NCBI GenBank assembly: GCA_905339155.1
Contig: CAJPFJ010000001.1
Span: forward strand, 62,001 to 126,000
DNA from: Methanosarcinales archaeon
Lineage (GTDB): Archaea > Halobacteriota > Methanosarcinia > Methanosarcinales > Methanoperedenaceae
DNA: 64,000 bases
Direction of reading: 5' to 3'
This document shows positions 1 to 64,000 of this stretch, in pieces. Below the pieces are notes generated by a model. That model had not been told where the DNA came from and did no database searches. It saw only the letters and a list, made by a program, of their open reading frames with translations. The position numbers and the translations under genes are program-made. The first letter of the stretch is position 1. The number at the start of each line of letters is the position of its first letter.

Positions 1-286
1 AATGTAGTGATAGTGACCTTTGCCATGCTCTCCTTAATTTCTGTGGAATCTTTACACCTTTATCATATGTATAAAAAAAATCTGGTAGCGCATCTGGATT
101 GATTTTATCTTTATTTTTGAAGGCCACTACATCTTCTTCCTTCCACAATCGATAAAATCCAGCGGGTCTATGACTTTTTTTCGTGATGAATGGTATTCCC
201 AATTTCAATGGATCGCACCCGAAATGTTCTTTAAACCAGGCTTGCAAGTGTTTTCTTTTTGGATAGATACCATTTTTATTTTTCAT
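1..286 (-). CDS. Hypothetical protein of the AT-rich element, 3' end outside the window
   Basis: I do not recognise this protein. The reading frame opens at an ATG at 286 and stays open for 95 codons to the window edge, so the C-terminus is missing. The product is basic and rich in Lys, Trp and aromatic residues (begins MKNKNGIYPKRKHLQAW). The start is supported by a GGTGAT Shine-Dalgarno just upstream, lying within the last codons of the preceding gene, whose TGA overlaps this ATG (ATGA). It is the most downstream visible gene of a minus-strand run of small genes. Codon content is AT-rich like the rest of the block. Confidence 0.6.
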   Translation of the reverse strand, partial: MKNKNGIYPKRKHLQAWFKEHFGCDPLKLGIPFITKKSHRPAGFYRLWKEEDVVAFKNKDKINPDALPDFFYTYDKGVKIPQKLRRAWQRSLSLH

Positions 287-414
287 CTTAGATCACCTTC
301 GCTTTCTGGAATTTCAATATAGACAAAATCTTCGTTTTTCGCAGATAAAATTTCTCGAAAATTTCTAATTATTTTTTTTCCTGCATTTTCGGTGATGTTG
401 TCACTGTTTGTCAT
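283..414 (-). CDS. Hypothetical 43-residue protein
   Basis: A short frame of 43 codons beginning MTNSDNITENAGKK and ending EGDLR. No family recognised; it is hydrophilic, without a membrane segment. Evidence that it is real is positional: it starts after a GGAGATGATTTAAG sequence formed by the end of the previous gene, and its own last codons (GAA GGT GAT) supply the Shine-Dalgarno for the next gene, whose ATG overlaps its TGA. Similar short proteins starting MTN or MSN recur in this block. Confidence 0.5.
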   Translation of the reverse strand: MTNSDNITENAGKKIIRNFREILSAKNEDFVYIEIPESEGDLR

Positions 415-420
415 CTTAAA

Positions 421-681
421 TCATCTCCATGATTTTCGTGTGTTAAACCATTTTTCTTTATATGGTTCATTTTCAAGTATTGTCCAAGTATTATCTTTTT
501 TCACTTCAATTGTAATGTATCCAACACAATTTTTCAATTCAATATCTGAATATACTAAATGTTGTCCAGATGTTGGGTTTCCATCAGTATATATAAATAA
601 GTTATTTCCTATTTTTGTAACAGTTGGATCTAATGGTGCTGATGAAAGAAAATTTTTCACCAATTTTTTAAATAATTCCAT
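421..681 (-). CDS. Hypothetical 86-residue protein
   Basis: Unrecognised 86-residue protein, beginning MELFKKLVKNFL and ending TRKSWR. The middle contains a run with alternating hydrophobic residues (GYITIEVKKDNTWTIL) that would suit a small beta-sheet domain, perhaps a compact virion or DNA-binding fold, but no motif proves this. The ATG at 681 follows the GGTGATTTAA of the upstream 47-residue gene with one base of separation from its stop, so translation is probably coupled. It is a member of the dense minus-strand array. Confidence 0.6.
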   Translation of the reverse strand: MELFKKLVKNFLSSAPLDPTVTKIGNNLFIYTDGNPTSGQHLVYSDIELKNCVGYITIEVKKDNTWTILENEPYKEKWFNTRKSWR

Positions 682-825
682 TTAAATCACCTGTTCCAAT
701 TTTACCAACTCTTTTATGCGTTTATCCTGTACTGTAAAAACAGTTTCTTCAGGTTGACCAAATTCATTAAATTTCATGGTCTTAGGTATTATTACATTTC
801 CATTTTTATCAAATTGTGATGGCAT
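682..825 (-). CDS. Hypothetical 47-residue protein
   Basis: Short protein beginning MPSQFDKNGNVIIPKTMKF and ending KLEQVI. The N-terminal part (D-K-N-G-N-V-I-I-P) is reminiscent of the first strands of a small DNA-binding or swapped-hairpin fold, but this is too short to call. The start is preceded by GAAGTGATTTGAA, i.e. the terminal EVI codons of the upstream 128-residue gene act as the ribosome binding site. Its own final codons (CAG GTG ATT TAA) do the same for the gene after it. Confidence 0.5.
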   Translation of the reverse strand: MPSQFDKNGNVIIPKTMKFNEFGQPEETVFTVQDKRIKELVKLEQVI

Positions 826-826
826 T

Positions 827-1213
827 TCAAATCACTTCCTCATGTTCGCACTGTACATATACATCTTTAATATACAATTCTTCATCAGATACGTTTTTTA
901 AGGCTGGAATGAATGCGTCAATGATATCTCTTGCGACCTGAAAATCAGTTAAATAACCCCGCCAGTTTCCAATACCACATGACCAGTTTTTATTTTTTTC
1001 AAGATATATTTTCGCAATCTCAAGGCCGTCAATCATTTTTTGTCTATTGATGTTGCTTTCCATACAGGATTTGCATTTACTTACAATGCCTTCATTCCAT
1101 TTTACAATACCTTGACTGTCATTTAAAACAGATAATAATAAATTTCTTTCTGGAAGATTTGTACCAAACAATATGTTAAATGACTTTTTTTCTAATACAA
1201 TGAATCCGCCCAT
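827..1213 (-). CDS. Hypothetical CxxC protein, paralogue of the 1655-2098 gene
   Basis: Unknown 128-residue protein. It aligns by eye with the 147-residue protein at 1655-2098 along most of its length: shared blocks include a G-I-x-K-[WF]-[ND]-E-G segment, K-C-K-x-C, a G-L-x-x-[AT]-K-x-Y-L stretch, N-x-N-W-S, and L-T-D-[FY]-Q followed by F-I-x-A-L-K. The conserved C-x2-C (in KCKSC) plus a C-terminal CEHE suggests a metal site. It ends EEVI, where GAA GTG ATT forms the Shine-Dalgarno for the next gene. It was probably produced by a segmental duplication together with the small gene just upstream. Confidence 0.65.
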   Translation of the reverse strand: MGGFIVLEKKSFNILFGTNLPERNLLLSVLNDSQGIVKWNEGIVSKCKSCMESNINRQKMIDGLEIAKIYLEKNKNWSCGIGNWRGYLTDFQVARDIIDAFIPALKNVSDEELYIKDVYVQCEHEEVI

Positions 1214-1214
1214 T

Positions 1215-1409
1215 TTAAATCACATCCTTCTCTAATAGTTCAATTGCATCACTCAATGTTTTAGAATCTGTCCTGTTAATGACATTATTAAGAAATTTCA
1301 AATTCTCGATAGTCAAATGTTCGCACTGATCGCTTGGACATTGAACGCCTTCTGATATTTCCTTCATGTATTTTTGATAGTGATCAATGATGATCGACTT
1401 TTCTGACAT
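1215..1409 (-). CDS. Hypothetical 64-residue protein, paralogue of the 2401-2604 gene
   Basis: Unknown 64-residue, probably helical protein. Its C-terminal half (IENLKFLNNVIN, then KTLSDAIELLE) matches the protein at 2401-2604 (RENLEFLDSIID, then KTVDEAFELLK), so the two are paralogues. It also carries a C-x4-C pair (CPSDQC) and a His next to it. It ends KDVI, with GAT GTG ATT TAA providing the ribosome binding site for the 128-residue protein, one base beyond the stop. The pair (this gene plus the CxxC gene) is the unit duplicated in the block. Confidence 0.6.
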   Translation of the reverse strand: MSEKSIIIDHYQKYMKEISEGVQCPSDQCEHLTIENLKFLNNVINRTDSKTLSDAIELLEKDVI

Positions 1410-1410
1410 T

Positions 1411-1653
1411 TTAACTCACTTTCCAGAAGCATTCAACTTTTTGGTCTTTGTCAAAATATTGACATTTTTTGTCAAAGTGTTTGTGATAATCTTTTGAGTT
1501 TTTGATGATAGATTTGAGTTCCCATTTTTCAAATTCAGTCATCCAATTTTTTTGCAGACTGAGTGCATATTCCATTGAACAGTTTTCCCAGCACAAAAGT
1601 TTCTCGTAACTGGTCATAAGAGACCACCTTGTAATTATAGGTTCTGTTGACAT
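1411..1653 (-). CDS. Hypothetical 80-residue protein
   Basis: Unrecognised 80-residue protein rich in Trp, Lys and Tyr, with scattered cysteines and histidines (LLCWENC near residue 20, HKHFDKKC near 60, VECFWK at the end) that could bind a metal but do not form a standard zinc-finger spacing. It sits between the two paralogous modules. The start at 1653 is preceded by GGAAGTGATCTAAC from the upstream gene, and its terminal GTG AGT TAA lies just before the next ATG. No homologue can be named from sequence alone. Confidence 0.55.
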   Translation of the reverse strand: MSTEPIITRWSLMTSYEKLLCWENCSMEYALSLQKNWMTEFEKWELKSIIKNSKDYHKHFDKKCQYFDKDQKVECFWKVS

Positions 1654-1654
1654 G

Positions 1655-2098
1655 TTAGATCACTTCCGCGCCTGTTACTTTTGGATTATTAATTTTCAAA
1701 GTATTATCTCCTTTTTTTTCACATGTACACGGGTTGCAGTTATTATTTATGTAAATATCATCAACCACAGTTGTTTTTAAGGCTGATATGAAGTCATTAA
1801 TTATGTTATTTACAGCCTGGTAATCTGTAAGTTCATCTTCCCACTTACCAACATTTCCTGACCAGTTAGGATTATTCAACAAATATAGTTTAGTTGTTTT
1901 TAGTCCTTTTATTAAATTTTGGGCTTTGAAATTACCACTCGGGCAGTATTTACATTTACCAACAAAACCTTCGTCAAATTTTTTAATACCTCCACTATCA
2001 TATAATGCATCGTATAATATTTCTCCGCAAGGTAAATTTAAGTAGAATATTTCATTCTTTAAATCTTTTTGAAATTGAAATACAGTTGTTGTGCTCAT
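1655..2098 (-). CDS. Hypothetical CxxC protein, paralogue of the 827-1213 gene
   Basis: Unknown 147-residue protein paralogous to the 128-residue gene at 827-1213. It has the same K-C-K-x-C pair near residue 50, N-x-N-W-S, and L-T-D-Y-Q blocks, with a longer C-terminus holding a second cysteine cluster (CNPCTC) before the VTGAEVI end. The cysteines argue for a structural metal. It starts with MSTTTVFQFQKDL after a GGTGGTGTAGAA Shine-Dalgarno. Its final GAA GTG ATC TAA again serves the downstream start. Role unknown; presumably a virus or plasmid protein. Confidence 0.65.
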   Translation of the reverse strand: MSTTTVFQFQKDLKNEIFYLNLPCGEILYDALYDSGGIKKFDEGFVGKCKYCPSGNFKAQNLIKGLKTTKLYLLNNPNWSGNVGKWEDELTDYQAVNNIINDFISALKTTVVDDIYINNNCNPCTCEKKGDNTLKINNPKVTGAEVI

Positions 2099-2100
2099 TT

Positions 2101-2181
2101 CTACACCACCTTTGTATTTCTAAGTTCGAGTTTAAGTGGCGATTCTTTATATTTGTTTTTTCTATTGTTTCCGTTTGTCAT
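2101..2181 (-). CDS. Possible 26-residue peptide
   Basis: Short frame encoding a basic peptide that begins MTNGNNRKNKYKE and ends RNTKVV. It is included because it fills the gap between two genes exactly, starts 9 bases after a GGAG sequence, and its last codons (AAG GTG GTG TAG) supply the Shine-Dalgarno for the 147-residue gene. The NNRK start resembles that of the zinc-ribbon protein just upstream (MSNMNNRKYQE), so it may be a decayed or minimal duplicate. It could also be only a spacer that couples translation. Confidence 0.4.
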   Translation of the reverse strand: MTNGNNRKNKYKESPLKLELRNTKVV

Positions 2182-2230
2182 TTTCTCATTCTCCTTTTAT
2201 TTTTTTTTAAGCTTCCTTTTATTTTAGTAC

Positions 2231-2386
2231 TCAAATTACCTTTACATTTGTTGTTCTGATTTTTTGTTCTGTGTAAATCTGTCCACAATTTTGACATTCC
2301 ACTTCATCACCTACAAATTCTATTGCTGCACCGCATGCGTCACAGTGGTCTATTTCTTGATATTTCCTATTGTTCATGTTACTCAT
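2231..2386 (-). CDS. Small zinc-ribbon protein, 51 residues
   Basis: A 51-residue protein with two CxxC knuckles, CDAC at residues 15-18 and CQNC at 31-34, separated by 12 residues: a classic small zinc ribbon. Such proteins in archaeal viruses and plasmids are usually nucleic-acid-binding or transcription-related, but the exact partner cannot be told. It starts MSNMNNRKYQEID at 2386 after an AAAGGAAT sequence and ends VKVI. The following gene begins about 50 bases downstream with its own GGAG site. Confidence 0.65.
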   Translation of the reverse strand: MSNMNNRKYQEIDHCDACGAAIEFVGDEVECQNCGQIYTEQKIRTTNVKVI

Positions 2387-2400
2387 TCCTCTTTATATTT

Positions 2401-2604
2401 TTACTTTTTCCAATTCTTCATGTTTCTTGTTTCTGATTTTTCTTCTTCTTGGCTAATACAGGAAGATATCCATGTATCTTTTAACAGTTCAAATGCCTCA
2501 TCGACTGTTTTTGTGTATGTAATGTCGATGATACTATCAAGGAATTCCAAATTTTCACGACTTAAATTTCCCCAATTTTCACTATTGATCGATTTTTTTG
2601 TCAT
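2401..2604 (-). CDS. Hypothetical 67-residue protein, paralogue of the 1215-1409 gene
   Basis: Unknown small protein sharing L-[ST]-x-E-N-L-x-F-L and K-T-[VL]-x-[DE]-A-x-E-L-L with the gene at 1215-1409, indicating a shared helical fold. The C-terminus differs, being charged (EEEKSETRNMKNWKK). The ATG at 2604 directly follows GGTGGTTTAA, made by the last codons of the upstream membrane-protein gene. Together with the 147-residue gene downstream it forms the second copy of the duplicated module. Confidence 0.6.
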   Translation of the reverse strand: MTKKSINSENWGNLSRENLEFLDSIIDITYTKTVDEAFELLKDTWISSCISQEEEKSETRNMKNWKK

Positions 2605-2826
2605 TTAAACCACCTTTATTGGATTGTCTTTCTTTTTCCTATTAATAATAAATACTCTCAATACAAAGATAATTAATAGGACTTGAAATAGCCACGAATT
2701 CAATAGCACTATAATGAATCCGATTAAATTATATTCTGGTTTGAAAGGATATATATATGCACCAAGCAATACAACTATGCCTAATCCATAAAATATTATT
2801 TCATTCCATTTATCGAATATTTCCAT
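2605..2826 (-). CDS. Small membrane protein with two transmembrane segments
   Basis: A 73-residue protein (start MEIFDKWNEI) with two strongly hydrophobic stretches, roughly residues 8-25 and 32-56, separated by a short polar turn, and a basic tail (INRKKKDNP). The topology suits a small integral membrane protein of unknown role, possibly a holin-like or envelope protein, but no family is recognised. A longer frame begins at a GTG three codons earlier (2835); I prefer the ATG at 2826 because GAGTGAT lies at the right distance before it and the GTG is part of that site. Confidence 0.6.
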   Translation of the reverse strand: MEIFDKWNEIIFYGLGIVVLLGAYIYPFKPEYNLIGFIIVLLNSWLFQVLLIIFVLRVFIINRKKKDNPIKVV

Positions 2827-2831
2827 CTTAA

Positions 2832-2987
2832 TCACTCATCCGTTGGTGCTTCAGTTGGTATCAGTACTATTTTTTCTCCTTCCTTCACGATCTTGAAGTA
2901 CTGTCCTTCTTTTGCAAATCCAGTAATGGATATCATGACACTGAACCCGCGCATGTTAGTTTTTCTTACAATTTCTTTTTCTGACAT
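2832..2987 (-). CDS. Hypothetical 51-residue protein, AbrB-like in outline
   Basis: A 51-residue protein beginning MSEKEIVRKTNMRGFSVMIS and ending PTEAPTDE. The pattern (a basic strand, a Gly-Lys-Glu-Gly turn, then KIVKEGEKIVLIP) is reminiscent of a small beta-hairpin domain of the AbrB/SpoVT kind, but the match is weak and I leave the function open. The TGA overlaps the Shine-Dalgarno of the next gene (ATGAGTGATTAAGATG). Starts 2 bases after the stop of the preceding 69-residue gene. Confidence 0.5.
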   Translation of the reverse strand: MSEKEIVRKTNMRGFSVMISITGFAKEGQYFKIVKEGEKIVLIPTEAPTDE

Positions 2988-2989
2988 GA

Positions 2990-3199
2990 TTAGTCCTCTA
3001 TAGCTGTAAATCCATCTTCAATTTCTTGCTTGTTTTGTTCGTAATAAGCAAGAATGTCTGGTATTTTAGTTACTTTTCCCGTTGTTATTAATTCCCAGGA
3101 TTTCTGTGATATGTTGTAGACTATAAGTCCACTTTCAGTCACCCTGTTATGCATTACGTTACTTATCTTTTTTCTAAGTTGTTCTCTGTTTTCTATCAT
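2990..3199 (-). CDS. Hypothetical 69-residue protein
   Basis: Unknown 69-residue protein, MIENREQLRKKISNVMHNRV at its N-terminus. A longer frame reaches back to 3268, but the ATG at 3199 is preferred since GAGG lies 8 bases ahead of it and the extra 23 residues look like a leader (poly-Lys/Glu). It appears to be the first gene of the promoter-distal run: upstream there is a non-coding gap and a TATA-like TATAAGTA on the minus strand (about 3285-3292). Possibly a small helix-rich DNA-binding protein; not proven. Confidence 0.5.
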   Translation of the reverse strand: MIENREQLRKKISNVMHNRVTESGLIVYNISQKSWELITTGKVTKIPDILAYYEQNKQEIEDGFTAIED

Positions 3200-3268
3200 A
3201 TTTTTTTCCTCTTTTGTTTTCTTTTCCGATTTTGTGTCATGATTCACATGAATTATGACATAGTGCAT

Positions 3269-3445
3269 AGTATGTAAGTAATAGTACTTATAGATTGTGG
3301 TCTAAAATCGGAATTGAAGGTATTCTATAGCTTAAAAGAGAATTTTAAGATACCCTATTGCTTTTTTATGGAATTTGGAATATTAGAAATGTCGGTATAT
3401 GAAAAATTGATTAAGGTTGGATACAAGTTGGATACAGGTTGAAAA
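3269..3445. other. Non-coding gap with a short direct repeat
   Basis: No supportable gene on either strand. A 10-base direct repeat, GTTGGATACA, occurs at 3416-3425 and again at 3427-3436, just after the stop of the methyltransferase gene. A TATA-like element for the minus-strand genes lies at 3285-3292. Nothing else is evident. Confidence 0.4.
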
Positions 3446-4144
3446 TTAACTAATATCTATTTTTTTCAATGTTATACCACTCCAAACTCTTACTGTTGTT
3501 CTTGTTCTTGACATACCATCTGACTTTGTTACATGCTTCATATCATGTTTTGCGAATATTTTAAATTTGATTCCAAAATTAGTGTCATTGAGTGTCGTTT
3601 TCCCAAAGAGTTCACAATAATTAAGATACAAATTCCTGACTGAGCTTTTTTGAATGCTTAAATCAGCATTGTAATCAAAATATATATTAAAGAATTCATA
3701 GAGTGGACTTGATGTAATAATTGATGTATTTTTTGGTCTAAATATAACAATCATGCTGTCATGCATGCCGCATTTATTTGATACCCTATCACCAAAAGTA
3801 TTAATACCGTCAAATTTTACTCGCTTTTTAATGAACCTAATTTCTGCTTTATCGTAAATATACTTATGAAATATTTTTGTAGATGTACTTACGGGAAGCA
3901 GCATTACACACAACTTTTTGTTGAATACTGCTTCCTCATAAGCTTTTTTTATAAAGGCTTCTTTTAATTTTTGAGAATATGGAGGGTTAATGTAATTTCT
4001 TTCACCCCAATCAATTGATAATCCATCAAAAGTTGAATTTAAAGGACATGGGTCGAAGTCGAAATTAAATTCATGATTTAATTTTTGATATAAACTATTT
4101 GGCGTTTTCCAGTTATTATGATTTTGTAGGTTTCTATTTTTCAT
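3446..4144 (-). CDS. Phage-type DNA N6-adenine methyltransferase
   Basis: Transfers a methyl group from S-adenosylmethionine to adenine in DNA. The first 150 residues match the phage Dam family (PF05869 type): W12-x-T-P opening, F-D-x-D-P-C-P at 28-34, DWG at 45-47, the catalytic NPPY at 53-56, then LLPVSTSTKIFH, an AEIRFI strand and HDSMIVIF. The remaining 80 residues are an extension without recognised similarity. Enzymes of this family are typically carried by viruses and plasmids, for protection from host restriction or for control of packaging or replication, and usually stand alone without a cognate endonuclease. None is seen here. The gene has its own upstream gap with a minus-strand TATA-like AAAGTATATG near 4180. 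Confidence 0.85.
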   Translation of the reverse strand: MKNRNLQNHNNWKTPNSLYQKLNHEFNFDFDPCPLNSTFDGLSIDWGERNYINPPYSQKLKEAFIKKAYEEAVFNKKLCVMLLPVSTSTKIFHKYIYDKAEIRFIKKRVKFDGINTFGDRVSNKCGMHDSMIVIFRPKNTSIITSSPLYEFFNIYFDYNADLSIQKSSVRNLYLNYCELFGKTTLNDTNFGIKFKIFAKHDMKHVTKSDGMSRTRTTVRVWSGITLKKIDIS

Positions 4145-4228
4145 ATGCTAGAGATAGTTTTTTAGTTCATCAGATCATATACTTTAGCATTTGGATTAGA
4201 TGAAAAACGCTAGGCTATGAAAAAAAGA

Positions 4229-4582
4229 TTACTCTATTTCATTGCTAAGTTCATCCTGTCGTTTTCTAAGTTGCTGGCAACTGACACATTGTTCAATGTG
4301 ATTTTCTATTTTTTCCTCATCTTCAGGATCGATTAAAAGCATTTCATTATGCACACCTGCATGTTTTTCAATTTGTTTTGTGAGTTCAAATAGTTCAATG
4401 ATTTTCAATGTTCTTTTATCAGTTATTTTTCTCATGATAATTGTATCAGAATCTTTTTCTTTTTCGATACTGTAATGTTCATCGGGTTTTACAAAATTAG
4501 TTAGATCAATTCCAAGTAATTCGTTTATTTTTATGACTTTTCTTATCCCAGTAATTTTAGTGTCTTCTATGCATTCTTCCAT
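4229..4582 (-). CDS. Hypothetical protein with a C-terminal HxxxCxxC motif
   Basis: Unknown acidic 117-residue protein. Near its end it has H-I-E-Q-C-V-S-C, the H-x3-C-x2-C arrangement seen in the zinc-binding zf-HC2 domains of anti-sigma factors, although archaea lack sigma factors, so a different protein-protein role would be expected. The N-terminal 60 residues contain KVIKINELLGIDL and an RKITDKRTLKIIELF segment that could be a helical DNA- or protein-contact region. It is separated from its neighbours by about 65 and 85 bases, without an obvious Shine-Dalgarno. Confidence 0.5.
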   Translation of the reverse strand: MEECIEDTKITGIRKVIKINELLGIDLTNFVKPDEHYSIEKEKDSDTIIMRKITDKRTLKIIELFELTKQIEKHAGVHNEMLLIDPEDEEKIENHIEQCVSCQQLRKRQDELSNEIE

Positions 4583-4646
4583 GAAGTCTTAATTTTCGAC
4601 TGCGGTGATAAGCTTTTTGTTGTAAAAGATGAGCATTAAAAAGAAG

Positions 4647-4781
4647 TTAGATCACAGATGCATTTAAAAATTGTGGATGATTAACCTTCTGGAATCGTGG
4701 CTGAAACTCTTCATGATATTTTCTTCTATATTTTCCACCGACATTCCAACACTTCCAACCATCTTCATTTTCGTCAGACAT
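4647..4781 (-). CDS. Hypothetical 44-residue protein, probably leaderless
   Basis: Short basic-aromatic protein starting MSDENEDGWKCWNVGGKYRRK and ending ASVI. The ATG lies about 30 bases downstream of a strong archaeal promoter (4811-4827), so the transcript would have little or no leader, and no Shine-Dalgarno is present. It ends in the same VI-stop signature (GTG ATC TAA) that elsewhere in this block acts as the ribosome binding site for the next gene; here the next clear start is 65 bases away, suggesting a gene was lost. Confidence 0.45.
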   Translation of the reverse strand: MSDENEDGWKCWNVGGKYRRKYHEEFQPRFQKVNHPQFLNASVI

Positions 4782-4810
4782 ATTATCTACTTAGTATAAT
4801 TACTACGTGA

Positions 4811-4827
4811 TAATATATAAAGTTTTC
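4811..4827 (-). promoter_or_regulatory. Archaeal BRE/TATA promoter
   Basis: On the minus strand the sequence reads GAAAACTTTATATATTA: a purine-rich BRE followed by a near-consensus archaeal TATA box. The 44-residue gene begins about 30 bases downstream. This is the clearest promoter in the AT-rich block. Confidence 0.6.
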
Positions 4828-4859
4828 CGATGGAAATGGATTGATTTAAATATCGTAAA

Positions 4860-5381
4860 TTAATCAATTACTGGAGGTATCATTTCAATTTTCTCAAAAT
4901 AATATTGCCAATTTTCTGGACTTAAGATTTCACCGTCTTTGAATTCTTTTAGTTTTTCTTGTAATACTATTATCACTACATCATAATCATTCATAAAAAT
5001 ATCTAAAAACATTTCTATCCGTTCATGAAATATATTCTGTTTAAATATCATTTCAATGTAATGACCTTTTTTATTAATGTCATAGTTTATTTTAGCACCA
5101 TTTATTTTTTCTGGATGTTCTGCAATGTAACTTTTCCTTAATCTTGAACGAGTTGTATCTTTCCTGTTTTCCATTCTCCGTTCTAAGGATTTATCTAACA
5201 GTAAACTGATTCTTAAGTACTGGGTTCGTTCTAATTCTAATTCTAAGTATTCTTCTGCTTCTTTTTTTTGTTGTTTTTTCAAAGCTCCTGCTTCTTGGAT
5301 TCGTCTATTGTATTCTCTTCTTTTTTGCTTCTGTTGATAGTGTTTTATTTCCATTCCTATTGTTATATCGCTTACTCTCAT
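4860..5381 (-). CDS. Hypothetical coiled-coil protein
   Basis: Unknown 173-residue protein. Residues about 12-75 are rich in Lys, Arg, Glu and Gln with leucines at helical spacing (HYQQKQKRREYNRR, then KKQQKKEAEEYLELELER), predicting a long charged helix or coiled coil; the C-terminal half is more globular and ends EKIEMIPPVID. No enzymatic motif. Its ATG overlaps the TGA of the upstream 67-residue gene (ATGA), so the two are translationally coupled. A structural or scaffold role in a virus would fit but is speculation. Confidence 0.6.
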   Translation of the reverse strand: MRVSDITIGMEIKHYQQKQKRREYNRRIQEAGALKKQQKKEAEEYLELELERTQYLRISLLLDKSLERRMENRKDTTRSRLRKSYIAEHPEKINGAKINYDINKKGHYIEMIFKQNIFHERIEMFLDIFMNDYDVVIIVLQEKLKEFKDGEILSPENWQYYFEKIEMIPPVID

Positions 5382-5581
5382 GCTGTCGCCTGATTTTTTG
5401 TAAAGTAGGATATTCTTTTTTTTCTTTCTTTTTTTTGTTTTATAAACATATTTCTATTATATTTATCAGGATTTCCAATAAAATTAAAGTAGAATTTTAT
5501 TGATATATCGATGAAAAATTCTTCAGTGGGAAATTCGTGGCGGGGTTTATGTAGTAGTGGGGGGTGTCTATTTGTTGCCAT
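5378..5581 (-). CDS. Hypothetical 67-residue protein with MATNRH start
   Basis: Unknown basic protein. Its N-terminus (MATNRHPPLLHKPRHEFPTEEFF) is nearly the same as the 26-residue peptide at 6049-6129 (MATNRHKPLPHKPHHEVPTEQF), and the two starts share the same upstream GGTGAAAT(A/G)ATGG, so they are duplicates with different tails. After residue 25 this copy continues with an aromatic segment and a Lys-rich tail. The His/Pro/Arg-rich N-terminus may be a conserved interaction motif. Confidence 0.55.
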   Translation of the reverse strand: MATNRHPPLLHKPRHEFPTEEFFIDISIKFYFNFIGNPDKYNRNMFIKQKKERKKRISYFTKNQATA

Positions 5582-5612
5582 TATTTCACCTTCTTGATAA
5601 TCATAAAATCTG

Positions 5613-6047
5613 TCATATACTTCGTTTCCATTCTATTTGTTTTATATATTGTTTATGATTATGATTAATTTTATACATTCCAAACATAAACGTTTTAGCG
5701 AACAATTCATTAATTTTTATCCTGTCACTTACAATCGGAACTAATACCCTTGCTTCAACAAAAAATATCTTATGTTCTGAAATCATATATCCTTCCGATA
5801 GGTGTTTATTTAAATAATCCTGTATGTTGCTTTTCACCTTAAATCTTTCAACAAGACGGGCTTCAAAATGTCTTCCATAATTTATAATAACAGTATTCTT
5901 TTTATGTTTTAACTTTTGTTTTTCATCATCTAATCGTTTTTTATATTCTGTTTTTCGAGTGGCGTAACAATCGTATACACTCCTATGATACTTTCTGATT
6001 GTACTAAGTTCATCACGAAAATAATCAAGAACTGATATGGATTTCAT
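5613..6047 (-). CDS. Hypothetical basic 144-residue protein
   Basis: Unrecognised 144-residue, Lys/Arg/His-rich protein. The first 60 residues (RDELSTIRKYHRSVYDCYATRKTEYKK onwards, abridged) look helical; the middle has a H-F-E-A-R-L-V-E-R-F motif followed by an alternating hydrophobic stretch (YMISEHKIFFVEARVLVPIV). This could be a small nuclease or RelE-like toxin fold, but no catalytic signature is clear. It starts 1 base after the TAG of the 26-residue gene, with GGAG as ribosome site. Gene order (MATNRH protein, then a larger basic protein) repeats in the two genes downstream. Confidence 0.55.
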   Translation of the reverse strand: MKSISVLDYFRDELSTIRKYHRSVYDCYATRKTEYKKRLDDEKQKLKHKKNTVIINYGRHFEARLVERFKVKSNIQDYLNKHLSEGYMISEHKIFFVEARVLVPIVSDRIKINELFAKTFMFGMYKINHNHKQYIKQIEWKRSI

Positions 6048-6048
6048 A

Positions 6049-6129
6049 CTACTCTCCGATTAAAAATTGTTCTGTTGGAACTTCATGATGTGGTTTGTGA
6101 GGTAGGGGTTTGTGTCTATTAGTTGCCAT
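6049..6129 (-). CDS. 26-residue MATNRH peptide, short paralogue
   Basis: A 26-codon gene whose product matches the first 23 residues of the protein at 5378-5581 in most positions. The ATG at 6129 shares one base with the TGA of the AbrB-like gene (TGATG), the usual arrangement for termination-reinitiation, with AAGGTGA just upstream. An alternative ATG at 6132 is less likely, being only one base from the Shine-Dalgarno core. Its conserved N-terminus in two copies argues that the peptide is translated. Confidence 0.5.
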   Translation of the reverse strand: MATNRHKPLPHKPHHEVPTEQFLIGE

Positions 6130-6293
6130 CATTTCACCTTACGCATGACTAATTCACCATGTTCCATAATCCATGTAATTTCATCACCTTTTTTTAGTCC
6201 TATTGAATTTGCCAGAACTATTGGAATAGTGACTTTTAATTGTCGTTTCGATTCAAGAATTTTATATGTTTTTTCGGAATTGTTTTGTGCCAT
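6129..6293 (-). CDS. AbrB/SpoVT-type swapped-hairpin regulator
   Basis: A 54-residue DNA-binding protein. Residues 12-54 fit the AbrB/SpoVT/MazE swapped-hairpin domain: a basic strand (LESKRQLKVTIP), V-L-A-N-S-I-G-L-K-K-G-D, then two strands (EITWIM, GELVMRKVK). Such proteins bind AT-rich DNA as dimers, as transition-state regulators, antitoxins or plasmid repressors. It is the first gene of the minus-strand run in the element, and its promoter is flanked by two 20-base direct repeats, so autoregulation is likely. No MazF/VapC-like toxin is recognisable next to it, though the adjacent basic 144-residue protein is uncharacterised. Confidence 0.75.
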   Translation of the reverse strand: MAQNNSEKTYKILESKRQLKVTIPIVLANSIGLKKGDEITWIMEHGELVMRKVK

Positions 6294-6348
6294 ATGATTT
6301 TATAATGGCAGTTGTTATATATAAGTATATGGTTTTATAATGGCAGTT
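6294..6348 (-). promoter_or_regulatory. Promoter with paired 20-bp direct repeats, probable operator of the AbrB-like gene
   Basis: Two copies of a 20-base sequence, ATGRTTTTATAATGGCAGTT on the plus strand, lie at 6294-6313 and 6329-6348 and differ at one position. Between them, on the minus strand, is a TATA box (CTTATATATAAC, about 6314-6325), about 25 bases upstream of the AbrB-like ATG at 6293, so the transcript is probably leaderless. Repeats flanking the TATA box are well placed for a repressor to block TBP/TFB. A partial third copy (GGTTTTATAA) occurs at 6359-6368. Confidence 0.6.
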
Positions 6349-6411
6349 TTAAAAAGAAGGTTTTATAAGACTTGGATTTTAAAGTTTCATAAAACAATAA
6401 AATAGGTCATT

Positions 6412-6603
6412 TCATAATATAGCATCTACCGATAGTGAAAATAAATATTGTCTACTTTTTACTATTTTTATCGCTACTATATCTCCTTCTTTTACTGGTG
6501 AAATATCCGGTAAGATCTTTTTTATCTGTTCTGGCTGGTTATCTTGAGGGCGGGTAATTCTGGCATCTTTGAAAATAATCTTATTAATACCGTCACATCC
6601 TGA
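6412..6603 (-). pseudogene. Startless gene remnant at the edge of the element
   Basis: An open frame of 63 sense codons with protein-like composition (for example RITRPQDNQPEQIKKILPD, then VKEGDIVAIKIVKSRQYLF) that ends normally at TGA 6412-6414. It has no ATG, GTG or TTG anywhere, and begins directly after an in-frame TAA. It is best read as the C-terminal end of a gene whose start was lost, perhaps through insertion of the AT-rich element, or an old deletion. The family is not recognised. Confidence 0.45.
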
Positions 6604-6718
6604 TTAATGATTATATGCTAACACAGTTAATTAAGATTTTCAATAGAAATAGTTAACCGCAGAATACATAAATGCTTAATAAAATATATATGGGCAGAAT
6701 GCATTAGCAGAGCAGGAT

Positions 6719-6892
6719 ATGAGTGTCAATGTAAATCGTTATAAATGCGGATACTGCGGAGCTTGTGTTGGGGTTTGCCCCGCAGGTGCGCTTGAACTGG
6801 TGGAAACATGGATTGAAGTTGATGATACCTGCACAAGCTGCGGAGTATGTGCAAAAATATGTCCGGTCGGGGCGCTGGCGGTAATTAAATGA
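6719..6892 (+). CDS. Two-cluster 4Fe-4S ferredoxin
   Basis: A 57-residue ferredoxin with two complete C-x2-C-x2-C-x3-C-P motifs (Cys 10, 13, 16, 20 and Cys 38, 41, 44, 48). It carries electrons in the cytoplasm. Its stop overlaps the ATG of the geranylgeranyl reductase (ATGA), so the two are co-translated, and it is a good candidate for the electron donor of that flavoenzyme; a ferredoxin donor has been reported for the Methanosarcina reductase. A TATA-like TTAATAAAATATATA sits about 30-40 bases upstream. The start chosen is the first ATG after an in-frame stop. Confidence 0.9.
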   Translation: MSVNVNRYKCGYCGACVGVCPAGALELVETWIEVDDTCTSCGVCAKICPVGALAVIK

Positions 6893-8067
6893 AATCCAGA
6901 TACGATATTATTGTAGTTGGGGCAGGTCCTGGCGGTTCGATCGCTGCAAAAACCTGTGCACAGGCAGGACTGGAAGTGCTTCTCATTGAGAAAAGGCAGG
7001 AAATAGGAGACCCGGTTAGATGCGCAGAAGGAGTTGGAAAAGAAGGTTTAATGCGGCATATTGAACCGGATAATAGATGGATAGCTGCCGAATTAAAAGG
7101 CTCAAAAATATTTGCACCTGATGGGACCCAGATCAAAATGTCTGAAGAAGCGTCAAGCCAAAAAGCGGGTTTCAATCTCGAAAGAAAAGTTTTTGACCGC
7201 GTGCTTGCACAGCAGGCAGCCATGTCAGGCGCGGACGTTATGGTAAAAACAAGAGCAACGGGATTATTAAGGAGCAACGGAAGCATCTGCGGTATAAAAG
7301 CCATGTATATGGGAGAAGTCACTGATATCAAAGCCGACATTGTCATTGGAGCTGACGGTGTGGAATCGAAAGTAGGCAGATGGGGAGGAATAGATACTTC
7401 CTTGAAACCTGTGGATATCAACACATGCACCCAATTCCTTGTTACAAATATTGATGCGGGTGAATACAACAAATTTTACATGGGAGAAAAATATGCACCC
7501 GGCGGATACTTATGGTTATTTCCCAAGGGAGACCGTATGGCAAATGTAGGCCTGGGAATCCTTGGCAGCAAATGCGGTACTGTAAGGCCGATTTCATTAC
7601 TCCATAAATTCATGGAAACTTATATGCCGCAGGGTAAGATCATTGAAATGGTAGTGGGAGGCGTCCCTGTAAGCGGACCAATAAAACAAACAGTGGCTGA
7701 TGGTCTCATTCTTGTAGGGGATGCGGCCAGGCAGTCCGATCCCCTGACAGGCGGAGGTATCATCAATGCAATGGATGCTGGAAAAATTGCAGGGGAAGTT
7801 TGCATAAGGGCAAAAGAAAAAGGAGATTATTCGGTTAAGACATTGAAAGAATATGAGGATAGGTGGCGCGCCGTGATAGGGAAGGAATTGAGCACATCCC
7901 TGAAGGTTAAAAATCTTTTTGTTAAGCTTTCAGATGAGCAGTTAAACCAGCTTGCCCATTCTCTTTCTGGCATAGATACCAGTAAAATGGAATTGCCAAA
8001 AGTGCTGCCAATTTTATTTAAGAAAAATCCGAAAATATTGTGGGAATTAAGGACGCTGTTTATATAA
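6889..8067 (+). CDS. Digeranylgeranylglycerophospholipid reductase
   Basis: FAD-dependent reductase of the geranylgeranyl reductase family, which saturates the isoprenoid chains of archaeal membrane lipids. The 392-residue length is usual. Visible features are the N-terminal dinucleotide fold G-A-G-P-G-G at 11-16, the acidic residue at the end of strand two (LLIEKR), the PVRCAEGV segment typical of the archaeal enzymes, VIGADGVESKVGRW in the middle, and the second FAD motif LVGDAARQSDPLTGGGI. Translationally coupled to the upstream ferredoxin. It is convergent with secY across a repeat-bearing gap. Confidence 0.92.
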   Translation: MKSRYDIIVVGAGPGGSIAAKTCAQAGLEVLLIEKRQEIGDPVRCAEGVGKEGLMRHIEPDNRWIAAELKGSKIFAPDGTQIKMSEEASSQKAGFNLERKVFDRVLAQQAAMSGADVMVKTRATGLLRSNGSICGIKAMYMGEVTDIKADIVIGADGVESKVGRWGGIDTSLKPVDINTCTQFLVTNIDAGEYNKFYMGEKYAPGGYLWLFPKGDRMANVGLGILGSKCGTVRPISLLHKFMETYMPQGKIIEMVVGGVPVSGPIKQTVADGLILVGDAARQSDPLTGGGIINAMDAGKIAGEVCIRAKEKGDYSVKTLKEYEDRWRAVIGKELSTSLKVKNLFVKLSDEQLNQLAHSLSGIDTSKMELPKVLPILFKKNPKILWELRTLFI

Positions 8068-8106
8068 ATATACATACACCGGATAAAGCGCGCATGCGGC
8101 GCCTCT

Positions 8107-8160
8107 GCGTTCCGCTCCACTCGCTATTGTTTTTTGCTTCGCGGAGCAAAAAGGGAACGC
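8107..8160. repeat. Nested hairpin in the gap after the reductase gene
   Basis: An inner stem TTTTTGCT (8131-8138) pairs with AGCAAAAA (8145-8152) around a 6-base loop, and an outer stem GCGTTCC (8107-8113) pairs with GGAACGC (8154-8160). It lies 40 bases past the reductase stop, and could end transcription or be a mobile-repeat remnant. GC-rich patches here differ from flanking sequence. Confidence 0.45.
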
Positions 8161-8258
8161 AAATTAAAGATTTACTGAGTCTGGTTGAAAATCAGCAGGG
8201 CATCATTTGTCGGCATAGTCAAATTAGAGACTTTTTATTATCTTCTGGTACAAAAATA

Positions 8259-8322
8259 ACCACAGAGCGCACAGAGGGCACAGAGAAATTACATCTCTGA
8301 GATCTCTGCGTTCTCTGTGGTT
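8259..8322. repeat. Imperfect inverted repeat built of CACAGAG units
   Basis: A perfect 10-base arm AACCACAGAG (8259-8268) matches CTCTGTGGTT (8313-8322), and the similarity continues inward over about 30 bases with mismatches, reading as iterated CACAGAG units. Such elements are familiar as dispersed intergenic repeats in prokaryotic genomes. Located between convergent genes; on RNA of either strand it would fold into a long hairpin. Confidence 0.55.
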
Positions 8323-8372
8323 GATTATACCTTTTTGAAAAATTAAGGAATCTCAGCCCCATGAAGAAACCA

Positions 8373-8388
8373 CAGAACAAAAGTTCTG
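8373..8388. terminator. Hairpin next to the secY end
   Basis: CAGAAC-AAAA-GTTCTG forms a perfect 6-bp stem with a 4-base loop, followed on the plus strand by CAGTTTTTT, and lying 12 bases beyond the secY stop. It would suit termination of plus-strand readthrough; for the minus strand it is only a stem without a T-run. Confidence 0.35.
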
Positions 8389-8400
8389 CAGTTTTTTGAA

Positions 8401-9882
8401 TTATTCCTTCCCGAAGAAGCTTCTCATCATCGGGTGCATTTCCATCATTTGCTGGCTTGCAATATCCTCATACAACCTGTACATGATACTGACTGTCAGC
8501 AAAAGGCCTGTTCCGCCTGCGCCGCCAAGAGTGCCAAGTAAACTTGCAATGAGTGTAAGAATACCAATAAACGCACCCCCGATCACTGTGACTTTTGGGA
8601 TATATCGCTGCATTACACGTTCAAGAGTCCCACTGCTTCTGCGGTAGCCCGGGATCTGCATTCCTGACTTCTGGATCTTTTCCGCGACCTGCTTTGCACC
8701 CATTCCCGTAGTTTCAACCCAGAAGAGAGCAAAGATTATGCCTCCAATGATAAGCATGGACGCATCTGTGAAAACATGCAGGAATATCTTCCATAACGCA
8801 GGCTCTGCAACACCAAGACTCGTGAATCTGGGTCCAACAAGAGAAGGTATCCAGTCACTTGGCCCGTTTATGGGTGAAAGATAATACATAAGACCACCAA
8901 CAGCGGTTCCTTGTTTGTAAGTTCCCAGTATCGTTATATTTTTGCTTGAAAGAATTAAGCCTACCATCTGGATATTCGCCTGGAGCGCCCTTACAAGGAT
9001 CATAGGCAAAACACTTGCATATATAAGTTTAACCGGGAACCGTCCGCGTGCACCTCTTACAGCTGCATGGGCCAGGGGTATCTCGATACGCGTGCTTTCT
9101 ACATAAACAACCATCAGATAGATAGCTATTGTACTTAACAGCGCAAGTATTCCTGCATTATAGAGGAATAGAACTTTGTTTGCCATTATATAATTCAAAT
9201 CGATCCCGGAATTAGGACCAGCCATGAATATCCATTTGGGAATGATACCTATCGGCATTATTCCTGTTTCATCGGTGTTCCAGTTGAATAGGCCCTGGAC
9301 GATCTGCTGCGATACGCCGGCTATAATGAACATTCCAACACCTGAGCCTATTCCCCACTTGGAAACTATTTCATCCATGTAGAGAATTAAAACACCGCCC
9401 ATACAGACCTGGATGAATAGCAACAATGTTATATAGCTCACCGGAACCCCAAGCGTCGCTGCAAGCCCGGCATCTGCTTTCATAAATCCACCAAGAATTT
9501 GCGGCAGGGCTTCAAGAGCGATCATCACAAAAACAAGAAGTTTCTGCAAACCCTGGAAGATGGCCTGCTGATGTGGATCTGTTAAATCCATTTTTATGAC
9601 ATTTGCTCCCACAAGCAATTGCAGAACTATTGAAGCGGTCACTATCGGACCTATTCCCAGGACCATCAGTGAACCGGAAGCTCCGGCGAAGAATGCCCTG
9701 TAAAGTTCGAAAAGGTCGATCGAGCTTTTATCCAATCCAAATAGTGGGATATTGGCCAAAACGAAATACAGGACAAGAATTCCCAATGTCCATCCAAGTT
9801 TTTTCTTAAAATGCACATGACCTTCCGGACGTGTAACTGCAGGAAGGCGGTTCAATAGGGGTGCAAGACTTTCAAATGCCAT
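8401..9882 (-). CDS. secY: Preprotein translocase subunit SecY
   Basis: The channel-forming membrane protein (Sec61 alpha equivalent) of protein export, last gene of the ribosomal protein cluster as is usual in archaea. The 493-residue product has about ten hydrophobic segments; a plug-like stretch follows the first segment, and the C-terminal cytoplasmic loop with conserved basic residues (QIPGYRRSSGTLERVMQRYIPKVTVIG region, abridged) is the ribosome-binding C5 loop. Starts MAFESLAPLLNRLPAV, 6 bases after uL15. No adenylate kinase or other usual downstream genes follow; the operon ends here against a convergent lipid gene. Confidence 0.95.
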   Translation of the reverse strand: MAFESLAPLLNRLPAVTRPEGHVHFKKKLGWTLGILVLYFVLANIPLFGLDKSSIDLFELYRAFFAGASGSLMVLGIGPIVTASIVLQLLVGANVIKMDLTDPHQQAIFQGLQKLLVFVMIALEALPQILGGFMKADAGLAATLGVPVSYITLLLFIQVCMGGVLILYMDEIVSKWGIGSGVGMFIIAGVSQQIVQGLFNWNTDETGIMPIGIIPKWIFMAGPNSGIDLNYIMANKVLFLYNAGILALLSTIAIYLMVVYVESTRIEIPLAHAAVRGARGRFPVKLIYASVLPMILVRALQANIQMVGLILSSKNITILGTYKQGTAVGGLMYYLSPINGPSDWIPSLVGPRFTSLGVAEPALWKIFLHVFTDASMLIIGGIIFALFWVETTGMGAKQVAEKIQKSGMQIPGYRRSSGTLERVMQRYIPKVTVIGGAFIGILTLIASLLGTLGGAGGTGLLLTVSIMYRLYEDIASQQMMEMHPMMRSFFGKE

Positions 9883-9888
9883 ATTTTA

Positions 9889-10347
9889 TTACTCTTGTTT
9901 TGTCGATTCTGGTTTTTCTGACGGGGAAATTGTCTGCCCTTTAGCTTCCTCAATTTTCTGCCTGGCGACAGACGAGAACTCGGAAGCGGTCACAAATAAT
10001 GGTTTGGTTACTTTTCCACTGCCAAGTACTTTTTCTATACCGATATTGCCAAGGTCAATGTGGAATGCATTTCCTTTCTTTTGCGCAAATCCATCTATTA
10101 CCAATTGCTCAATGGCCTCATCGATCTCTCCTATATTTACAATGATCAAATCTGATGTCACGGACTGTGGGCGTTTGAATCCGTGCTTACCAAAAGTCAA
10201 GCCGCGTTGCATTGAGCGGACAAAATGATGCTTGCATGTTCCGGCATTTCCGCGCCCACCGCGGCTGCCTCCACCTCTTCTGTTCTTATGCGTGCCTCCG
10301 CCGCATGTCCTTGATCCCCTGAATTTCTTGGTTTTTTCTTTGCTCAT
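9889..10347 (-). CDS. rpl15: Ribosomal protein uL15
   Basis: Large-subunit protein of 152 residues. The N-terminus is the typical Gly/Arg-rich unstructured extension ([27 protein letters not shown], abridged in meaning: it wraps rRNA), followed by the compact C-terminal domain. Two bases after uL30 and 6 before secY, so firmly within the operon. The tail EKPESTKQE is charged and variable. Confidence 0.95.
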
Positions 10348-10349
10348 AA

Positions 10350-10811
10350 TTACCTCATTTTAGTTAACAGGGTATTGATTTCGGTCCCATGGAATCCAAG
10401 GTCTCCTCCTTCCTGGAAGGTTCTCTTGGTACCTTTTAAACCTTTTCTTGCCGGATGCATCCTGAAAACAGGTTTCATTTTAGGAATATCAGATATTGAT
10501 GTGCTTCCTTCGCATATGGCTTTTGCCAGTTCCTTGAAGGATTTGAATGTGGTGTTCTCACCAAGGTATTCCTCAGTAAGATCATCCCCGCCTTCGAGCT
10601 TGCCTCTATTCTCAAGCATTTCTGCAAGTGTTTCCTGAGCAATGACTCCCCATGCAACGTAATCTTTTGCTTTATGGATCATTCCATGATAGGTGGGTGT
10701 CTCAGGGACTATCACACAGTGATTTACCCTGTCAAGGCGCAACATTCTTAAAGTATCCCTGATATCCTGCCTGGTTTTTACTTCTCCGCGAAGTTTTATT
10801 ATAGCGTACAT
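10350..10811 (-). CDS. rpl30: Ribosomal protein uL30
   Basis: 153-residue archaeal-length uL30, longer than the roughly 60-residue bacterial protein. Begins [21 protein letters not shown] with the [18 protein letters not shown] segment conserved in archaea and eukaryotes, and ends with the GGDLGFHG-containing C-terminal extension. It is a 23S rRNA-binding protein near the factor-binding region. Starts 3 bases downstream of uS5. Confidence 0.95.
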
Positions 10812-10814
10812 TTT

Positions 10815-11444
10815 TCACACCTTCATAGTTGTTGTCTTTATAAGTGCATTAAAAGTTGCTTTTGCGAAATTAAGGGTTGTTCGCGTCTCACCGCTAACTT
10901 TTGTCCAGACATCTTTTATCCCTGCAATTTCCAGCACTTTTTTAGCAGTTCCACCGGAAGCAATTCCAAGTCCTCTGGGAGCAGGCAATAGCCTGACTTC
11001 CACGCTTCCGGTTTTACCCTTTACTTCAAAAGGTACGGTATGGCCATGTCCGCAACCGCATTCCCACGAACCGCAGCCACGTTTGATGCCGATCACATTC
11101 ATCTTGGCAGTGTCTATCGCTTTTCGGATAGCTATTCCAACCTGGACGTCCTTTCCTTCTCCGATGCCGATAAAACCATCACCGTTACCAACGATGACAG
11201 TTGCCCTGAATTTTACTCTTCTTCCTGAGTCAGTCATTCTTTGGACCATATTGATATCAAGAACTTCATCCCTGATCTCGGGCAGCAATGCATCCACAAT
11301 CTGAGACTCTCTTATTGGTAATCCCGATGCAAGGGCTTCGCTCATGGTTGTTACCTGTCCCTCTTTGACCAGTTTACCCAATCTTGTCTGGGGGAACCAT
11401 TCTTCTTTCTGTTGTTCAAATCCTTTGTCTCTCATTTTATTCAC
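10815..11444 (-). CDS. rps5: Ribosomal protein uS5
   Basis: Small-subunit protein of 209 residues that contributes to decoding accuracy and the mRNA entry channel. The S5 N-terminal dsRBD-like domain is visible ([24 protein letters not shown]) as is the C-terminal domain ([16 protein letters not shown]). Archaeal proteins have an N-terminal helical extension as here ([17 protein letters not shown]). Its ATG overlaps the TGA of uL18 (ATGA). Confidence 0.96.
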
Positions 11445-11965
11445 CTGAATTCGCCCTCGATCTTTTCTTTTACCGCCTGGAATTGTTCTGCAATATTGGT
11501 TTTCCTGAATTTGTCAATATGCTTGCCCATGATCCTGTCTTGCGACGGGAATATTGCCGGGTCATGGGGTATATCAAGACCTGCATCTACCGCACCTTTT
11601 AATGCGGCAAACAGCAATCCACCCCTGGTAGTATGGTATAATCCCAGATCAGTTATTGCCTCTGTCTGCCCTTTTTTCTTTGCCCGGTATCCAAGCAATA
11701 ATCCTGCCAGATACGCTGACGTGATATTTCCGGTTGGGGCAGTATAGCCATATTTTTTTAAATCCTGTGTATTGGCACAGACGAGTGTTTCATCTCCTGC
11801 TGATTGAGGTACTATTATCTGTACCTGAGTGTTTTTCAGGCTTTTCCTGATTACGAGCCTGGGCTTTCTTGATATCAGCAATTGCTTTCTTGTGCGATAA
11901 TCCGTTTTGCCCATCCTGACTCTTCTGAATTTTACTTTGTATCGTGAACCTGTTGCCATATTCAA
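11441..11965 (-). CDS. rpl18: Ribosomal protein uL18
   Basis: 174-residue 5S rRNA-binding protein. It opens [25 protein letters not shown] (after a short MNM start), typical of archaeal uL18, with the L-x-x-Y-x-A-x-x-x-G-Q-T-E-A-I segment in the middle and the [13 protein letters not shown] stretch. The first methionine is at 11965 overlapping the eL19 stop; MATGSR at 11959 is an alternative start. Part of the central 5S protuberance. Confidence 0.94.
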
Positions 11966-12414
11966 GCCTCCCTGGCTTTAAGCTGTTCTATATGGGCAAT
12001 AAGATGTGCCCTGCTTCTGTATTCTCCGCCTTTGGCTTTGCGGTATAATTTCCTGTAAGTTGAGACTTCAATGGTCTTGTTCTCTTTCATTTCTTTAAGT
12101 TGACTGCGCAATGCACGGATCTTTTTCATCCATTGTTCTTTCTTCGGGTTTCTTGCGCCTTTTGCACCCGATCTTGAGCCATGCCCCTTCCGGTGGCCGT
12201 ATGCGCGTGTCTGGGCAACTTTTCGGGCTCTTCCGCGGCTTACTCCCTGGATATTTCTTTTTCCGATCTTCTCATCACGGATCAATGTACGAATATCTTC
12301 CCGCGTAAGAGCCGTTGCTATATCCTTGTACGCTTCGGGATTCATCCATACGCGGTTGACACCAATATCCATAACTTCTGCCGCAAGTCTTCTCTGATTT
12401 GCAAGATCTGTCAT
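11962..12414 (-). CDS. rpl19e: Ribosomal protein eL19
   Basis: 150-residue archaeal/eukaryotic-specific large-subunit protein. Diagnostic segments: [21 protein letters not shown] at the start, [11 protein letters not shown], the glycine-rich basic loop [20 protein letters not shown] and the long basic helix. Presence of this protein and eL32 in the spc cluster is an archaeal signature. One base after eL32. Confidence 0.95.
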
Positions 12415-12415
12415 T

Positions 12416-13063
12416 TTAATCTACCTTCCTTGTGGGGTTTAAAATCTTTAAACCCAATTCTGCAGCTTTTTTCTCAATAATACTGCGCTTTCTTGCTCCC
12501 ACTGTTCTGCCTATTCTGCCAGCCTGCCTGTCGGTCTTAAGAGATTCAACTTCTTTTATATTATTTACAATGATCTCTTCAAATCCTGATGGATGGAGCC
12601 CGCGGACAGCTGCCGGACTTCCATATCCTGCTTCGACAAGAGGACATTTTCCATGCTTTGAATACCTTGTCTTATTATGTATGCCGTCCGGTTTCCTCCA
12701 ATAGTCTGCAAGCTTCTTCTTCTTATGAGAATCTGTCTGCTTGAATGTAGGTTTCTTGCTTTTCTGTTTTTTCCTTACATTAAGAAGTCTTTTTGTTTCC
12801 GTATCATGTGTGATAGTAATAGGCGATGCTTCGATTTTTTCAGTTGTCTTCTCCTCTTCTATCTTTTCTTCTTCGATCAGGTCAGCAGAGGCTTTGATCT
12901 TTTGGCCAAGTTTTTCGCCAATTCCTTTGATGTCGGCAATTTCTTCTTCGCTTGCATTTTTTATAGATCCGATTGTCGTGAATCCTGCATCATAAAGTAT
13001 TTTTGCTTTGGCCTTTCCAACACCATCGATAGTTGTAAGCTGTGTTATCGCTTCATTTTCCAT
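12416..13063 (-). CDS. rpl32e: Ribosomal protein eL32 with N-terminal helix-hairpin-helix extension
   Basis: 215 residues, of which about the last 125 are the eL32 core ([17 protein letters not shown], then [18 protein letters not shown] and [22 protein letters not shown]). The first 60 residues form a helix-hairpin-helix unit ([31 protein letters not shown]), joined by an acidic Glu-Lys linker. Such extensions occur in methanogen and haloarchaeal eL32. ATG at 13063 is preferred over the GTG at 13072 because GGTGA lies 5 bases before it. Confidence 0.93.
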
Positions 13064-13068
13064 TATTT

Positions 13069-13599
13069 TCACCGTCCTGACTGTTCCACGAGGTAAATCC
13101 CGTCCTGGAACACCCTGGGATCAAATCTTTTGATTTTTGTAGCCTGGCGGATATTGGCTGCTGTCTGCCCTACCTCTTCCTTATTGATACCATTCAGGAT
13201 GACCTGGTCACCTTTTATTGTAACTTTGGTATTACCAAGGATATTGGCTTTTCTTGCCTTCTTTTCGCCCAGGAAATTAGCAATTATTACCTTGTTCCCA
13301 TCGGTCTTTATCTGGATAGGGAAATGTGAATAAACGACTTTCATCTTATATTCATATCCTTTGGTCACGCCTGTGATCATATTTTTTAAGTGGGACTCAT
13401 ATGTACCAAGGATAGCAGCCTGTTCTCTTCGTAGAATGTTCGTCTCCACAATAAGTTCGGAATCAGCTTTTTTTATGGCAACTCCTGGATACCAGAGTTT
13501 TTTCTGTAGCTGACCTTGCGGGCCTGTTATCGATACGTTGATATTATCGATATTTATATTGACGCCCTGGGGGATCTCTATAGTTCTTTTTGTTTCCAT
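13069..13599 (-). CDS. rpl6: Ribosomal protein uL6
   Basis: 176-residue protein with the two repeated uL6 domains, binding near the sarcin-ricin loop. Visible segments are IEIPQGVNINIDNINVSITGPQG at the N-terminus and the conserved C-terminal region RQATKIKRFDPRVFQDGIY, characteristic of the archaeal form. It is separated from uS8 by 8 bases. Its TGA sits within the Shine-Dalgarno of eL32. Confidence 0.96.
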   Translation of the reverse strand: METKRTIEIPQGVNINIDNINVSITGPQGQLQKKLWYPGVAIKKADSELIVETNILRREQAAILGTYESHLKNMITGVTKGYEYKMKVVYSHFPIQIKTDGNKVIIANFLGEKKARKANILGNTKVTIKGDQVILNGINKEEVGQTAANIRQATKIKRFDPRVFQDGIYLVEQSGR

Positions 13600-13607
13600 A
13601 CTATCAC

Positions 13608-13997
13608 CTAATAAACAAAAGCGAGTAATTCTCCGCCAATGCCATTATCCCTGGCTTCACTGTGGGTCATAACACCCTCAGGAGTCGTCAGGATAATAGA
13701 GCCGAAGCCCTTTGCTGGTAAATACCGTTTTTCCCATTTCTCAAAGTCGGTATTCTTCACAGCATGGCGCGGTCTGATTACACCGCACTTATTGATTTTT
13801 CCTTTAAGCTGTACCTTGAAATTTCCCGATTTCCCATCCTCTATGAATTCGAAATCGCCGATATAAGCTTTATCTTTCATGACTTTAAGCACGTTTCCTA
13901 TTAGTTTTGAAGCGGGCTTAATAGTGCAATCGGATTTGCCTATTATTTCTGCATTTTTTATTGTTGATAACGCATCTGCAAGTGGATCTAATAACAT
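13608..13997 (-). CDS. rps8: Ribosomal protein uS8
   Basis: 129-residue small-subunit assembly protein. Starts [17 protein letters not shown] and ends with the archaeal motif GEL-LAFVY; the [14 protein letters not shown] strand-loop binds 16S rRNA helix 21. The start at 13997 is chosen because TAGGTGATTTT, the Shine-Dalgarno overlapping the uS14 stop, precedes it; a GTG at 14006 is part of that site. Confidence 0.95.
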
Positions 13998-14006
13998 TAA
14001 AATCAC

Positions 14007-14159
14007 CTATGTATATTTCTCAAAGCCCATCTGGTATGCTGTGTCCCTGAAGCACTGCCTGCAGAGGTATAATCCATATTTCCGGACTAGCCCCTGTTTC
14101 CTGCCGCACCGTTTGCAGGCATTGGCGCCGGCCCCAAATTTTTTATTGCTTCGTTCCAT
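14007..14159 (-). CDS. rps14: Ribosomal protein uS14, zinc-binding form
   Basis: 50-residue protein with four zinc-ligand cysteines as two CxxC pairs (CKRC at 15-18, CRQC at 33-36) and the [13 protein letters not shown] tail typical of archaeal uS14. It stands between uL5 and uS8 as expected. ATG at 14159 follows the uL5... upstream frame immediately on the operon's 5' side (uL5 stop at 14160). Too short for many ORF cut-offs, but certain. Confidence 0.95.
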
Positions 14160-14666
14160 TTAAATTACCTCCACACCGTACTTCTCTTTAACAAAAGAAA
14201 TTACGTCGTCTTTTTTCAATCTGTGGTCATGGGATACTTTATGTTTCTCAATTTTTCTTGATTTTATCCTGTATCCTGCTCTTTTTAGAGCCACGTTGAT
14301 ATCCATTCCGTAGATGCCAATTGAAGGATCGTATTTCATTCCCGGGAAATCAGTATGTTCCTCAACCCCGAAAGAAAAATTCCCATTTTCATCAAATTGT
14401 GTTGCGTTTATCTTATTTTCAATGATCTTCAATGCGATTGTAAGGAACTCCTGGGCATGGGGTCCCCTTAAGGTCACTTTGCAACCGATCGGTTCATTTT
14501 TCTTGATTGAAAAATTCGGCAATGTTTTCTTTGCTATGGATCTGACGGGTTTTTGCTTGACAATAGTTCCCAGCAATTTTTCTGCATTGGTCAATCGCTC
14601 GCCTGATTCTCCTGTACAGATATGTACAGTCACTTTATCAATTGAAGGTATTCTCATCGGATTCAT
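14160..14666 (-). CDS. rpl5: Ribosomal protein uL5
   Basis: 168-residue 5S rRNA-binding protein. Features: [24 protein letters not shown] at the N-terminus, the [29 protein letters not shown] region, and [22 protein letters not shown] near the end. The start (MNPMRIPSI) is at 14666, 7 bases after GGTGGT; the internal Met at 14657 is a possible alternative. Follows eS4 without a gap. Confidence 0.95.
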
Positions 14667-15359
14667 TTATACCACCTTGATCTGAGGTGTGGTTTCACCT
14701 ATTACATATACATATTCTTCAATTGTCTCAAATTCACTTTCATTGGATATGGCTACCATGTTCGTTCCTGAGCCTCTGACTTTTCGGATCTGCTTGATCT
14801 TCCCGATTTCTCCGGAATGTTCGCCACCTACGATCATTGCAAGATTTCCGGTTTTGTAGCCTATGTGTTTTATTATCTTGCGGTCTTTGGTATCAAGAAT
14901 TACAGTATCAAAAGTCTTGTAATCATTGGATGCAAGGATATTGGAACCATCATGAAGGTTAAGCTGTACAGCTCCTTTCCTGATGATTGTTTTATTGTTT
15001 ATCCTGCAAAGCTTTCCAGCGTTTGCATCTTCTTTGAACAGTTTGAACCTGTTCTTTGAATCAAAAAGAACACGATAATATTCATTAGTAGCGGGTAATG
15101 ATATTATATCGAAAAGACCGACCATGTATTTATAATCGGTTCTTACCACACCGTCTATGCAAATGTTCTTTTCATTAATTATCCTTTTAGCTTCCCTTGC
15201 ATTGTTTGCGATCTTAAGGATGTCACGTACGACCACAAGTAATGGAATACCGGTTTGCGTTGAATGGGCTCCCGGATTAACTCCAACTACCCAGTGATAA
15301 GTTTTTCTGGTAACAGGCCATGATATGGGCGCTGCTACTCTTTTCTGATGTGTTGCCAT
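14667..15359 (-). CDS. rps4e: Ribosomal protein eS4
   Basis: 230-residue archaeal/eukaryotic protein with no bacterial counterpart. Domains in order: an N-terminal basic segment (HQKRVAAPISWPVTRKTYHW), an S4-like RNA-binding unit (DILKIANNAREAKRIINEKNICIDG), the central eS4 domain, and a C-terminal KOW segment (VGGEHSGEIGKIKQI). Directly abuts uL24. Its place between uL24 and uL5 is the standard archaeal order. Confidence 0.95.
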   Translation of the reverse strand: MATHQKRVAAPISWPVTRKTYHWVVGVNPGAHSTQTGIPLLVVVRDILKIANNAREAKRIINEKNICIDGVVRTDYKYMVGLFDIISLPATNEYYRVLFDSKNRFKLFKEDANAGKLCRINNKTIIRKGAVQLNLHDGSNILASNDYKTFDTVILDTKDRKIIKHIGYKTGNLAMIVGGEHSGEIGKIKQIRKVRGSGTNMVAISNESEFETIEEYVYVIGETTPQIKVV

Positions 15360-15701
15360 TTAATCACCCAGGCGTTTTTCATCTTTTGTTTCTAATTTCG
15401 TTATCATTACGTTCGAAGGTTGTACAGGTCTTGGCACTTCTGTGCCATCAGATTTTGTAACACTAACACCATCAACGGTAATTGTCATACTTGTAAGATT
15501 AACTACTGCTACCTTTCCTTCTTTGCCTCTATGGTCACCGCGCATTATTTTAACAGTATCTCCTGCACGGACAGGAATACTTTTTATTTTATGTTTTTCC
15601 CGAAGTTCAGTACTCAATATCGCACCTATGAATTTATGCCTGATATGGAGAGGAGCCTGGAATCTTGATTTTCTTTGTTTTCTTGGTTGTGTTGATACCA
15701 T
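15360..15701 (-). CDS. rpl24: Ribosomal protein uL24
   Basis: 113-residue protein near the peptide exit tunnel. Contains the KOW motif ([21 protein letters not shown]), preceded by the archaeal N-terminus with [22 protein letters not shown] at 15701 is chosen since AGGTGAG precedes it; the GTG at 15710 falls in that ribosome-binding site. The uL14 stop lies 9 bases upstream. Confidence 0.95.
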
Positions 15702-15710
15702 TTTTCTCAC

Positions 15711-16109
15711 CTACACTATTATCGAAGCTGCGGATGAAATTTTTGAATAGCGTTCCGCTGCTTCCCTGGCTACAGGTCCTTTTATTTCCGTACCCTTGGG
15801 CACGCCTTCATCATCTACGATCACTACTGCATTATCTTCAAAAGAAACCCTCATTCCATCCGGGCGCCTGAATTCTTTTTTCTGACGTATTATAACAGCC
15901 TTAAACATCTGTTTCCTTGTTTCCGGACTCCCTTTTTTTACACTTACGATAAGCGTATCTCCTACACCGGCGCGAGGATATCTATTTCTGACACCGCGAT
16001 ATTTCAATACCGATATGACCTCTACAATTCGCGCGCCTGTATTATCAGCAACTTCCATTCTGGCCGCCGTGTTTATGGCGCGGGGTATTTTTGCCTTCAT
16101 CCCTTTCAT
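15711..16109 (-). CDS. rpl14: Ribosomal protein uL14
   Basis: 132-residue protein at the subunit interface. Starts [27 protein letters not shown], matching the archaeal family length; a longer frame to 16160 overlaps uS17 and is rejected. The ATG overlaps the uS17 TGA (ATGA), with GAGGTGCTAAA as Shine-Dalgarno. The VADNTGAR and [16 protein letters not shown] segments are diagnostic. Confidence 0.96.
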
Positions 16110-16429
16110 TTTAGCACCTCTATTATTACATAGGATTTTGTCTTGCTCAAGGGGCGGCATTCAGCAATCATTACCTTTGACCCTTCTTCTGCATTCATGC
16201 AAGGAGGGTTATGAGCGTGTACTTTGGTTTTTCTTTTTTCATATCGCTCGTATTTTGTGTTCTTTTTCACATATATTCTCTGCACGACTACTGTTTTTTC
16301 CATTTTATCGCTTACAACTACTCCACTTAGAACCTGCCCTCTGACAGGCAGTGTTCCATGAAATGGACAATTTGGGTCTATGCATTCTTTTGTTGGCGGT
16401 TGAACATCCAACCCAATATCACGTGTCAT
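16106..16429 (-). CDS. rps17: Ribosomal protein uS17
   Basis: 107-residue protein. It starts [25 protein letters not shown], the archaeal form with a C-x4-C-x-x-H region, followed by [24 protein letters not shown] of the OB-fold and KVHAHNPPC. Binds the 5' domain of 16S rRNA. 13 bases downstream of the RNase P protein gene. Confidence 0.95.
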
Positions 16430-16442
16430 TATTATACCTCTT

Positions 16443-16754
16443 TTATTTCCTGAATTTCTTCTTGAATTTTGTCTGGATTCTGTTTTCGGGTTGCGAGAGC
16501 AATAATCTTCCGTCGACTTTTAGTGTTAAAGGCAAGTAACGTTTGCCGTCAACTGACGGAATTGTGAATATAAAAGATGAACAGGACTTTGGAATGTTTT
16601 TTTCCCGGACATCAGTTTCTATAGTCAATAAATTCTTTGTTTCATTGACTATTCTTCCCTCAATTCCGATGAGGGATCTGTTCGTGCTGTCCACTACCTG
16701 TGTATCAAGACCTATGAGTTCATGGTGTATGATATTCTGTGGTGTCAGCTTCAT
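16443..16754 (-). CDS. rnp1: RNase P protein component 1 (Rpp29/Pop4)
   Basis: 103-residue Sm-like barrel protein of archaeal ribonuclease P, which removes 5' leaders from pre-tRNA. Recognisable from the H-E-L-I-G-L-D-T-x-V-V-D-S-T-N opening, [14 protein letters not shown] and the position between uL29 and uS17, where it lies in most archaea. The start overlaps the uL29 stop. No SUI1/eIF1 gene is inserted here, unlike in some relatives. Confidence 0.92.
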
Positions 16755-16954
16755 TATTTATTTTTCTCCGTCTGGATCGTTTTGATCCTTGCGATCGTTC
16801 TTTTTATTTCTTTCATCTTTCCCGGACTTTCAGGGGCGCCGCCTGCTGAAGCAATAGCGCGCTCCCTGATCAACTCCATTAATATTTTATCCAGTTCCTC
16901 TTGCCTCTCATCATTATTCATTTTCCGTATTTCATCACTTCTCAATATTGCCAT
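16754..16954 (-). CDS. rpl29: Ribosomal protein uL29
   Basis: 66-residue helical-hairpin protein at the exit tunnel. Begins [21 protein letters not shown] and has the archaeal G[18 protein letters not shown] element before the Lys-rich end. Two bases downstream of uS3. Confidence 0.94.
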
Positions 16955-16956
16955 GA

Positions 16957-17814
16957 CTACTCCTCCATCTTATGGGTGCGTGATGCGGGGTGCCAGTAAT
17001 CGTATTCGGAATGTTTATGTTCTAAGACATCGCCATGCATCCTTTCTTCGATATTGCCGGTATGGATCTCTTCAGGAACTGTTTCCTTTTTTGTTTCAGG
17101 AACTGGTTTTATATTATCTGGTTTTACGTTATCTGGTTTTGTTTCAACGGGAGCAGCCTTTATGAGTTCTTTGATACCTTCCGGTTTCTTTCCCATAACT
17201 GCAGTTTCCTGTGGAATTGTGATCTCTATTATCTTAAACCTGCCCGGGAGTTTAACACTTGGTCGGATTAACCGTACACGGCATCCGATAACTCCAAGTT
17301 TCTTTATCGCAATGGCAAATCCTTTGTCGACCAGTTCCATTGCAGGATTTCCTGCGTGGAGCATATTGCCTGCCACAAATTTTTCAGTCCTCTTCCTGGG
17401 GCCCGTCAATTTGCCGGCAATATCAATTTCACATCCGAGCGCTCCCGATTCCATTATTCTTCTTAGCATATTATGGCCGGCTTTCCTGAAGTAGAGACCT
17501 CGTTCTATTGCTCCTGCTAATCTTGAGGCCATCATCTGGGCGTTCAGTTCAGGGATTTTTACTTCCTGGACATCTATTTGCGGATTATCAACACGGAAAA
17601 CAGTTTCAAGGTCATGTGTAAGCTTGTGTATAGTCCTTCCGCCCTTTCCTATTATCATTCCGGGCTTTTCAGCAAAAATAGTCACCTGGGTACCCATCGG
17701 GGTCCTGTTAATATTCATGCCTCCATAACCTGCCCTTTCCAATTGTTTGGAAAAGTACTCTGCCAGCTGGGTCTTATCATACCCGTTCTTGACGAATTTT
17801 TTTTCAACGCCCAT
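16957..17814 (-). CDS. rps3: Ribosomal protein uS3
   Basis: 285-residue small-subunit protein lining the mRNA entry. The type II KH domain is visible ([19 protein letters not shown], the GxxG loop being GKGG), followed by the C-terminal domain with [19 protein letters not shown]. After residue about 215 there is a low-complexity Lys/Pro/Glu tail ending [16 protein letters not shown], longer than the core requires; such tails vary among archaea. ATG shares a base with the uL22 stop. Confidence 0.95.
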
Positions 17815-18260
17815 TATTGCACCTCTGCTATCATTTCTACTGTAACTGTTTCCTGTCTCTTGGGCGTTGCTCTTCCCTGTGCTCTGGGGAACTGCCCCAT
17901 ATAAGTATGGCCCTTCTTTGTTTCTACATGAATAATCCTCATGGATTCAGGATCAAGACCTTTGTATGTGGCATTACTTTGTGCATTTTTTATAATACAT
18001 AAGAATTCCTTAGCAGCTTTCTGCGGGTATCTGCCAGAACACATTCCTTTCCTGTGGGGGATATTCCGTGTGAATCTTTTATAAGGCACCGCCTGTTTCA
18101 ATGCAGCTACGTTTTCAAGAAATTTCTGCGCAATATCGAGTTTCATGCCTTTTATCGCTGTTGCGATCTCATGTGCCTGTTTTCTTGAAATATGAAGTTC
18201 CTTGCCCATAGCCTTGGATGTTTTTTCAGGCGCTGGTTCAATAGAGAAATTTAATTTCAT
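17814..18260 (-). CDS. rpl22: Ribosomal protein uL22
   Basis: 148-residue exit-tunnel protein. Key segments: KELHISRKQAHEIATAIKGM, the NIPHRKGMCSGRYPQKAAKEFL loop that reaches into the tunnel, and RAQGRATPKRQETVTVEMIAEV at the end. Start at 18260 follows AAGTGATTTAC; the GTG at 18269 belongs to that site. Overlaps uS3 by one base. Confidence 0.95.
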   Translation of the reverse strand: MKLNFSIEPAPEKTSKAMGKELHISRKQAHEIATAIKGMKLDIAQKFLENVAALKQAVPYKRFTRNIPHRKGMCSGRYPQKAAKEFLCIIKNAQSNATYKGLDPESMRIIHVETKKGHTYMGQFPRAQGRATPKRQETVTVEMIAEVQ

Positions 18261-18265
18261 GTAAA

Positions 18266-18679
18266 TCACTTCAATGGAACGAATTTGCTTGATTTTGTTG
18301 CACCGATGCCTGCTGCCCCATGCGAAACTTTCTTTCGTGTAAGCACAAATTCACCGAAATAATGACCCATCATCTCAGGAATAATATCGATCGGCACGAA
18401 TTCTTTACCGCTGTGGATCGCGATTTTCAAGCCAACCATTTCAGGAAGGACTATCATGTCCCGTAAATGTGTCCTGATGCCCTGGTCTTTTATTTTTACT
18501 TTATGCAGTAATTTTTTATGATCTTCTGAAAATCCGCGCTGGATAGTGCGGCGCTGTCTTGAAGGAACAAGCAGAGCGAACTCATCATGACTTAATTTTT
18601 TGAGCTCCTCTACTGATTTCCCTCTGAATGTGAATTCACCCTTTCTCTTTGGTATTTTCGATGATTCTTTTCTTGCCAT
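18266..18679 (-). CDS. rps19: Ribosomal protein uS19
   Basis: 137-residue head-domain protein. Archaeal N-terminal extension ([35 protein letters not shown]) followed by the core with [31 protein letters not shown]. Located between uL2 and uL22, five bases from each. No anomalies. Confidence 0.95.
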
Positions 18680-18684
18680 TTAAC

Positions 18685-19395
18685 TCACCTCTTTCCTGTC
18701 CTTCTTGCGGCAATAGAGCCGACTTTTCTTCCTGGCGGCGTGCCCCTGGCTACTGTCTTTGGTCTTCCAGGATGCTGGCGTCCTCCGCCTCCGAACGGAT
18801 GGTCAACAACATTCATTGCTACACCCCTGCTTCTTGGCCATTTGCGTGCCCTTACTTTCATCCTGTAGAATTTCTTTCCTGCCTTGACGAACGGCTTCTC
18901 AGTACGTCCGCTTCCTGCGACGACCCCTATGGTTGCCCTGCATTTCGGATTTAGCCATTTCATCTCTCCACTTGGCAATTGCACTACGGTCTTGCCCACA
19001 TCATGCGCAACAAGGATCCCGTACATGCCTGATGCGCGGGCAAATTTGCCACCGTCGCCAGGCTGTGATTCTACATTGCAGATAGGTATCCCTTCAGGGA
19101 TTTCTGCCAGTATAAGGGTATTTCCCGGTTCCACTGGAGCTGAAATACCGCACTGTATCATCTGGTTGACTTCCGTACCTTCAGAAATAAGCATCAAGCG
19201 TTCCTGCCCGTTATCGAATGATATGCGGGCAATAGGAGCCGAACGTGCGGTATCATGTATGATCTCAAGCACTTTTCCGGTTACGATTCCTTCTTCCACT
19301 TTCAAATGCATTAGATTCGCTTTGAATTTATGAGACGGTGCGGTATATGTAGGAGAACCTTTTCCCCTACTTTGACCCATTATTCTTTTTCCCAT
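18685..19395 (-). CDS. rpl2: Ribosomal protein uL2
   Basis: 236-residue protein next to the peptidyl transferase centre. Contains the AxxGRxGG-like region and the C-terminal GGGRQHPGRPKTVARGTPPGRKVG segment; the conserved active-region histidine is in VDHPFGGGG. Starts MGKRIMGQSRGKGSPTY as in other archaea. Nine bases downstream of uL23. Confidence 0.96.
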   Translation of the reverse strand: MGKRIMGQSRGKGSPTYTAPSHKFKANLMHLKVEEGIVTGKVLEIIHDTARSAPIARISFDNGQERLMLISEGTEVNQMIQCGISAPVEPGNTLILAEIPEGIPICNVESQPGDGGKFARASGMYGILVAHDVGKTVVQLPSGEMKWLNPKCRATIGVVAGSGRTEKPFVKAGKKFYRMKVRARKWPRSRGVAMNVVDHPFGGGGRQHPGRPKTVARGTPPGRKVGSIAARRTGKR

Positions 19396-19403
19396 TTTCT
19401 CAC

Positions 19404-19649
19404 CTAGAATATTCCCAGCCTTGAAGCAAGTTCTGTCGCAGTATCTGGGTCTGCGAAATTCACAATAGCTTTCTTTTTTCCTTTTGAGGTCATCATCATA
19501 TTGACGCTTGCCACTTTGACTTTAAAAAGTGTCTCAACCTCTCTTTTCACATTGGTTCTGTTGTCATTGATATCAACGATGAACTGGAGAACATTGTTAT
19601 TTTCAGCCATCAGCGTTGCTTTTTCTGTGACATAAGGATGCTGTATCAT
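19404..19649 (-). CDS. rpl23: Ribosomal protein uL23
   Basis: 81-residue exit-site protein that docks SRP and chaperones. Begins [16 protein letters not shown] and has the [22 protein letters not shown] segment. ATG overlaps the uL4 TGA (ATGCAATGATAC region), consistent with coupled translation. Confidence 0.95.
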
Positions 19650-20398
19650 TGCATTTTCTCCTCTAGTTTTAATATTGCAGACTCGGTATATATTGTCAGG
19701 CGTCCTGCATGCGTTCCAGGAGCCAGTAATTCTGCATTGAGCTGGTCATAATTTACTACATCAACACCTGCAAGATTGCGTGCAGCCCTGACTACACCTT
19801 TATCTTCCGCGGTGACGATCAAAATGCTTTTTGGCTGTTTATATCGCCTGCCTCTGAGCTTACCTTTGCCTGCGCGGACTCTTGTGTGTTTTGCTCTTAG
19901 GATATCATCATACAAATTAGCTGCCTCAAGGAATGATTTTACATCCTTTGTTCTTATCAGGGCGCTGAGTTCATCAGCAACGACTAAAGGCAATGATGCA
20001 GAGAATTGATGTCCTCTCTTTTTGACAAGTTCAACATTTCCAGTAGCGGCAACCGCTGATCTTATGGCTTTCTTTCGCTCCTTGTCGTTGATCTTTTCAG
20101 TCCTGTCAGTTTCAGGCTTGGGGGGATGTGCCTGTCTGCCTTTAACAGCCTGTGGGATTCTTGCAGCTTTGCTGCCATTCATAATTCTGGCGACACGTGA
20201 TACGCCTCTGCCAGGTCCCCACCCTTCAGCGGATGTCCTCATTCCCGCATACATATGCGCTCCATAAGGCTGCATGCGATTCGCCTGGGCCGCCAGTACT
20301 GCCTTCTTAATAAGGTCTGGTCTGTATGGCTCATCGAACAGTGTTGAAGTAATTTTTTTCGTAGATTTTCCGGATAAATCGATTATATTCAAATCCAT
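19646..20398 (-). CDS. rpl4: Ribosomal protein uL4
   Basis: 250-residue large-subunit protein whose extended loop lines the tunnel. Start [16 protein letters not shown] at 20398 is chosen because GGGGTGATCCC lies immediately upstream; a longer frame to 20422 overlaps uL3. The loop region [14 protein letters not shown] and the K[13 protein letters not shown] segment are archaeal hallmarks. Confidence 0.95.
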
Positions 20399-20402
20399 GG
20401 GA

Positions 20403-21416
20403 TCACCCCTGTTTTGACTCAAGGCTTATATAAGTTATTTCAGGTGCCTGGCCCTTTGTTTGTTTCTTTGGTCTGATAGCGGGTCGCATGCGGACTAACC
20501 TCTTGACAGGCCCGGGTACGCTTCCTTTTATAATAACATAATCATTCCTGACAATACCGTAATTTAGGAATCCGCCTTCAGGGGTAACGTTCTTTCCATC
20601 CTTACCCACCTGCATGATCCTCTTATTAAATTCGGTTCTCTGGTGGTATCCTGTTTGCCCCAGTTGTGGAACTCTCCAGCTTACATGTGATGGATGCCAC
20701 GCCCCAAGAGTGCCGATCTCCCTTACACTTCCTGCTCTTGAATGTTTGGCTTTCTGGAGCTGGATCCCCCAGCGTTTTACCGGCCCCTGAACTCCTTTTC
20801 CGATTGTTATTCCAACAAGATCTATAACATCGCCATTATTGAATACATCGCCAATACCGACGTTTTTCCCCAGGAGACCTTTTGCATACTGGAAACGTGC
20901 CATCAGGTCAGTCCCGCCAATATTGTTCTCCATGATCTCCGGTCTTTTTTTGGGAATTCCTGTTACTTTATCGGGCATTGTGTACATTACTACCCTCAAA
21001 TCGTTTGCTGCACCGTCTTTGATAAGCTGCTCGATCCTGGCAATAGCTGCTGGCATGTCGTGTTTCTTGGGTACGGTTATTGCCCGGTTGAGTTCTTTAT
21101 CCAGCTCGGTTGTCCATGCTTCTGCGATAGCAGTTGCCCCATAAGCGCTATTTTTATATAGCCTGATAGCTGCAACTTTCATAGCAGGAACTTCCATAAT
21201 TGTTACCGGTACTGAAATCTCCATCCCGTTCGTTAAACTGTTTGGGATCTCATCCCTCATCATGAGATGTGTCATGCCGGCTTTGTACCCTGCAAATCCT
21301 AAAAGCTTTGGCTCCTTTTGAACAGGCCATGCTCTCACACGAGGTACTTCGCTTCTTGCTCTAACGCGCGGACTGTATGAAATAGAACCGCGTCTTGGTC
21401 TGTGCGGATGTGACAT
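20403..21416 (-). CDS. rpl3: Ribosomal protein uL3
   Basis: 337-residue archaeal uL3, first gene of the cluster. N-terminus [23 protein letters not shown] and central [14 protein letters not shown] / [19 protein letters not shown] loop are diagnostic. Preceded by an AAAGGAGGAAAA Shine-Dalgarno 5-12 bases before the ATG, so the mRNA has a leader; AT-rich TATA-like sequences occur on the minus strand at about 21437-21470. The uridine methyltransferase gene often found upstream in archaea is absent. Confidence 0.95.
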
Positions 21417-21767
21417 TTTTCCTCCTTTTCGATATAATATAAATTAATACGTGGGAGTATTTTTACGGCAAGTGCATACCCAATATAGGTTATTGCAAAT
21501 ATGTCTTCACAAATAGATTTTGACTTACACGCATTTTACGGGCATACGATAGCCGCATTGGCCCTTTGCAATTCATCAAACCGACTTTGATCGACTTCAA
21601 CTTGCGTAATTTATACGCATCGTACTTTGTGCCTTAAATGAACAAGAAGTATATAATGCTTTGGTGATAAAATAGAAAAAATAACGCTATACTTTAGACC
21701 ACTTTTCCCTATTCGCAGGGCTTGAGATAAAGCTTTTTATACCATTTGGACTATCTACAAACTACTT
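21417..21767. other. Divergent upstream region of the ribosomal operon and tRNA
   Basis: No gene recognised. It should contain the ribosomal operon promoter: on the minus strand TTTATATTAT (about 21440-21450) and AAAAATAC (about 21463-21470) are candidate TATA boxes. On the plus strand CTTTTTATACC (21733-21743) lies about 27 bases before the tRNA and is a likely TATA box for it. The remainder has no clear repeat or hairpin. Confidence 0.45.
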
Positions 21768-21839
21768 GCACCGATGGTCTAGTGGCTATGACTTTAGCCT
21801 TCCAAGCTAATAACTCGGGTTCAAATCCCGATCGGTGCA
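21768..21839 (+). tRNA. tRNA-Gly (anticodon TCC)
   Basis: A 72-base cloverleaf (including the discriminator A): acceptor GCACCGA pairs with TCGGTGC; anticodon arm TTAGC-CTTCCAA-GCTAA gives anticodon TCC; T arm TCGGG-TTCAAAT-CCCGA. CCA is not encoded, as is common in archaea. There is no intron. A T-run (CTCTTTTTAC) after the gene may end transcription. Confidence 0.92.
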
Positions 21840-21892
21840 TCTCTTTTTACAAAAGAACAAAACAGTACCATACTCAGAATTTTAGACGGTTC

Positions 21893-22075
21893 TTACAAAT
21901 TCAACATGTTGATTCTGCTAATGGTTTTTTTAATTTCCTGATTTCCTCTCTTCTTGGATATCCCCATATATCCTTTCTTGACTTAATGGGATTCTCTCTA
22001 AGTTCATGATCAATTTTGAAGAACTTCTGCTGCTGGAGTTTGTTTCAGTTCTATAAGTTCGATGTTCTTTTCCAT
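21893..22075 (-). pseudogene. Possible frameshifted small gene after fmdE
   Basis: Starting from an ATG 11 bases past the FmdE-family gene stop, the frame reads MEKNIELIELKQTPAAEV and then stops; shifting by one base gives a continuous, protein-like 40-residue run (FKIDHELRENPIKSRKD, then a basic helix ending ISRINMLNL). Together these look like one small protein of about 60 residues broken by a single-base frameshift, either real or a sequencing error. Family unknown. Confidence 0.35.
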
Positions 22076-22086
22076 ATTTTTGCATT

Positions 22087-22668
22087 TTACGATATCTTCA
22101 ATAATCTATAGTATGCTGCCCCTGTGCAGGGTTTACAATAAATTTCATTTCCTTTTATTTCAGTCAGGCTCTCAGGTAGCAGCTCACCGCATTCTTTGCA
22201 TGTTGCTATTCCAGTTTTTTCAAATTTTTGATCCCTGTTTATCTCAACCTCCTGGATAAGAAAATGTTTTTCATCCATATCCAGTAATTGTATGCCAAGC
22301 TCCTCTTCCTCTTCATGGAAGAGCTTACCAAGCCGCATCATCCATTTATTCATCAGCGTTGAGTGCTTATTTGCTTCACCCTTAAGTGCAACGCGCACGC
22401 CTTTTTTCGTCCTGGCATCTCCAAGAGTGAGAGCAAGCTTTCCATAATCTTCAACAAAAGCGCTCCCGTGTCCAAGGGTGCAGCCGGTCGCAGCCTGCAT
22501 GGCATCTGCAAGGCATCGTGCTGTTTCGGATATCCCGATAAGATACTTATCTCCCTTTTTAGTGTTCATTCGAACAAGCGCAATCTCACTCATTCTTAAT
22601 CCTAGAGCAATACCAGGCGCCAGATGGCCGTGAAGATCTATTGCAAGATTTACGATTTTTTTATCCAT
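22087..22668 (-). CDS. FmdE-family protein with C-terminal zinc ribbon
   Basis: 193-residue protein of the FmdE family, named from a polypeptide that co-purifies with molybdenum formylmethanofuran dehydrogenase; its exact role is unsettled and family members occur as stand-alone metal-binding proteins. Visible: the D-L-H-G-H-L-A-P-G motif (His 13 and His 15), a Cys-containing C-L-A-D-A-M-Q-A-A-T-G-C segment that binds metal, and C-terminal C-x2-C pairs (CKECG, CKPC) forming a ribbon. No other fmd/fwd genes adjoin. It overlaps by 8 bases the end of a truncated molybdate transporter gene, in a Mo-related cluster with MoeA. Confidence 0.85.
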   Translation of the reverse strand: MDKKIVNLAIDLHGHLAPGIALGLRMSEIALVRMNTKKGDKYLIGISETARCLADAMQAATGCTLGHGSAFVEDYGKLALTLGDARTKKGVRVALKGEANKHSTLMNKWMMRLGKLFHEEEEELGIQLLDMDEKHFLIQEVEINRDQKFEKTGIATCKECGELLPESLTEIKGNEIYCKPCTGAAYYRLLKIS

Positions 22669-23002
22669 GATTCTCCTCTTTTATACATTCGTGGCTGTTG
22701 AATTTCCAGCAGTATGAAAGTATCATCCCAGCAAGGAATCCCGATGCCATGTTAATTGCAAAAGAAGTGACTGCTACAATCAGCATAGCTTTCATTGGCT
22801 GAATCGCCATTGGTAGTCCGAATATGAAACCATTGAATATATTAAAAATCCCACTAAAGACGAGTATTGGGGAAGGATTCATGCCTGAAATAGTCACAAC
22901 ACCAACCAAAAATACGATAAAAGTACCCAGGTCTCCAAGTGAACCTGCTATTTCATTTCTATCGAACCGTATGTTCAGTTTTTCAAAATTTATTCTCTTC
23001 AT
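22661..23002 (-). pseudogene. Truncated MOT1-family molybdate/sulfate transporter (N-terminal part)
   Basis: 113 residues that match only the beginning of MOT1-type molybdate transporters: R-N-E-I-A-G-S-L-G-D-L-G-T-F-I (14-28 or so), a G-x-N-P-S-P-I-L segment and G-L-P-M-A-I-Q-P-M-K-A. Full-length family members have about ten membrane segments and more than 350 residues; here only three segments are present before a polar tail (NSHECIKEENHG) that runs into the FmdE-family start. The last codons supply that gene's AGAGGAG ribosome site. A deletion fusing the transporter stub to the next gene is the simplest view; a functional half-size protein is not excluded. Confidence 0.65.
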
Positions 23003-23051
23003 AAATTATTGTATGATGATGCTCTCGTAGAATTTCTTATACCTGATTCTC

Positions 23052-24233
23052 CTAACTGAATAGATGGACTTCAACTAATTCGCCTTTTTTCATATTCCTA
23101 TCTGTTAACACATATCCATCCACGATAGTGGATCGGGGGGATGCCGAGATGATCGCAGTCTCATATTCCTTATCAAACAGTTTCATACCCGAATTTTTAT
23201 ATCCCATTGTATTTGCCATGTCTTGCGCTATTTTCACGAAAAGAATGTAACAAAAACCTTCTTCCTGGAGCAATACATCCTCATTTATCGTTAGTTTGCA
23301 GGTTGCTCTGGGTATTTTTGTGAAATAACTTCTTACCACCATTTCAAGGGCTGCAAAAGCGCCTGTGGGCTTACCCGGAAGGCTGAATACGGGAGTGTCG
23401 TTGATTATTCCCACTGCTATCGGCTTACCAGGCCGTATTGCGACCCGATGGAATATAATTTCACCCGTTTTGTCAATGATATCTGCAACATAATCGCGCT
23501 CGCCCACTGACACGCCGCCCGTTGTAAAAACAGCATCATGTTTTTCACAGGCTTTTAGCAGGATTTTCTTTGTTTTATCGTAGTCATCGGGCACCGTGCC
23601 AATAAATGTGGATTCGCATCCCAGTTCCTTCATGAAGCCCTGTATTAACACCGCATTGGTATTTTTTATCATTCCGTTATGAATCTCCGTGCCCGTAGAG
23701 ATTATGCCTGTTCTAATCTTTCTGAATACCGGAACTTTTTCGATACCAAGGCTGTATAAAAGCGCAGCGCTCTGGGGCATTATTCGATGATTTTCCTCAA
23801 AAATCTTATCCCCTTTCTTGTAATCCGAGCCCGCACGGAACACATTTTCCCATTTTTTTAAACTTTTGCCGAAAAGGTGATCTTTTTTGACCTGTGCATC
23901 TTCAATCTTTAGCACAGCATTCGCGCCCTGCGGGAGTAATGCACCTGTCGCTATTGCCATTGCTTCACGGCCATTAAACTTTGCCATGCAATCACCTGCA
24001 TATACACTGCCTGATATTTTCAGGGGATACCCATCTTCGCAACGAACAGCAAACCCATCCATTGCAGCTATATCGAATTCAGGAGACATTGAACCTGCAA
24101 AAATAGTTTCACTGAGTTCCCTACCTATGGAATCATTAAGATCGACCAGTTCAGATTCACGCCTGAAGTAATATTCGTTCTTTAACTCGTTTATTTTTTC
24201 AATCGCTTCTTTAAGTGATATTGGTGATTTCAT
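23052..24233 (-). CDS. moeA: Molybdopterin molybdenumtransferase MoeA
   Basis: Inserts molybdenum (or tungsten) into adenylated molybdopterin, the last step of cofactor synthesis. 393 residues from ATG 24233 (GGTGAT 9 bases upstream; the GTG at 24242 is not used). Signatures: the FDIAAMDGFAVR motif, TGALLPQGANAVLKIED, the MoCF-fold TGGVSVGERDYV with G-T-E-I before it, and RPGKPIAVG / FSLPGKPTGAF. Followed by the truncated molybdate transporter. Located near a large Mo-enzyme module transcribed the other way. Confidence 0.94.
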   Translation of the reverse strand: MKSPISLKEAIEKINELKNEYYFRRESELVDLNDSIGRELSETIFAGSMSPEFDIAAMDGFAVRCEDGYPLKISGSVYAGDCMAKFNGREAMAIATGALLPQGANAVLKIEDAQVKKDHLFGKSLKKWENVFRAGSDYKKGDKIFEENHRIMPQSAALLYSLGIEKVPVFRKIRTGIISTGTEIHNGMIKNTNAVLIQGFMKELGCESTFIGTVPDDYDKTKKILLKACEKHDAVFTTGGVSVGERDYVADIIDKTGEIIFHRVAIRPGKPIAVGIINDTPVFSLPGKPTGAFAALEMVVRSYFTKIPRATCKLTINEDVLLQEEGFCYILFVKIAQDMANTMGYKNSGMKLFDKEYETAIISASPRSTIVDGYVLTDRNMKKGELVEVHLFS

Positions 24234-24284
24234 ATTTTGCACATCACCTGTTTGAGGTTATTTTTATAATATGGCAGTTCGACT

Positions 24285-24389
24285 TCAACTCCCGTCTATA
24301 AAATATTTTTTTCTCCGGTGCATCTGGCGTTCTTTAATAAATGCAGCTCTTGATTCAAGCGTTTTTTCTAAACTATTTATATCAACCAT
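24285..24389 (-). CDS. Possible 34-residue peptide
   Basis: Frame MVDINSLEKTLESRAAFIKE then a basic tail (RRKKYFIDGS). It lies upstream of moeA, separated by about 50 bases, and is amphipathic-helical in appearance. There is no clear ribosome binding site. It may be a small basic protein or the residue of a gene; weakly supported. The rest of the gap (24234-24548) is AT-rich with no other frame worth calling. Confidence 0.25.
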   Translation of the reverse strand: MVDINSLEKTLESRAAFIKERQMHRRKKYFIDGS

Positions 24390-24548
24390 ATATGATTAAA
24401 ATACATTATGATGTAGTTGTATAAATTCATTTTCTAAAGAAAAATTCTATTAACAGCAATTATTCACAATAAAAATTCTAATACTTACGGCAATAATGTC
24501 AATATCTTTTAATGTATGGGAGGATAAAGCGATACATAACTATTTGGA

Positions 24549-25487
24549 ATGAGTTTTATGATATCCGAAAAAAAAATGATTCTGTTGGTTATACTATCAT
24601 TTGTGATTATAAGCGGATGTCTTGAACCAGAAGGAGTTGTAAAAGTCAACTTATCAAATCGTACAACAGACAATATCGATAATTCTGATGAACAGATTCT
24701 CAGGATTGCAGTATCTTCAATCATTTCGCCCGATGAGACTCTGGTTTATTATCAGGATATGTTCGATTATCTGTCTCTGAAAATGGATGTTCCAGTGAAG
24801 CTTGTCCAACGTAAGACCTATCAAGAAGTAAACGACCTCGTTCGGAAAAATAGCGTGGATGCAGCTTTTGTATGCAGTCTTGCATTTATAGATGGAAAAG
24901 ACCAGTTTGGCATGGAACTCCTTGTAGTGCCCATAGTGCGAGGAGAACCTCGCTATTACTCATATATTATAGTGCCGGATGACAGTAACATCAAATTGCT
25001 TGAAGAATTGAAAGGAAAGACATTTGCCTTCACGGACCCACTCTCCAATTCAGGAAAGCTATCGCCTGAGTATATGATAGCGAAGATAGGTGAGAACCCG
25101 GAAACTTTTTTTAAGCTCACATTTTTCACTTACAGCCATGATAAATCCATCCAGGCGGTAGCCGAGAAGATGGTTGACGGCGCTGCAGTGGATAGTCTGG
25201 TCTGGGATTTCAAAAATGCAACATACCCGAGATTTACTTCAAGAACTAGAATTATAAGTAAGTCTCCTCCATATGGCATTCCTCCTCTGGTGGTCTCAAA
25301 AGACATTGACCCGGTTCTGAAAGAGAAATTGCGCAAAATTCTTCTTCAAATGCATGAGGATAAAAAGGGAAAAGAGATACTGGATAGAATTATGATAGAC
25401 CGGTTCTCAGAAGCTAATGACAGTCTCTATGATTCTGTAAGAGAGATGAAAAAGGTAGTCAGCGATGCTAAAACAAAAGATACATAG
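24549..25487 (+). CDS. PhnD-like periplasmic-type binding lipoprotein (AioX/ArrX-like position)
   Basis: 312-residue solute-binding protein of the phosphate/phosphite/phosphonate (PhnD-like) family. The N-terminus is a lipoprotein signal: basic SEKK, hydrophobic ILLVILSFVII, lipobox ISGC with Cys 24, so the protein is anchored outside the membrane. Then the family pattern: LRIAVSSIISPDETLVYYQDMFDYLS, LLEELKGKTFAFTDPLSNSG, and AAVDSLVWDF. It is not next to ABC transporter genes; instead its 3' end overlaps a sensor kinase gene by 23 bases. In AioX/ArrX/ArxX systems a protein of this family binds an arsenic oxyanion and hands the signal to a kinase. Ligand here unknown. The start might also be the Met at 24558. 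Confidence 0.85.
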   Translation: MSFMISEKKMILLVILSFVIISGCLEPEGVVKVNLSNRTTDNIDNSDEQILRIAVSSIISPDETLVYYQDMFDYLSLKMDVPVKLVQRKTYQEVNDLVRKNSVDAAFVCSLAFIDGKDQFGMELLVVPIVRGEPRYYSYIIVPDDSNIKLLEELKGKTFAFTDPLSNSGKLSPEYMIAKIGENPETFFKLTFFTYSHDKSIQAVAEKMVDGAAVDSLVWDFKNATYPRFTSRTRIISKSPPYGIPPLVVSKDIDPVLKEKLRKILLQMHEDKKGKEILDRIMIDRFSEANDSLYDSVREMKKVVSDAKTKDT

Positions 25488-27216
25488 TATAAATAATTTC
25501 ATTGGTGGGGGATTGGTAAGGAATTTTGTTGTCTGGATAGTCGTTATAATAATGCTCCTTGGAGTCCTGACCACTATTTTTGTGCAGGTAAGCCTCACAA
25601 AGACATTGTCAGAAGACCTTCGTGAGAGAGGACAGGTCATATCAAGGAATCTGGCAACAAGCATTCTAGAATCTATACTGATCGAGGATACGGTATATGT
25701 ACACAGACTCGTTGAGAATACAAAAAAGACAGAAAAAGATGTTAAATATATTTATATAACCGATGCGGGGGGTAAAGTGCTGGCGCATACATTCGAAGGC
25801 GGTTTTCCAGGCGAACTTTTCACTGTTCAGATAGATCAGGAAAATAGTCCCCATCTTCTCGATACGGGTGATGGCATTGTCATTGATTTTACTGCGCCAA
25901 TATTGGACGGAAGGGCAGGTTTTGTCCATATCGGAATGGATGAAACGTCTATGCATGAAAGGATAAACCAGACAAGCCGGGCAATAATCGCTCTCACTCT
26001 TCTTGTAGGGGCTCTGGGTGTCTTAATGGCGTATATAGCGGGAAATTATCTGACAAGACCAATACGTTCCCTGGTAAAAGGAACCGAAGAAATAGGCAGG
26101 GGGAATCTTGGATATCAAATAAAAACCGACTCAACAGATGAAATAAATATTCTTTCAAAAGCATTCAATGAGATGTCATATAACCTGAATAACAGCATAA
26201 ACGAACTGCGTGAATCAGAAGAGAGATATAAAAAACTCGTTGACAGTATAAGTGATGCTGTCATATTGATAGATTCACAAAAAAAGATCCTTTCCTGGAA
26301 TAGTGGGGCTCAAAAGATATTTGGCTATTGCTTAGAGGAAGTTGCAGGCAGTAAAATTAATATATTGTTTTATACAATGAAAGGGGCTGATAATTCGGAA
26401 ATACCGGATGGTGAGAACGTTTTCAAGAGAAATGATGGCTCTAATTTCCCCGGTCTTATAAGTAATAAACCATTGCAGGATCGTCGCAATCCTGGCAATG
26501 TTGTGGTTATCAAAAATATTACAGAACAGAAGGAGATGGCAAATCTTGAAACACGGCTCATTCAATCAGAAAAGCTTTTCATGTTAGGTAAATTGGCTGC
26601 TGGAGTAGCTCATGAGATAAACAATCCCCTTACCACTATATCCCTTCACACCCAGATAATGTTAAAGAAAACGTGGGATGAAAAAACTGACCGCAGACTC
26701 AAGATCATTAATAAGGAAACGAATAGAGTAGCACGTATTGTGAAGAGACTGCTTGAATTCGCGCACGAGTCAGAACCCAAAATAGGTTCGATAGACATAA
26801 ATAGAGAGATAGATAATGTGCTAAATATCCTCGAACCACAATTAGATAGTATGAAGATAACCACTGACCTTATGCCTCTTCCATTCATCATGGCTGATAG
26901 TGAACAGATCCAACAGGTTATCATGAATATATTGACAAATTCAATACAATCTATAACAATGGACGGAGAAATAATTATAAAAACAGCAGCAAAACATAAT
27001 CATATAGATATCAGCATAACCGATAATGGTTGCGGTATTCCGCAGGATAATATTGGAAGAATATTTGATCCTTTTTTCACGACCAAAATGCCAGGCGAAG
27101 GAACAGGACTGGGATTGTCGATTTGTTATGGGATCATTAAAAAACACAAAGGTTCGATCGACGTAAAAAGTGAAGTTGGAACTGGAACAACTTTTACAAT
27201 AAGATTACCGATTTGA
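25465..27216 (+). CDS. Membrane sensor histidine kinase (HAMP-PAS-HisKA)
   Basis: 583 residues. Order: TM1 about 19-41; an extracellular sensor region 42-170; TM2 about 172-192; HAMP 193-250; PAS 252-360; HisKA with the phospho-acceptor His 383 in AAGVAHEINNPL; HATPase with N box (MNILTNSIQS), G1 (ITDNGCGIP), and GEGTGLGLSI. Starts within the binding-protein gene, 23 bases before its stop, and is followed 4 bases later by the response regulator, giving a three-gene signalling operon. The extracellular region is well placed to contact the lipoprotein. AioS/ArrS kinases play this role in bacteria. Confidence 0.92.
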   Translation: MLKQKIHSINNFIGGGLVRNFVVWIVVIIMLLGVLTTIFVQVSLTKTLSEDLRERGQVISRNLATSILESILIEDTVYVHRLVENTKKTEKDVKYIYITDAGGKVLAHTFEGGFPGELFTVQIDQENSPHLLDTGDGIVIDFTAPILDGRAGFVHIGMDETSMHERINQTSRAIIALTLLVGALGVLMAYIAGNYLTRPIRSLVKGTEEIGRGNLGYQIKTDSTDEINILSKAFNEMSYNLNNSINELRESEERYKKLVDSISDAVILIDSQKKILSWNSGAQKIFGYCLEEVAGSKINILFYTMKGADNSEIPDGENVFKRNDGSNFPGLISNKPLQDRRNPGNVVVIKNITEQKEMANLETRLIQSEKLFMLGKLAAGVAHEINNPLTTISLHTQIMLKKTWDEKTDRRLKIINKETNRVARIVKRLLEFAHESEPKIGSIDINREIDNVLNILEPQLDSMKITTDLMPLPFIMADSEQIQQVIMNILTNSIQSITMDGEIIIKTAAKHNHIDISITDNGCGIPQDNIGRIFDPFFTTKMPGEGTGLGLSICYGIIKKHKGSIDVKSEVGTGTTFTIRLPI

Positions 27217-27220
27217 TATT

Positions 27221-27853
27221 ATGAAAAATATCCTGATAATTGAGGATGAAAAAGAAATCCGGGAAGGGCTGGTAGAACTTCTGGAAGATGCAGGGTTCTT
27301 AGTAGATTCTGCCGAGAATGGTCAACAAGGGCTTGAAAAAATCGGGAAAAGAGATTTTGATGTCATTGTGACCGACCTCATCATGCCTGTTGTTGGTGGA
27401 ATGGAAGTATTACGGGAAACAAAACATATAAAACCACACACCTGTGTAATCCTGATCACAGCTTTTGCTACTGTTGATAATGCAGTTGAAGCCATGAAAG
27501 CAGGGGCATCAGATTACATCACAAAACCATTCAGAATAGATGAAGTTCTAATAAAAATACGAAAGGTTCTTGCAGTGGCAGAATTTGATAAATCTCAAAT
27601 CTTTGATACGGATCTGATCAAGGCAATCTCAAATAAAACAAGAAAGGATGCAGTAAAACTTCTTTATAAGGCAGGTAAACTTAAGTTTACAGAGATACAG
27701 CGCGGTCTAGATATTGAAGATGCCACCAGGTTGAACTTCCATATGAGAGTGATGAAGGAACATAAGATCATAGAGCAGGACGGGGAGAAATTTTATATGC
27801 TAACACCTGTTGGAAAGAAATTGTTTGAAGTTTTAAGAAGTGCTGATCTTTGA
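27221..27853 (+). CDS. Response regulator with receiver and winged-helix domains
   Basis: 210 residues. The receiver (1-120) has the acidic pair E8/D9, phospho-acceptor Asp 52 in VTDLIMP, a Thr/Ala position in LITAF and K in YITKPF. The rest (about 130-210) is an archaeal winged helix (ISNKTRKDAVKLLYKAGKLKFTEIQ, then LNFHMRVMKEHKIIEQDGEKFYMLTPVGKKLFEVL, abridged), so unlike many archaeal regulators it can bind DNA directly. Unlike bacterial AioR/ArrR it has no sigma-54 AAA domain, as expected for an archaeon. Its likely target is the adjoining tatA/oxidoreductase promoter region (27854-27989). Confidence 0.92.
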   Translation: MKNILIIEDEKEIREGLVELLEDAGFLVDSAENGQQGLEKIGKRDFDVIVTDLIMPVVGGMEVLRETKHIKPHTCVILITAFATVDNAVEAMKAGASDYITKPFRIDEVLIKIRKVLAVAEFDKSQIFDTDLIKAISNKTRKDAVKLLYKAGKLKFTEIQRGLDIEDATRLNFHMRVMKEHKIIEQDGEKFYMLTPVGKKLFEVLRSADL

Positions 27854-27989
27854 ATTTTCTCCAGGCAAAACTCATTGACTGGAATTTTTCTTCCTGTAAA
27901 ATCAATTAATTAGAAATTTTTTTCTAAAAAATCTTTAATATGTATATTGCTTTACATAATTAATAATTAGCTTTGGATGTGACAAAGAT
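27854..27989 (+). promoter_or_regulatory. Intergenic region with hairpin and TATA-like element ahead of tatA
   Basis: Contains TTAGAAA-TTTT-TTTCTAA (about 27910-27927), a 7-bp stem that may end the signalling operon, then TCTTTAATATGTATATTGC, a TATA-like element about 50 bases before the tatA ATG. AT-rich direct elements (AATTAAT, AATTAG) surround it and could be regulator sites. No longer repeat is visible. Confidence 0.35.
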
Positions 27990-28160
27990 ATGATAGGATC
28001 TCAAGAATTGATAATTTTATTTGCTGCAGTCCTGCTACTTTTTGGAGCAAACAAGTTACCTGAGCTGGCGCGCTCTATGGGAAAAACAACAGGTGAATTC
28101 AAGAAGGTAAGAATTGAATCTGAAAAAGAAATTAATGAAATTGATCTAATAAAAAAATAG
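27990..28160 (+). CDS. tatA: Twin-arginine translocase subunit TatA
   Basis: 56-residue protein with the family pattern: a short exterior N-terminus (MIGSQELI), one membrane helix (IILFAAVLLLFGANKLPELARSMG; the F-G-x-x-K-L-P-E-L motif is diagnostic), an amphipathic helix and a charged tail. It lies 32 bases upstream of a Tat-signal-bearing molybdoenzyme, so it likely supplies export capacity for this enzyme. No tatC is in the window. Confidence 0.9.
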   Translation: MIGSQELIILFAAVLLLFGANKLPELARSMGKTTGEFKKVRIESEKEINEIDLIKK

Positions 28161-28192
28161 ATGTGGAATAATTATGAAAAGGAGGCTGTAGT

Positions 28193-30742
28193 ATGGTATT
28201 GGACTTAAGAATGAAACGGAGAAGTTTTTTAAAAATTGCAGGTGTAGCAGGCGCTGCAACCCTTGGACTTGGTTTTGGCGGAACTGTTATTAGAGCGCTT
28301 GCCCAGGGCACTGATGCGGTCACGGAAGAAAAATGGGTCTCAAGCGTATGTATCCAGTGTCCTGCAGGATGTGGAACTAAAGTCAGAGTGATCAACGGGA
28401 AAGCTGTCAAGATAGAAGGGAACCCGGATCATCCTTACAGCAATGGCAAGCTATGTCCTAAAGGATACGCTGGACTTCAATTGCTTTATGATGTTGACAG
28501 GGTAAAATCCCCCATGAAAAGGACGAATCCTAATAAAGGTCCGAACGAGGATCCAAAGTTCATGGAAGTCTCATGGGATGAGGCGCTCAATGACATAGCT
28601 GCACGATTGAATAAGATCAGGAATGAAGGAAAATCACATACTGTCGCTTTCCTCAGCGGCAGGAACCAGGGAAGAGCGGGCTCAGTATGGACAACTTTCA
28701 CGAAGCTGTATGGTACTCCCAATAATATTGGTCATAGCTCGATATGTGCAGATGCAAGTAAAAAAGCAAGGTTATGCATGGATGGAACGGATGATTACTG
28801 TGCTTATGACTGGGATAACTGTAATTACGTGCTCAACTTCGGGGGCGCAACCCTCGAGGCATGGAGACCTACAAATCTGATGCTTCAGAAATGGTCGCAC
28901 ATGCGAAGAGGGAGACCTATCAGGGCAAAGCAGGTCATGGTAGACACAAGATACTCCACGACCGCAATTAAAGCTGATGAGTGGCTACCAGTTAAACCAG
29001 GAACAGACGGCGCACTGGCTCTGGGGATCTCACATGTCATTCTTACTGAAGGATTATGGGATAAAAGCTTTGCAGGTGATTTCAAGACACCAGGACGAAA
29101 GTTCACCACCGGAGAAACAGTGACAAATGAAGACTTTGAAGAAAAATGGACTTTGGGGCTTATAGATTATTGGAACAATGTCCTGATTAATTTTACACCA
29201 GCAAAAGCAAGTGAGATAACAGGCATCCCCGCTGAGCAAATCATCCGGATAGCAAAGGAATTCGCAACAGCAAACCCTGCCATAGCAGCAGGCGAAAGAG
29301 GTGCAGGCGCCCACACCAATGGTACTTACAACCACATGGTGATCCATTCTCTTAACGCACTTGTCGGAAGCATGTTCGCTAAAGGCGGGGTGATGTACCA
29401 GATGGGTGTGCCCTATGCAAGTCTTTCTTTGAAGGACGACGATTATATGGATGATATCGCCAGGAAGGTTGAAACAGAATTCAAGGCTCATACTCTTGAA
29501 AGAATAGATGAGGCAAAGAGCGATGAATGGCCTATTGCCAGCAATGTATACCAGAATGTGCCTGATCATCACGCAAAGGGTGATCCCTATAAACTGAGTA
29601 TGATCTTCACCTATTATACCAATCCATTATTCTCGATGCCAAATCCCCAGCGGGCAAGGGAAGCTTTTAAAGATGTTTTCATGGTCGAGACCTCAAGTTA
29701 TTTGAGCGAAACAGCTCTTTATGCGGATTATATACTGCCGGATGCTTATTACATTGAGAGAAAGCAGGATATGGCAGTATATGCAAGTTCAGGTTATCCT
29801 GTTACAGGATTTAGAGAGCAGGCAGTAAAACCAATATATAATAACAGGGATTCAGTGGATGTAATAATAGACCTGGGTAAGAGAATAGGCGGAAAAATGG
29901 GAGAGTATTTCGCCAAACTTGGCAACCATGATAACATGCTGCGTGAAATAGCGAAAGGCTTTGAAAAAATACAGGGAGATAATGGAGTTAACGGCTTTGA
30001 TTCATGGGCTGAAAAAGGAGCATGGTATAAAAAACCTTACATCTATCGCTTCTCCAATGGGAATTTCTACGAATGGGACGGCACCGGATACAATAAGGAG
30101 ATGAAAAAGACCGAAGAAGAAAAAGAAGAAATGAAGGATGGGAAAAAGGTCAAAACAATGACTGTCAAGGACCCGGTGAAGGACAAACTCCTTAAAACAA
30201 AATCTGGTAAGTTCGAGTTTAGAAGTTCAAAGCTTGAGGGATTTACAGATAATCAAAAAGAAATACTAAAGAGTGAGTTGAAATCCCCCGACCTTTATGC
30301 ATACCCCCATTACGAAGAACCGCATTTTGCAGGTAAAGAAGAAGGTTTCCCACTTCATATGAGTTCGCCCAAGATGATAACCCATGCAGAAGGCAGGGGT
30401 GCAAACACACAGTGGCTGCAAGAAAGGTTCGGGATAGTTATCGGGAAAGGATGGACAAGCTGGGTAGAACTTAATCCTGATAAAGCCGAAGAGCTTGGCA
30501 TCAAGAACGGTGACGAAGTCTGGGTTGAATCCCCGATAGGTAAGATCAAGGTAATGGCTGTGATAAATCCGGGAAATCCTCCATGGATGGTGGTTTTCCC
30601 GTTCGAGCACGGGCACTGGAACTATGGGAGATATGCTGGTGGTCTGGGGGCTAACCCCAATGAGATCATGGCAAATCTATCTGCTGTGATCTCAGCTCAG
30701 AGTTGTACCAATGCAACAATGGTCAAAGTTTACAGGGCGTGA
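28193..30742 (+). CDS. Tat-exported molybdopterin oxidoreductase, catalytic subunit (Arr/Psr/Phs-like)
   Basis: 849-residue member of the DMSO reductase (CISM) family. Twin-arginine signal KRRSFLK at 8-14; [4Fe-4S] ligands Cys 53, 56, 60 and 88 (C-x2-C-x3-C-x27-C); then the molybdopterin domains. Cys 185 in GHSSICADA sits where arsenate and polysulfide/thiosulfate reductases have the Mo-ligating cysteine; the HSSIC-A context and length are more like ArrA/ArxA than PsrA, but family placement needs a tree. C-terminal dinucleotide-binding domain from about residue 720 (VELNPDKAEELGIKNGDEVWVESPIG). AAAAGGAGG precedes the start. Genes for the electron-transfer, membrane and chaperone subunits follow. 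Substrate could be arsenate, polysulfide, thiosulfate, or another oxyanion. Confidence 0.88.
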   Translation: MVLDLRMKRRSFLKIAGVAGAATLGLGFGGTVIRALAQGTDAVTEEKWVSSVCIQCPAGCGTKVRVINGKAVKIEGNPDHPYSNGKLCPKGYAGLQLLYDVDRVKSPMKRTNPNKGPNEDPKFMEVSWDEALNDIAARLNKIRNEGKSHTVAFLSGRNQGRAGSVWTTFTKLYGTPNNIGHSSICADASKKARLCMDGTDDYCAYDWDNCNYVLNFGGATLEAWRPTNLMLQKWSHMRRGRPIRAKQVMVDTRYSTTAIKADEWLPVKPGTDGALALGISHVILTEGLWDKSFAGDFKTPGRKFTTGETVTNEDFEEKWTLGLIDYWNNVLINFTPAKASEITGIPAEQIIRIAKEFATANPAIAAGERGAGAHTNGTYNHMVIHSLNALVGSMFAKGGVMYQMGVPYASLSLKDDDYMDDIARKVETEFKAHTLERIDEAKSDEWPIASNVYQNVPDHHAKGDPYKLSMIFTYYTNPLFSMPNPQRAREAFKDVFMVETSSYLSETALYADYILPDAYYIERKQDMAVYASSGYPVTGFREQAVKPIYNNRDSVDVIIDLGKRIGGKMGEYFAKLGNHDNMLREIAKGFEKIQGDNGVNGFDSWAEKGAWYKKPYIYRFSNGNFYEWDGTGYNKEMKKTEEEKEEMKDGKKVKTMTVKDPVKDKLLKTKSGKFEFRSSKLEGFTDNQKEILKSELKSPDLYAYPHYEEPHFAGKEEGFPLHMSSPKMITHAEGRGANTQWLQERFGIVIGKGWTSWVELNPDKAEELGIKNGDEVWVESPIGKIKVMAVINPGNPPWMVVFPFEHGHWNYGRYAGGLGANPNEIMANLSAVISAQSCTNATMVKVYRA

Positions 30743-30746
30743 AATT

Positions 30747-31478
30747 ATGGTAAGATATGGAATGGTCATTGATCTTGATAGATGCGTTGGATGTGCTGCA
30801 TGCGCTGTAGCCTGTAAAGCAGAGAACAGTGTTACATCAAGCACTCCTGAAGATTACAAGAAAAGAAGGCTGATGGAGTGGAACCGAGTTGTCACGGTCT
30901 TTAAAGGAAAGTTTCCCAATGTGAGTGCAAGTATCATGCCTCTTATCTGCAACCACTGCGAACACCCCCCCTGCGTGAAGGTTTGCCCTGTGGATGCCAC
31001 ATATAAAAGGGAAGATGGACTTGTGCTTCAGAGATACGAGCGCTGCATAGGCTGCAAATATTGTATGGTGGCATGCCCATACCAGCAGAGATTCTTTAAT
31101 TTCTATGATCAGAAAAATAAATATATGGAGAGACTCGAAAAGGAAGCAGAAGATCTTAAAAAGGAAAACAAGGATGTTCCGATAACTTATTTGGAGATCC
31201 CGTATCACAATCCAGATGTGCCTTCCAGGATATCAGGTATAGTAGAAAAATGCACGTTCTGCCACCACAGGATTGATAAAGCGATAGCTGAAGGGAGAAA
31301 AATTGGCTCGCCCGATGGCGTTGAGCCAGCATGTACCCAGGCGTGTCCTGCAAAGACAAGGACTTTCGGTGACCTGGATGATCCTGACAGCGAGGTCTCT
31401 AAGTTGCTTCGCAGCAGAAGGAATTATCAGCTTCGTGCAGACCTGGGTACGGAACCTCAGGTATATTATCTGGATTAG
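30747..31478 (+). CDS. Four-cluster ferredoxin subunit of the oxidoreductase
   Basis: 243 residues with four [4Fe-4S] motifs of the DmsB/NrfC/PsrB type: CVGCAACAVAC near the start, CNHCEHPPCVKVCP, CIGCKYCMVACP, and CTFCHHR with CTQACP. It passes electrons between the membrane subunit and the catalytic subunit outside the membrane, being co-exported with the Tat-signal partner. ATG at 30747 is chosen, 4 bases after the preceding stop; a frame extending to 30711 overlaps the catalytic gene. The insert with EKEAEDLKKENK between clusters is charged and somewhat longer than in PsrB. Confidence 0.93.
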   Translation: MVRYGMVIDLDRCVGCAACAVACKAENSVTSSTPEDYKKRRLMEWNRVVTVFKGKFPNVSASIMPLICNHCEHPPCVKVCPVDATYKREDGLVLQRYERCIGCKYCMVACPYQQRFFNFYDQKNKYMERLEKEAEDLKKENKDVPITYLEIPYHNPDVPSRISGIVEKCTFCHHRIDKAIAEGRKIGSPDGVEPACTQACPAKTRTFGDLDDPDSEVSKLLRSRRNYQLRADLGTEPQVYYLD

Positions 31479-31489
31479 GAGACAAAAAC

Positions 31490-32644
31490 ATGGAATACAC
31501 AAAAATTAATGGGAAATCTACCGGGTCTTACGTTTTGATTGGGATCCTGGCAATAATGGTTGCTGTGGGCTTATACGAATTTATCCAGGGTATGATCCAG
31601 GGCCATGAAAGTTTCGGTACGAGTAATATTGTTCCCTGGGGCCTGCCTATAACATCGGTAATATTTTTCATAGGGGCAAGTGCAGGCGCTCTAATGCTAT
31701 CATCCCTGACCTATGTTTTCGGAAAGGAAGAATATAAGCCAGTATCAAGGGTATCCATATTCCTTGCGATACTCCTTATAATCGGAGCCCTGACAACCAT
31801 ATTAGGGGAACTTGGTCGCCCGGATAGGTTCATGAATTTATTCCTATATGGGCCCAGCAACCTGACATCGATGTTCGCGGTAAATTCCTTCTTATATACG
31901 GGATATATTCTTCTCTCAATTGTATATCTCTGGACAACTTTTAGAGAGGATCTATTGAAAACCACAAAGCTCCTCGCAGCCCTGGCAGCAACTCTTGCGA
32001 TATTCGTACACACCGGTACCGGCGCCATATTTGGGTTCATAGTGGCTAAAGAACTCTGGTTCTCGCCGCTTCTCCCAATACTTTTCATTGTAGCAGCCCT
32101 GACATCTGGAGTAGCGTTGCTCATATTGATTCTCACCATTACTTTCAAGTTGATAGGGTACAGGATGGATGAGAAACTTGTAGTCGGATTGGGTAAATAT
32201 CTTATGGCTTTCCTGCTCCTTCAGTTGTTCCTTGTGTTCGTTGAAAACATCGTACGCACCTATGGAGGAATGGGTGGGGGAGAGATGTCAAAATTCCTGT
32301 TCGAAGGTCCATACAGTTACGTGTTCTGGGGGATACAGATAGTCTTTGGGACCGTGGTACCAATAATCATCCTCTCTTCAAAAAAGACGATGATCAAAGT
32401 GCAGATAGCTTCCATGCTTGCAGTTATTGGTGTGTTTGCGGAAAGGTTTAACCTTGTGATACCAGGTCAATCAGTACCATCTGCGCAGGTAGTTGGAAGG
32501 ACGATGATGGGCTTATACGGTGAACCTGCCGTATATTCAATTTCAGGAGCAGAGGTCGCTATTATCCTCGGAGTAGTTGGCGCAATAGGAATAGCATATA
32601 TTATAGGGTTGAGGTTTATTAAACTCCTCCCCTCCCAACCTTGA
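31490..32644 (+). CDS. NrfD/PsrC-family membrane subunit
   Basis: 384-residue integral membrane protein with about ten hydrophobic segments. NrfD-family hallmarks: the early W-G-L-P-I-T-S-V-I-F-F-I-G-A-S-A-G-A segment and E-L-G-R-P-D-R-F after the third helix. Such subunits exchange electrons with the quinone pool (here presumably methanophenazine or menaquinone) and have no haem. It is the membrane anchor of the oxidoreductase complex. Ends LLPSQP, and its stop lies 3 bases before the TorD-like start. Confidence 0.92.
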   Translation: MEYTKINGKSTGSYVLIGILAIMVAVGLYEFIQGMIQGHESFGTSNIVPWGLPITSVIFFIGASAGALMLSSLTYVFGKEEYKPVSRVSIFLAILLIIGALTTILGELGRPDRFMNLFLYGPSNLTSMFAVNSFLYTGYILLSIVYLWTTFREDLLKTTKLLAALAATLAIFVHTGTGAIFGFIVAKELWFSPLLPILFIVAALTSGVALLILILTITFKLIGYRMDEKLVVGLGKYLMAFLLLQLFLVFVENIVRTYGGMGGGEMSKFLFEGPYSYVFWGIQIVFGTVVPIIILSSKKTMIKVQIASMLAVIGVFAERFNLVIPGQSVPSAQVVGRTMMGLYGEPAVYSISGAEVAIILGVVGAIGIAYIIGLRFIKLLPSQP

Positions 32645-32646
32645 TT

Positions 32647-33210
32647 ATGGAGAAAGAATTTTATAAAATATTAAGTCTTGTCTTTCATAAACCTGACCGG
32701 GAATTTACTTCATATTTGAGAGATGGCTTTATTGAGGATGTAAAGTTCCTTAATGAAGCCGTTGTTAGTGGTTTCTCCACTTTTCTTAATGAGAATAGGA
32801 AAAAGGATGATGAGAAATTCTATGAAATGCTTGCTGTAGAATACACAAGGCTATTTACAACTGCAATACCGCAAGTTCCATGCCCCCCTTATGAATCAAT
32901 GTATAGGGAAGATGTCATAATGGGACATTCCACATTATCTGTGCTTGATTTTTACAACAGGGCCGGATTGAATGTAATTGAAAAATTTCACGATCTTCCG
33001 GACCATGTGGCAGTTGAACTGGAATTCCTGTATTATCTCACAGAAAATGGATTCAGCGCCCAGCATGATTCATTTATGAAGGAACATTTCTCAAAATGGG
33101 TTCCTAAATTCTGTGAAGATGTTAAACAGAATGACAGGATCGGCTTTTACGGGCATGCTGCCGTGATATTAAAAGATTTTATTAATGTTGAAAATATGAA
33201 CAAAGAGTAG
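32647..33210 (+). CDS. TorD/DmsD-family molybdoenzyme chaperone
   Basis: 187-residue all-helical cytoplasmic chaperone. It has the family features: Y-T-R-L-F near the middle (residues about 67-72), the P-C-P-P-Y-E-S motif (about residues 82-88), and DHVAVELEFLYYL. Such proteins bind the Tat signal peptide and hold the apo-enzyme until the Mo cofactor is inserted. The start is the ATG at 32647; a TTG at 32641 is not used. Confidence 0.88.
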   Translation: MEKEFYKILSLVFHKPDREFTSYLRDGFIEDVKFLNEAVVSGFSTFLNENRKKDDEKFYEMLAVEYTRLFTTAIPQVPCPPYESMYREDVIMGHSTLSVLDFYNRAGLNVIEKFHDLPDHVAVELEFLYYLTENGFSAQHDSFMKEHFSKWVPKFCEDVKQNDRIGFYGHAAVILKDFINVENMNKE

Positions 33211-33221
33211 AGGTGAGATAA

Positions 33222-33791
33222 ATGAATGGTGAAAATAAAACATTGCTTGTGTTTGCCGCAGTAGTTATAGGCATAATCCTGGGAATATTCCTTGAGCAAA
33301 AGATATCTGGAGAAATAAATGCTATATCTTCTGATGTCAGGAAACTTGAGATGTCAATAAAAGGAATTGATTCTTCAATAAAAGCAGTTGATTCATCTGT
33401 AAAAGATGTAAAAACATCTTTGGCAGAAAAAGAGAAAGTTTCGTTCATCAGGGATATGCAGGAGATCGGTCGCAGAATGCTCTCCCTTGATTATGCAGGA
33501 AAGTTTGAAAGATGGGATGCTGCAAAAATTGAAATAGACGAATTGGATAAAACACTTCAAGATGCAGCTATTATGGATTCTCAAAGAGCTCCCACTATCC
33601 AGGATTTCCGAAACACGTATATTCCGAAATTAAGGGACGCAGCTTCTAAGAAGGATGCTATGAGCTTTGAAAGTGTGTGGAATGAAACGTATAATGCCTG
33701 CGTTGGATGCCATAAGGGTGCGGGCTCGCCTCCATCAGCTATCGAGACATTAAGGGAAATTAGTTCTGAGATTGATCAATTGAGCGGGTAA
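33222..33791 (+). CDS. Membrane-anchored monohaem cytochrome c
   Basis: 189-residue protein. N-terminal membrane segment (TLLVFAAVVIGIILGIFL, residues 7-24), a heptad-like coiled coil (about 30-70, IDSSIKAVDSSVKDV), then a helical domain with one haem c site, C160-V-G-C-H164, near the C-terminus, in a layout like that of four-helix cytochrome c' proteins (haem motif in the last helix). It ends the operon of the oxidoreductase and could carry electrons between the complex and other multihaem cytochromes outside the cell. A haem-containing partner is not usual in Psr or Arr operons of this design. Confidence 0.82.
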   Translation: MNGENKTLLVFAAVVIGIILGIFLEQKISGEINAISSDVRKLEMSIKGIDSSIKAVDSSVKDVKTSLAEKEKVSFIRDMQEIGRRMLSLDYAGKFERWDAAKIEIDELDKTLQDAAIMDSQRAPTIQDFRNTYIPKLRDAASKKDAMSFESVWNETYNACVGCHKGAGSPPSAIETLREISSEIDQLSG

Positions 33792-33832
33792 AAAAAGTTT
33801 GCCCGTGTGCTACCCTTCCATTTGGGGGTAAT

Positions 33833-33865
33833 GTTAGTGTCCACCCGCCTGTTGTGGACATTAAC
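33833..33865 (+). terminator. Stem-loop after the oxidoreductase operon
   Basis: GTTAGTGTCCAC (33833-33844) and GTGGACATTAAC (33854-33865) form a 12-bp stem with one G-T pair and a 9-base loop. A weaker hairpin, TACCC/GGGTA, precedes it at about 33811-33830. Located 40 bases after the cytochrome stop and followed by an AT-rich run, so a transcript end or processing site is plausible. The rest of the gap to 34049 shows no gene. Confidence 0.45.
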
Positions 33866-34049
33866 GCTAGTATTAAAATTTGAAGTAATCTCATAGAATA
33901 AACATGCGCTATAACGAATCCGGAGCGATCCTGAAGTATGTTATATAGCTACTGGCATTGTACTGAAATAGATTTTCATATACTGCGCATAATCCAATAT
34001 GAAATATAATAATTAAAATTATCATAATTTAGTTTATGTTAATCGGAAG

Positions 34050-34060
34050 TTTTATTATAT
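34050..34060 (+). promoter_or_regulatory. TATA box for the DUF234 ATPase gene
   Basis: TTTTATTATAT lies with its centre about 25 bases before the ATG at 34080, so the transcript is likely leaderless; no Shine-Dalgarno is present in the 20 bases before the start. Confidence 0.5.
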
Positions 34061-34079
34061 CCTGCATCAATTACCAACC

Positions 34080-35504
34080 ATGGCTTATCAATTTATTGAC
34101 CGCGATAAAGAAATGTCATTCCTCAAAGAAAAATACTCCTCCGGGTCAGCTGAAATGATTATCATTTACGGCAGAAGGCGTGTTGGTAAAACCGAACTGA
34201 TAAAACAATCATTATCCAAAAGTCCGCTAAAATCCCTGTACTTGCTTGGAGAGCTACAGAAGGAAAACCAGCTGTCGTCCATATACTCAAACATTGCCGG
34301 ACTATCGCTTGAGGATGATTTCCTGAAAAACAGCCCTTTGAGTACATGGCAGGCGTTCTTTGACTACCTTACAAGATACATCGAAAAAAACGGGATGGTG
34401 CTTGTATTTGATGAGCTTCCGTATATCCATAAGACAAATCCCAATTTCATTTCAATACTCCAGTTTTTCTGGGATGAAAAATGGAAGAATATGAACCTCA
34501 AACTTATTCTTTGCGGTTCAAGCATTTCGATGATGCAAAAGATAGCGCTTTCATATTCAAGTCCTATATACGGAAGGCGCACAGGACAGATTGACCTTCA
34601 ACCTCTTAAGTATCTTGATTTCAGGATACTGTTCAATGAATGGGAGGAGGAGGGAATCATGGGCGCCTATGCTGTCCTGGGAGGCATACCGCGATATGCG
34701 GAAGAATTTGACAGAAAGAAAAACCTTTATGAAAACATAGGTAAAGCTTTTCTGGATAAGGACGCTGTTCTTTATAAAGAGGCAAAGTTCCTGCTAATGG
34801 AAGAATTGCAGGATTTTGCCAATTATTTCTCTATTCTCAAGGCCATTGCTATCGGGAAAAATACGTTCAATGAGATATCTAATTTTTCTGGTGTAGCCTC
34901 GAACAAACTCTTCGTTTATATATCGAAATTGATAGAATTAAATATTGTCAGGAGAGACATACCTGTAACATTATCAAAAGAAAAATCCACCCGGGTTGGC
35001 AATTATGTCCTTAAGGATTATTTCTTCAGGTTCTGGTTCAGGTATATTTATCCAAACTCCTCCCTTATCGAGATTGGGAAACCTGAAATCGTTCTTGATA
35101 TCATAAAAAAGGATTTCGATAAATATCTGGATACGATCTTTGAGGACATTTCAACCGAACTTCTCCGAAATTTGTCCCTGAATGGAAAATTGCCTCTTTT
35201 CACGAAGTGGGGTAAGTGGTGGCGAATGGATTATGAAATAGATATAGTTGCAACGAATGAAGCAACCGGAGACATACTTTTCTGCGAGTGTAAATGGGAG
35301 GATAAAGAGACAGATAGGGCAGTTCTTGAAGAACTACTGGAAAAGTCCGCAAAGGTAGAATGGGTCGATGAAAAACGGAATAACCATTATGCTGTCGTTT
35401 CAAGGAAAGGATTCACGAAAGGAGCGAAAGGGTTTGCTGATGAGAAGAAAATCCAGATGTATGATTTCAACGAATTATCAAGAAAAGCCATTAGCATAAA
35501 TTAA
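34080..35504 (+). CDS. Archaeal AAA-type ATPase with DUF234-like C-terminus
   Basis: 474-residue protein of the archaeal ATPase family. N-terminal F-I-D-R-D-K-E-M opening, Walker A G31-RRRVGKT-38, Walker B LVFDELPY near residue 108, sensor region LILCGSSISMM and the Y-G-R-R-T-G-Q-I motif with the arginine finger. The C-terminal part has a winged helix (FNEISNFSGVASNKLFVYISKL) and a PD-(D/E)XK-like DUF234 domain (YEIDIVATNEATGDILFCECKW). Function in the cell is not established; expansion of this family in archaeal genomes is common and it may act on DNA or in toxin-like defence. Confidence 0.88.
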   Translation: MAYQFIDRDKEMSFLKEKYSSGSAEMIIIYGRRRVGKTELIKQSLSKSPLKSLYLLGELQKENQLSSIYSNIAGLSLEDDFLKNSPLSTWQAFFDYLTRYIEKNGMVLVFDELPYIHKTNPNFISILQFFWDEKWKNMNLKLILCGSSISMMQKIALSYSSPIYGRRTGQIDLQPLKYLDFRILFNEWEEEGIMGAYAVLGGIPRYAEEFDRKKNLYENIGKAFLDKDAVLYKEAKFLLMEELQDFANYFSILKAIAIGKNTFNEISNFSGVASNKLFVYISKLIELNIVRRDIPVTLSKEKSTRVGNYVLKDYFFRFWFRYIYPNSSLIEIGKPEIVLDIIKKDFDKYLDTIFEDISTELLRNLSLNGKLPLFTKWGKWWRMDYEIDIVATNEATGDILFCECKWEDKETDRAVLEELLEKSAKVEWVDEKRNNHYAVVSRKGFTKGAKGFADEKKIQMYDFNELSRKAISIN

Positions 35505-35536
35505 ATAACCCTCCAGCCAATTAAGCCCCATAAACC

Positions 35537-37252
35537 ATGGCCAAAGTAAGACTTACAGATACGACCCTAAGAGACGCCCACCAATCACTCATAGCGACAC
35601 GCATGCGGACAAGGGATATGCTCCCGATAGCACAGAAGATGGACGAAGTCGGCTTCTTTTCACTAGAAGTATGGGGAGGCGCGACATTTGACTCTTCTAT
35701 CCGGTATCTTAATGAAGACCCCTGGGACAGGCTCAGGGCACTTAAAAAGACCATCAGGAAAACACCTCTCCAGATGCTTCTTCGCGGCCAGAACCTGGTA
35801 GGATACAGGCATTATTCTGATGATATTGTTGTGAAATTCGTGGAACATGCAGCTGCAACAGGCATTGATATTTTCAGGATTTTCGATGCGGTTAATGATA
35901 TAAGGAACATGGAAGTTTCCATCAAAACCGCAAAGCGCGTGGGCGCACATGTCCAGGGAACTGTCTGCTATACCATCAGTCCTGTTCATCCTGTCCCCTT
36001 ATATGTCAAGATGGCAAAGGAACTTGAAGAGATGGGTTGTGACTCACTTTGTATAAAAGACATGGCCGGCCTGATTTCACCGCAAAACGCTTTTGACCTT
36101 GTAAAAGCGCTGAAGGAAGAAATCAGCATTCCTATAGACCTTCACAGCCACTGCACAAGCGGCATGGCCCCGATGAGCTACCTTTTTGCCTGCCAGGCAG
36201 GAGCTGATATACTTGATACTGCTTTTTCACCATTTGCCTGGGGCACATCACAGCCGCCTACGGAAACCACAGTTGCAGCGCTTCGTGGAACGCCTTATGA
36301 TACCGGTCTTGACCTTATCCTTCTCACCGAGATAAAAAAATATTTTGAGGATATTAAAGAAAAATACAGGGGCATCCTTGACCCGATCTCAGAAAGAATA
36401 GACACGAACGTCTTAAAATACCAGATCCCGGGTGGGATGTTATCTAATCTCGTATCGCAATTAAAAGAGCAGAATGCCCTGGATAAATACGAGGCAGTTC
36501 TTGCCGAGATGCCCCGTGTGCGCGAAGAACTGGGTTACCCGCCTCTTGTTACTCCCACGAGCCAGATTGTGGGAACGCAGGCGGTGCTAAATGTATTGAT
36601 GGGAGAGCGTTATAAGGTCGTTCCTAAAGAAGTAAAGGATTATGTTAAAGGTCTTTATGGGCGCACACCTGCCCCGGTCAGTAAAGAGATCATGCTTAAA
36701 GTGCTTGGCAATGAAAAACCCATAACATGCCGTCCTGCTGATCTTTTGCCGCCTGAGCTTGATAAAGTAACAAAAGAAGCACAGGATCTCGGGATCGTCA
36801 AAAAACCTGAAGATATTCTTACATATGCTCTTTATCCGGCAATAGCTCCCAAATTCCTGAGAGGGGAAACAAAAGAGGAAATACTTGAGGCTCCAAAACC
36901 CAATAATGGGAAAGCAGTTGCGCCGCTGCCTGCGGAGTTCAAGGTTGAAGTTGATGGCGATCTATTCAGTGTAAAGATCATTTCGGCAGGCGGCGGGATG
37001 TCTGTCCGCCCTGCAGAATATGAGCGCCCGAAAGTTATGGATGGAGCGATAACCGCAAGCATGCAGGGTATGGTCCTCAAAGTAAAGGTCAAAAAAGGCG
37101 ACAGGGTTTCAAAAGGTGATGTGGTGATTATCCTTGAAGCCATGAAGATGGAAAATAATATTCATGCGCCACATGGCGGCGCTGTAAAGGATATCTTTGT
37201 CAAGGAAGGCAGCACAGTAGGCGCAGGGGATGTACTGATGGTGATTGCGTAA
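35537..37252 (+). CDS. pycB: Pyruvate carboxylase subunit B
   Basis: 571 residues: carboxyltransferase plus biotin carrier. N-terminal TIM barrel with D8-TTLRD-13, LRGQNLVGY and CIKDMAGL; a PYC_OADA helical domain; and a biotinyl domain at the C-terminus with E-A-M-K-M, the biotinylated lysine being Lys 537. With PycA it makes oxaloacetate from pyruvate, bicarbonate and ATP, feeding the incomplete TCA pathways of methanogens and relatives. Order pycB-hicB-pycA-birA; the small hicB gene separates the subunits. Confidence 0.94.
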   Translation: MAKVRLTDTTLRDAHQSLIATRMRTRDMLPIAQKMDEVGFFSLEVWGGATFDSSIRYLNEDPWDRLRALKKTIRKTPLQMLLRGQNLVGYRHYSDDIVVKFVEHAAATGIDIFRIFDAVNDIRNMEVSIKTAKRVGAHVQGTVCYTISPVHPVPLYVKMAKELEEMGCDSLCIKDMAGLISPQNAFDLVKALKEEISIPIDLHSHCTSGMAPMSYLFACQAGADILDTAFSPFAWGTSQPPTETTVAALRGTPYDTGLDLILLTEIKKYFEDIKEKYRGILDPISERIDTNVLKYQIPGGMLSNLVSQLKEQNALDKYEAVLAEMPRVREELGYPPLVTPTSQIVGTQAVLNVLMGERYKVVPKEVKDYVKGLYGRTPAPVSKEIMLKVLGNEKPITCRPADLLPPELDKVTKEAQDLGIVKKPEDILTYALYPAIAPKFLRGETKEEILEAPKPNNGKAVAPLPAEFKVEVDGDLFSVKIISAGGGMSVRPAEYERPKVMDGAITASMQGMVLKVKVKKGDRVSKGDVVIILEAMKMENNIHAPHGGAVKDIFVKEGSTVGAGDVLMVIA

Positions 37253-37276
37253 TTTTTATATAAATAAAACTGAAGT

Positions 37277-37486
37277 ATGGAAGACATAAAATATGAAATA
37301 GTCGTTTATTGGAGTGAGGATGATGATGCCTATGTCGTGGAAGTACCTGAACTTCCTGGCTGTATGGCTGATGGCAACACATATGAGGAAGCCATAAAAA
37401 ATACCCTCGTTGTAATAAAAGAATGGATAGAGACCGCCAGGGAACTTGGAAGGAATATCCCAAAACCGAGAAATTCACAAGGATGA
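37277..37486 (+). CDS. HicB-family protein without HicA partner
   Basis: 69-residue HicB-like fold: YEIVVYWSEDDDAYVVEVPELPGCMADGNTYEEAIKNT is the conserved strand-turn-strand-helix unit (abridged), with the P-E-L-P-G-C motif. In complete toxin-antitoxin loci it neutralises the RNase HicA; no HicA-like gene (short, with GSH motif) is present between 35 and 41 kb. It is located inside the pyruvate carboxylase operon, 24 bases after pycB and 4 before pycA. The C-terminal DNA-binding domain of longer HicB proteins is missing. A role in control of the operon or a domesticated remnant are both possible. Confidence 0.85.
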   Translation: MEDIKYEIVVYWSEDDDAYVVEVPELPGCMADGNTYEEAIKNTLVVIKEWIETARELGRNIPKPRNSQG

Positions 37487-37489
37487 AAC

Positions 37490-38974
37490 ATGTTTAAAAA
37501 AGTCCTGATAGCCAACCGCGGTGAAATCGCTATCCGCATAATGCGAGCATGCAGGGAACTCGATGTAAAGACAGTGGCAGTGTATTCGGAAGTGGATAAA
37601 AATGCGCTTTTTGCAAAATACGCAGATGAGGCTCATCCTATAGGACCAGCCCCCGCAAGCCAGAGCTACCTGAACATGGACAACATATTCGACGTAGCGC
37701 ACAAAACAGGCGCGCAAGCGATCCATCCAGGTTACGGTTTTCTTTCAGAAAACGAGATTTTCGCGGACAGGTGCCAAAGAGAAGGGATTATTTTCATAGG
37801 CCCTCGAGGAAAAACTATCGAAAGTGTTGGAAGTAAGATCGCTGCAAAGAAGACCATGAAAGCCGCAGGGATACCGGTCATACCGGGAAGCGAGAACGGT
37901 ATTGATGATCTTGATGCGGCTATTGATATCGCAGAAGCAATTGGTTATCCTGTCATTGTAAAAGCCTCGGCTGGCGGCGGAGGCATAGGCATGAAAGTGG
38001 TCAGGAAGACCGATGAACTGCGTGAAACCATCGAATCCACAAGGAGGGTGGCAAAATCATCCTTCGGGGATGCAACAGTTTTTATCGAAAAATACCTGGA
38101 AGAGCCGCGCCATATTGAATTCCAGATACTTGCAGATAATTATGGCAACATTATCCATGTGGGTGACCGTGAATGCTCTATCCAGCGCAGGCACCAGAAA
38201 TTGATAGAAGAATCCCCCTCTCCTATCATGACGCTTGAATTGAGAGAAAAGATGGGCTCTGATGCAGTAAAGGCGGCTGCAGCCATAAATTATACAAATG
38301 CCGGAACAATTGAGTTCCTTTATTCAAAAGGCGATTACTATTTCCTGGAAATGAACACAAGGCTCCAGGTAGAGCATCCGATAACGGAAATTGTAACAGG
38401 AGTTGACCTTGCCAAAGAGCAATTAAGGATAGCCTCGGGAGAGGAATTAAGTTATGAACAGTCGGATATCCAGCAAAGAGGCTGGGCTATTGAATGCCGC
38501 CTGAACGCTGAGGATCCTCTTAACAACTTCACGCCATCACCTGGAAAACTCAGAAGATACCGTTCTTCAGGCGGTCCAGGCGTCCGCGTGGACAGCGGAG
38601 TGCATACAGGATTTACCATTACGCCGTACTATGATTCCCTTATCTCGAAACTCACCGTCTGGGGGAGGGACAGGAACGAGGCTATCGCCCGGATGAAGCG
38701 TGCTTTATATGAATATATCATAGTCGGGGTAACCACTAACATACCTTTCCACAAAGCTGTTATGAATAACGAATATTTCAAGCGCGGAGAGTTGACTACT
38801 CATTTCATTGAAGATCACAATATCATAAAAGAAGTGGAAAAGATCATCGAAGCTGAAAAAGAAAAGGGTGCTACGCTTGCATCTGCCCTCGGAGCAGATG
38901 ATAAAAAAGTAGCAGCAATAACAGCGGCGGTTGGTACATATATCCGGAATGCAGAAGTCATGGGAACAAAATGA
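37490..38974 (+). CDS. pycA: Pyruvate carboxylase subunit A (biotin carboxylase)
   Basis: 494-residue ATP-grasp enzyme that carboxylates biotin on PycB. Segments: [29 protein letters not shown], the Gly-rich ATP loop [40 protein letters not shown], and [13 protein letters not shown] with catalytic residues. Stop overlaps the birA ATG. Length is typical of archaeal two-subunit pyruvate carboxylases. Confidence 0.95.
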
Positions 38975-39945
38975 ACATAAAAGATAAGATACTTGAAAGA
39001 CTAATCAATAATAAAGGCATGCGGGTTTCCGGAGAACAGCTCGCAAGCGAACTTTGCGTTTCAAGAACTGCCATCTGGAAACATATCAAGGTCTTAAGAG
39101 ATGAGGGATATATGATCGATTCTTCAACACATCTTGGGTATTCACTTATTGAAACACCTGACATGCTCACACCCGGTGAAATAAAAGCGGGACTTAAAAC
39201 AAAGGTTATCGGGAAAGAGATAAAATATTTTAAAGAGACAGAAAGCACAAATATTGTTGCCCATGAGATAGCAGCGTCAGTACATGAGGGTACCCTGGTA
39301 ATAGCTGAAGCCCAGACAGCAGGACGCGGTCGTCTCGGGCGAAAATGGATCTCTCCTGAAGGAGGAATATGGCTTTCCATAATACTTAAGCCCAAGATAC
39401 AACCTTTACACGCCCCACAGATCACACTTCTTGCAGGTGTTTGTGTTGCCAGGACGATTCGAAATTTTGGTCTTCCTGCAAAAATAAAATGGCCTAACGA
39501 CATTCTTATTCACGGTAAAAAAGTATGCGGCATCCTCACAGAGATCCGGGCTGAAGCTGACCTCATTGATTATCTTATTGTCGGGATAGGAATAGATGCA
39601 AATGTAGATACAGAATCATTCCCTGATGAGATCAAGGATAGTTCAACATCACTTAAAAAAGAAAAGGGGAGTAAAATAAATCGGGCTGGCTTTGTCCGAA
39701 AATTGCTTGAAGAGTTTGATGGATTATACCTGAAATTCCAGGATGAAGGATTTAAATCCATACTTGAAGAATGGAGGAACATGTCCGCAACGATAGGTGA
39801 ATGGGTGAAGATAACGACACAGACGCATTCAATATATGGTGAGGCGATCGGTGTGGATAATGAAGGAGCTCTCATTCTTGAAACAAGTGAGGGGCATCTT
39901 GAAAAGATTGTCTCAGGAAGTTGTGAACATCTAAGGCGCTCCTGA
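38971..39945 (+). CDS. birA: Biotin-protein ligase with HTH repressor domain (BirA)
   Basis: 324 residues. An N-terminal winged helix ([35 protein letters not shown] in part) precedes the ligase core with G-R-G-R-L-G-R-K-W at about 110-118, K-W-P-N-D and a C-terminal SH3-like domain. It attaches biotin to PycB and may, like bacterial BirA, repress a biotin operon. ATGA overlap with pycA couples enzyme and carrier. No biotin synthesis genes are in the window. Confidence 0.94.
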
Positions 39946-39973
39946 AAGTCTTCAATAAAGGAAGTAACAAAAT

Positions 39974-40603
39974 ATGTACGATGATTTGAAAGAACGCGCA
40001 AAAAAGCTTGAAAACAATTACAATGGAAAAGAGTTCCTGTCTATCGTGAATGAGATCAAGAAAGATAAGACTGATGATGATGAACTTCTCATACAAATCG
40101 AAAATATAAGCCGAAAAAGGTTCGACGGAAAAGTATCTTTGACCCTCGGAGTATTTTCCGGGAACTTATTGGAAATTATTGCAACAATTGCGGCTATTGT
40201 TCTTGCTTTTCGGGTAGATGCAGACTGGATGCTCTATCTATGCGCCCTCATTCTGATGGCAACGCTGCACCCGCTTTCACATTATTTGACTGGCAGGTTG
40301 GCTGGTATCAGGTTCACGCATTATTATCTCAATGGCCCCGCACTCATCGAGCCTACTCTTCGGATAAATTATTTTTCATATCTTAAAGCAACGGGCATGA
40401 AAAGGGCGTTGATGCACGCTTCCGGGGTTTTCGGGACTCTTTGTGCACCTCTGGTCATGGCATTGATAGCACTTGATAAAGGGGCAATCGGTGTTGCAAT
40501 GAATCTAATGTATTTTTTCTTATTGCTAATAGTTTTTGAACTTTTGACTTCAATGAAGGTAGGGGATTTGATGAAAGCAAAGAGAGAGTATGGGTACAGG
40601 TGA
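39974..40603 (+). CDS. Membrane protein with HPxxH motif, degenerate site-2-protease-like
   Basis: 209 residues: a soluble charged N-terminus (about 1-55), then four or five hydrophobic segments. The second membrane region has A-T-L-H99-P-L-S-H103-Y-L-T-G, which looks like the HExxH of M50 site-2 proteases with the catalytic Glu missing; R-L-A-G-I-R-F-T-H follows, and a MHASGVFGTL segment occurs later. Without the Glu it would be an inactive pseudo-protease or the likeness is chance. Begins 28 bases after birA, so may be co-transcribed. Confidence 0.6.
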   Translation: MYDDLKERAKKLENNYNGKEFLSIVNEIKKDKTDDDELLIQIENISRKRFDGKVSLTLGVFSGNLLEIIATIAAIVLAFRVDADWMLYLCALILMATLHPLSHYLTGRLAGIRFTHYYLNGPALIEPTLRINYFSYLKATGMKRALMHASGVFGTLCAPLVMALIALDKGAIGVAMNLMYFFLLLIVFELLTSMKVGDLMKAKREYGYR

Positions 40604-40618
40604 AATTTACATAAAATT

Positions 40619-41302
40619 TTATTTTCTGATAATATTTTCCAGCTTTTTGCGTTTTTTCTTTAGAGCCGAGATACTGAAATAATAATATCCCCATACAATT
40701 AAAGCGCAGAACAAAAGGAATCCAGACATATATATCAAAAGTACAGGTGTATCCCTGTGGTGATACCTTACCCTGATCTTTTGTCCTGCCGGATTATCCC
40801 ATACGAGAACTTCTCTTCCTGATGAGTCCCTGGTATTGTTATCCGGATTTGGCTGAATATATCCCAGGAACATAGTCCCGGATGTGAAATTTTCGGGTAA
40901 AACTACACGTATTGTCCTGTTACCTGCCGAAACATAAGTAAAATCCTGCCCTCCTGGCCTGGTGTATGCCACAAACCCTGAAAAATTAGTACTGAAATTA
41001 AAATGCGCATAATTTCTGCCCATAATTGTCTTTATAGTCACATTTACGCTGGCATTATTTCCTTGATAATCTACTGCTACAGGATGCCGGAAAGTCTGGA
41101 TGCTATCTTCTATCCTGTAATCAACGGATGTCTGGTTAATGATATTTTCTATTACCTGTGTGGAAGAGACATTCAGATAAAAAATAGTAGTATTTTCCAG
41201 GCCGGGAAGTTCATACTGAGAAGGGTCACCTGTTTTAATATCAGGGGAAATGCATCCGGCCGCCAGAACAGAAAACATGACCAATGCAATAATTAATTTC
41301 AT
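40619..41302 (-). CDS. Membrane-anchored lipoprotein, DUF5803-like
   Basis: 227 residues with a lipoprotein signal (MKLIIALVMFSVLAAGC, Cys 17), a beta-rich exterior domain with many N-x-S/T glycosylation-type sites (NVS, NQT, NAS, NVT, NFS), one C-terminal membrane helix (VLLIYMSGFLLFCALIVWGYYYF) and a basic tail. This layout suits the DUF5803 family of methanogen-type archaea; the role is unknown. Convergent with the preceding plus-strand gene and 50 bases downstream of the pilin-like gene. Confidence 0.7.
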   Translation of the reverse strand: MKLIIALVMFSVLAAGCISPDIKTGDPSQYELPGLENTTIFYLNVSSTQVIENIINQTSVDYRIEDSIQTFRHPVAVDYQGNNASVNVTIKTIMGRNYAHFNFSTNFSGFVAYTRPGGQDFTYVSAGNRTIRVVLPENFTSGTMFLGYIQPNPDNNTRDSSGREVLVWDNPAGQKIRVRYHHRDTPVLLIYMSGFLLFCALIVWGYYYFSISALKKKRKKLENIIRK

Positions 41303-41352
41303 GAATGCTCCAACATACAGTATACTTCCCTTAAATATTATCCTTTGAAAAC

Positions 41353-42717
41353 TTAGTTGATGACGAAATTAACATACAAGATTTGTTGATCTATCCGATC
41401 AATTGTCAAAGCATTTGGGGAACTGATATTTGAGAAAGATTTATAGTATTGTGTCAGGTCAATCGATCTATCGGCTGTAATATCTCTATTGGTAAAATTA
41501 TTATATGTATTATCTGAAATGTTATATGTATTATTATTGGCCACCTGTGGATATTTTTGTTTAACAGATAATATTTTTATTGTGTTATTAATTGTTTTGG
41601 AAAATTTTATCTCAACCGTCCATAGATTTGTAGTATCTGTTACGGAGAATCTCAATCTGATATCATTTTGATCCGAATCTTCGTGTTCCTCTTCGTGTTC
41701 CTCTTCATGCTCGCTAACTTTTGAACGTGCCATTATGATATCCTGGATCAGGAATTGGGTAGCTTTATTACCCGCCGGAATATCAAGGCGTCCCTGGCCT
41801 TTCTCGAACATATCCTGGCCATCTGGTCCTGTAGGCCCTCTTGAATTTAATAATGAGTTATCAAAAGTGACCATTCCCATATACATCTGGTTCCTGGAAG
41901 ATTGAATATCATTATTTGGTAAATTCAGTTTTTTCACATTATAACCCGGAATATTTGTCAATTTCAAACAAGAATCATTCGAATTTCCATACCTGCATTT
42001 TGTTCCATTCTCAATTGTGAAATTGGAGCCATCCGGCCTTGATTGTTTAGATAAGTCTGTCCAGATTTTGGGATATCTTGTCTCTACTGTTGCATTCATC
42101 GATAAAAATTTTACTTGTGAAAAACCTTCGTTTGGAATCGGCGCAATATTCATTGATTCGATTTCCATTGATGAACTGGATTCAACAGCTCCATATAATA
42201 TCGGGATAAATATATTATCTTTAGAAGTTAACGATTGGTTATCATCAACTGCAATAACAATTCCATTACCATAATCTTTCATCATTAAACCATTTTCGTA
42301 TATGAGCCTGGGTGAGTCTGATATGCCATCCTGTTCATAAATAATTCCCATTGAAGTATAGTTTTTCCACTTAGTACCTTTATTCGTATCATAACTTATA
42401 TTGATCCTCAAAGGATGTGTGGATAGTATCCCGCTTGCACCAGGTCCGGGATTTGAAAGCATAAAACGCTGCGGATACTTAACACCCATATGAAAATTGC
42501 TTGTTTTAGGAATAGATTTCGCTGAAACATCTTCCAGGTTTGAGCGCAGGGTAACAAAATCATCATAAATACTACCAAACTGCTGAATTTCTAATTCTTT
42601 ATTCCATTCAGGAACCTGGCGTGTCTGCATGATCCCAAGATAAAGCACAAGAATTAAAAGTATCATCATCGCGCCAACAACTTCCGAAACTGCTTTTTCA
42701 TCTTTAAAAAACTTCAT
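41353..42717 (-). CDS. Large type IV pilin-like surface protein
   Basis: 454-residue protein with the archaeal pilin N-terminus: charged K-D-E-K then AVSEVVGAMMILLILVLYLGIM, the class III signal and assembly helix. The rest is an exterior Asn/Ser/Thr-rich domain with many N-glycosylation-type sites, and an unusual acidic-histidine repeat (E-H-E-E-E-H-E-E-E-H-E-D) near residue 340 that could bind metal. It is much longer than typical archaeal pilins. It lies 8 bases downstream of TadC and TadA genes, whose machine would assemble or export it. Confidence 0.82.
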   Translation of the reverse strand: MKFFKDEKAVSEVVGAMMILLILVLYLGIMQTRQVPEWNKELEIQQFGSIYDDFVTLRSNLEDVSAKSIPKTSNFHMGVKYPQRFMLSNPGPGASGILSTHPLRINISYDTNKGTKWKNYTSMGIIYEQDGISDSPRLIYENGLMMKDYGNGIVIAVDDNQSLTSKDNIFIPILYGAVESSSSMEIESMNIAPIPNEGFSQVKFLSMNATVETRYPKIWTDLSKQSRPDGSNFTIENGTKCRYGNSNDSCLKLTNIPGYNVKKLNLPNNDIQSSRNQMYMGMVTFDNSLLNSRGPTGPDGQDMFEKGQGRLDIPAGNKATQFLIQDIIMARSKVSEHEEEHEEEHEDSDQNDIRLRFSVTDTTNLWTVEIKFSKTINNTIKILSVKQKYPQVANNNTYNISDNTYNNFTNRDITADRSIDLTQYYKSFSNISSPNALTIDRIDQQILYVNFVIN

Positions 42718-42725
42718 AATTTCCT

Positions 42726-44552
42726 CTACACGAAAAGGGTAAAAAAAAGATAAGCTATAGTCATCATAATTACCGAGTGCTTAAGGCCATCGTACACGCT
42801 TTCTCCCATCATCTGGCCAACAATAATACCTGAAAAGAAACCCTGTATCACTGATGCATGCATGAACAAAAGGGTATATTCTAATTTCTGGGAACTTATC
42901 TTGAGCATTCCGGAACCTGCTATTGAACTCACATCAGGTATCTTTGGAAGGAACATGGTTGCAAATACATATAATACAAGGAGGAATACCGCGAATGACA
43001 TATATACAACAATAAGGTAAGAAAAAAGGACGGTGAATTTCTGTTTCTTAAGTTTATCAGCAAGTGTTGCTTCATTTGCGGCAACACGAAGCGTCTCTTT
43101 GATATTTCCTGTAGACTCGCTTGCTTTTGTAATCAGGGTAACGATTCTTGAAATGGAAATTGTCCTGACTCTTCGTTCAAATTTTGTCAGCGCCCCGATC
43201 ACGCTGTTGCTCCAGACAATATCCTTGTGCATGAGTTTTACCTCTGTGCTTAAAACACCCAGGTTTATTTTGGTAATAGATCCTATGGCATCAGAAAGCG
43301 GCATCCCCACATCGTTAATGGCAGCCATCCGCCTTAAAAAGACAGGGACTGATTCTTCAATTGCCCTGATGTGTCGCGTCCGTGTTTCATAAAATAACAG
43401 GAATGGTACAAGCATGATCAATAAGCTTATTATTATTGAGTCATCCAGGACTTCAACAGTTATCTTTTGTGTGTATATCGAAAGTATAAAATATATCAAT
43501 GCAGCAGGAATTGTGATATAGAAAGCTTTTTCCGGGTCAGCAAAAAAGATCTTCAGGGGATTTTTTAGTTTCTCTACCAAACCTGTCCATCTCAAAGACC
43601 TCATAAGTTTGCGTATCAGTCTCTCATCGTCGTTTGAAACTATTGTCCTGACATCATCGTAATGATGGATCTTTTTGGATACTGAATATATTTTGAAAAG
43701 CTTAGAATTACTGCCCAGGGAAACTGCACTTAATAGAATACTAAATGCAGCAGCGCTTAAGGGAATTACGGCATATATAAGAACCTTAAGTATCAGCAGG
43801 TTCCCGGGACCCATAAGTCCCATAACTATGACAATCGTTATCAAAAACAGGGGACCTGCAACGAAAACCGTAATGTAAGTCTCTGCAAGCATACCAAGCA
43901 TCTCAAGATACATGCCCTGGTCCGACTCGGCTGTAGCCTGGTAATGGGATACCATATTCCCGAAGAACGTATCAAGGTCACCGCTTGTTTCAACGACATT
44001 TATGAGATTTTCAAGAAAATCCCTGAACTTCTCAGATTGTGTATTGGTGGCAGCATTCTTAAGTGACGTTATAATATCATCGCCATGTATCTGCGTATCC
44101 AGGACAATATAATCGATCTCTTCTGCAAATTCCCCGTAAATGTCAGTGTGCTGGCTCAAAGATTTAAATATTGAAATAAGACTCAATCCGCCTTTACTCA
44201 TTGCGTGCATATAGGCAACCCCATGCGGAAGTGTAAGGTCAATTTTGCTTTTTCTTATTTTTGCCACAAGTCCCGGATATGCAAGAAGAAGATAATAGGA
44301 GATCATTGCCAGGAACACACAAATAAATAAAATGACAAACGCAGTACCCAATAGAGGGGAAAGCAATAAGCCAAATACAACACCTATAAAACCTGTTATT
44401 ATGGAATAAAGATATGCACTGCTTACATAGATATCCCAGGGCATTGCTATATGTCCCTGTTTGATGGATGATCTTACGGAAAAATAACTTTCTTTATTTT
44501 TTCTGACAAAATTTCCGAAAATGGCAAATGCCAGTTTATTTGATCTATTCAT
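42726..44552 (-). CDS. Type II/IV secretion membrane platform protein (TadC/ArlJ-like)
   Basis: 608-residue membrane protein with two T2SSF domains, each with a cytoplasmic helical bundle (for example LPHGVAYMHAMSKGGLSLISIFKSLS and VPVFLRRMAAINDVGMPLSDAIGSI) between groups of membrane helices. This is the platform of archaeal type IV pili and archaella. Its ATG overlaps the ATPase stop (ATGA), so it is made in step with its motor. No archaellum-specific genes (arlCDE, arlG, arlF) adjoin, so an adhesion or secretion pilus is more likely. Confidence 0.9.
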   Translation of the reverse strand: MNRSNKLAFAIFGNFVRKNKESYFSVRSSIKQGHIAMPWDIYVSSAYLYSIITGFIGVVFGLLLSPLLGTAFVILFICVFLAMISYYLLLAYPGLVAKIRKSKIDLTLPHGVAYMHAMSKGGLSLISIFKSLSQHTDIYGEFAEEIDYIVLDTQIHGDDIITSLKNAATNTQSEKFRDFLENLINVVETSGDLDTFFGNMVSHYQATAESDQGMYLEMLGMLAETYITVFVAGPLFLITIVIVMGLMGPGNLLILKVLIYAVIPLSAAAFSILLSAVSLGSNSKLFKIYSVSKKIHHYDDVRTIVSNDDERLIRKLMRSLRWTGLVEKLKNPLKIFFADPEKAFYITIPAALIYFILSIYTQKITVEVLDDSIIISLLIMLVPFLLFYETRTRHIRAIEESVPVFLRRMAAINDVGMPLSDAIGSITKINLGVLSTEVKLMHKDIVWSNSVIGALTKFERRVRTISISRIVTLITKASESTGNIKETLRVAANEATLADKLKKQKFTVLFSYLIVVYMSFAVFLLVLYVFATMFLPKIPDVSSIAGSGMLKISSQKLEYTLLFMHASVIQGFFSGIIVGQMMGESVYDGLKHSVIMMTIAYLFFTLFV

Positions 44553-46171
44553 ATCTTCCCAATAAATTTCATGGTTTTTCCGGCATCAGCATAGTAACTC
44601 TGGATAAGAGAAACGATTGCATACTCATCCATTTCCTTTTCAACCATATATTCAAGGACTTTTTTCCTGTTCTCAAGTTCAAGGTTCACCTGTTGTTCAT
44701 CCCAGTTACGTCTCTCCATGATATCTTCAAGAACGAATGATTTCCCGGTATTCCTGAAAGTATCATTTTTCGGATCCCACGTATAAAGTTCATTGAATCG
44801 CATGTCCTGGGTCTTCGGATCAATTCCTATGAATTCTACTATGCTGTCAAGCCGCCGAACTCTCCTGTCACCACGAATTATCATCTTCTGGATACAGAGG
44901 ATATCAAGTGCCTGGATCATTACGCGGGGGATATTTATCGGGTCTCCTTCAAGCCGATTGATAACTGTATCCACAGAATCTGCATGCATTGTGGAATAAG
45001 TTGTATGGCCGGTATTAATGGCCTGGAATAGCGTCATAGCCTCTTTTCCCCTGATCTCCCCGACAATTATATATTCAGGACGCTGTCGAAGCGCCTGCCG
45101 CAAAAGTTCATACATATCAATATCAACGACAGTGTCAGTTTTTGAAAACGATTCACGAGTGACACTTCCGATCCAGTTCGTATGGTGCAGCATAAGTTCG
45201 TGCGTATCTTCGATACTTACTATTTTAGCGACAGGTGGAATAAAAAGTGAAACCGAATTTAACGATGAGGTTTTCCCGGCTGCTGTTGCGCCTGCAAATA
45301 TCATGCTTTTGTTATTTTCAACAGCAAGCCAAAGATAAGCAAGTATTTCAGACGAAAATGTGCCATTCTTTATAAGATCAGCAGGCGTAAAGGCATGTTC
45401 TCGGAATTTCCTGATCGTAAATGAACTTCCCCTGAAGGTAACTTCTTTTCCAAGTGAGGCATTAAGGCGCGAGCCATCAGGGAGTGTGCTGTTGACCAGA
45501 GGCTCGCCAATTGATATCTGCTTGCCGCATCTTTGCGTAAGCTTGACTACGAACGAATCAAGCCTCTGTTCTTCGAATGAGATATTAGTCTTGAGATTAT
45601 GGTACTTCCTGTGATACACAAATATCGGGACATCCGAGCCATCACAGGATATATCTTCTATATGAGGATCCTTCATAAGCGCATCAAGCCTCTCGTATCC
45701 GATATAATCCCGTTTGATATAATAGAGGATCTTATAGATGGCTTTTGTATCTATTTTCATTGAATAACTGTCGATCAGCTCAAGAGTTTTTGTCTCAATG
45801 ATCTCCTCTTTTGTCTGGCTTGAAGTTTCATAAACAGTAAGAGTGTCCAGGATATTTTCATAAACAGTCTCAAGCACCATCCGTTCAAACACAGTGAGTT
45901 CGGGCTCTACTACCTGGTATTGATATTCATTTTTCTCTTCATTATACAGGATTGAGACAAATGCGTAGGGTTCATTGACCCAGTAAATATCTTTTTCGAT
46001 AAAACCAATTAATCCTTCAAAATCAACCAGGTCTCCGATTTTTTCCTCAGAATAAGGTTCAAGCTTGAGTTTTTTCCGGGTTAGAATACGAAAGTAACTT
46101 TTCAAGTCTGCATATATTTCTTTCATTTTTTCTGCAAGGCTTATTTTAGAAGGCTCAATTCTTGATTCCAT
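44549..46171 (-). CDS. Type II/IV secretion ATPase (TadA/GspE-like)
   Basis: 540 residues. An N-terminal archaeal domain is followed by the RecA-like motor: D-P-H-I-E-D-I at about 168, LPDGSRLNA, Walker A G294-ATAAGKTS-302, the Asp box VSIEDTHEL, Walker B IIVGEIRG and His box STMHADS. It powers pilus assembly or protein export through the TadC-like protein. First gene of its operon, divergent from the KaiC-like pair across 134 bases. Confidence 0.93.
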   Translation of the reverse strand: MESRIEPSKISLAEKMKEIYADLKSYFRILTRKKLKLEPYSEEKIGDLVDFEGLIGFIEKDIYWVNEPYAFVSILYNEEKNEYQYQVVEPELTVFERMVLETVYENILDTLTVYETSSQTKEEIIETKTLELIDSYSMKIDTKAIYKILYYIKRDYIGYERLDALMKDPHIEDISCDGSDVPIFVYHRKYHNLKTNISFEEQRLDSFVVKLTQRCGKQISIGEPLVNSTLPDGSRLNASLGKEVTFRGSSFTIRKFREHAFTPADLIKNGTFSSEILAYLWLAVENNKSMIFAGATAAGKTSSLNSVSLFIPPVAKIVSIEDTHELMLHHTNWIGSVTRESFSKTDTVVDIDMYELLRQALRQRPEYIIVGEIRGKEAMTLFQAINTGHTTYSTMHADSVDTVINRLEGDPINIPRVMIQALDILCIQKMIIRGDRRVRRLDSIVEFIGIDPKTQDMRFNELYTWDPKNDTFRNTGKSFVLEDIMERRNWDEQQVNLELENRKKVLEYMVEKEMDEYAIVSLIQSYYADAGKTMKFIGKI

Positions 46172-46305
46172 ATTATTATCAGACCGATGAAAAGGAATTG
46201 TTGCTCATAATTTTTTTCTTCATTATCATTATAATCACGATAATTTCATATAGTTTTCGCTCCATCAATATTATACATTTAAAATATTCGTTAAGGAAGA
46301 ATTTC

Positions 46306-47130
46306 ATGGACTCAAAGAAAAATCCAACCGGTATTGAATCACTTGACCCGGTGCTACAGGGCGGTTTTCCTTCTGGTTCCCTGGTTCTGTTACTGGGTGA
46401 GATAGGAGCTGGCGAGTTTGAATTTGCGATCTCATCTATTGCGCGATTGCTTAACAGGCCAAAACAGGAAACTGGTACGCTCATTCCAAACAAGGTTTGT
46501 TATGTCTCATTAACTCGCGGAAAAGATGATGTTATGAAAGAAATTTCGTTATCGTTCCCTGAATTCTACAATGTGATCAAGGATCAAGTGGAATTCAAGG
46601 ATTTTTCGGAGGCTTTTTTTGCAAGGTCTTTTATTCCTATTAACTGGCGTTGTTCTTCACAGTGCGAGCTTTCATTTGATTCCCTGAAATGGAGCAACGA
46701 AGAAGAAAACCTTGTTGTCGCACTCATCGATTATCTTGATAAGAAGGCTTATGGAAGCATTGTAATAATTGATTCCTTAACAGTACTTGCCCAGCATTGC
46801 CTGGAGCGCATGGAATGGAAAGATCTCATAATGTTCCTGCGCGGGCTTCAAAAAGCGTCAAAAAAATGGGACGGTCTTGTGTATGTTATGTTAAGCGAAG
46901 GGATCTTTGAGAAAAGTAAGCAGGAAGAAATACAGGATTGCATGGATGGTGTGATGGTTTTTGAATGGGATAAACAGGGGAGTTCAAAAAGGCAGCGTAT
47001 TATGTATATGAAAAAATTCAGGGGACTTCTTCCGGTATTGGACGAGGATAATATTGTCAATTTTGAGACGCAGATAAGTTCACAAAAAGGTTTCGAAGTA
47101 TCGAATATAAAAAGAGTTAGAGGAAGATAA
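46306..47130 (+). CDS. KaiC/RAD55-like ATPase homologue with degenerate P-loop
   Basis: 274-residue RecA-fold protein. It has the KaiC-family opening T-G-I-E-S-L-D-x-x-L-Q-G-G-F-P-x-G-S-L, but Walker A reads G31-E-I-G-A-G-E-F-E-F: the lysine is Glu 37 and the Thr/Ser is lost, so ATP hydrolysis is unlikely. A Walker B-like strand persists (IVIIDSLTVL). ATG 46306 is chosen (AAGGAAG ahead and similarity starts here); a frame extending back to a TTG at 46162 would add a spurious hydrophobic leader over the divergent promoter. Stop overlaps the next gene, an intact paralogue; a heteromer is plausible. Confidence 0.8.
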   Translation: MDSKKNPTGIESLDPVLQGGFPSGSLVLLLGEIGAGEFEFAISSIARLLNRPKQETGTLIPNKVCYVSLTRGKDDVMKEISLSFPEFYNVIKDQVEFKDFSEAFFARSFIPINWRCSSQCELSFDSLKWSNEEENLVVALIDYLDKKAYGSIVIIDSLTVLAQHCLERMEWKDLIMFLRGLQKASKKWDGLVYVMLSEGIFEKSKQEEIQDCMDGVMVFEWDKQGSSKRQRIMYMKKFRGLLPVLDEDNIVNFETQISSQKGFEVSNIKRVRGR

Positions 47131-47828
47131 TGGAAGTACTGAATACAGGAGTAACCGGACTTGATGAAATGCTAAAAGGGGGGATACCGAAAGAACATAT
47201 TGTTGCGGTTCTTGGTTCACCCGGTACGGGTAAATCCACTTTTGCGCTGCAATTCATATATTCAGGACTTTTAAAAGGAGAGAACTGCATTTACCTCAGT
47301 CTTGAGGAAAGTGAGGACATGATCGTTAAGACAGCCTCAATTTTCGGCTGGGACTTAAAGCCGTTTATTACGAACAAAAAATTAGTCTTGATACGTTTAA
47401 GCGCCATGAATATCAAAGTAACAGCCGCCCGGGTCGAAAATGACCTTCCAAGACTCTTTGAGTCATTCGGTGTTAAAAGGCTCGTTATTGACCCTATAAC
47501 ATTATACGAAATGATGTATGAGTCAGAATCCGGGCGCCGCGAACATCTCTTTAATTTTGCAGAAAAAATCAGGGAACATGGGATAACTGTAGTCATGACC
47601 TCAGAAACTAACAACAATAATCCATATAATTCAAAATTCGGGCTTATTGAGTATATAGCCGATGGAGTTATTTTATTCAGGCAGGTAAGGCAAAATGACC
47701 TTCGGTCAGTCACAACGGTGATCGAAGTCTCAAAAATGAGGCGCATTGACCATTCAAGAGACATCAAACCTTACGCCATAACAAAAAATGGGATAGTTGT
47801 ACACTCTGAATCTGAAGTTTTCAATTAG
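47130..47828 (+). CDS. KaiC/RAD55-family ATPase
   Basis: 232 residues: TGVTGLDEMLKGGIPKEH, Walker A GSPGTGKST (29-37), YLSLEESEDMIVKTASIFGWDL, and Walker B RLVIDPITLYEM. Single KaiC domain of the kind common in archaea as a signalling or regulatory ATPase; ArlH of the archaellum motor belongs to the same fold. Starts on the last base of the upstream degenerate paralogue. Its position divergent from a TadA-TadC locus hints at a link to pilus control, which is inference. Confidence 0.88.
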   Translation: MEVLNTGVTGLDEMLKGGIPKEHIVAVLGSPGTGKSTFALQFIYSGLLKGENCIYLSLEESEDMIVKTASIFGWDLKPFITNKKLVLIRLSAMNIKVTAARVENDLPRLFESFGVKRLVIDPITLYEMMYESESGRREHLFNFAEKIREHGITVVMTSETNNNNPYNSKFGLIEYIADGVILFRQVRQNDLRSVTTVIEVSKMRRIDHSRDIKPYAITKNGIVVHSESEVFN

Positions 47829-47845
47829 GGAATAGTTTCAAACGA

Positions 47846-49012
47846 CTAACTCCACATCTGTCCTCCAAGTATCGTTTCGGTCTTGTCGTTGGTGCTCTGG
47901 TGTATTTTCCTGATCCTTACGAGAAATTCGTTCCCTATTTTATCAGGCTGCTCAAAAACAGCATCTATTCCCAGCAGCCTGAGGTAATCCTCGAATTCCT
48001 TGATAGTTTCCATGCTTTTCACCCTCAGCTGCACATTTTCAGCAATTCGTTCTCCATTTTTCTTCTTTTTAATTGTGGAGATCATAGGCAGAAGGATGCT
48101 TTCCCCAAGTTCCTGGCATCTTTTCAATGCACTTTCCTCGTTCTCATCCCATTCTACTGACTGGAATGCTTCCCTGCACACCCTTCCAAAGAAAAAATCC
48201 CGCCCGAAATCATTGTAGAATTCAAAAGCATATTTAAGGTCGGCGCAATTACTGAGCGAACTTGTGTATTTGACAGGAGGCAAAATCATTTTGGGGTCTT
48301 TGATGACAACTCCTTCGCGCAATGTATCCCCAAAACCCTTTATGATATCCGTAATTGCATCATGAGCCATTCTTACCCCAAATTCCCCAAAAAGACGCAC
48401 GGACTTGATCCCGTATTCATCCATAAGTTTTCGTCTTTCCATTACAGGCACAGGATTTCCGGAATTTTTCTCCCTGACATCAAATACAAAAAAATCGAGG
48501 GATTCTATGTTATAAAATGTTTTTGGCACATATGGGCTGTCCGGTCCTACCATCTCACCGCACAGCACAAGTTCCGGATGGTCATAGAAAAAATCCCGCA
48601 CGATCAGGTCATTTGCCTTCTCGGTTGTATAAGGACATATAAAACCGCCGCGCGTAAGCGCTACAAGTTTATCACCGATTAACGCTACCCTTACATTGTA
48701 ACCGTTCATTTTTTCTTCAACGGCTACTTTATCGCAGGAAGAAAAATGCTTGATGAGCGCAGGATACAGCATCAGGGTGCGCGATATCTTCGGAAAACCC
48801 CGCACGATCTCGAATGGTTCAAGAAATAACGCAGTTCCTCCTTCTACAGAGGAAACAGGCTTATCAAACCTGAATATATCCTGCTTCCCATATACATATT
48901 GTAAAGTCTTTCGTTTCAGCGCGCCTTTAATACTATGTTCAGGAATATCCAGCAGGCTGGATATTTTTCCAATATCAAGTTTATTTGTTAATTCTGAGAC
49001 GACGCGCCTCAT
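47846..49012 (-). CDS. ATP-dependent RNA ligase, archaeal Rnl3 type
   Basis: 388-residue ligase of the archaeal homodimeric RNA ligase family (Pab1020 type). Motif I is E-E-K101-M-N-G-Y-N-V-R, Lys 101 being the AMP-binding lysine; further motifs include LCGEMVGP, FFVFDVR, EGVVIKDP and a DLKYAFEF segment (motif V lysine). The N-terminal and C-terminal all-helical parts fit the family's dimerisation regions. It seals or circularises RNA; in vivo substrates are unknown. It is the last gene of the CBS operon: its ATG overlaps the stop of the preceding CBS gene. Confidence 0.88.
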   Translation of the reverse strand: MRRVVSELTNKLDIGKISSLLDIPEHSIKGALKRKTLQYVYGKQDIFRFDKPVSSVEGGTALFLEPFEIVRGFPKISRTLMLYPALIKHFSSCDKVAVEEKMNGYNVRVALIGDKLVALTRGGFICPYTTEKANDLIVRDFFYDHPELVLCGEMVGPDSPYVPKTFYNIESLDFFVFDVREKNSGNPVPVMERRKLMDEYGIKSVRLFGEFGVRMAHDAITDIIKGFGDTLREGVVIKDPKMILPPVKYTSSLSNCADLKYAFEFYNDFGRDFFFGRVCREAFQSVEWDENEESALKRCQELGESILLPMISTIKKKKNGERIAENVQLRVKSMETIKEFEDYLRLLGIDAVFEQPDKIGNEFLVRIRKIHQSTNDKTETILGGQMWS

Positions 49013-49791
49013 CCTTTTGCCGCCATATACTTTATGATCTCTCGCCTGCTGATAACACCGACCATTTCATCGTTTAAGTTCAACACAGGCAGTCCTCCAA
49101 TGTTTTCATCAAGGAGAGTCGATATTACTTGAGTTATCGGGGTATTTGTCCGGACTGATTTTACATTGCGTGTCATAATATCACCCACGATCAGATTCCT
49201 GATCCTCACATCCTGCTGGTTATCAGGTACAAGATCCCTGAAATTCATCATCGCTTTTGCGACATCTCTTTCAGTGACAATTCCAACAATATCCCCGTTT
49301 TCAACGACAGGCAATCTTCCTATATCGTTATCAAGTAGAATACGCCTTGCGTGGGAGACCCTGTCTCCCGGACTTATGGAGATTGGCTCTTTCATGATCT
49401 CGGCAGCAAATCCCTTTATGCCCTTTGCGTTTTTCAGGATCTCATGAGGAGTTACCCAGCCCAGGTTATTACTATTATCAGTAACAACCAGGATACCGCC
49501 TTTCCTGTCCATCAATGCGATCGCATCTTCAATACCCATATCAGGGAGTACCCTGGTGAATGCATCCGTTGTCGCAGCTGCAACATGCAACGATGATGCC
49601 GGAAGATTTGAAGTCTTCCATGTCCCGAGTTTGTTAGCAATGCTTCTCATCGTGATAACACCAACTGACTCATTTCCATTCAGGACTAGTAGCCTTCGTG
49701 TATCATGTTTATCCATCAGGTCCATTGCATGTGATATCTTATCTGATTTATGCACAGTGATTGGTTCACTCATTATGTTTTTTATTTTCAT
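49009..49791 (-). CDS. Four-CBS-domain protein, operon position 4
   Basis: 260 residues consisting only of four CBS domains (about 1-55, 70-125, 130-190, 200-260), each with the usual I-M pair start and G-[VI]-[VI]-[ST] strand (for example ADIVGIVTERDV, EMVGVISRREI). CBS pairs bind adenosine nucleotides or S-adenosylmethionine. The second domain is the most divergent. Overlaps the RNA ligase start by 4 bases, making a functional link between the two likely. Confidence 0.9.
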   Translation of the reverse strand: MKIKNIMSEPITVHKSDKISHAMDLMDKHDTRRLLVLNGNESVGVITMRSIANKLGTWKTSNLPASSLHVAAATTDAFTRVLPDMGIEDAIALMDRKGGILVVTDNSNNLGWVTPHEILKNAKGIKGFAAEIMKEPISISPGDRVSHARRILLDNDIGRLPVVENGDIVGIVTERDVAKAMMNFRDLVPDNQQDVRIRNLIVGDIMTRNVKSVRTNTPITQVISTLLDENIGGLPVLNLNDEMVGVISRREIIKYMAAKG

Positions 49792-49800
49792 AGTATCACT

Positions 49801-50649
49801 TCACATTGTCAATATAGTCTTTATTATGTTCTCCCCTGTCAATATTCCCTTGACCCCGTTTCCCAATACTGAGAGCCCATTGATCCTTTCTTTGACCATC
49901 AGGCCCGCGGCATAGGTCGCGAGGTCTTCATAATTCACGTTGATGATCGGGCTTGACATTATATCTTCTGCTACCAGGGGTACTTCGCTTATATACCTGT
50001 TCTGTTTTCGTCCCGCAGGGCTATCTTTTCGTGTCATTTTGATTTCTTTCTGCGGGAGGCCACCGGTTTTATCCCTCATTTCGGTGAAGGTTAGATTGGA
50101 ATTGGTAATTATCCCCACAGGCATATCGTTATCTTCAAGGACAATTGCCCTGTCTACTGAATTTGTCTGAAGCTCATGAATTATATGGCTTATTGTATGA
50201 TGTCTGTGGACAGTCAGGGCCGGATCAATGTTCATATCCTTGACTTTCATATCAGTATCCAATTTAGAGAAATACTTGATAAGATCCCATTTTGTGACTA
50301 TTCCGATCACCTCATCATTATTGTTCACGACAGGTAACCCGCCGATATTGTTCTCGGTCATAAGAACGACCAATTGCCTTGGTGTCGCATCCGGAAATAT
50401 TGTTATAAGGCTCTCAGTCATTACCTTTCTTACCGGTATATCATCGATCGGGCGCCTGCGCCATTGGGGTTCTGCCTGGTTTAGCCTCTTTACGATATCT
50501 TTCTTTGTCACCATTCCTATGGGCTTGTTATCTTCAACAATTACAAGTCTGCCAATCTTATGGCGAAGCATAAGGTTCCTTGCTCGCGCTACATTTTCAT
50601 CAGGCGATACAACAAAAACAGGGGCGCTCATTATATCTTTTATTTTCAT
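49801..50649 (-). CDS. Four-CBS-domain protein, operon position 3
   Basis: 282 residues with four CBS domains; begins MKIKDIMSAPVFVVSPDENVARARNLM. A Lys/Arg/Gln-rich linker (KEIKMTRKDSPAGRKQNR) separates domains three and four. No catalytic or DNA-binding domain is attached. 9 bases follow it before the position-4 gene, the same spacing as between the other members, with short Shine-Dalgarno sequences (AAGTGATACT type) in the gaps. Confidence 0.9.
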   Translation of the reverse strand: MKIKDIMSAPVFVVSPDENVARARNLMLRHKIGRLVIVEDNKPIGMVTKKDIVKRLNQAEPQWRRRPIDDIPVRKVMTESLITIFPDATPRQLVVLMTENNIGGLPVVNNNDEVIGIVTKWDLIKYFSKLDTDMKVKDMNIDPALTVHRHHTISHIIHELQTNSVDRAIVLEDNDMPVGIITNSNLTFTEMRDKTGGLPQKEIKMTRKDSPAGRKQNRYISEVPLVAEDIMSSPIINVNYEDLATYAAGLMVKERINGLSVLGNGVKGILTGENIIKTILTM

Positions 50650-50658
50650 AAAAACCTC

Positions 50659-51594
50659 TTAATCAGCCATTGCACGGACAAGATCACGTTCGGTTATAAT
50701 TCCTTTCAATTCACCATCTTCAAGTACAGGAAGTGAACCCACATCCTTATCCATCATCACATTTGCCGCCTCTCCAAGGTCAACATCTGATTTCGTAAAT
50801 ATTATTTCCCTTGTTAAGAGTGTACTGACAGGAACCTGGAAAACTTCCCTGGCATTTCCAGTAACAAGCCGGTCGAACATATCGCCATCTCCCAGGAAAC
50901 GCATAATGTCTGAGGCCGTTATGATGCCGATAAGTACATTATCCCGAAGAACCGGAAGTCTCCTGAAACCATTGTTGATCATGGATTTTGCGGCTGCCCC
51001 TACTGACATATCAGAAGGCGCAGTCACTATTTTTTTGCTCATGAATCCTTCAACGGTATTACCCGTAACGATACCGGATATCAGGAAAACAAAATCCCTC
51101 TCGGAAACGATCGCTTTCACTGTGCCGTCTTCATCTATTATAGGGATGCCTCCTATCTTCTCTTTTAACATGGTATTCAATGCATCTTTCAATGAATCTT
51201 TCACATTCAGGGAAATGACATTTGTTTCCATTATCTCACTGATGCTGCCGTTAACAGCTGCAAGCAGATTGCCTTTGAATTTATTTTTAACTAACAAATT
51301 CTTCTTTCCGCCTCCAAGGAAATTCACAATGTCATTTGATGTAATGATCCCTTTCAGGTGATTCGTCCCTGCATCCGTTACCGGAATTCTCCGGAATCCG
51401 TGATTCAGCATGGTCTTGACTGCCTCTATTATAGGCATAGTAGGGGGAATAGTGATAACATTGTTTGATGCTATACCCATTATATCCCCGGTTTTTTCTG
51501 AAATCCTTGATTTGAAATCAATGGGCGCCATATTACGCATATATCCCTTTCGACCCTGGTTTGTTATATTTATGTTATTGCCAGATCTATTCAT
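50659..51594 (-). CDS. Four-CBS-domain protein, operon position 2
   Basis: 311 residues: about 35 N-terminal residues without similarity (MNRSGNNINITNQGRKGYMR), then four CBS domains. Domains one and three are similar (GFRRIPVTDAG/GFRRLPVLRDN), as are two and four, indicating an internal duplication of a CBS pair. Sensor or scaffold role; ligand unknown. Confidence 0.9.
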   Translation of the reverse strand: MNRSGNNINITNQGRKGYMRNMAPIDFKSRISEKTGDIMGIASNNVITIPPTMPIIEAVKTMLNHGFRRIPVTDAGTNHLKGIITSNDIVNFLGGGKKNLLVKNKFKGNLLAAVNGSISEIMETNVISLNVKDSLKDALNTMLKEKIGGIPIIDEDGTVKAIVSERDFVFLISGIVTGNTVEGFMSKKIVTAPSDMSVGAAAKSMINNGFRRLPVLRDNVLIGIITASDIMRFLGDGDMFDRLVTGNAREVFQVPVSTLLTREIIFTKSDVDLGEAANVMMDKDVGSLPVLEDGELKGIITERDLVRAMAD

Positions 51595-51603
51595 AATACA
51601 CCT

Positions 51604-52377
51604 TTAGATGAATGCTCTTAGTATATCATTCCTGTCAACTATACCAACAAGTTTTCCTTCATTTATTATTGAGATCCTCCCCACGTCAAGTTTCGTCAAT
51701 GCCTGTATTGCTTCCGCAAACGTGGCTTCAGAGGATAACGTATACGCCGGAGTGCTCATTATCTTCTCAACAGGCGGCGACATAGTGGATTTTGTTCCCT
51801 GGTCATCTTCTCTTTCGATCCTGGCATACCCTGCATTGATTATATTACGCCGCGTCACCATACCCACAAGTTCTCCGTTTTTTAAGACAGGAAATCCCGA
51901 TAGACCGGTTTCTTTCATATTCAGCCAGACTTTAGAGATATGGTCTTTGTGAGAACAAGTTTTTACATCTCTGGTCATTATTTCATGGATCTTTTTATCT
52001 GGTATGCTGTCCGTTTTCAGGTTCCTGAAAATGTCCACAACACTTAATAACCCGGCAAGTGTCATATCCTGTCCCGATTTCAGGACAGGAACACGTCCCA
52101 TGCCTGCATCCATCATTAATTTAGCAGCCTCCATCATATCCATCTCCGGATATACGAACGGGTACTCTGATGTGAAACCTTCAACAGTTACATTTGATTT
52201 GGTGGAATATATATTCAACAATTCTTTTTCAGTCAGTATCCCAATAACTCTCTTTTTTGCATTAACCACTGGCAGGGTCCTGTAATGCCTGTCCCGCATA
52301 ACCTGGCGCACGTGCGTCATAAAATCCGTATCCTGTATAAAAACAGGATTTTTAGTCATTATGTCTTCAACTTTCAT
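51604..52377 (-). CDS. Four-CBS-domain protein, operon position 1
   Basis: 257 residues, four CBS domains from MKVEDIMTKNPVFIQDTDF to GRISIINEGKLVGIVDRNDILRAFI. The first gene of the operon, preceded by AAAGGAGCATGTT and a TATA box at 52421-52430. In the third domain a Cys (KTCSHKD) is present. No additional domain. Confidence 0.9.
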   Translation of the reverse strand: MKVEDIMTKNPVFIQDTDFMTHVRQVMRDRHYRTLPVVNAKKRVIGILTEKELLNIYSTKSNVTVEGFTSEYPFVYPEMDMMEAAKLMMDAGMGRVPVLKSGQDMTLAGLLSVVDIFRNLKTDSIPDKKIHEIMTRDVKTCSHKDHISKVWLNMKETGLSGFPVLKNGELVGMVTRRNIINAGYARIEREDDQGTKSTMSPPVEKIMSTPAYTLSSEATFAEAIQALTKLDVGRISIINEGKLVGIVDRNDILRAFI

Positions 52378-52420
52378 AACATGCTCCTTTTATCATGAAT
52401 AATTATGTTATATGTTAATC

Positions 52421-52430
52421 TATTTAAAAT
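52421..52430 (-). promoter_or_regulatory. TATA box of the CBS/RNA ligase operon
   Basis: On the minus strand, ATTTTAAATA lies 45-50 bases ahead of the first CBS gene. It places a transcription start about 20 bases upstream of the AUG, leaving room for the AAAGGAG ribosome site. It separates the operon from the preceding CBS-zinc-ribbon gene. Confidence 0.5.
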
Positions 52431-52448
52431 CTTATGCAAGCTGCTGTT

Positions 52449-52997
52449 CTATGTTTCCCTGCAGCTCTCACAGAGAAGTTTTCCTTCTACCACTAACAAG
52501 TTATCTGAAATGTATCCGCAATCCTCACAGATACCTTTAAAAACCCGTCCTTCTGTCTCCATGGAAAATAATTTTTCCCGGTGCATCTTGATCAGGTCTG
52601 AGAATATGCTGCCCATTTCAGCCGAAACAGCAAGAAGATCGGTATCCGTAATAATACCAATCAGTTTCCCATTTTCCACCACCGGCAAGCGCCGTATCTC
52701 CATTTTCACCATCTTATGCATTGTTTCGGTAACATCATCTGTCGAAGAGATGGAAATAAGAGGGGTGGTCATTAATTCTTTAATGGAAATATCATCCGGT
52801 TTTAAATTCCTGGAAACGATCTTTTTGACAATATCCCGCTCCGTAACTATACCGACTGGCTGTTTATTATCGGTGACAATGACGCTTCCAACTTTGTATG
52901 TGAGCATTTTCTTTGCTAATTTCTGGACATCACTTTTAATATCCACGGTTACAACATTCCTGGTCATTATTTCTTTCACCGGCATCTTAACTTCCAT
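52449..52997 (-). CDS. CBS-pair protein with C-terminal zinc ribbon
   Basis: 182 residues: two CBS domains (about 1-125), a helical linker, and a ribbon with C-E-D-C at about 156-159 and C-E-S-C near the end. The combination of a CBS pair with a rubredoxin-like ribbon is common in archaea; the ribbon may bind nucleic acid or another protein. It has its own promoter-like AACATATAAACG near 53040 and TTAGGGAGG ahead of the start. Same strand and next to the four-CBS operon. Confidence 0.88.
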   Translation of the reverse strand: MEVKMPVKEIMTRNVVTVDIKSDVQKLAKKMLTYKVGSVIVTDNKQPVGIVTERDIVKKIVSRNLKPDDISIKELMTTPLISISSTDDVTETMHKMVKMEIRRLPVVENGKLIGIITDTDLLAVSAEMGSIFSDLIKMHREKLFSMETEGRVFKGICEDCGYISDNLLVVEGKLLCESCRET

Positions 52998-53100
52998 GTT
53001 TTCAGTCCTCCCTAATGATTAACTATGTATTTTGGAGCGTTTATATGTTATGCTGGGACAATTTGAAAAGAATCATAGTTTCGATGACTCATATGTATTG

Positions 53101-53511
53101 CTACTCTTTTAGCATCCTTACCATTTTAACAGCAGCTTCAACCGCCCTTTTACCATATTCCACTCGTTCGTGAGCGTCAAGCCTGCTCATGCCAGGACCA
53201 GATATCCCCAGGGTTATTGGTTTTGAAAATTCAAGAGCCAGATCAGCGATCTTTCTTGAGGCATGCTGGATCACGAGTTCATCGTGTTTTGTTGCTCCCT
53301 GTATAACGCAACCAATAGTTACTACTGCGTCTATTGTTTTATCCTCTGCCATTTTTTTTACAGCCAGGGGCATATCAAAAACTCCCGGCACATAATATAT
53401 TTTTTCAACTGTAGCGCCAAGGAACGCCGCATGTTCTTTTCCGAGCGTCTCCATCTGGATAGTAAGATCACGGTTGAATTCTGAAACAACAAATCCTAAT
53501 TTAATACTCAT
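53101..53511 (-). CDS. ribH: 6,7-dimethyl-8-ribityllumazine synthase
   Basis: 136-residue enzyme that condenses the ribityl-aminopyrimidine with dihydroxybutanone phosphate in riboflavin synthesis, and for methanogen relatives also lies near F420 precursors. Motifs: FVVSEFNRD (substrate-binding Phe/Asn), YVPGVFDMP, VTIGCVIQGATKHDE with the catalytic His, and ITLGISGPG. GGTGCCAAA precedes the start. Confidence 0.93.
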   Translation of the reverse strand: MSIKLGFVVSEFNRDLTIQMETLGKEHAAFLGATVEKIYYVPGVFDMPLAVKKMAEDKTIDAVVTIGCVIQGATKHDELVIQHASRKIADLALEFSKPITLGISGPGMSRLDAHERVEYGKRAVEAAVKMVRMLKE

Positions 53512-53545
53512 TTTGGCACCTGATAGGTTATATTATTTGGAACAT

Positions 53546-53557
53546 CTATATATTTTT
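53546..53557 (-). promoter_or_regulatory. TATA box for ribH
   Basis: On the minus strand the sequence reads CGAAAAATATATAG, BRE-like purines followed by a TATA box, 35-45 bases upstream of the ribH ATG. Together with the ilvC promoter on the other strand it occupies the 147-base divergent gap. Confidence 0.5.
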
Positions 53558-53604
53558 CGATAAAGTTTTTATGAGTTCATGATTTTGCATTTCGAAACGT
53601 GATT

Positions 53605-53620
53605 ATGAAACATTTATATC
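53605..53620 (+). promoter_or_regulatory. BRE/TATA promoter for ilvC
   Basis: ATGAAACATTTATATC: BRE-like GAAAC followed by TTTATATC, about 40 bases before the ilvC ATG at 53659, leaving a short leader that contains the AAGAAGGTAT ribosome-site region. Confidence 0.5.
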
Positions 53621-53658
53621 CCTTATTAATGTAATGAAAGCCAAAGAAGGTATCTATT

Positions 53659-54654
53659 ATGGTTAAAATATACTATGACAAGGATGCAGATCTAAAAATA
53701 CTGAAAAACAAGACGATTGCCGTTATTGGTTATGGCAGCCAGGGAGCCGGGCAGGCGCAGAACCTGCATGATTCCGGGCTTAATGTAATTGTTGGTGTCA
53801 GGAAAGATGGGGAGTCATGGGCGCAGGCAAAAGCTGATGGCCTGACCGTCATGACAATGTCTGATGCAGCAAAGAAAGCTGATATCATCCAGATGCTAGT
53901 ACCCGATGAAATACAGGGTGCAATTTATGCTTCCGAGATCGCCCCGAATATGAGCAAGGGCAAGACATTATGTTTCTCGCACGGATTTAATATCCATTAT
54001 AACCAGATTGTTCCGCCAAAGGACGTTGACGTAATAATGGTCGCACCAAAAGGACCGGGCTTCCTTGTGCGCAGAACTTATACCGAAGGAAACGGGGTTC
54101 CCGCTCTTATTGCAATCTACCAGGATGCAACAGGAAAAGCAAGGGACACAGGAATGGCTTATGCAAAAGGAATTGGCGCAACAAGAGCAGGCGTGCTTGA
54201 AACAACATTCAAGGAAGAAACAGAGACCGATCTTTTCGGCGAGCAGGTAGATCTTTGCGGCGGAGTAACATGTCTTATGAAAGCCGCATTCGAGACACTT
54301 GTTGCTGCAGGATACCAGCCTGAGATCGCATATTTTGAAACATTCCATGAAATGAAACTCATAATTGACCTCATTCATGAAGGCGGGTTGAGCAAGATGT
54401 GGTACTACGTGTCAAACACTGCCGAGTACGGCGGCCTGACCGTGGGGCCAAAGGTCATCAATGAACAGTCAAAACAGGCAATGAAAGATGCGCTTGCCAG
54501 GATCCAGAGCGGGGAATTTGCAAAAGAATTCGTCCTTGAAAGCAAAGCCAACAGGCCGGTCCTTAATGCTCTTGAGAGACAGGAGAACGAGCATCAGGTA
54601 GAAAAGGTCGGGAAAGAGCTTCGCGCCATGATGCCGTGGTTGAGGAAGGATTAA
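53659..54654 (+). CDS. ilvC: Ketol-acid reductoisomerase
   Basis: 331-residue class I enzyme of branched-chain amino acid synthesis, converting acetolactate to dihydroxyisovalerate with NADPH and Mg2+. Motifs: [20 protein letters not shown] for cofactor binding, [11 protein letters not shown] with catalytic His, MVAPKGPG, and the metal-binding [12 protein letters not shown] and ETFHEMKLI. The usual ilvB/ilvN genes are not adjacent. A short hairpin (54659-54675) follows the stop. Confidence 0.95.
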
Positions 54655-54658
54655 TAAA

Positions 54659-54675
54659 GATGGTAAATCACCATC
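54659..54675 (+). terminator. Small hairpin after ilvC
   Basis: GATGGT-AAATC-ACCATC directly after the stop forms a 6-bp stem; a weak terminator at best. The following stretch to 54869 contains no supportable gene. Confidence 0.25.
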
Positions 54676-54869
54676 ACCTCAAAGAGTTTGTGATGAGCAT
54701 TTGTGGGCGCCACGCTGGGATGTTGTGGAGAAATATATAAGCGGTCAGAATACACATCATGCAAAAAACGCTATGTGTAGGTATAGTGACTGTCGTGCGA
54801 TAGATGTTTATGCATCTGTTACACTAACAGAATACGCATCCAAGAGTATTTGCAGCTCAAAATAAAGTA

Positions 54870-54893
54870 TTCAGGGAAGACCACTTCCCTGAA
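54870..54893 (-). terminator. Hairpin terminator after the multicopper oxidase
   Basis: A perfect 10-bp stem, TTCAGGGAAG paired with CTTCCCTGAA around a 4-base loop, lies 18 bases beyond the oxidase stop; on the minus strand it is followed by TACTTTATTTT. This looks like a bacterial-style terminator and may have come with the gene. Confidence 0.5.
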
Positions 54894-54910
54894 CGCAGGT
54901 CTCTCTATTT

Positions 54911-57055
54911 TTATGGCGCTGGTGGGTTCGGTCCGATGAAATACGGCCGCATCATCTCATTGTCCTCGTGCTCGACGATGTGGCAGTGCCAGACATAGAG
55001 ACCGGAAAGGTCGAACTTTGCCTTCACCCGCGTCACCTGGCTAGGATAGGCGATCACTGTGTCCTTGTAGCCGGTCTCCCAGACTTCTGGTAGTGTTGGA
55101 TTGCCGACAGGCGTTGCCGGTAGCGTGATTACATCTTCTCCATCCACTTCCTCCGTTTCGAGCAGCTGCCGATTCACGACCTGGAACTGTACCTCATGAA
55201 TGTGAATCGGATGAGCATCCGCAGTGAAGTTGAAGATCTCCCAGGTTTCGATAGCATTTTGGGCTGGGTTCTCCGTGATGCCATCATCCCACATCTTAGA
55301 AACAGGATTGCCTGACCCGTCAAGTATGCCGAGCAGCGCTGCTCTCGGGCCAAATGTCTCGCCATTCTCGCAGTCGAGCACAACGTTGCTGTCCTCGTCT
55401 TTGATGACCCTGACGGTCATCGAGTCTTCCTCGTTCAGCGACACTTGCCTCGTATTGGTTGCAGGACCTAGTGACTTAAAAGCAGGCAGCTTAAGCAGCG
55501 CTGGGTTAATGCTTGTATCCTTGCTTTCAAGTGATACTACCGCGAATTTCATCACTTGGCCGGTCGTGTTGGGATCCGCCGGATCAAAGTCCGTGTCAGG
55601 TGTTCCGCCGCCAAACGGCTCATCCGGACCGAGGTTTTGTAGGATTATCTCGGTCCCTACTGGCATGTCGGTGAAATCGACGATAACATCGGCGCGCTCC
55701 GCCGGACCCATGAGAAGCTCGGTGAGTTGAACTGGCTTTGGCAGGAAGCCGCCATCGCTTCCGATCTGCCAGAAAGGCATGTCGTTGCTCATCTTCAGGA
55801 TCAGGAAACGGGAGTTGCATCCATTCAGGAACCGGAAGCGGTAGCGGCGCGGCTCGACTTCCAGGTATGGCCAGGTGCGTCCGTTCACTACCATCGTGTT
55901 ACCAAAGAACTCCGGGTTCCAGATAGGCGAGATATCGCTCTGTCCATCGCAGGCTTCCTCGCCGATGAACGGTATCTGCAATTGGTTGGGATCGAGCCCC
56001 TCGAAGAATGCACGGGTATCCGGATAGAACAGCGATCCGTCATCGTTGAAAGAGCGGTCCTGGATGGCGATTGGGATCTCATAGAATCTGCCGAATGGGT
56101 CGGCCCCAACCCCTGGGGCTGGGCCGGGCAGTACCGAGTTGGGGAGGTCACCGGGTCCACGGCGGAGGAGATAGAACCCCGCGGGCCCGGCATAGACATT
56201 AAGGCGGGTCATACCCAGAGTATGGTCGTGATACCAGAACGTGCCTGCCCTCTGATCATTCTGGTACTGGAACGTGGCAGTCCCAGGTTCCCATTCCACA
56301 CCGAACTTATTCTGGAATTCGGTCTTGAAAAAGTCATACCATGTACCCTCCGTGGCAAAGTCTGCCGGAATATTGGCATTTGCGGGCAGATACCAGGCCT
56401 CTGCGTATCCATCGCTTTCCTGGGCACTGTGTCCCCCGTGCAGATGGGGCACCATGGGGACCGGACCATCATAAGGTCCTGGTGTGGTTTCAAAAGTCGG
56501 GCGCATGTCCCGCATTTCGTTCCCACCCGGTGGGTTTGCCCAGTGGAGCGTTGGGTCCACAGGCAACAGGTGCGGCAGGTAGTTGCCTTCTTCGTCTACC
56601 AGACCGTTTATCCACTTTACCCGGACAGGCCGCATGAAATCAGCTTCGATAGTGAAGGCAGGATAGTTGAAGGTATCTGAATGGTTGACGGAACCGTAGC
56701 TCCACACGGTTGTCTTGGGCATACCGGAGGGCAGGATCTGCTGTTTGAACTGCCTGACAGCGATCTCATAGTAGTCTTCCTTCCCAACTGCAGTTCGCGG
56801 CATCGCAGGGGGGATTACCAGTTTCGTCACATATTTATCGATAATGGTAGGATCAAGAGATCCTCCCAGTATCTGAGCCTCAGCCGACGGAATATACCTC
56901 AAAATGCTTCCGCCAAATGCTAGTACACCCGCAGCAGCGCCTGCCATCTTCACAAATGTTCTTCTGTTCATCCTCATTATCGCTTTCTCTTTTAGGTCAT
57001 CGATCTTCGTGACTTTACTCTCACTCTTACTTTCAATCTCTTTATTTTTTAACAT
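54911..57055 (-). CDS. Tat-exported multicopper oxidase
   Basis: 714-residue three-domain cuproxidase similar to CotA/bilirubin oxidase/phenoxazinone synthase types. Tat signal NRRTFVKMAGAAAG (about 30-43). Copper ligands: H204-L-H206-G-G-H (type 2/3), W-Y-H276-D-H278, HPIHIH in the third domain, and H690-C691-H692-x3-H696-x4-M701, giving a methionine-axial type 1 copper. It oxidises organic substrates or metals (Mn, Cu, Fe) with reduction of O2 to water. Composition is visibly GC-richer than its neighbours and codon use differs, suggesting transfer from bacteria. In an anaerobic lineage it may serve oxygen removal or extracellular metal chemistry. Upstream leader is about 130 bases from a TATA-like ACATATATAG (57213-57222). 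Confidence 0.9.
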   Translation of the reverse strand: MLKNKEIESKSESKVTKIDDLKEKAIMRMNRRTFVKMAGAAAGVLAFGGSILRYIPSAEAQILGGSLDPTIIDKYVTKLVIPPAMPRTAVGKEDYYEIAVRQFKQQILPSGMPKTTVWSYGSVNHSDTFNYPAFTIEADFMRPVRVKWINGLVDEEGNYLPHLLPVDPTLHWANPPGGNEMRDMRPTFETTPGPYDGPVPMVPHLHGGHSAQESDGYAEAWYLPANANIPADFATEGTWYDFFKTEFQNKFGVEWEPGTATFQYQNDQRAGTFWYHDHTLGMTRLNVYAGPAGFYLLRRGPGDLPNSVLPGPAPGVGADPFGRFYEIPIAIQDRSFNDDGSLFYPDTRAFFEGLDPNQLQIPFIGEEACDGQSDISPIWNPEFFGNTMVVNGRTWPYLEVEPRRYRFRFLNGCNSRFLILKMSNDMPFWQIGSDGGFLPKPVQLTELLMGPAERADVIVDFTDMPVGTEIILQNLGPDEPFGGGTPDTDFDPADPNTTGQVMKFAVVSLESKDTSINPALLKLPAFKSLGPATNTRQVSLNEEDSMTVRVIKDEDSNVVLDCENGETFGPRAALLGILDGSGNPVSKMWDDGITENPAQNAIETWEIFNFTADAHPIHIHEVQFQVVNRQLLETEEVDGEDVITLPATPVGNPTLPEVWETGYKDTVIAYPSQVTRVKAKFDLSGLYVWHCHIVEHEDNEMMRPYFIGPNPPAP

Positions 57056-57252
57056 AATCTACCTCTTAACTCCTCACTCTTTTTTTCGAAATGGATGTGG
57101 CAAAATGAGATGTTCACATTACTATAGAGGCTATAGAGGTCATTTATTACAAGGTCCTCATCTTACTTTGCAAAAAACTTAGCAAACATAGCCCATTTTC
57201 CACTTCCTGCACTCTATATATGTTCTTACAATCAATGTATATAATTCTTTCT

Positions 57253-57342
57253 CTACTGTGTAAACTTCTTTGTGGTGGTTACCAATGCTCTTATTAAAAC
57301 CGCTAATGTCAAAAAGGCAATTATCAATGTCTCTTTCATCAT
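57253..57342 (-). CDS. Possible single-helix membrane peptide after kdpD
   Basis: 29-residue frame (MMKETLIIAFLTLAVLIRALVTTTKKFTQ, abridged here as M-M-K-E then one membrane helix then TTTKKF). It begins 1 base after the kdpD stop. Size and layout recall KdpF, the 29-residue stabilising subunit, which however normally precedes kdpA. It may be a relocated KdpF-like peptide or a chance frame; the start could also be the second Met at 57339. Confidence 0.35.
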   Translation of the reverse strand: MMKETLIIAFLTLAVLIRALVTTTKKFTQ

Positions 57343-57343
57343 A

Positions 57344-59278
57344 TCATTCCTTAGAGCCAATCCTTTCGATCGCCAGAGCTCCCAACCTGGCAATGGTATC
57401 AAGGACGACCTTATTTTCAGGGGTAAGAATCTGCTCAGGATTGTCGAAATGAAATCCTGCAACACCCTTTACAATATCTGTCGTTTTCATGGGAAGATAA
57501 TATGCCCATGCTTCGGGTAGCGTATCTGTACCCATACCGGCTGGTTCGCCATTCTGCCAGACCCAGGTCGCTATACCAAGTTCTTTCTGGTTTATCCGGA
57601 ACCGGTCTGTAGAAGCCCCGACCGAAACTTCTCCATTTCCAGGTAAAAAAATAGCCATGTCACATGGGAAAATCTGTCCTGTTTGACGGATCATCATGTG
57701 CAAAACCTGTTCAATGCTCTGGGCAGCAACGAGGTCCTGGCTTAATTCGTATAAAGTTGTAGTCCTGGACTCGCTTTGTTGAAGCTGCCACACCTTGTAT
57801 TGAAGCCTGGATGCAAGATTGCTAATTACGAAGGAAAACGCAATGAACATAAGATAAGATAAAAAATATCTAACATCTGAAACAGCAAATGTAAAATATG
57901 GTTGAATAAACAAAAAATCAAAAATGAGAACGCTTAAGATTGCTGCAAAGATAGACGGGCCGCGCCCCATGAAAATAGCGATCAATACAACAGGCAGGAG
58001 CATTAAGAATAGTAAATTGATCTGACCGAGAATATCCCTTAAGAGAAAACCGAATAAAGAACCAAGAATGACAGCAACTGAGCTTATAACATAATTTAGC
58101 GGGCTGATCAATCCTAATTTTTTCCCAGGTATGGGTTGTTCGCTTTTACCTGCAAAGAGGAAAACATCGATATCTCTTGTGCGTACCATGATCTTCTGGG
58201 CAAGAGTTGGGAACAATCCAAAACGCCTGGGTTTGCCCATTACGATCTTTGTCACATTATGGCTCTTTGCATAGCGGGCTATTTCTTCAGCCACATCATC
58301 CCCTTTGATCCAGACAACACGTCCACCCAGCTTTTGGGCGATATCCATAGCATTTTTAAGCCATTCCCGTTCTTTATCTGATAACCGGGCGTGTTTGACA
58401 GTTTCCACATAGAGTGCAATCCATTGTGCATTCAGTTCAGAGGCTATTCGAAAGGCTGAGCGGACCAGTTGCTCGGCATAAGGACTTGCCAATACTCCCA
58501 CCAGGATACGCTCCATGGCAGACCAGGGGCCTGCAATTGCATGTGCCCTCATGTACTGGAGCATTTTTTCATCTACGCTGCCTGCTACAAGCCGCAGTGA
58601 CATTTCACGAAGGGCAAGTAAATTCCCCGGCTTAAAGAAACGACTGACAGCATTTTCTGCCATATCCTTTGCATAAACCTTTCCTTCTTTCAATCTTTTA
58701 AGCAGCTCCTCAAAAGGAAGATCTACAAGCTTGATAACATCCGCTAACTGGAAAAAAGTGTCGGGGATAGTTTCACTGACACGAACTGCTGTTATTCGAA
58801 AGACGATATCATTTAAACTTTCCAGATGCTGCACGTTCAGAGTTGAATATACATCGATCCCTGCGTTCAGAAGCTCCTCTACATCCTGGTAGCGCTTAAC
58901 ATGACGGGAATTGGGAGCATTCGTATGGGCTAATTCATCAACAAGTACAATCCTGGGCCGCCGTGCCAGAATACCATCTAAATCCATCTCTGCAAGCCGT
59001 ACGCCTTTATATTCAGTAACAACGAGTGGAACCCTTTCCAGACCTTTAAGGAGTGTTTCGGTCTCTGCCCTGCCGTGTGTTTCAACGTAACCGACAGCAA
59101 CATCTATTCCTTCCTTTTTTCGCACTCTGGCATCAGAGAGCATGGAATAGGTTTTCCCAACGCCGGGCGCAGCGCCAAAATAGATTGTCAGTTTTCCGCG
59201 TTTCTTTGCTGTTTCTTCCTGCTGAGCAATTGCCAGGAGGGATTCCGGTTCCGGTCTTTTGGGTTCTGTATCTGCCAT
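57344..59278 (-). CDS. kdpD: KdpD-type sensor lacking the histidine kinase domains
   Basis: 644 residues. Order: KdpD sensor domain with Walker A G35-AAPGVGKT-43 and Walker B VLVDELAHTNAPNSRH; a universal-stress-protein domain (about 260-385); four membrane helices (DUF4118, about 400-495); and a GAF-like domain (about 515-640). The protein stops there: no HisKA His box, no HATPase. E. coli KdpD is 894 residues with the kinase at its end. KdpE is also absent, so the protein probably regulates the pump directly, perhaps sensing K+ or c-di-nucleotides, as thought for shortened KdpD forms. 56 bases after kdpC. Confidence 0.9.
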   Translation of the reverse strand: MADTEPKRPEPESLLAIAQQEETAKKRGKLTIYFGAAPGVGKTYSMLSDARVRKKEGIDVAVGYVETHGRAETETLLKGLERVPLVVTEYKGVRLAEMDLDGILARRPRIVLVDELAHTNAPNSRHVKRYQDVEELLNAGIDVYSTLNVQHLESLNDIVFRITAVRVSETIPDTFFQLADVIKLVDLPFEELLKRLKEGKVYAKDMAENAVSRFFKPGNLLALREMSLRLVAGSVDEKMLQYMRAHAIAGPWSAMERILVGVLASPYAEQLVRSAFRIASELNAQWIALYVETVKHARLSDKEREWLKNAMDIAQKLGGRVVWIKGDDVAEEIARYAKSHNVTKIVMGKPRRFGLFPTLAQKIMVRTRDIDVFLFAGKSEQPIPGKKLGLISPLNYVISSVAVILGSLFGFLLRDILGQINLLFLMLLPVVLIAIFMGRGPSIFAAILSVLIFDFLFIQPYFTFAVSDVRYFLSYLMFIAFSFVISNLASRLQYKVWQLQQSESRTTTLYELSQDLVAAQSIEQVLHMMIRQTGQIFPCDMAIFLPGNGEVSVGASTDRFRINQKELGIATWVWQNGEPAGMGTDTLPEAWAYYLPMKTTDIVKGVAGFHFDNPEQILTPENKVVLDTIARLGALAIERIGSKE

Positions 59279-59334
59279 TTGAAATCTATTCCTGCCGATT
59301 TTTCAGTATCACCATGAATTCCGTAAGTTTACCC

Positions 59335-59898
59335 CTAAGATTCATCCAGAGCAATATTTAATTTTAAGACATTTATACGTTGCTTCCCTAAAAATCCGAA
59401 CTGCCTTTCCTCAACATGTTCAAGCACAATTTTACGCAGCGTTTCCTCGTCGAGATTGCGTGCCCTGGCAACGCGGGGCATCTGTACAAGAGCCGATTGC
59501 ATACTGATGTGAGGATCTAAACCGCTCGCTGAAGCCTCCACAAGGTCTGAAGGTACTGGAGACTGGATACCAGATGACTTCAATAATTCTGTTCTATTGG
59601 AAATTTGTTCTATCAAAATTTTATTCGTTGGTCCGAGATTTGAGCCTCCGGAAGCCAGGGGATTATATGGATAATCTGAAGTGGCCGAAGGGCGAGACCA
59701 GAAGTATTTTGGATCAGAAAAGGGCTGACCGATCAGGGCTGAACCTGTGAGATTGCCGCCAGAATCATACATAAGGCTTCCTCCTGCTTCTTTTGGAAAA
59801 AATAACTGCGCCAGTGCGGTCACTGCAACTGGATAGATTACACCGACAAGTATCATCAGGATTGCAAAGAGTTTCAGTGCTATCTTTATTTGTTTCAT
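59335..59898 (-). CDS. kdpC: K+-transporting ATPase subunit KdpC
   Basis: 187 residues with one N-terminal membrane helix (LKLFAILMILVGVIYPVAVTALAQLFFP) and an exterior domain with GSALIGQPFSDPKYFWSRPSATSDYPYN, the most conserved KdpC stretch. It helps the pump bind K+. The C-terminus (RINVLKLNIALDES) is normal. 16 bases after kdpB. Confidence 0.94.
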   Translation of the reverse strand: MKQIKIALKLFAILMILVGVIYPVAVTALAQLFFPKEAGGSLMYDSGGNLTGSALIGQPFSDPKYFWSRPSATSDYPYNPLASGGSNLGPTNKILIEQISNRTELLKSSGIQSPVPSDLVEASASGLDPHISMQSALVQMPRVARARNLDEETLRKIVLEHVEERQFGFLGKQRINVLKLNIALDES

Positions 59899-59914
59899 TA
59901 CTTGTCCTCCTTAA

Positions 59915-61975
59915 TCATATAAACATTGTTATTATAATATCAATAATTTTTATCCCGATAAACGGAGCTATCATACCGCCGAGCCCATAGATGAGAAGGT
60001 TATACATCAATAGTTTTTCAGCAGGCATCGGGCGGTATTTGACGCCTTTCAGTGCCAGGGGTATCAGCAGAGGGATAATAATGGCATTAAAAATTACGGC
60101 CGACAGGATTGCGCTATATGGGTTAGTAAGATGCATAATATTAAGAATATCCAGTTGGGGATAGATGGAGATCATAGCTGCCGGTATGATGGCAAAATAC
60201 TTTGCCACGTCATTGGCAATACTAAAAGTAGTCAGGGTTCCCCGTGTTATCAGTATTTGCTTTCCGATTTCAACTATATCCATTAACTTGGTCGGATTGC
60301 TGTCCAGGTCTATTATATTCGCTGCCTCTCTGGCTGGCTGCGTGCCTGTATTCATTGCTACTGCCACATCCGCCTGCGCCAATGCAGGTGCATCGTTCGT
60401 GCCATCCCCTGTCATGGCCACCATATGGCCATTTTGCTGATGCTCACGGATCAAACGAAGCTTATCCTCAGGTTTTGCCTCTGAAAGGAAATCATCCACC
60501 CCCGCTTCTGCAGCAATGGCTGCCGCTGTAAGGTGGTTATCGCCTGTGATCATGACAGTCTTGATACCCATTTTCCGCAGCTGGATAAATCGTTCACGGA
60601 TACCGCCTTTTAAGATGTCCTTCAGGTGTATAACTCCAAGAATATCAGAGTTATGACACACAACAAGAGGCGTTCCTCCTGATTTTGCGATACTCTTTAC
60701 CGTCTCTTCAAGCCCGGAGGGGCCAAACCCTCCTTTGCTCCTGACATATTCCGTAATCGCACCGGATGCGCCTTTTCGATACGATTGCCCGTCAATATCA
60801 ACACCGCTCATGCGTGTTTGGGAGGTAAATGGAATTGATTTTGAACTATGGGGCAGCTCGGTTATTCTCATCTTGTATTGCTTTTTTGCAAGCACAACCA
60901 CGCTTCTCCCTTCAGGCGTCTCATCAGTCAGGGAGGCAAGCATTGCCGCATTGGCAAGTTCCTGCCCGGAACGTCCTTTCATAGGAATAAATTCCACTGC
61001 CTGCCTGTCACCCAGGGTAATTGTTCCTGTCTTATCGAGAAGAAGGATATCCACATCGCCGGACGCTTCAATGGCTCTCCCCGAAAGGGCTATCACATTT
61101 TTAGAAAAGAGCCTATCCATGCCAGCGATCCCGATAGCAGGCAAGAGCGCTGCAATTGTTGTAGGCGCCAGACAAACAAAAAGTGCGATAAGCACGGTAA
61201 GCGAGACCGGCATACCATGTCCTGCAGCTTTTATACTATACACCGATAAGGAGTTGAAATTGATAACCACGAGTAAAAAGACAGCTGTTAAAGAGATCAG
61301 CAGGACTTCCAGCGCGATCTCGTTCGGGGTTTTGCGACGCTTTGCACCTTCCACCATACTGATCATCCTGTCCAGGAATGCCTCTCCGGGATTCGCTGTT
61401 ATGTGCACGATGATCTGGTTGGAAATGACTTTTGTCCCACCTGTTACAGCGCTTCTGTCTCCGCCTGATTCCCTCACAACAGGAGCTGATTCACCTGTGA
61501 CAGATGATTCGTTCACGAGGGCTGCGCCTTCAACCACTTCACCATCGCCGGGAATTATATCCCCTGATTCCACAAGGATATAATCCCCTTTATGCAGATT
61601 TCCAGAGGGGATAAGCTCGTGTTCTGCCTTTGATTTTGGATCTTTCAACCTTTTTGCCATCACTTCAGTGCGCGTTTTACGAAGTGACTCAGCGCGTGCC
61701 TTTCCGCGACCTTCTGCAAGCGACTCTGCAAAGTTTGAGAAAATCACTGTGAGCCAGAGCCACAGGGATACACTTGCGGTGAACCATAAGGGTTCACTTG
61801 ATTTAAAAAATAAACCTGCTAATAAACTGGCAGTTGTAATGATACTTCCAAGCTCCACAAGAAACATGACAGGATTTCGCCATATGCTAAGCGGGTTAAG
61901 TTTTTTTAACGATTCCCATAGGGCATGGCGCAGGAGTCCGTGTTCAAAGATTGTTACATTTTTTGTCTCAATCAT
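59915..61975 (-). CDS. kdpB: K+-transporting P-type ATPase subunit KdpB
   Basis: 686-residue P-type ATPase of type IA that energises K+ uptake at low external K+. Signatures: TGES in the actuator domain ([10 protein letters not shown]), phosphorylation site DKTGT, KGASGA and [12 protein letters not shown]. Between the helices is [20 protein letters not shown]. The length and order kdpA-kdpB-kdpC are standard. Its ATG is one base from the kdpA stop. Confidence 0.95.
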
Positions 61976-61976
61976 A

Positions 61977-63713
61977 TTATTGACCTGCTCGCATGATCAT
62001 ATGTTCGACAATCGGTCCCAGCGACAGGGCAGGAAAGAACGTCAGAGCTCCCACAATCAGAATAACAAAAGCAAGCCATAGAACGAATGTAATTTGATGT
62101 GTCGGGAGTGTACCGATGCCTGGTGGGATATATTTTTTCTTCGCAAGTGACCCTGCCATGGCAATCGCAGCCACAGCAGGAACAAATCTGCCGATAAGCA
62201 TTGCAAGGGCTGTCAATAGATTATAAAAAAGAGTATTGGCATTAAGTCCGGCAAATGCGCTGCCGTTGTTATTGGATGCAGAGGCAAACGCATAGAGTAT
62301 TTCGCTTAAACCGTGAGGGCCGGGATTTAAAATTGAAGAAATTCCCGCATATGTTATCAATGCAACAGAAACAAAAACGAGCACAAGAATGCCCGAAGTG
62401 AGGACGATCAATACCGACATACGCATCTCAAAGACCTCTATTTTTTTGCCAAGATATTCGGGCGTTCTGCCTATCATAAGACCTGCAATGAAAACTGCTA
62501 TAATCGCAAAAGAAAGAATCGTGTAGAGCCCTGACCCTACACCCCCAGGAATGACTTCACCTGACAGTATAAGCAGCATCGTGACCATTCCACCAAGGGG
62601 CGTTAATGAGTCATGCATTGTGTTTACAGCGCCGGAGGAGGTAGCTGTTGTGCTGAAGGCAAAAAGAACTGAGCCCCCGATCCCGAACCTGACATCTTTG
62701 CCTTCCATATAAGAACCGTTAACATCCAGCTTCTGCGTCAGCGGATTCCCATTATACTCAGACCAGTACATCACTCCGAGGAATAATATAAATATCATCA
62801 TAATAACTGTAAATAAAGCCCACCCCTGCCTGGTATTGCCTGTGAAGCGCCCGAATGTGTAAGTGAGAGAAAAAGGGATAAGAAGTATGAGAAGTATTTC
62901 CATGAAATTGGTTAATGGGGTTGGATTTTCAAAAGGATGCGCAGAATTTGCATTGAAAAAACCGCCGCCGTTGGTCCCAAACTCTTTTATTGCTTCCTGG
63001 GATGCAACCGGCCCCATGGGAAGCATCTGATTGTTAATGCTTTGTCCGTCCGGTGTTTGAAAGGATTGGAGTAATGAACTATTTGTATAAGGATCTAAAT
63101 CCTGGATAACGCCCTGGGAGACTAATAGCAGGGCTGCCACGATAGAAATGGGCAGGAGGATGTATAACACACTTTTAGTCATATCCTGCCAGAAATTCCC
63201 AATGGTCTGGGAAGTATGCCTGGTAAAACCGCGTATTAAGGCGATCGCTATACACATACCCGTAGCAGCAGAGAGAAAGTTCTGGACTGCCAGTCCTGAC
63301 ATCTGGGTGAAGTAGCTTGCTGCCGATTCACCGCTATACGCCTGCCAGTTTGTATTTGTGACAAAGCTTACTGCTGTATTGAAGGCAAGAGGCGGGGAGA
63401 ATGCGGAGAATCCCTGAGGATTTAGAGGAAGGATTCCCTGAAGCAGGAGTATCAAGAACAAAACGATTAACCCCAGACCGTTGAATAAGAGCATAGCCTT
63501 TGCATATTCTTTCCAGTCCATTTCCTCACCGTCCTTTATACCTGCTGCTTTGTAGATCACAGCCTCAAGTGGTATCAGGATGGGACTTAAGAAAGTACGG
63601 CTGCCCTGATATACATTCATTATATACGTCCCCAGGGGCTTGACAAGGAGGGTTAAAACTACCAGAAAAAATAACATCCCACCGATATCAAATACGATTT
63701 CCATGTCTGGCAT
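61977..63713 (-). CDS. kdpA: K+-transporting ATPase subunit KdpA
   Basis: 578-residue channel-like subunit of the SKT superfamily, with four selectivity-filter repeats (for example [54 protein letters not shown]). The frame could run to a TTG at 63749, but the ATG at 63713 ([12 protein letters not shown]) has AAGGAATA upstream and is preferred; the ATG at 63704 is another option. First gene of the Kdp operon; a KdpF is not seen in front of it. Confidence 0.93.
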
Positions 63714-63782
63714 TATATCTATTCCTTCCAGGAATACGGTTATCTGCAAAGTATCTAATGATATTTAAATTTAAGGATATCC

Positions 63783-64000
63783 TCAAAAAAATGATGCTAC
63801 AAGAATTACCATTGTGGACAACAAGCCCATAGCTGAAACTATCCTGATCTTAAGACTGTCAAACATCTTTAAAGCAGAAGCACAGATGAATAAATAAGGC
63901 AAAAGAGTGGTTATTACAGAAATGGTAGCCAACTGCTCAAAATGGTTGCTAAAAAGCAGAAGTGATGCGCCTGTAATGGTGCTAATAATTATTGCAACAT
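63783..64000 (-). CDS. Permease, APC-superfamily-like, C-terminal end only
   Basis: Open frame entering from the right edge and ending at TGA 63783-63785. The 72 visible residues contain two or three hydrophobic helices (VAIIISTITGASLLLF, then TISVITTLLPYLFICASALKMF and a last helix ending VILVASFF), a pattern seen at the end of amino acid/polyamine permeases. The 5' part lies outside the window, so the family call is tentative. It precedes kdpA by 69 bases on the same strand. Confidence 0.5.
   Translation of the reverse strand, partial: VAIIISTITGASLLLFSNHFEQLATISVITTLLPYLFICASALKMFDSLKIRIVSAMGLLSTMVILVASFF

Follow-up and report, generated by a model that had tools for sequence, protein, structure and literature searches.

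The AioX/ArrX/ArxX family of arsenic sensors has been described from bacteria. ArrX binds arsenate, and AioX and ArxX bind arsenite, with a selectivity that is not fixed by the pocket residues; in Firmicutes and Chrysiogenetes, ArrR does not belong to the sigma-54 activators (PMC5908839). ArxA-like and ArrA-like enzymes have already been reported in the Methanoperedenaceae, the ArxA-like ones in BLZ2, IPS-1, and M.Nitro (Leu et al. 2020, PMC7327174). The main text of that study contains none of the words regulator, sensor, two-component, and histidine kinase. Ospino et al. omitted the archaeal arx homologues from their cluster analysis, their function then being unestablished, and a passage of PMC10038221 describes laboratory studies that tie Methanoperedens arr genes to arsenate reduction and methane oxidation as lacking. 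We analyzed a 64,000-nucleotide stretch of archaeal DNA (the window) in which an original prediction, made from the letters alone, had proposed a counterpart of AioXSR, ArrXSR, and ArxXSR. The clade of the binding protein X, its seven pocket residues, and an Arr/Arx-clade molybdoenzyme support this proposal. We suggest, with a probability of about 0.6, that the locus encodes an archaeal arsenic-oxyanion three-component sensor that controls an Arr/Arx-type respiratory molybdoenzyme. As judged from sequence, it would most likely be an arsenate-responsive archaeal variant of ArrXSR.

Pfam and NCBIfam searches and the open reading frames placed all the predicted parts on the forward strand in the predicted order. 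X (24549 to 25487) is a putative lipid-anchored oxyanion-binding protein with the lipobox IISGC (Cys24). Its true start may be 24558, because its relatives begin at the fourth codon. The membrane histidine kinase S (25465 to 27216) overlaps X by exactly 23 bases, as first noted. It has two membrane spans flanking an sCache_3_2 domain, followed by HAMP, PAS, HisKA (His383), and HATPase_c domains. The response regulator R (27221 to 27853) has a receiver domain (Asp52) and a DUF7347 winged-helix output domain (31.9 bits; cut-off, 27.6). A conserved promoter block of 61 bp (27884 to 27944) separates R from tatA (27990 to 28160; 56 aa; PF02416). The molybdopterin subunit MopB (28193 to 30742) carries the twin-arginine signal KRRSFLK and is followed by a 4Fe-4S electron-transfer subunit of the ArrB/PsrB type (30711 to 31478), an NrfD membrane anchor that by analogy would be quinol linked (31490 to 32644), and a TorD/NarJ-type chaperone (32641 to 33210).

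The last gene (33222 to 33791) encodes a membrane-anchored helical protein of 189 aa with one CxxCH motif, probably a monohaem cytochrome. It had no Pfam or NCBIfam match. The 17 matches from a PDB profile search were all weak, with a designed coiled coil at the top (E value of 0.0088) and a class II cytochrome c at 0.72. Its predicted structure had a mean pLDDT of 54.0. A homologue also follows the chaperone at loci L008, L009, and L010. Upstream of X, the divergent reverse-strand neighbors fmdE, a decayed MOT1 molybdate transporter, and moeA (22087 to 24242) belong to Mo supply, and the same neighborhood is found at loci L007, L009, and L010. No ars genes were seen among the flanking genes examined; acr3 is present on another contig. 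Relatives of X in the genome contigs came from five loci (83 to 94% identity), all of them of Candidatus Methanoperedens. Therefore, the host is a Candidatus Methanoperedens archaeon.

X scored 220.9 bits on PF12974 (cut-off, 27). In a PDB search, ArrX was its best match (226 bits), followed by AioX (149 bits), PtxB (68 bits), and phosphonate binders (at most 61 bits). Trees built with bacterial reference sequences from plasmids and the PDB set X together with AioX, ArrX, and ArxX, apart from the ABC proteins, with support of 100/99 for 48 rows and 100/100 for 21 rows (27 of the 48 left out). X has all seven pocket residues, Y91, C109, Y136, S166, S168, H197, and D215, which are equivalent to Y88, C106, Y131, S161, S163, H192, and D210 of AioX. 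Neither Cys106 nor Asp210 occurs in any of five rows taken as ABC-type binding proteins (PtxB and four PhnD-type). As a control, X-like proteins with 32 to 36% identity from nine genomes of another family have lost the arsenic pocket, which argues that the pocket in X was not kept by inertia alone. The structure of X predicted from a six-row alignment had a mean pLDDT of 36.4, so the structural comparison was made by sequence only. By trees and pocket residues, the assignment of X to the AioX/ArrX/ArxX clade, and not to the phosphonate transporters, holds. The result that would have counted against the original prediction, a place among phosphonate transporters with a phosphonate pocket, was not obtained.

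The signaling loop reads AVSSIISPDETL (IIS) in the window X and AVSSMISPLETM (MIS) in ArrX. The corresponding motif is VFL in AioX and Cereibacter ArxX and AFL in Sulfuricella ArxX. X thus has the ArrX type of loop and not the hydrophobic VFL type of AioX and ArxX, and this likeness points to arsenate. The likeness may also be an old shared trait, because the placement of ArrX within the sensor clade differs between the 48-row and 21-row trees. We do not claim that ArrX is the nearest relative of the archaeal X; that grouping had support of 87/80 in the 48-row tree and was unsupported in the 21-row tree.

MopB was sister to ArxA within the Arr/Arx clade, with support of 99/99 in a first tree (1 of 21 rows left out) and 96/94 in a second (6 of 21 left out). 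Therefore, arsenic is favored over phosphite or sulfur oxyanions. MopB was 44.9% and 45.3% identical to its counterparts in the ArxXSR systems compared and scored 458.7 bits on the NCBIfam ArrA model, far below its cut-off of 1600. It is almost certainly the enzyme of Leu et al. (PMC7327174); the BLZ2, IPS-1, and M.Nitro genomes have this operon. The enzyme is known in the genus, and we found no report of its XSR sensor.

The kinship with bacterial ArxA also favors a reading in which X senses arsenite and the enzyme is an arsenite or antimonite oxidase, or bidirectional. The arsenite-binding ArxX and AioX have the same pocket residues (PMC5908839), and Leu et al. cite ArxA as bidirectional (PMC7327174). 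However, the operon (27854 to 33791) has no arxB2, a gene also absent in four bacterial genomes (PMC6549141). The ArrX-like loop of X speaks against arsenite as well. In addition, MopB keeps Lys198 (which we take to be ArrA numbering) as ArrA does, and both ArxA rows lack it. Methane oxidizers require electron acceptors, which favors arsenate. We consider arsenite sensing unlikely, and we prefer arsenate as the ligand.

The synteny was sought in Methanoperedens and relatives. Among 34 family genomes searched, XSR lay directly upstream of MopB in 7 of the 7 genomes with this MopB (at least 80% identity), and therefore the gene order reflects more than chance. Two genomes, G014 and G024, each have two tandem XSR-enzyme sets, one ArxA-like and one ArrA-like; one of the two is probably Ca. 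M. nitroreducens. All seven pocket residues are present in the X of all eight cassettes, the window included, and in both tandem-set X proteins. The eighth cassette, in G007, has the same XSR, promoter, and tatA, but they precede an enzyme of the TtrA family, which scored 568 bits against the TtrA cut-off of 1750. Therefore, synteny by itself is not enough to name the ligand. The original prediction had named arsenate, arsenite, phosphite, or a sulfur oxyanion; the enzyme clade favors arsenic and the loop points to arsenate, but the G007 case leaves the choice partly open.

The G007 cassette speaks for a reading in which X senses another oxyanion, such as tetrathionate, thiosulfate, selenate, antimonate, or phosphate, much as TtrS and ThsS detect sulfur oxyanions with PhnD-like sensors. 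A passage of PMC5408782 describes the TtrS sensor domain as PhnD-like and a search, on that basis, for such kinases near thiosulfate reductase. In Azoarcus KH32C, the MopB next to an arsenic-pocket X falls outside the Arr/Arx clade, but ars genes are present there too. However, the window X reached only 18.1 bits against the TtrS model, whose cut-off is 750, it retains the arsenic-pocket Cys and Asp, and an Arr/Arx-type enzyme follows in seven of the eight cassettes. Moreover, ArrX bound neither tetrathionate, thiosulfate, nor selenate (PMC5908839). This makes another oxyanion somewhat less likely still than arsenite.

The promoter block contains a TATA-like stretch and the palindrome TTAGAAA-N4-TTTCTAA (27910 to 27927). 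It is retained between R and tatA across the cassettes, including that of G007 ahead of the TtrA-family enzyme, and may be the R site. The palindrome has one match in the window, and 5 of 100 shuffles also had one. In the G000 genome it was not enriched, with 2 sites (up to one mismatch), whereas the reversed control pattern had 6, so the argument for it is its conserved position alone. The roughly 250 bases preceding X lacked the palindrome (up to three mismatches) in all eight cassettes scanned (for Mnv1, its 260 bases), which gives no sign of autoregulation. A copy with two mismatches precedes the TtrA-like operon of G005, against a background of 4 matches per 240 kb and 8 in 2,000 shuffles. 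Its alignment score of 33 was not above the best shuffle (38), and this copy is no more than suggestive.

XSR might also sense arsenic or phosphate stress in general and adjoin the operon without controlling it. Among 24 paralogous X proteins of the family, 11 keep all seven pocket residues, and none of the 10 viewed with wider context adjoins MopB, FeS, NrfD, or TorD homologues. Therefore, the pocket alone does not imply Mo control. ArrX also binds phosphate weakly (PMC5908839). However, the 7/7 linkage, the tandem pair of enzyme-specific sets that two genomes each carry, and the retained R-tatA block make a bystander role improbable. That X belongs to a phosphonate or phosphite ABC transporter has a negligible probability and is rejected on pocket, trees, and context. 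X does pass the general subfamily model TIGR01098, which covers phosphate/phosphite/phosphonate ABC binding proteins (148.6 bits against a cut-off of 112.05), but it fails the PhnD model (159.3 versus 261.1 bits), and the Pfam-scanned flanking genes include no ABC ATPase or permease (37490 to 38974 was judged by eye to be a biotin carboxylase).

We favor the following mechanism for an arsenate-responsive ArrXSR variant. X, anchored on the outer face of the membrane, would hold an arsenic oxyanion in the pocket with Cys109 and Asp215, arsenate being the most likely one, and loaded X would act on the S Cache domain. S would autophosphorylate at His383 and transfer the phosphate to R at Asp52. 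The R winged helix may then act at the block before tatA and turn on the tatA, Mo, FeS, NrfD, and chaperone genes. Electrons from methane oxidation would flow through menaquinol and the enzyme to arsenate. An arsenic-type sensor before the enzyme is evidence for arsenic as the substrate that is independent of the enzyme phylogeny, and the dependence of methane oxidation on arsenic may be a regulated, testable trait in Methanoperedens. More tentatively, and at less than even odds, a fixed regulatory head (XSR with the arsenic pocket, operator, and tatA) may have been combined with exchanged Mo modules, ArxA-like in seven genomes and TtrA-like in one, with a second XSR and an ArrA-like enzyme in two. 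Methane oxidation would then be switched on demand to arsenate, and perhaps to a second oxyanion, by a three-component system of archaeal signaling parts, whereas in the genus, as in another family of the order, the paralogous sensors would have drifted to other ligands.

The signaling partners differ from those of bacteria. In blastp searches, the S sensor region (residues 1 to 200) matched best an Azoarcus kinase (E value of 0.041), with Cereibacter ArxS at 1.1, AioS at 2.0, and no match to Sulfuricella ArxS; no homology to AioS or ArxS was detected by this method, which may miss remote kinship. R, with its receiver and DUF7347, is neither a sigma-54 activator nor a FixJ-like regulator. The predicted winged-helix output in place of a sigma-54 activator was found, but it is less exceptional than first stated, because some bacterial ArrR proteins are not sigma-54 activators either. 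By their domains, S (Cache) and R (winged helix) match none of the bacterial partners compared.

Among more distant relatives, PhnD, PtxB, and HtxB share the Pfam family and fold class of X. However, PhnD and PtxB have Gly or Ser in place of Cys106, lack Asp210 (five rows, PtxB and four PhnD-type; HtxB was not aligned), and form a separate clade. In TtrSR and ThsSR (tetrathionate and thiosulfate), a PF12974-type sensor controls a Mo reductase, according to a passage of PMC5408782, but the sensor is fused to the kinase and the ligands are sulfur compounds, whereas here the genes are separate. AioXSR of NT-25/NT-26 has the same binding-protein clade and pocket; it differs in AioBA, another Mo enzyme, a sigma-54 regulator, and an AioS without a Cache match. 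ArxXSR with arxB2ABCD occurs in Cereibacter ORIO, in Sulfuricella, and in plasmid copies, and the Cereibacter order of X, S, R, and then A, B, C (NrfD), and D (TorD) is as here. However, our locus has no B2, another loop, and an added tatA and CxxCH protein, its S sensor domain has no detectable similarity to that of Cereibacter ArxS, and its R is not a sigma-54 activator. ArrX/ArrS/ArrR/ArrAB of Chrysiogenes arsenatis (ArrX, PDB 6x6b) likewise has XSR beside a Mo enzyme and an ArrR that is not a sigma-54 activator, and its ArrX is 41.9% identical to X over 270 columns, with the seven pocket residues and the same loop type. The differences lie in the enzyme, which at our locus is ArxA-like and accompanied by NrfD and a chaperone, and in R, which has an archaeal winged helix where ArrR is described as having a FixJ-like domain. 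The locus would thus extend to archaea a sensor family described from bacteria, with different signaling partners.

X, a lipoprotein of the PhnD-like binding family (24549-25487), has a lipobox ending at Cys24 and overlaps S, the membrane histidine kinase (25465-27216), by 23 bases. The response regulator R (27221-27853) consists of a receiver and a winged helix. It is followed by tatA (27990-28160) and by genes for the molybdopterin catalytic subunit MopB (28193-30742), an FeS subunit (30711-31478), NrfD (31490-32644), a TorD/NarJ-type chaperone (32641-33210), and a CxxCH protein (33222-33791). All are open frames with the expected domains, except that the CxxCH protein had no family match in Pfam or NCBIfam. 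The gene order and X/S overlap of the original prediction are real. The MOT1 molybdate transporter gene at 22661-23002 has a large internal deletion; its match to a 388-aa protein from a related locus (L010) covers just residues 1 to 98 of the latter and about 40 at the end. Directly after the operon, 34080-35504 encodes a protein that combines ATPase_2 and DUF234 and ends in an Mrr-like nuclease tail; it has no evident link to the operon.

Among PDB sequences, ArrX was the best match to X (6x6b, 226 bits), ahead of AioX (149), PtxB (68), and phosphonate binders (at most 61). PMC5908839 names seven pocket residues for AioX and reports Cys106 as absent in PhnD. In a 48-protein alignment, all seven were present in every X of the window's group (8 of 8, window included) and in the X proteins of the additional XSR-enzyme sets of two relatives, G014 and G024 (2 of 2). 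By contrast, position 106 is Gly or Ser and position 210 is Ser or Ala in the five proteins that we took to be of the ABC binding type: PtxB, a PhnD-type protein of known structure, two plasmid PhnD proteins, and a PhnD-like protein from contig 10 of the source genome. Sensors and transporter proteins were separated at 100/99 in the tree of all 48 rows and at 100/100 in a tree of 21 of them. Because the placement of ArrX inside the sensor clade differed between these trees, we claim X as a member of that clade with no branching order. X passed the general subfamily model of NCBIfam for ABC binding proteins (148.6 bits; cutoff, 112.05) and fell below the cutoff of the PhnD model (159.3 versus 261.1 bits). 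Compared with AioX, ArrX, PhnD-type proteins, and PtxB, X thus stands on the sensor side by both phylogeny and pocket.

The best PDB match of MopB was ArrA (400 bits; thiosulfate reductase, 181), as was its best NCBIfam model (458.7 bits, far below the cutoff of 1600). MopB is 44.9% identical to Cereibacter ORIO ArxA, 45.3% to Sulfuricella ArxA, and 35.8% to Shewanella ArrA, and it was sister to ArxA in trees of 20 rows (99/99) and 15 rows (96/94). In ArrA numbering, the enzyme keeps Arg165, Tyr210, and the HSSIC stretch, which includes the presumed Mo ligand, and has Asn for Tyr166. Lys198 is present in MopB and absent in both ArxA rows. Leu et al. 2020 (PMC7327174) report ArxA-like enzymes in Methanoperedenaceae, among them BLZ2, IPS-1, and M.Nitro. 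Ospino et al. 2019 (PMC6549141) report arxAB homologues in five Methanoperedens genomes, which were omitted from their cluster analysis. In the text consulted, neither study describes an archaeal sensor, and we found no description of one in the open-licence literature searched.

Five loci recovered with X from genome contigs were all from Candidatus Methanoperedens (83 to 94% identity); the source genome comprises 3.34 Mb in 79 contigs. We searched 60 relatives, including the source genome. Window-type MopB (at least 80% identity) occurs in 7 of the 60 and in 7 of 34 genomes searched within the family. Each of the seven has XSR immediately before this gene in the same orientation; these genomes are close kin, and so the seven cases are not independent events. 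X of the window's group (at least 75%) was found in 8 of the 60, namely, these seven and G007 (MnB_21). G014 and G024 carry two adjoining sets, MopB-FeS-NrfD-TorD-X-S-R and then X-S-R-MopB-FeS-NrfD-TorD; in the tree, ArrA is the group of the first enzyme (100/99) and ArxA that of the second.

The gap that separates R from tatA holds a conserved block of 61 columns (27884-27944). The window aligns over it with G014 at the cost of one gap (score, 70, where 500 shuffles reached at most 33) and with Mnv1 without gaps (62 against 35). It contains TTAGAAA-N4-TTTCTAA (27910-27927), which adjoins a TATA-like stretch and is present in all 8 cassettes with no more than 3 mismatches (0 to 3). By itself, such a palindrome is not rare. 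We propose that, within this block, it is a candidate site of R. In G014 and G024, tatA between R and MopB is reduced to its first codons (L041:6486-6638 and L042:12543-12702), and the block is kept.

In G007, R, the same block, and tatA are followed by FeS, NrfD, a 1048-aa MopB, and a chaperone. The best model for this MopB was TtrA (568 bits; cutoff, 1750), and the window MopB had no match in G007 at 1e-60. This TtrA-family enzyme may be the SrdA reported by Leu et al. in Mn-2. G005 has both enzyme kinds, its TtrA-like operon being led by tatA and lying beyond fmdE, MOT1, and moeA. It thus looks as if the regulators stay the same and the enzymes behind them vary, so that synteny alone is a weaker argument for the ligand. 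Just after the exchanged module of MnB_21 lies a transposase-like gene (DUF4277, DDE; L007:19634-20878). By eye, the R-tatA gap of Mnv1 (L053:3714-4146) holds a second promoter-like stretch after the conserved block, resembling the one that precedes tatA of the G005 TtrA-like operon, as if modules recombined at tatA. In G034, from another family, an ArrA-like operon (L097:7277-14840) is divergent from fmdE and moeA and led by a TFX-type regulator; the X and kinase of this genome are on another contig.

In residues 1 to 200 of S, two membrane spans flank a Cache domain. Searched against a ten-sequence database, this part matched the kinases that accompany four other archaeal types of X (E, 4e-26 to 3e-43). 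It matched neither AioS, Cereibacter ArxS, and the Azoarcus kinase (best E, 0.041) nor Sulfuricella ArxS. Full-length S matched Sulfuricella ArxS weakly (E, 0.013) in the region of the second span and HAMP. The output domain of R matched only R2, the regulator of the additional set, among the sequences compared. The bacterial regulators compared are sigma-54 activators by Pfam or annotation, and R has a winged-helix output instead. S and R look archaeal by sequence comparison. As far as these bacterial kinases and regulators go, what is common with bacteria is therefore X and the enzyme.

The loop that moves upon arsenite binding is AVSSIISPDETL in the window and AVSSMISPLETM in ArrX; it is VFL in AioX and Cereibacter ArxX and AFL in Sulfuricella ArxX. 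According to PMC5908839, ArrX binds arsenate, and phosphate weakly, AioX and ArxX bind arsenite, and ligand choice is not set by pocket residues alone. The loop likeness to ArrX, with these known ligands, favours arsenate as the ligand of X but is no proof.

X-like proteins with 32 to 36% identity occur in nine genomes that belong to a different family within this order, followed by a kinase 27 to 28% identical to S in both loci viewed more widely. None of the nine retains the pocket (Pro88, Arg106, Phe161, Arg or His163, and Gln192, with Asp210 kept), and so the pocket of the window's group is not retained merely through family age. Loci L082 to L090, L094, and L095 carry this X-like and kinase pair with a wholly re-tooled pocket (Pro88, Arg106, Phe161, Gln192). 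Methanoperedenaceae have 24 further paralogs of X, of which 11 retain the complete set of seven pocket residues and 13 do not; two of the 13 differ solely by Thr163, which is also found in Sulfuricella ArxX. None of the 10 paralog loci seen with wider context had MopB, FeS, NrfD, or TorD homologues nearby. Therefore, pocket conservation alone is no proof of Mo-enzyme control. The sole paralog set scanned with Pfam, on contig 34 of the source genome (L045:8083-12052), has a second ArrX-like protein, a large PAS and GAF kinase, and a receiver-only regulator. In several of the 24, residue 106 is changed to Ser, Asp, Asn, or Gly, as if these copies were drifting toward other ligands.

The clade and pocket of X, the clade of the enzyme, and their linkage bear out in substance the original prediction of an arsenic-type sensor upstream of a Mo respiratory operon. 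Judged by sequence, XSR of the window is a sensor of the ArrXSR type in an archaeon whose signalling partners look archaeal too, placed before an ArxA-like respiratory operon, and its most likely ligand would be arsenate. Bacterial counterparts differ in layout. In Cereibacter ORIO, ars genes come first, then X, S, R, and the arx genes B2, A, B, C, and D, all in one direction. In Sulfuricella, XSR is divergent from B2ABCD, and ars genes lie some kilobases away. In Azoarcus KH32C, XSR is divergent from FeS-NrfD-MopB-TorD with ars genes adjoining, and MopB is outside the Arr/Arx clade.
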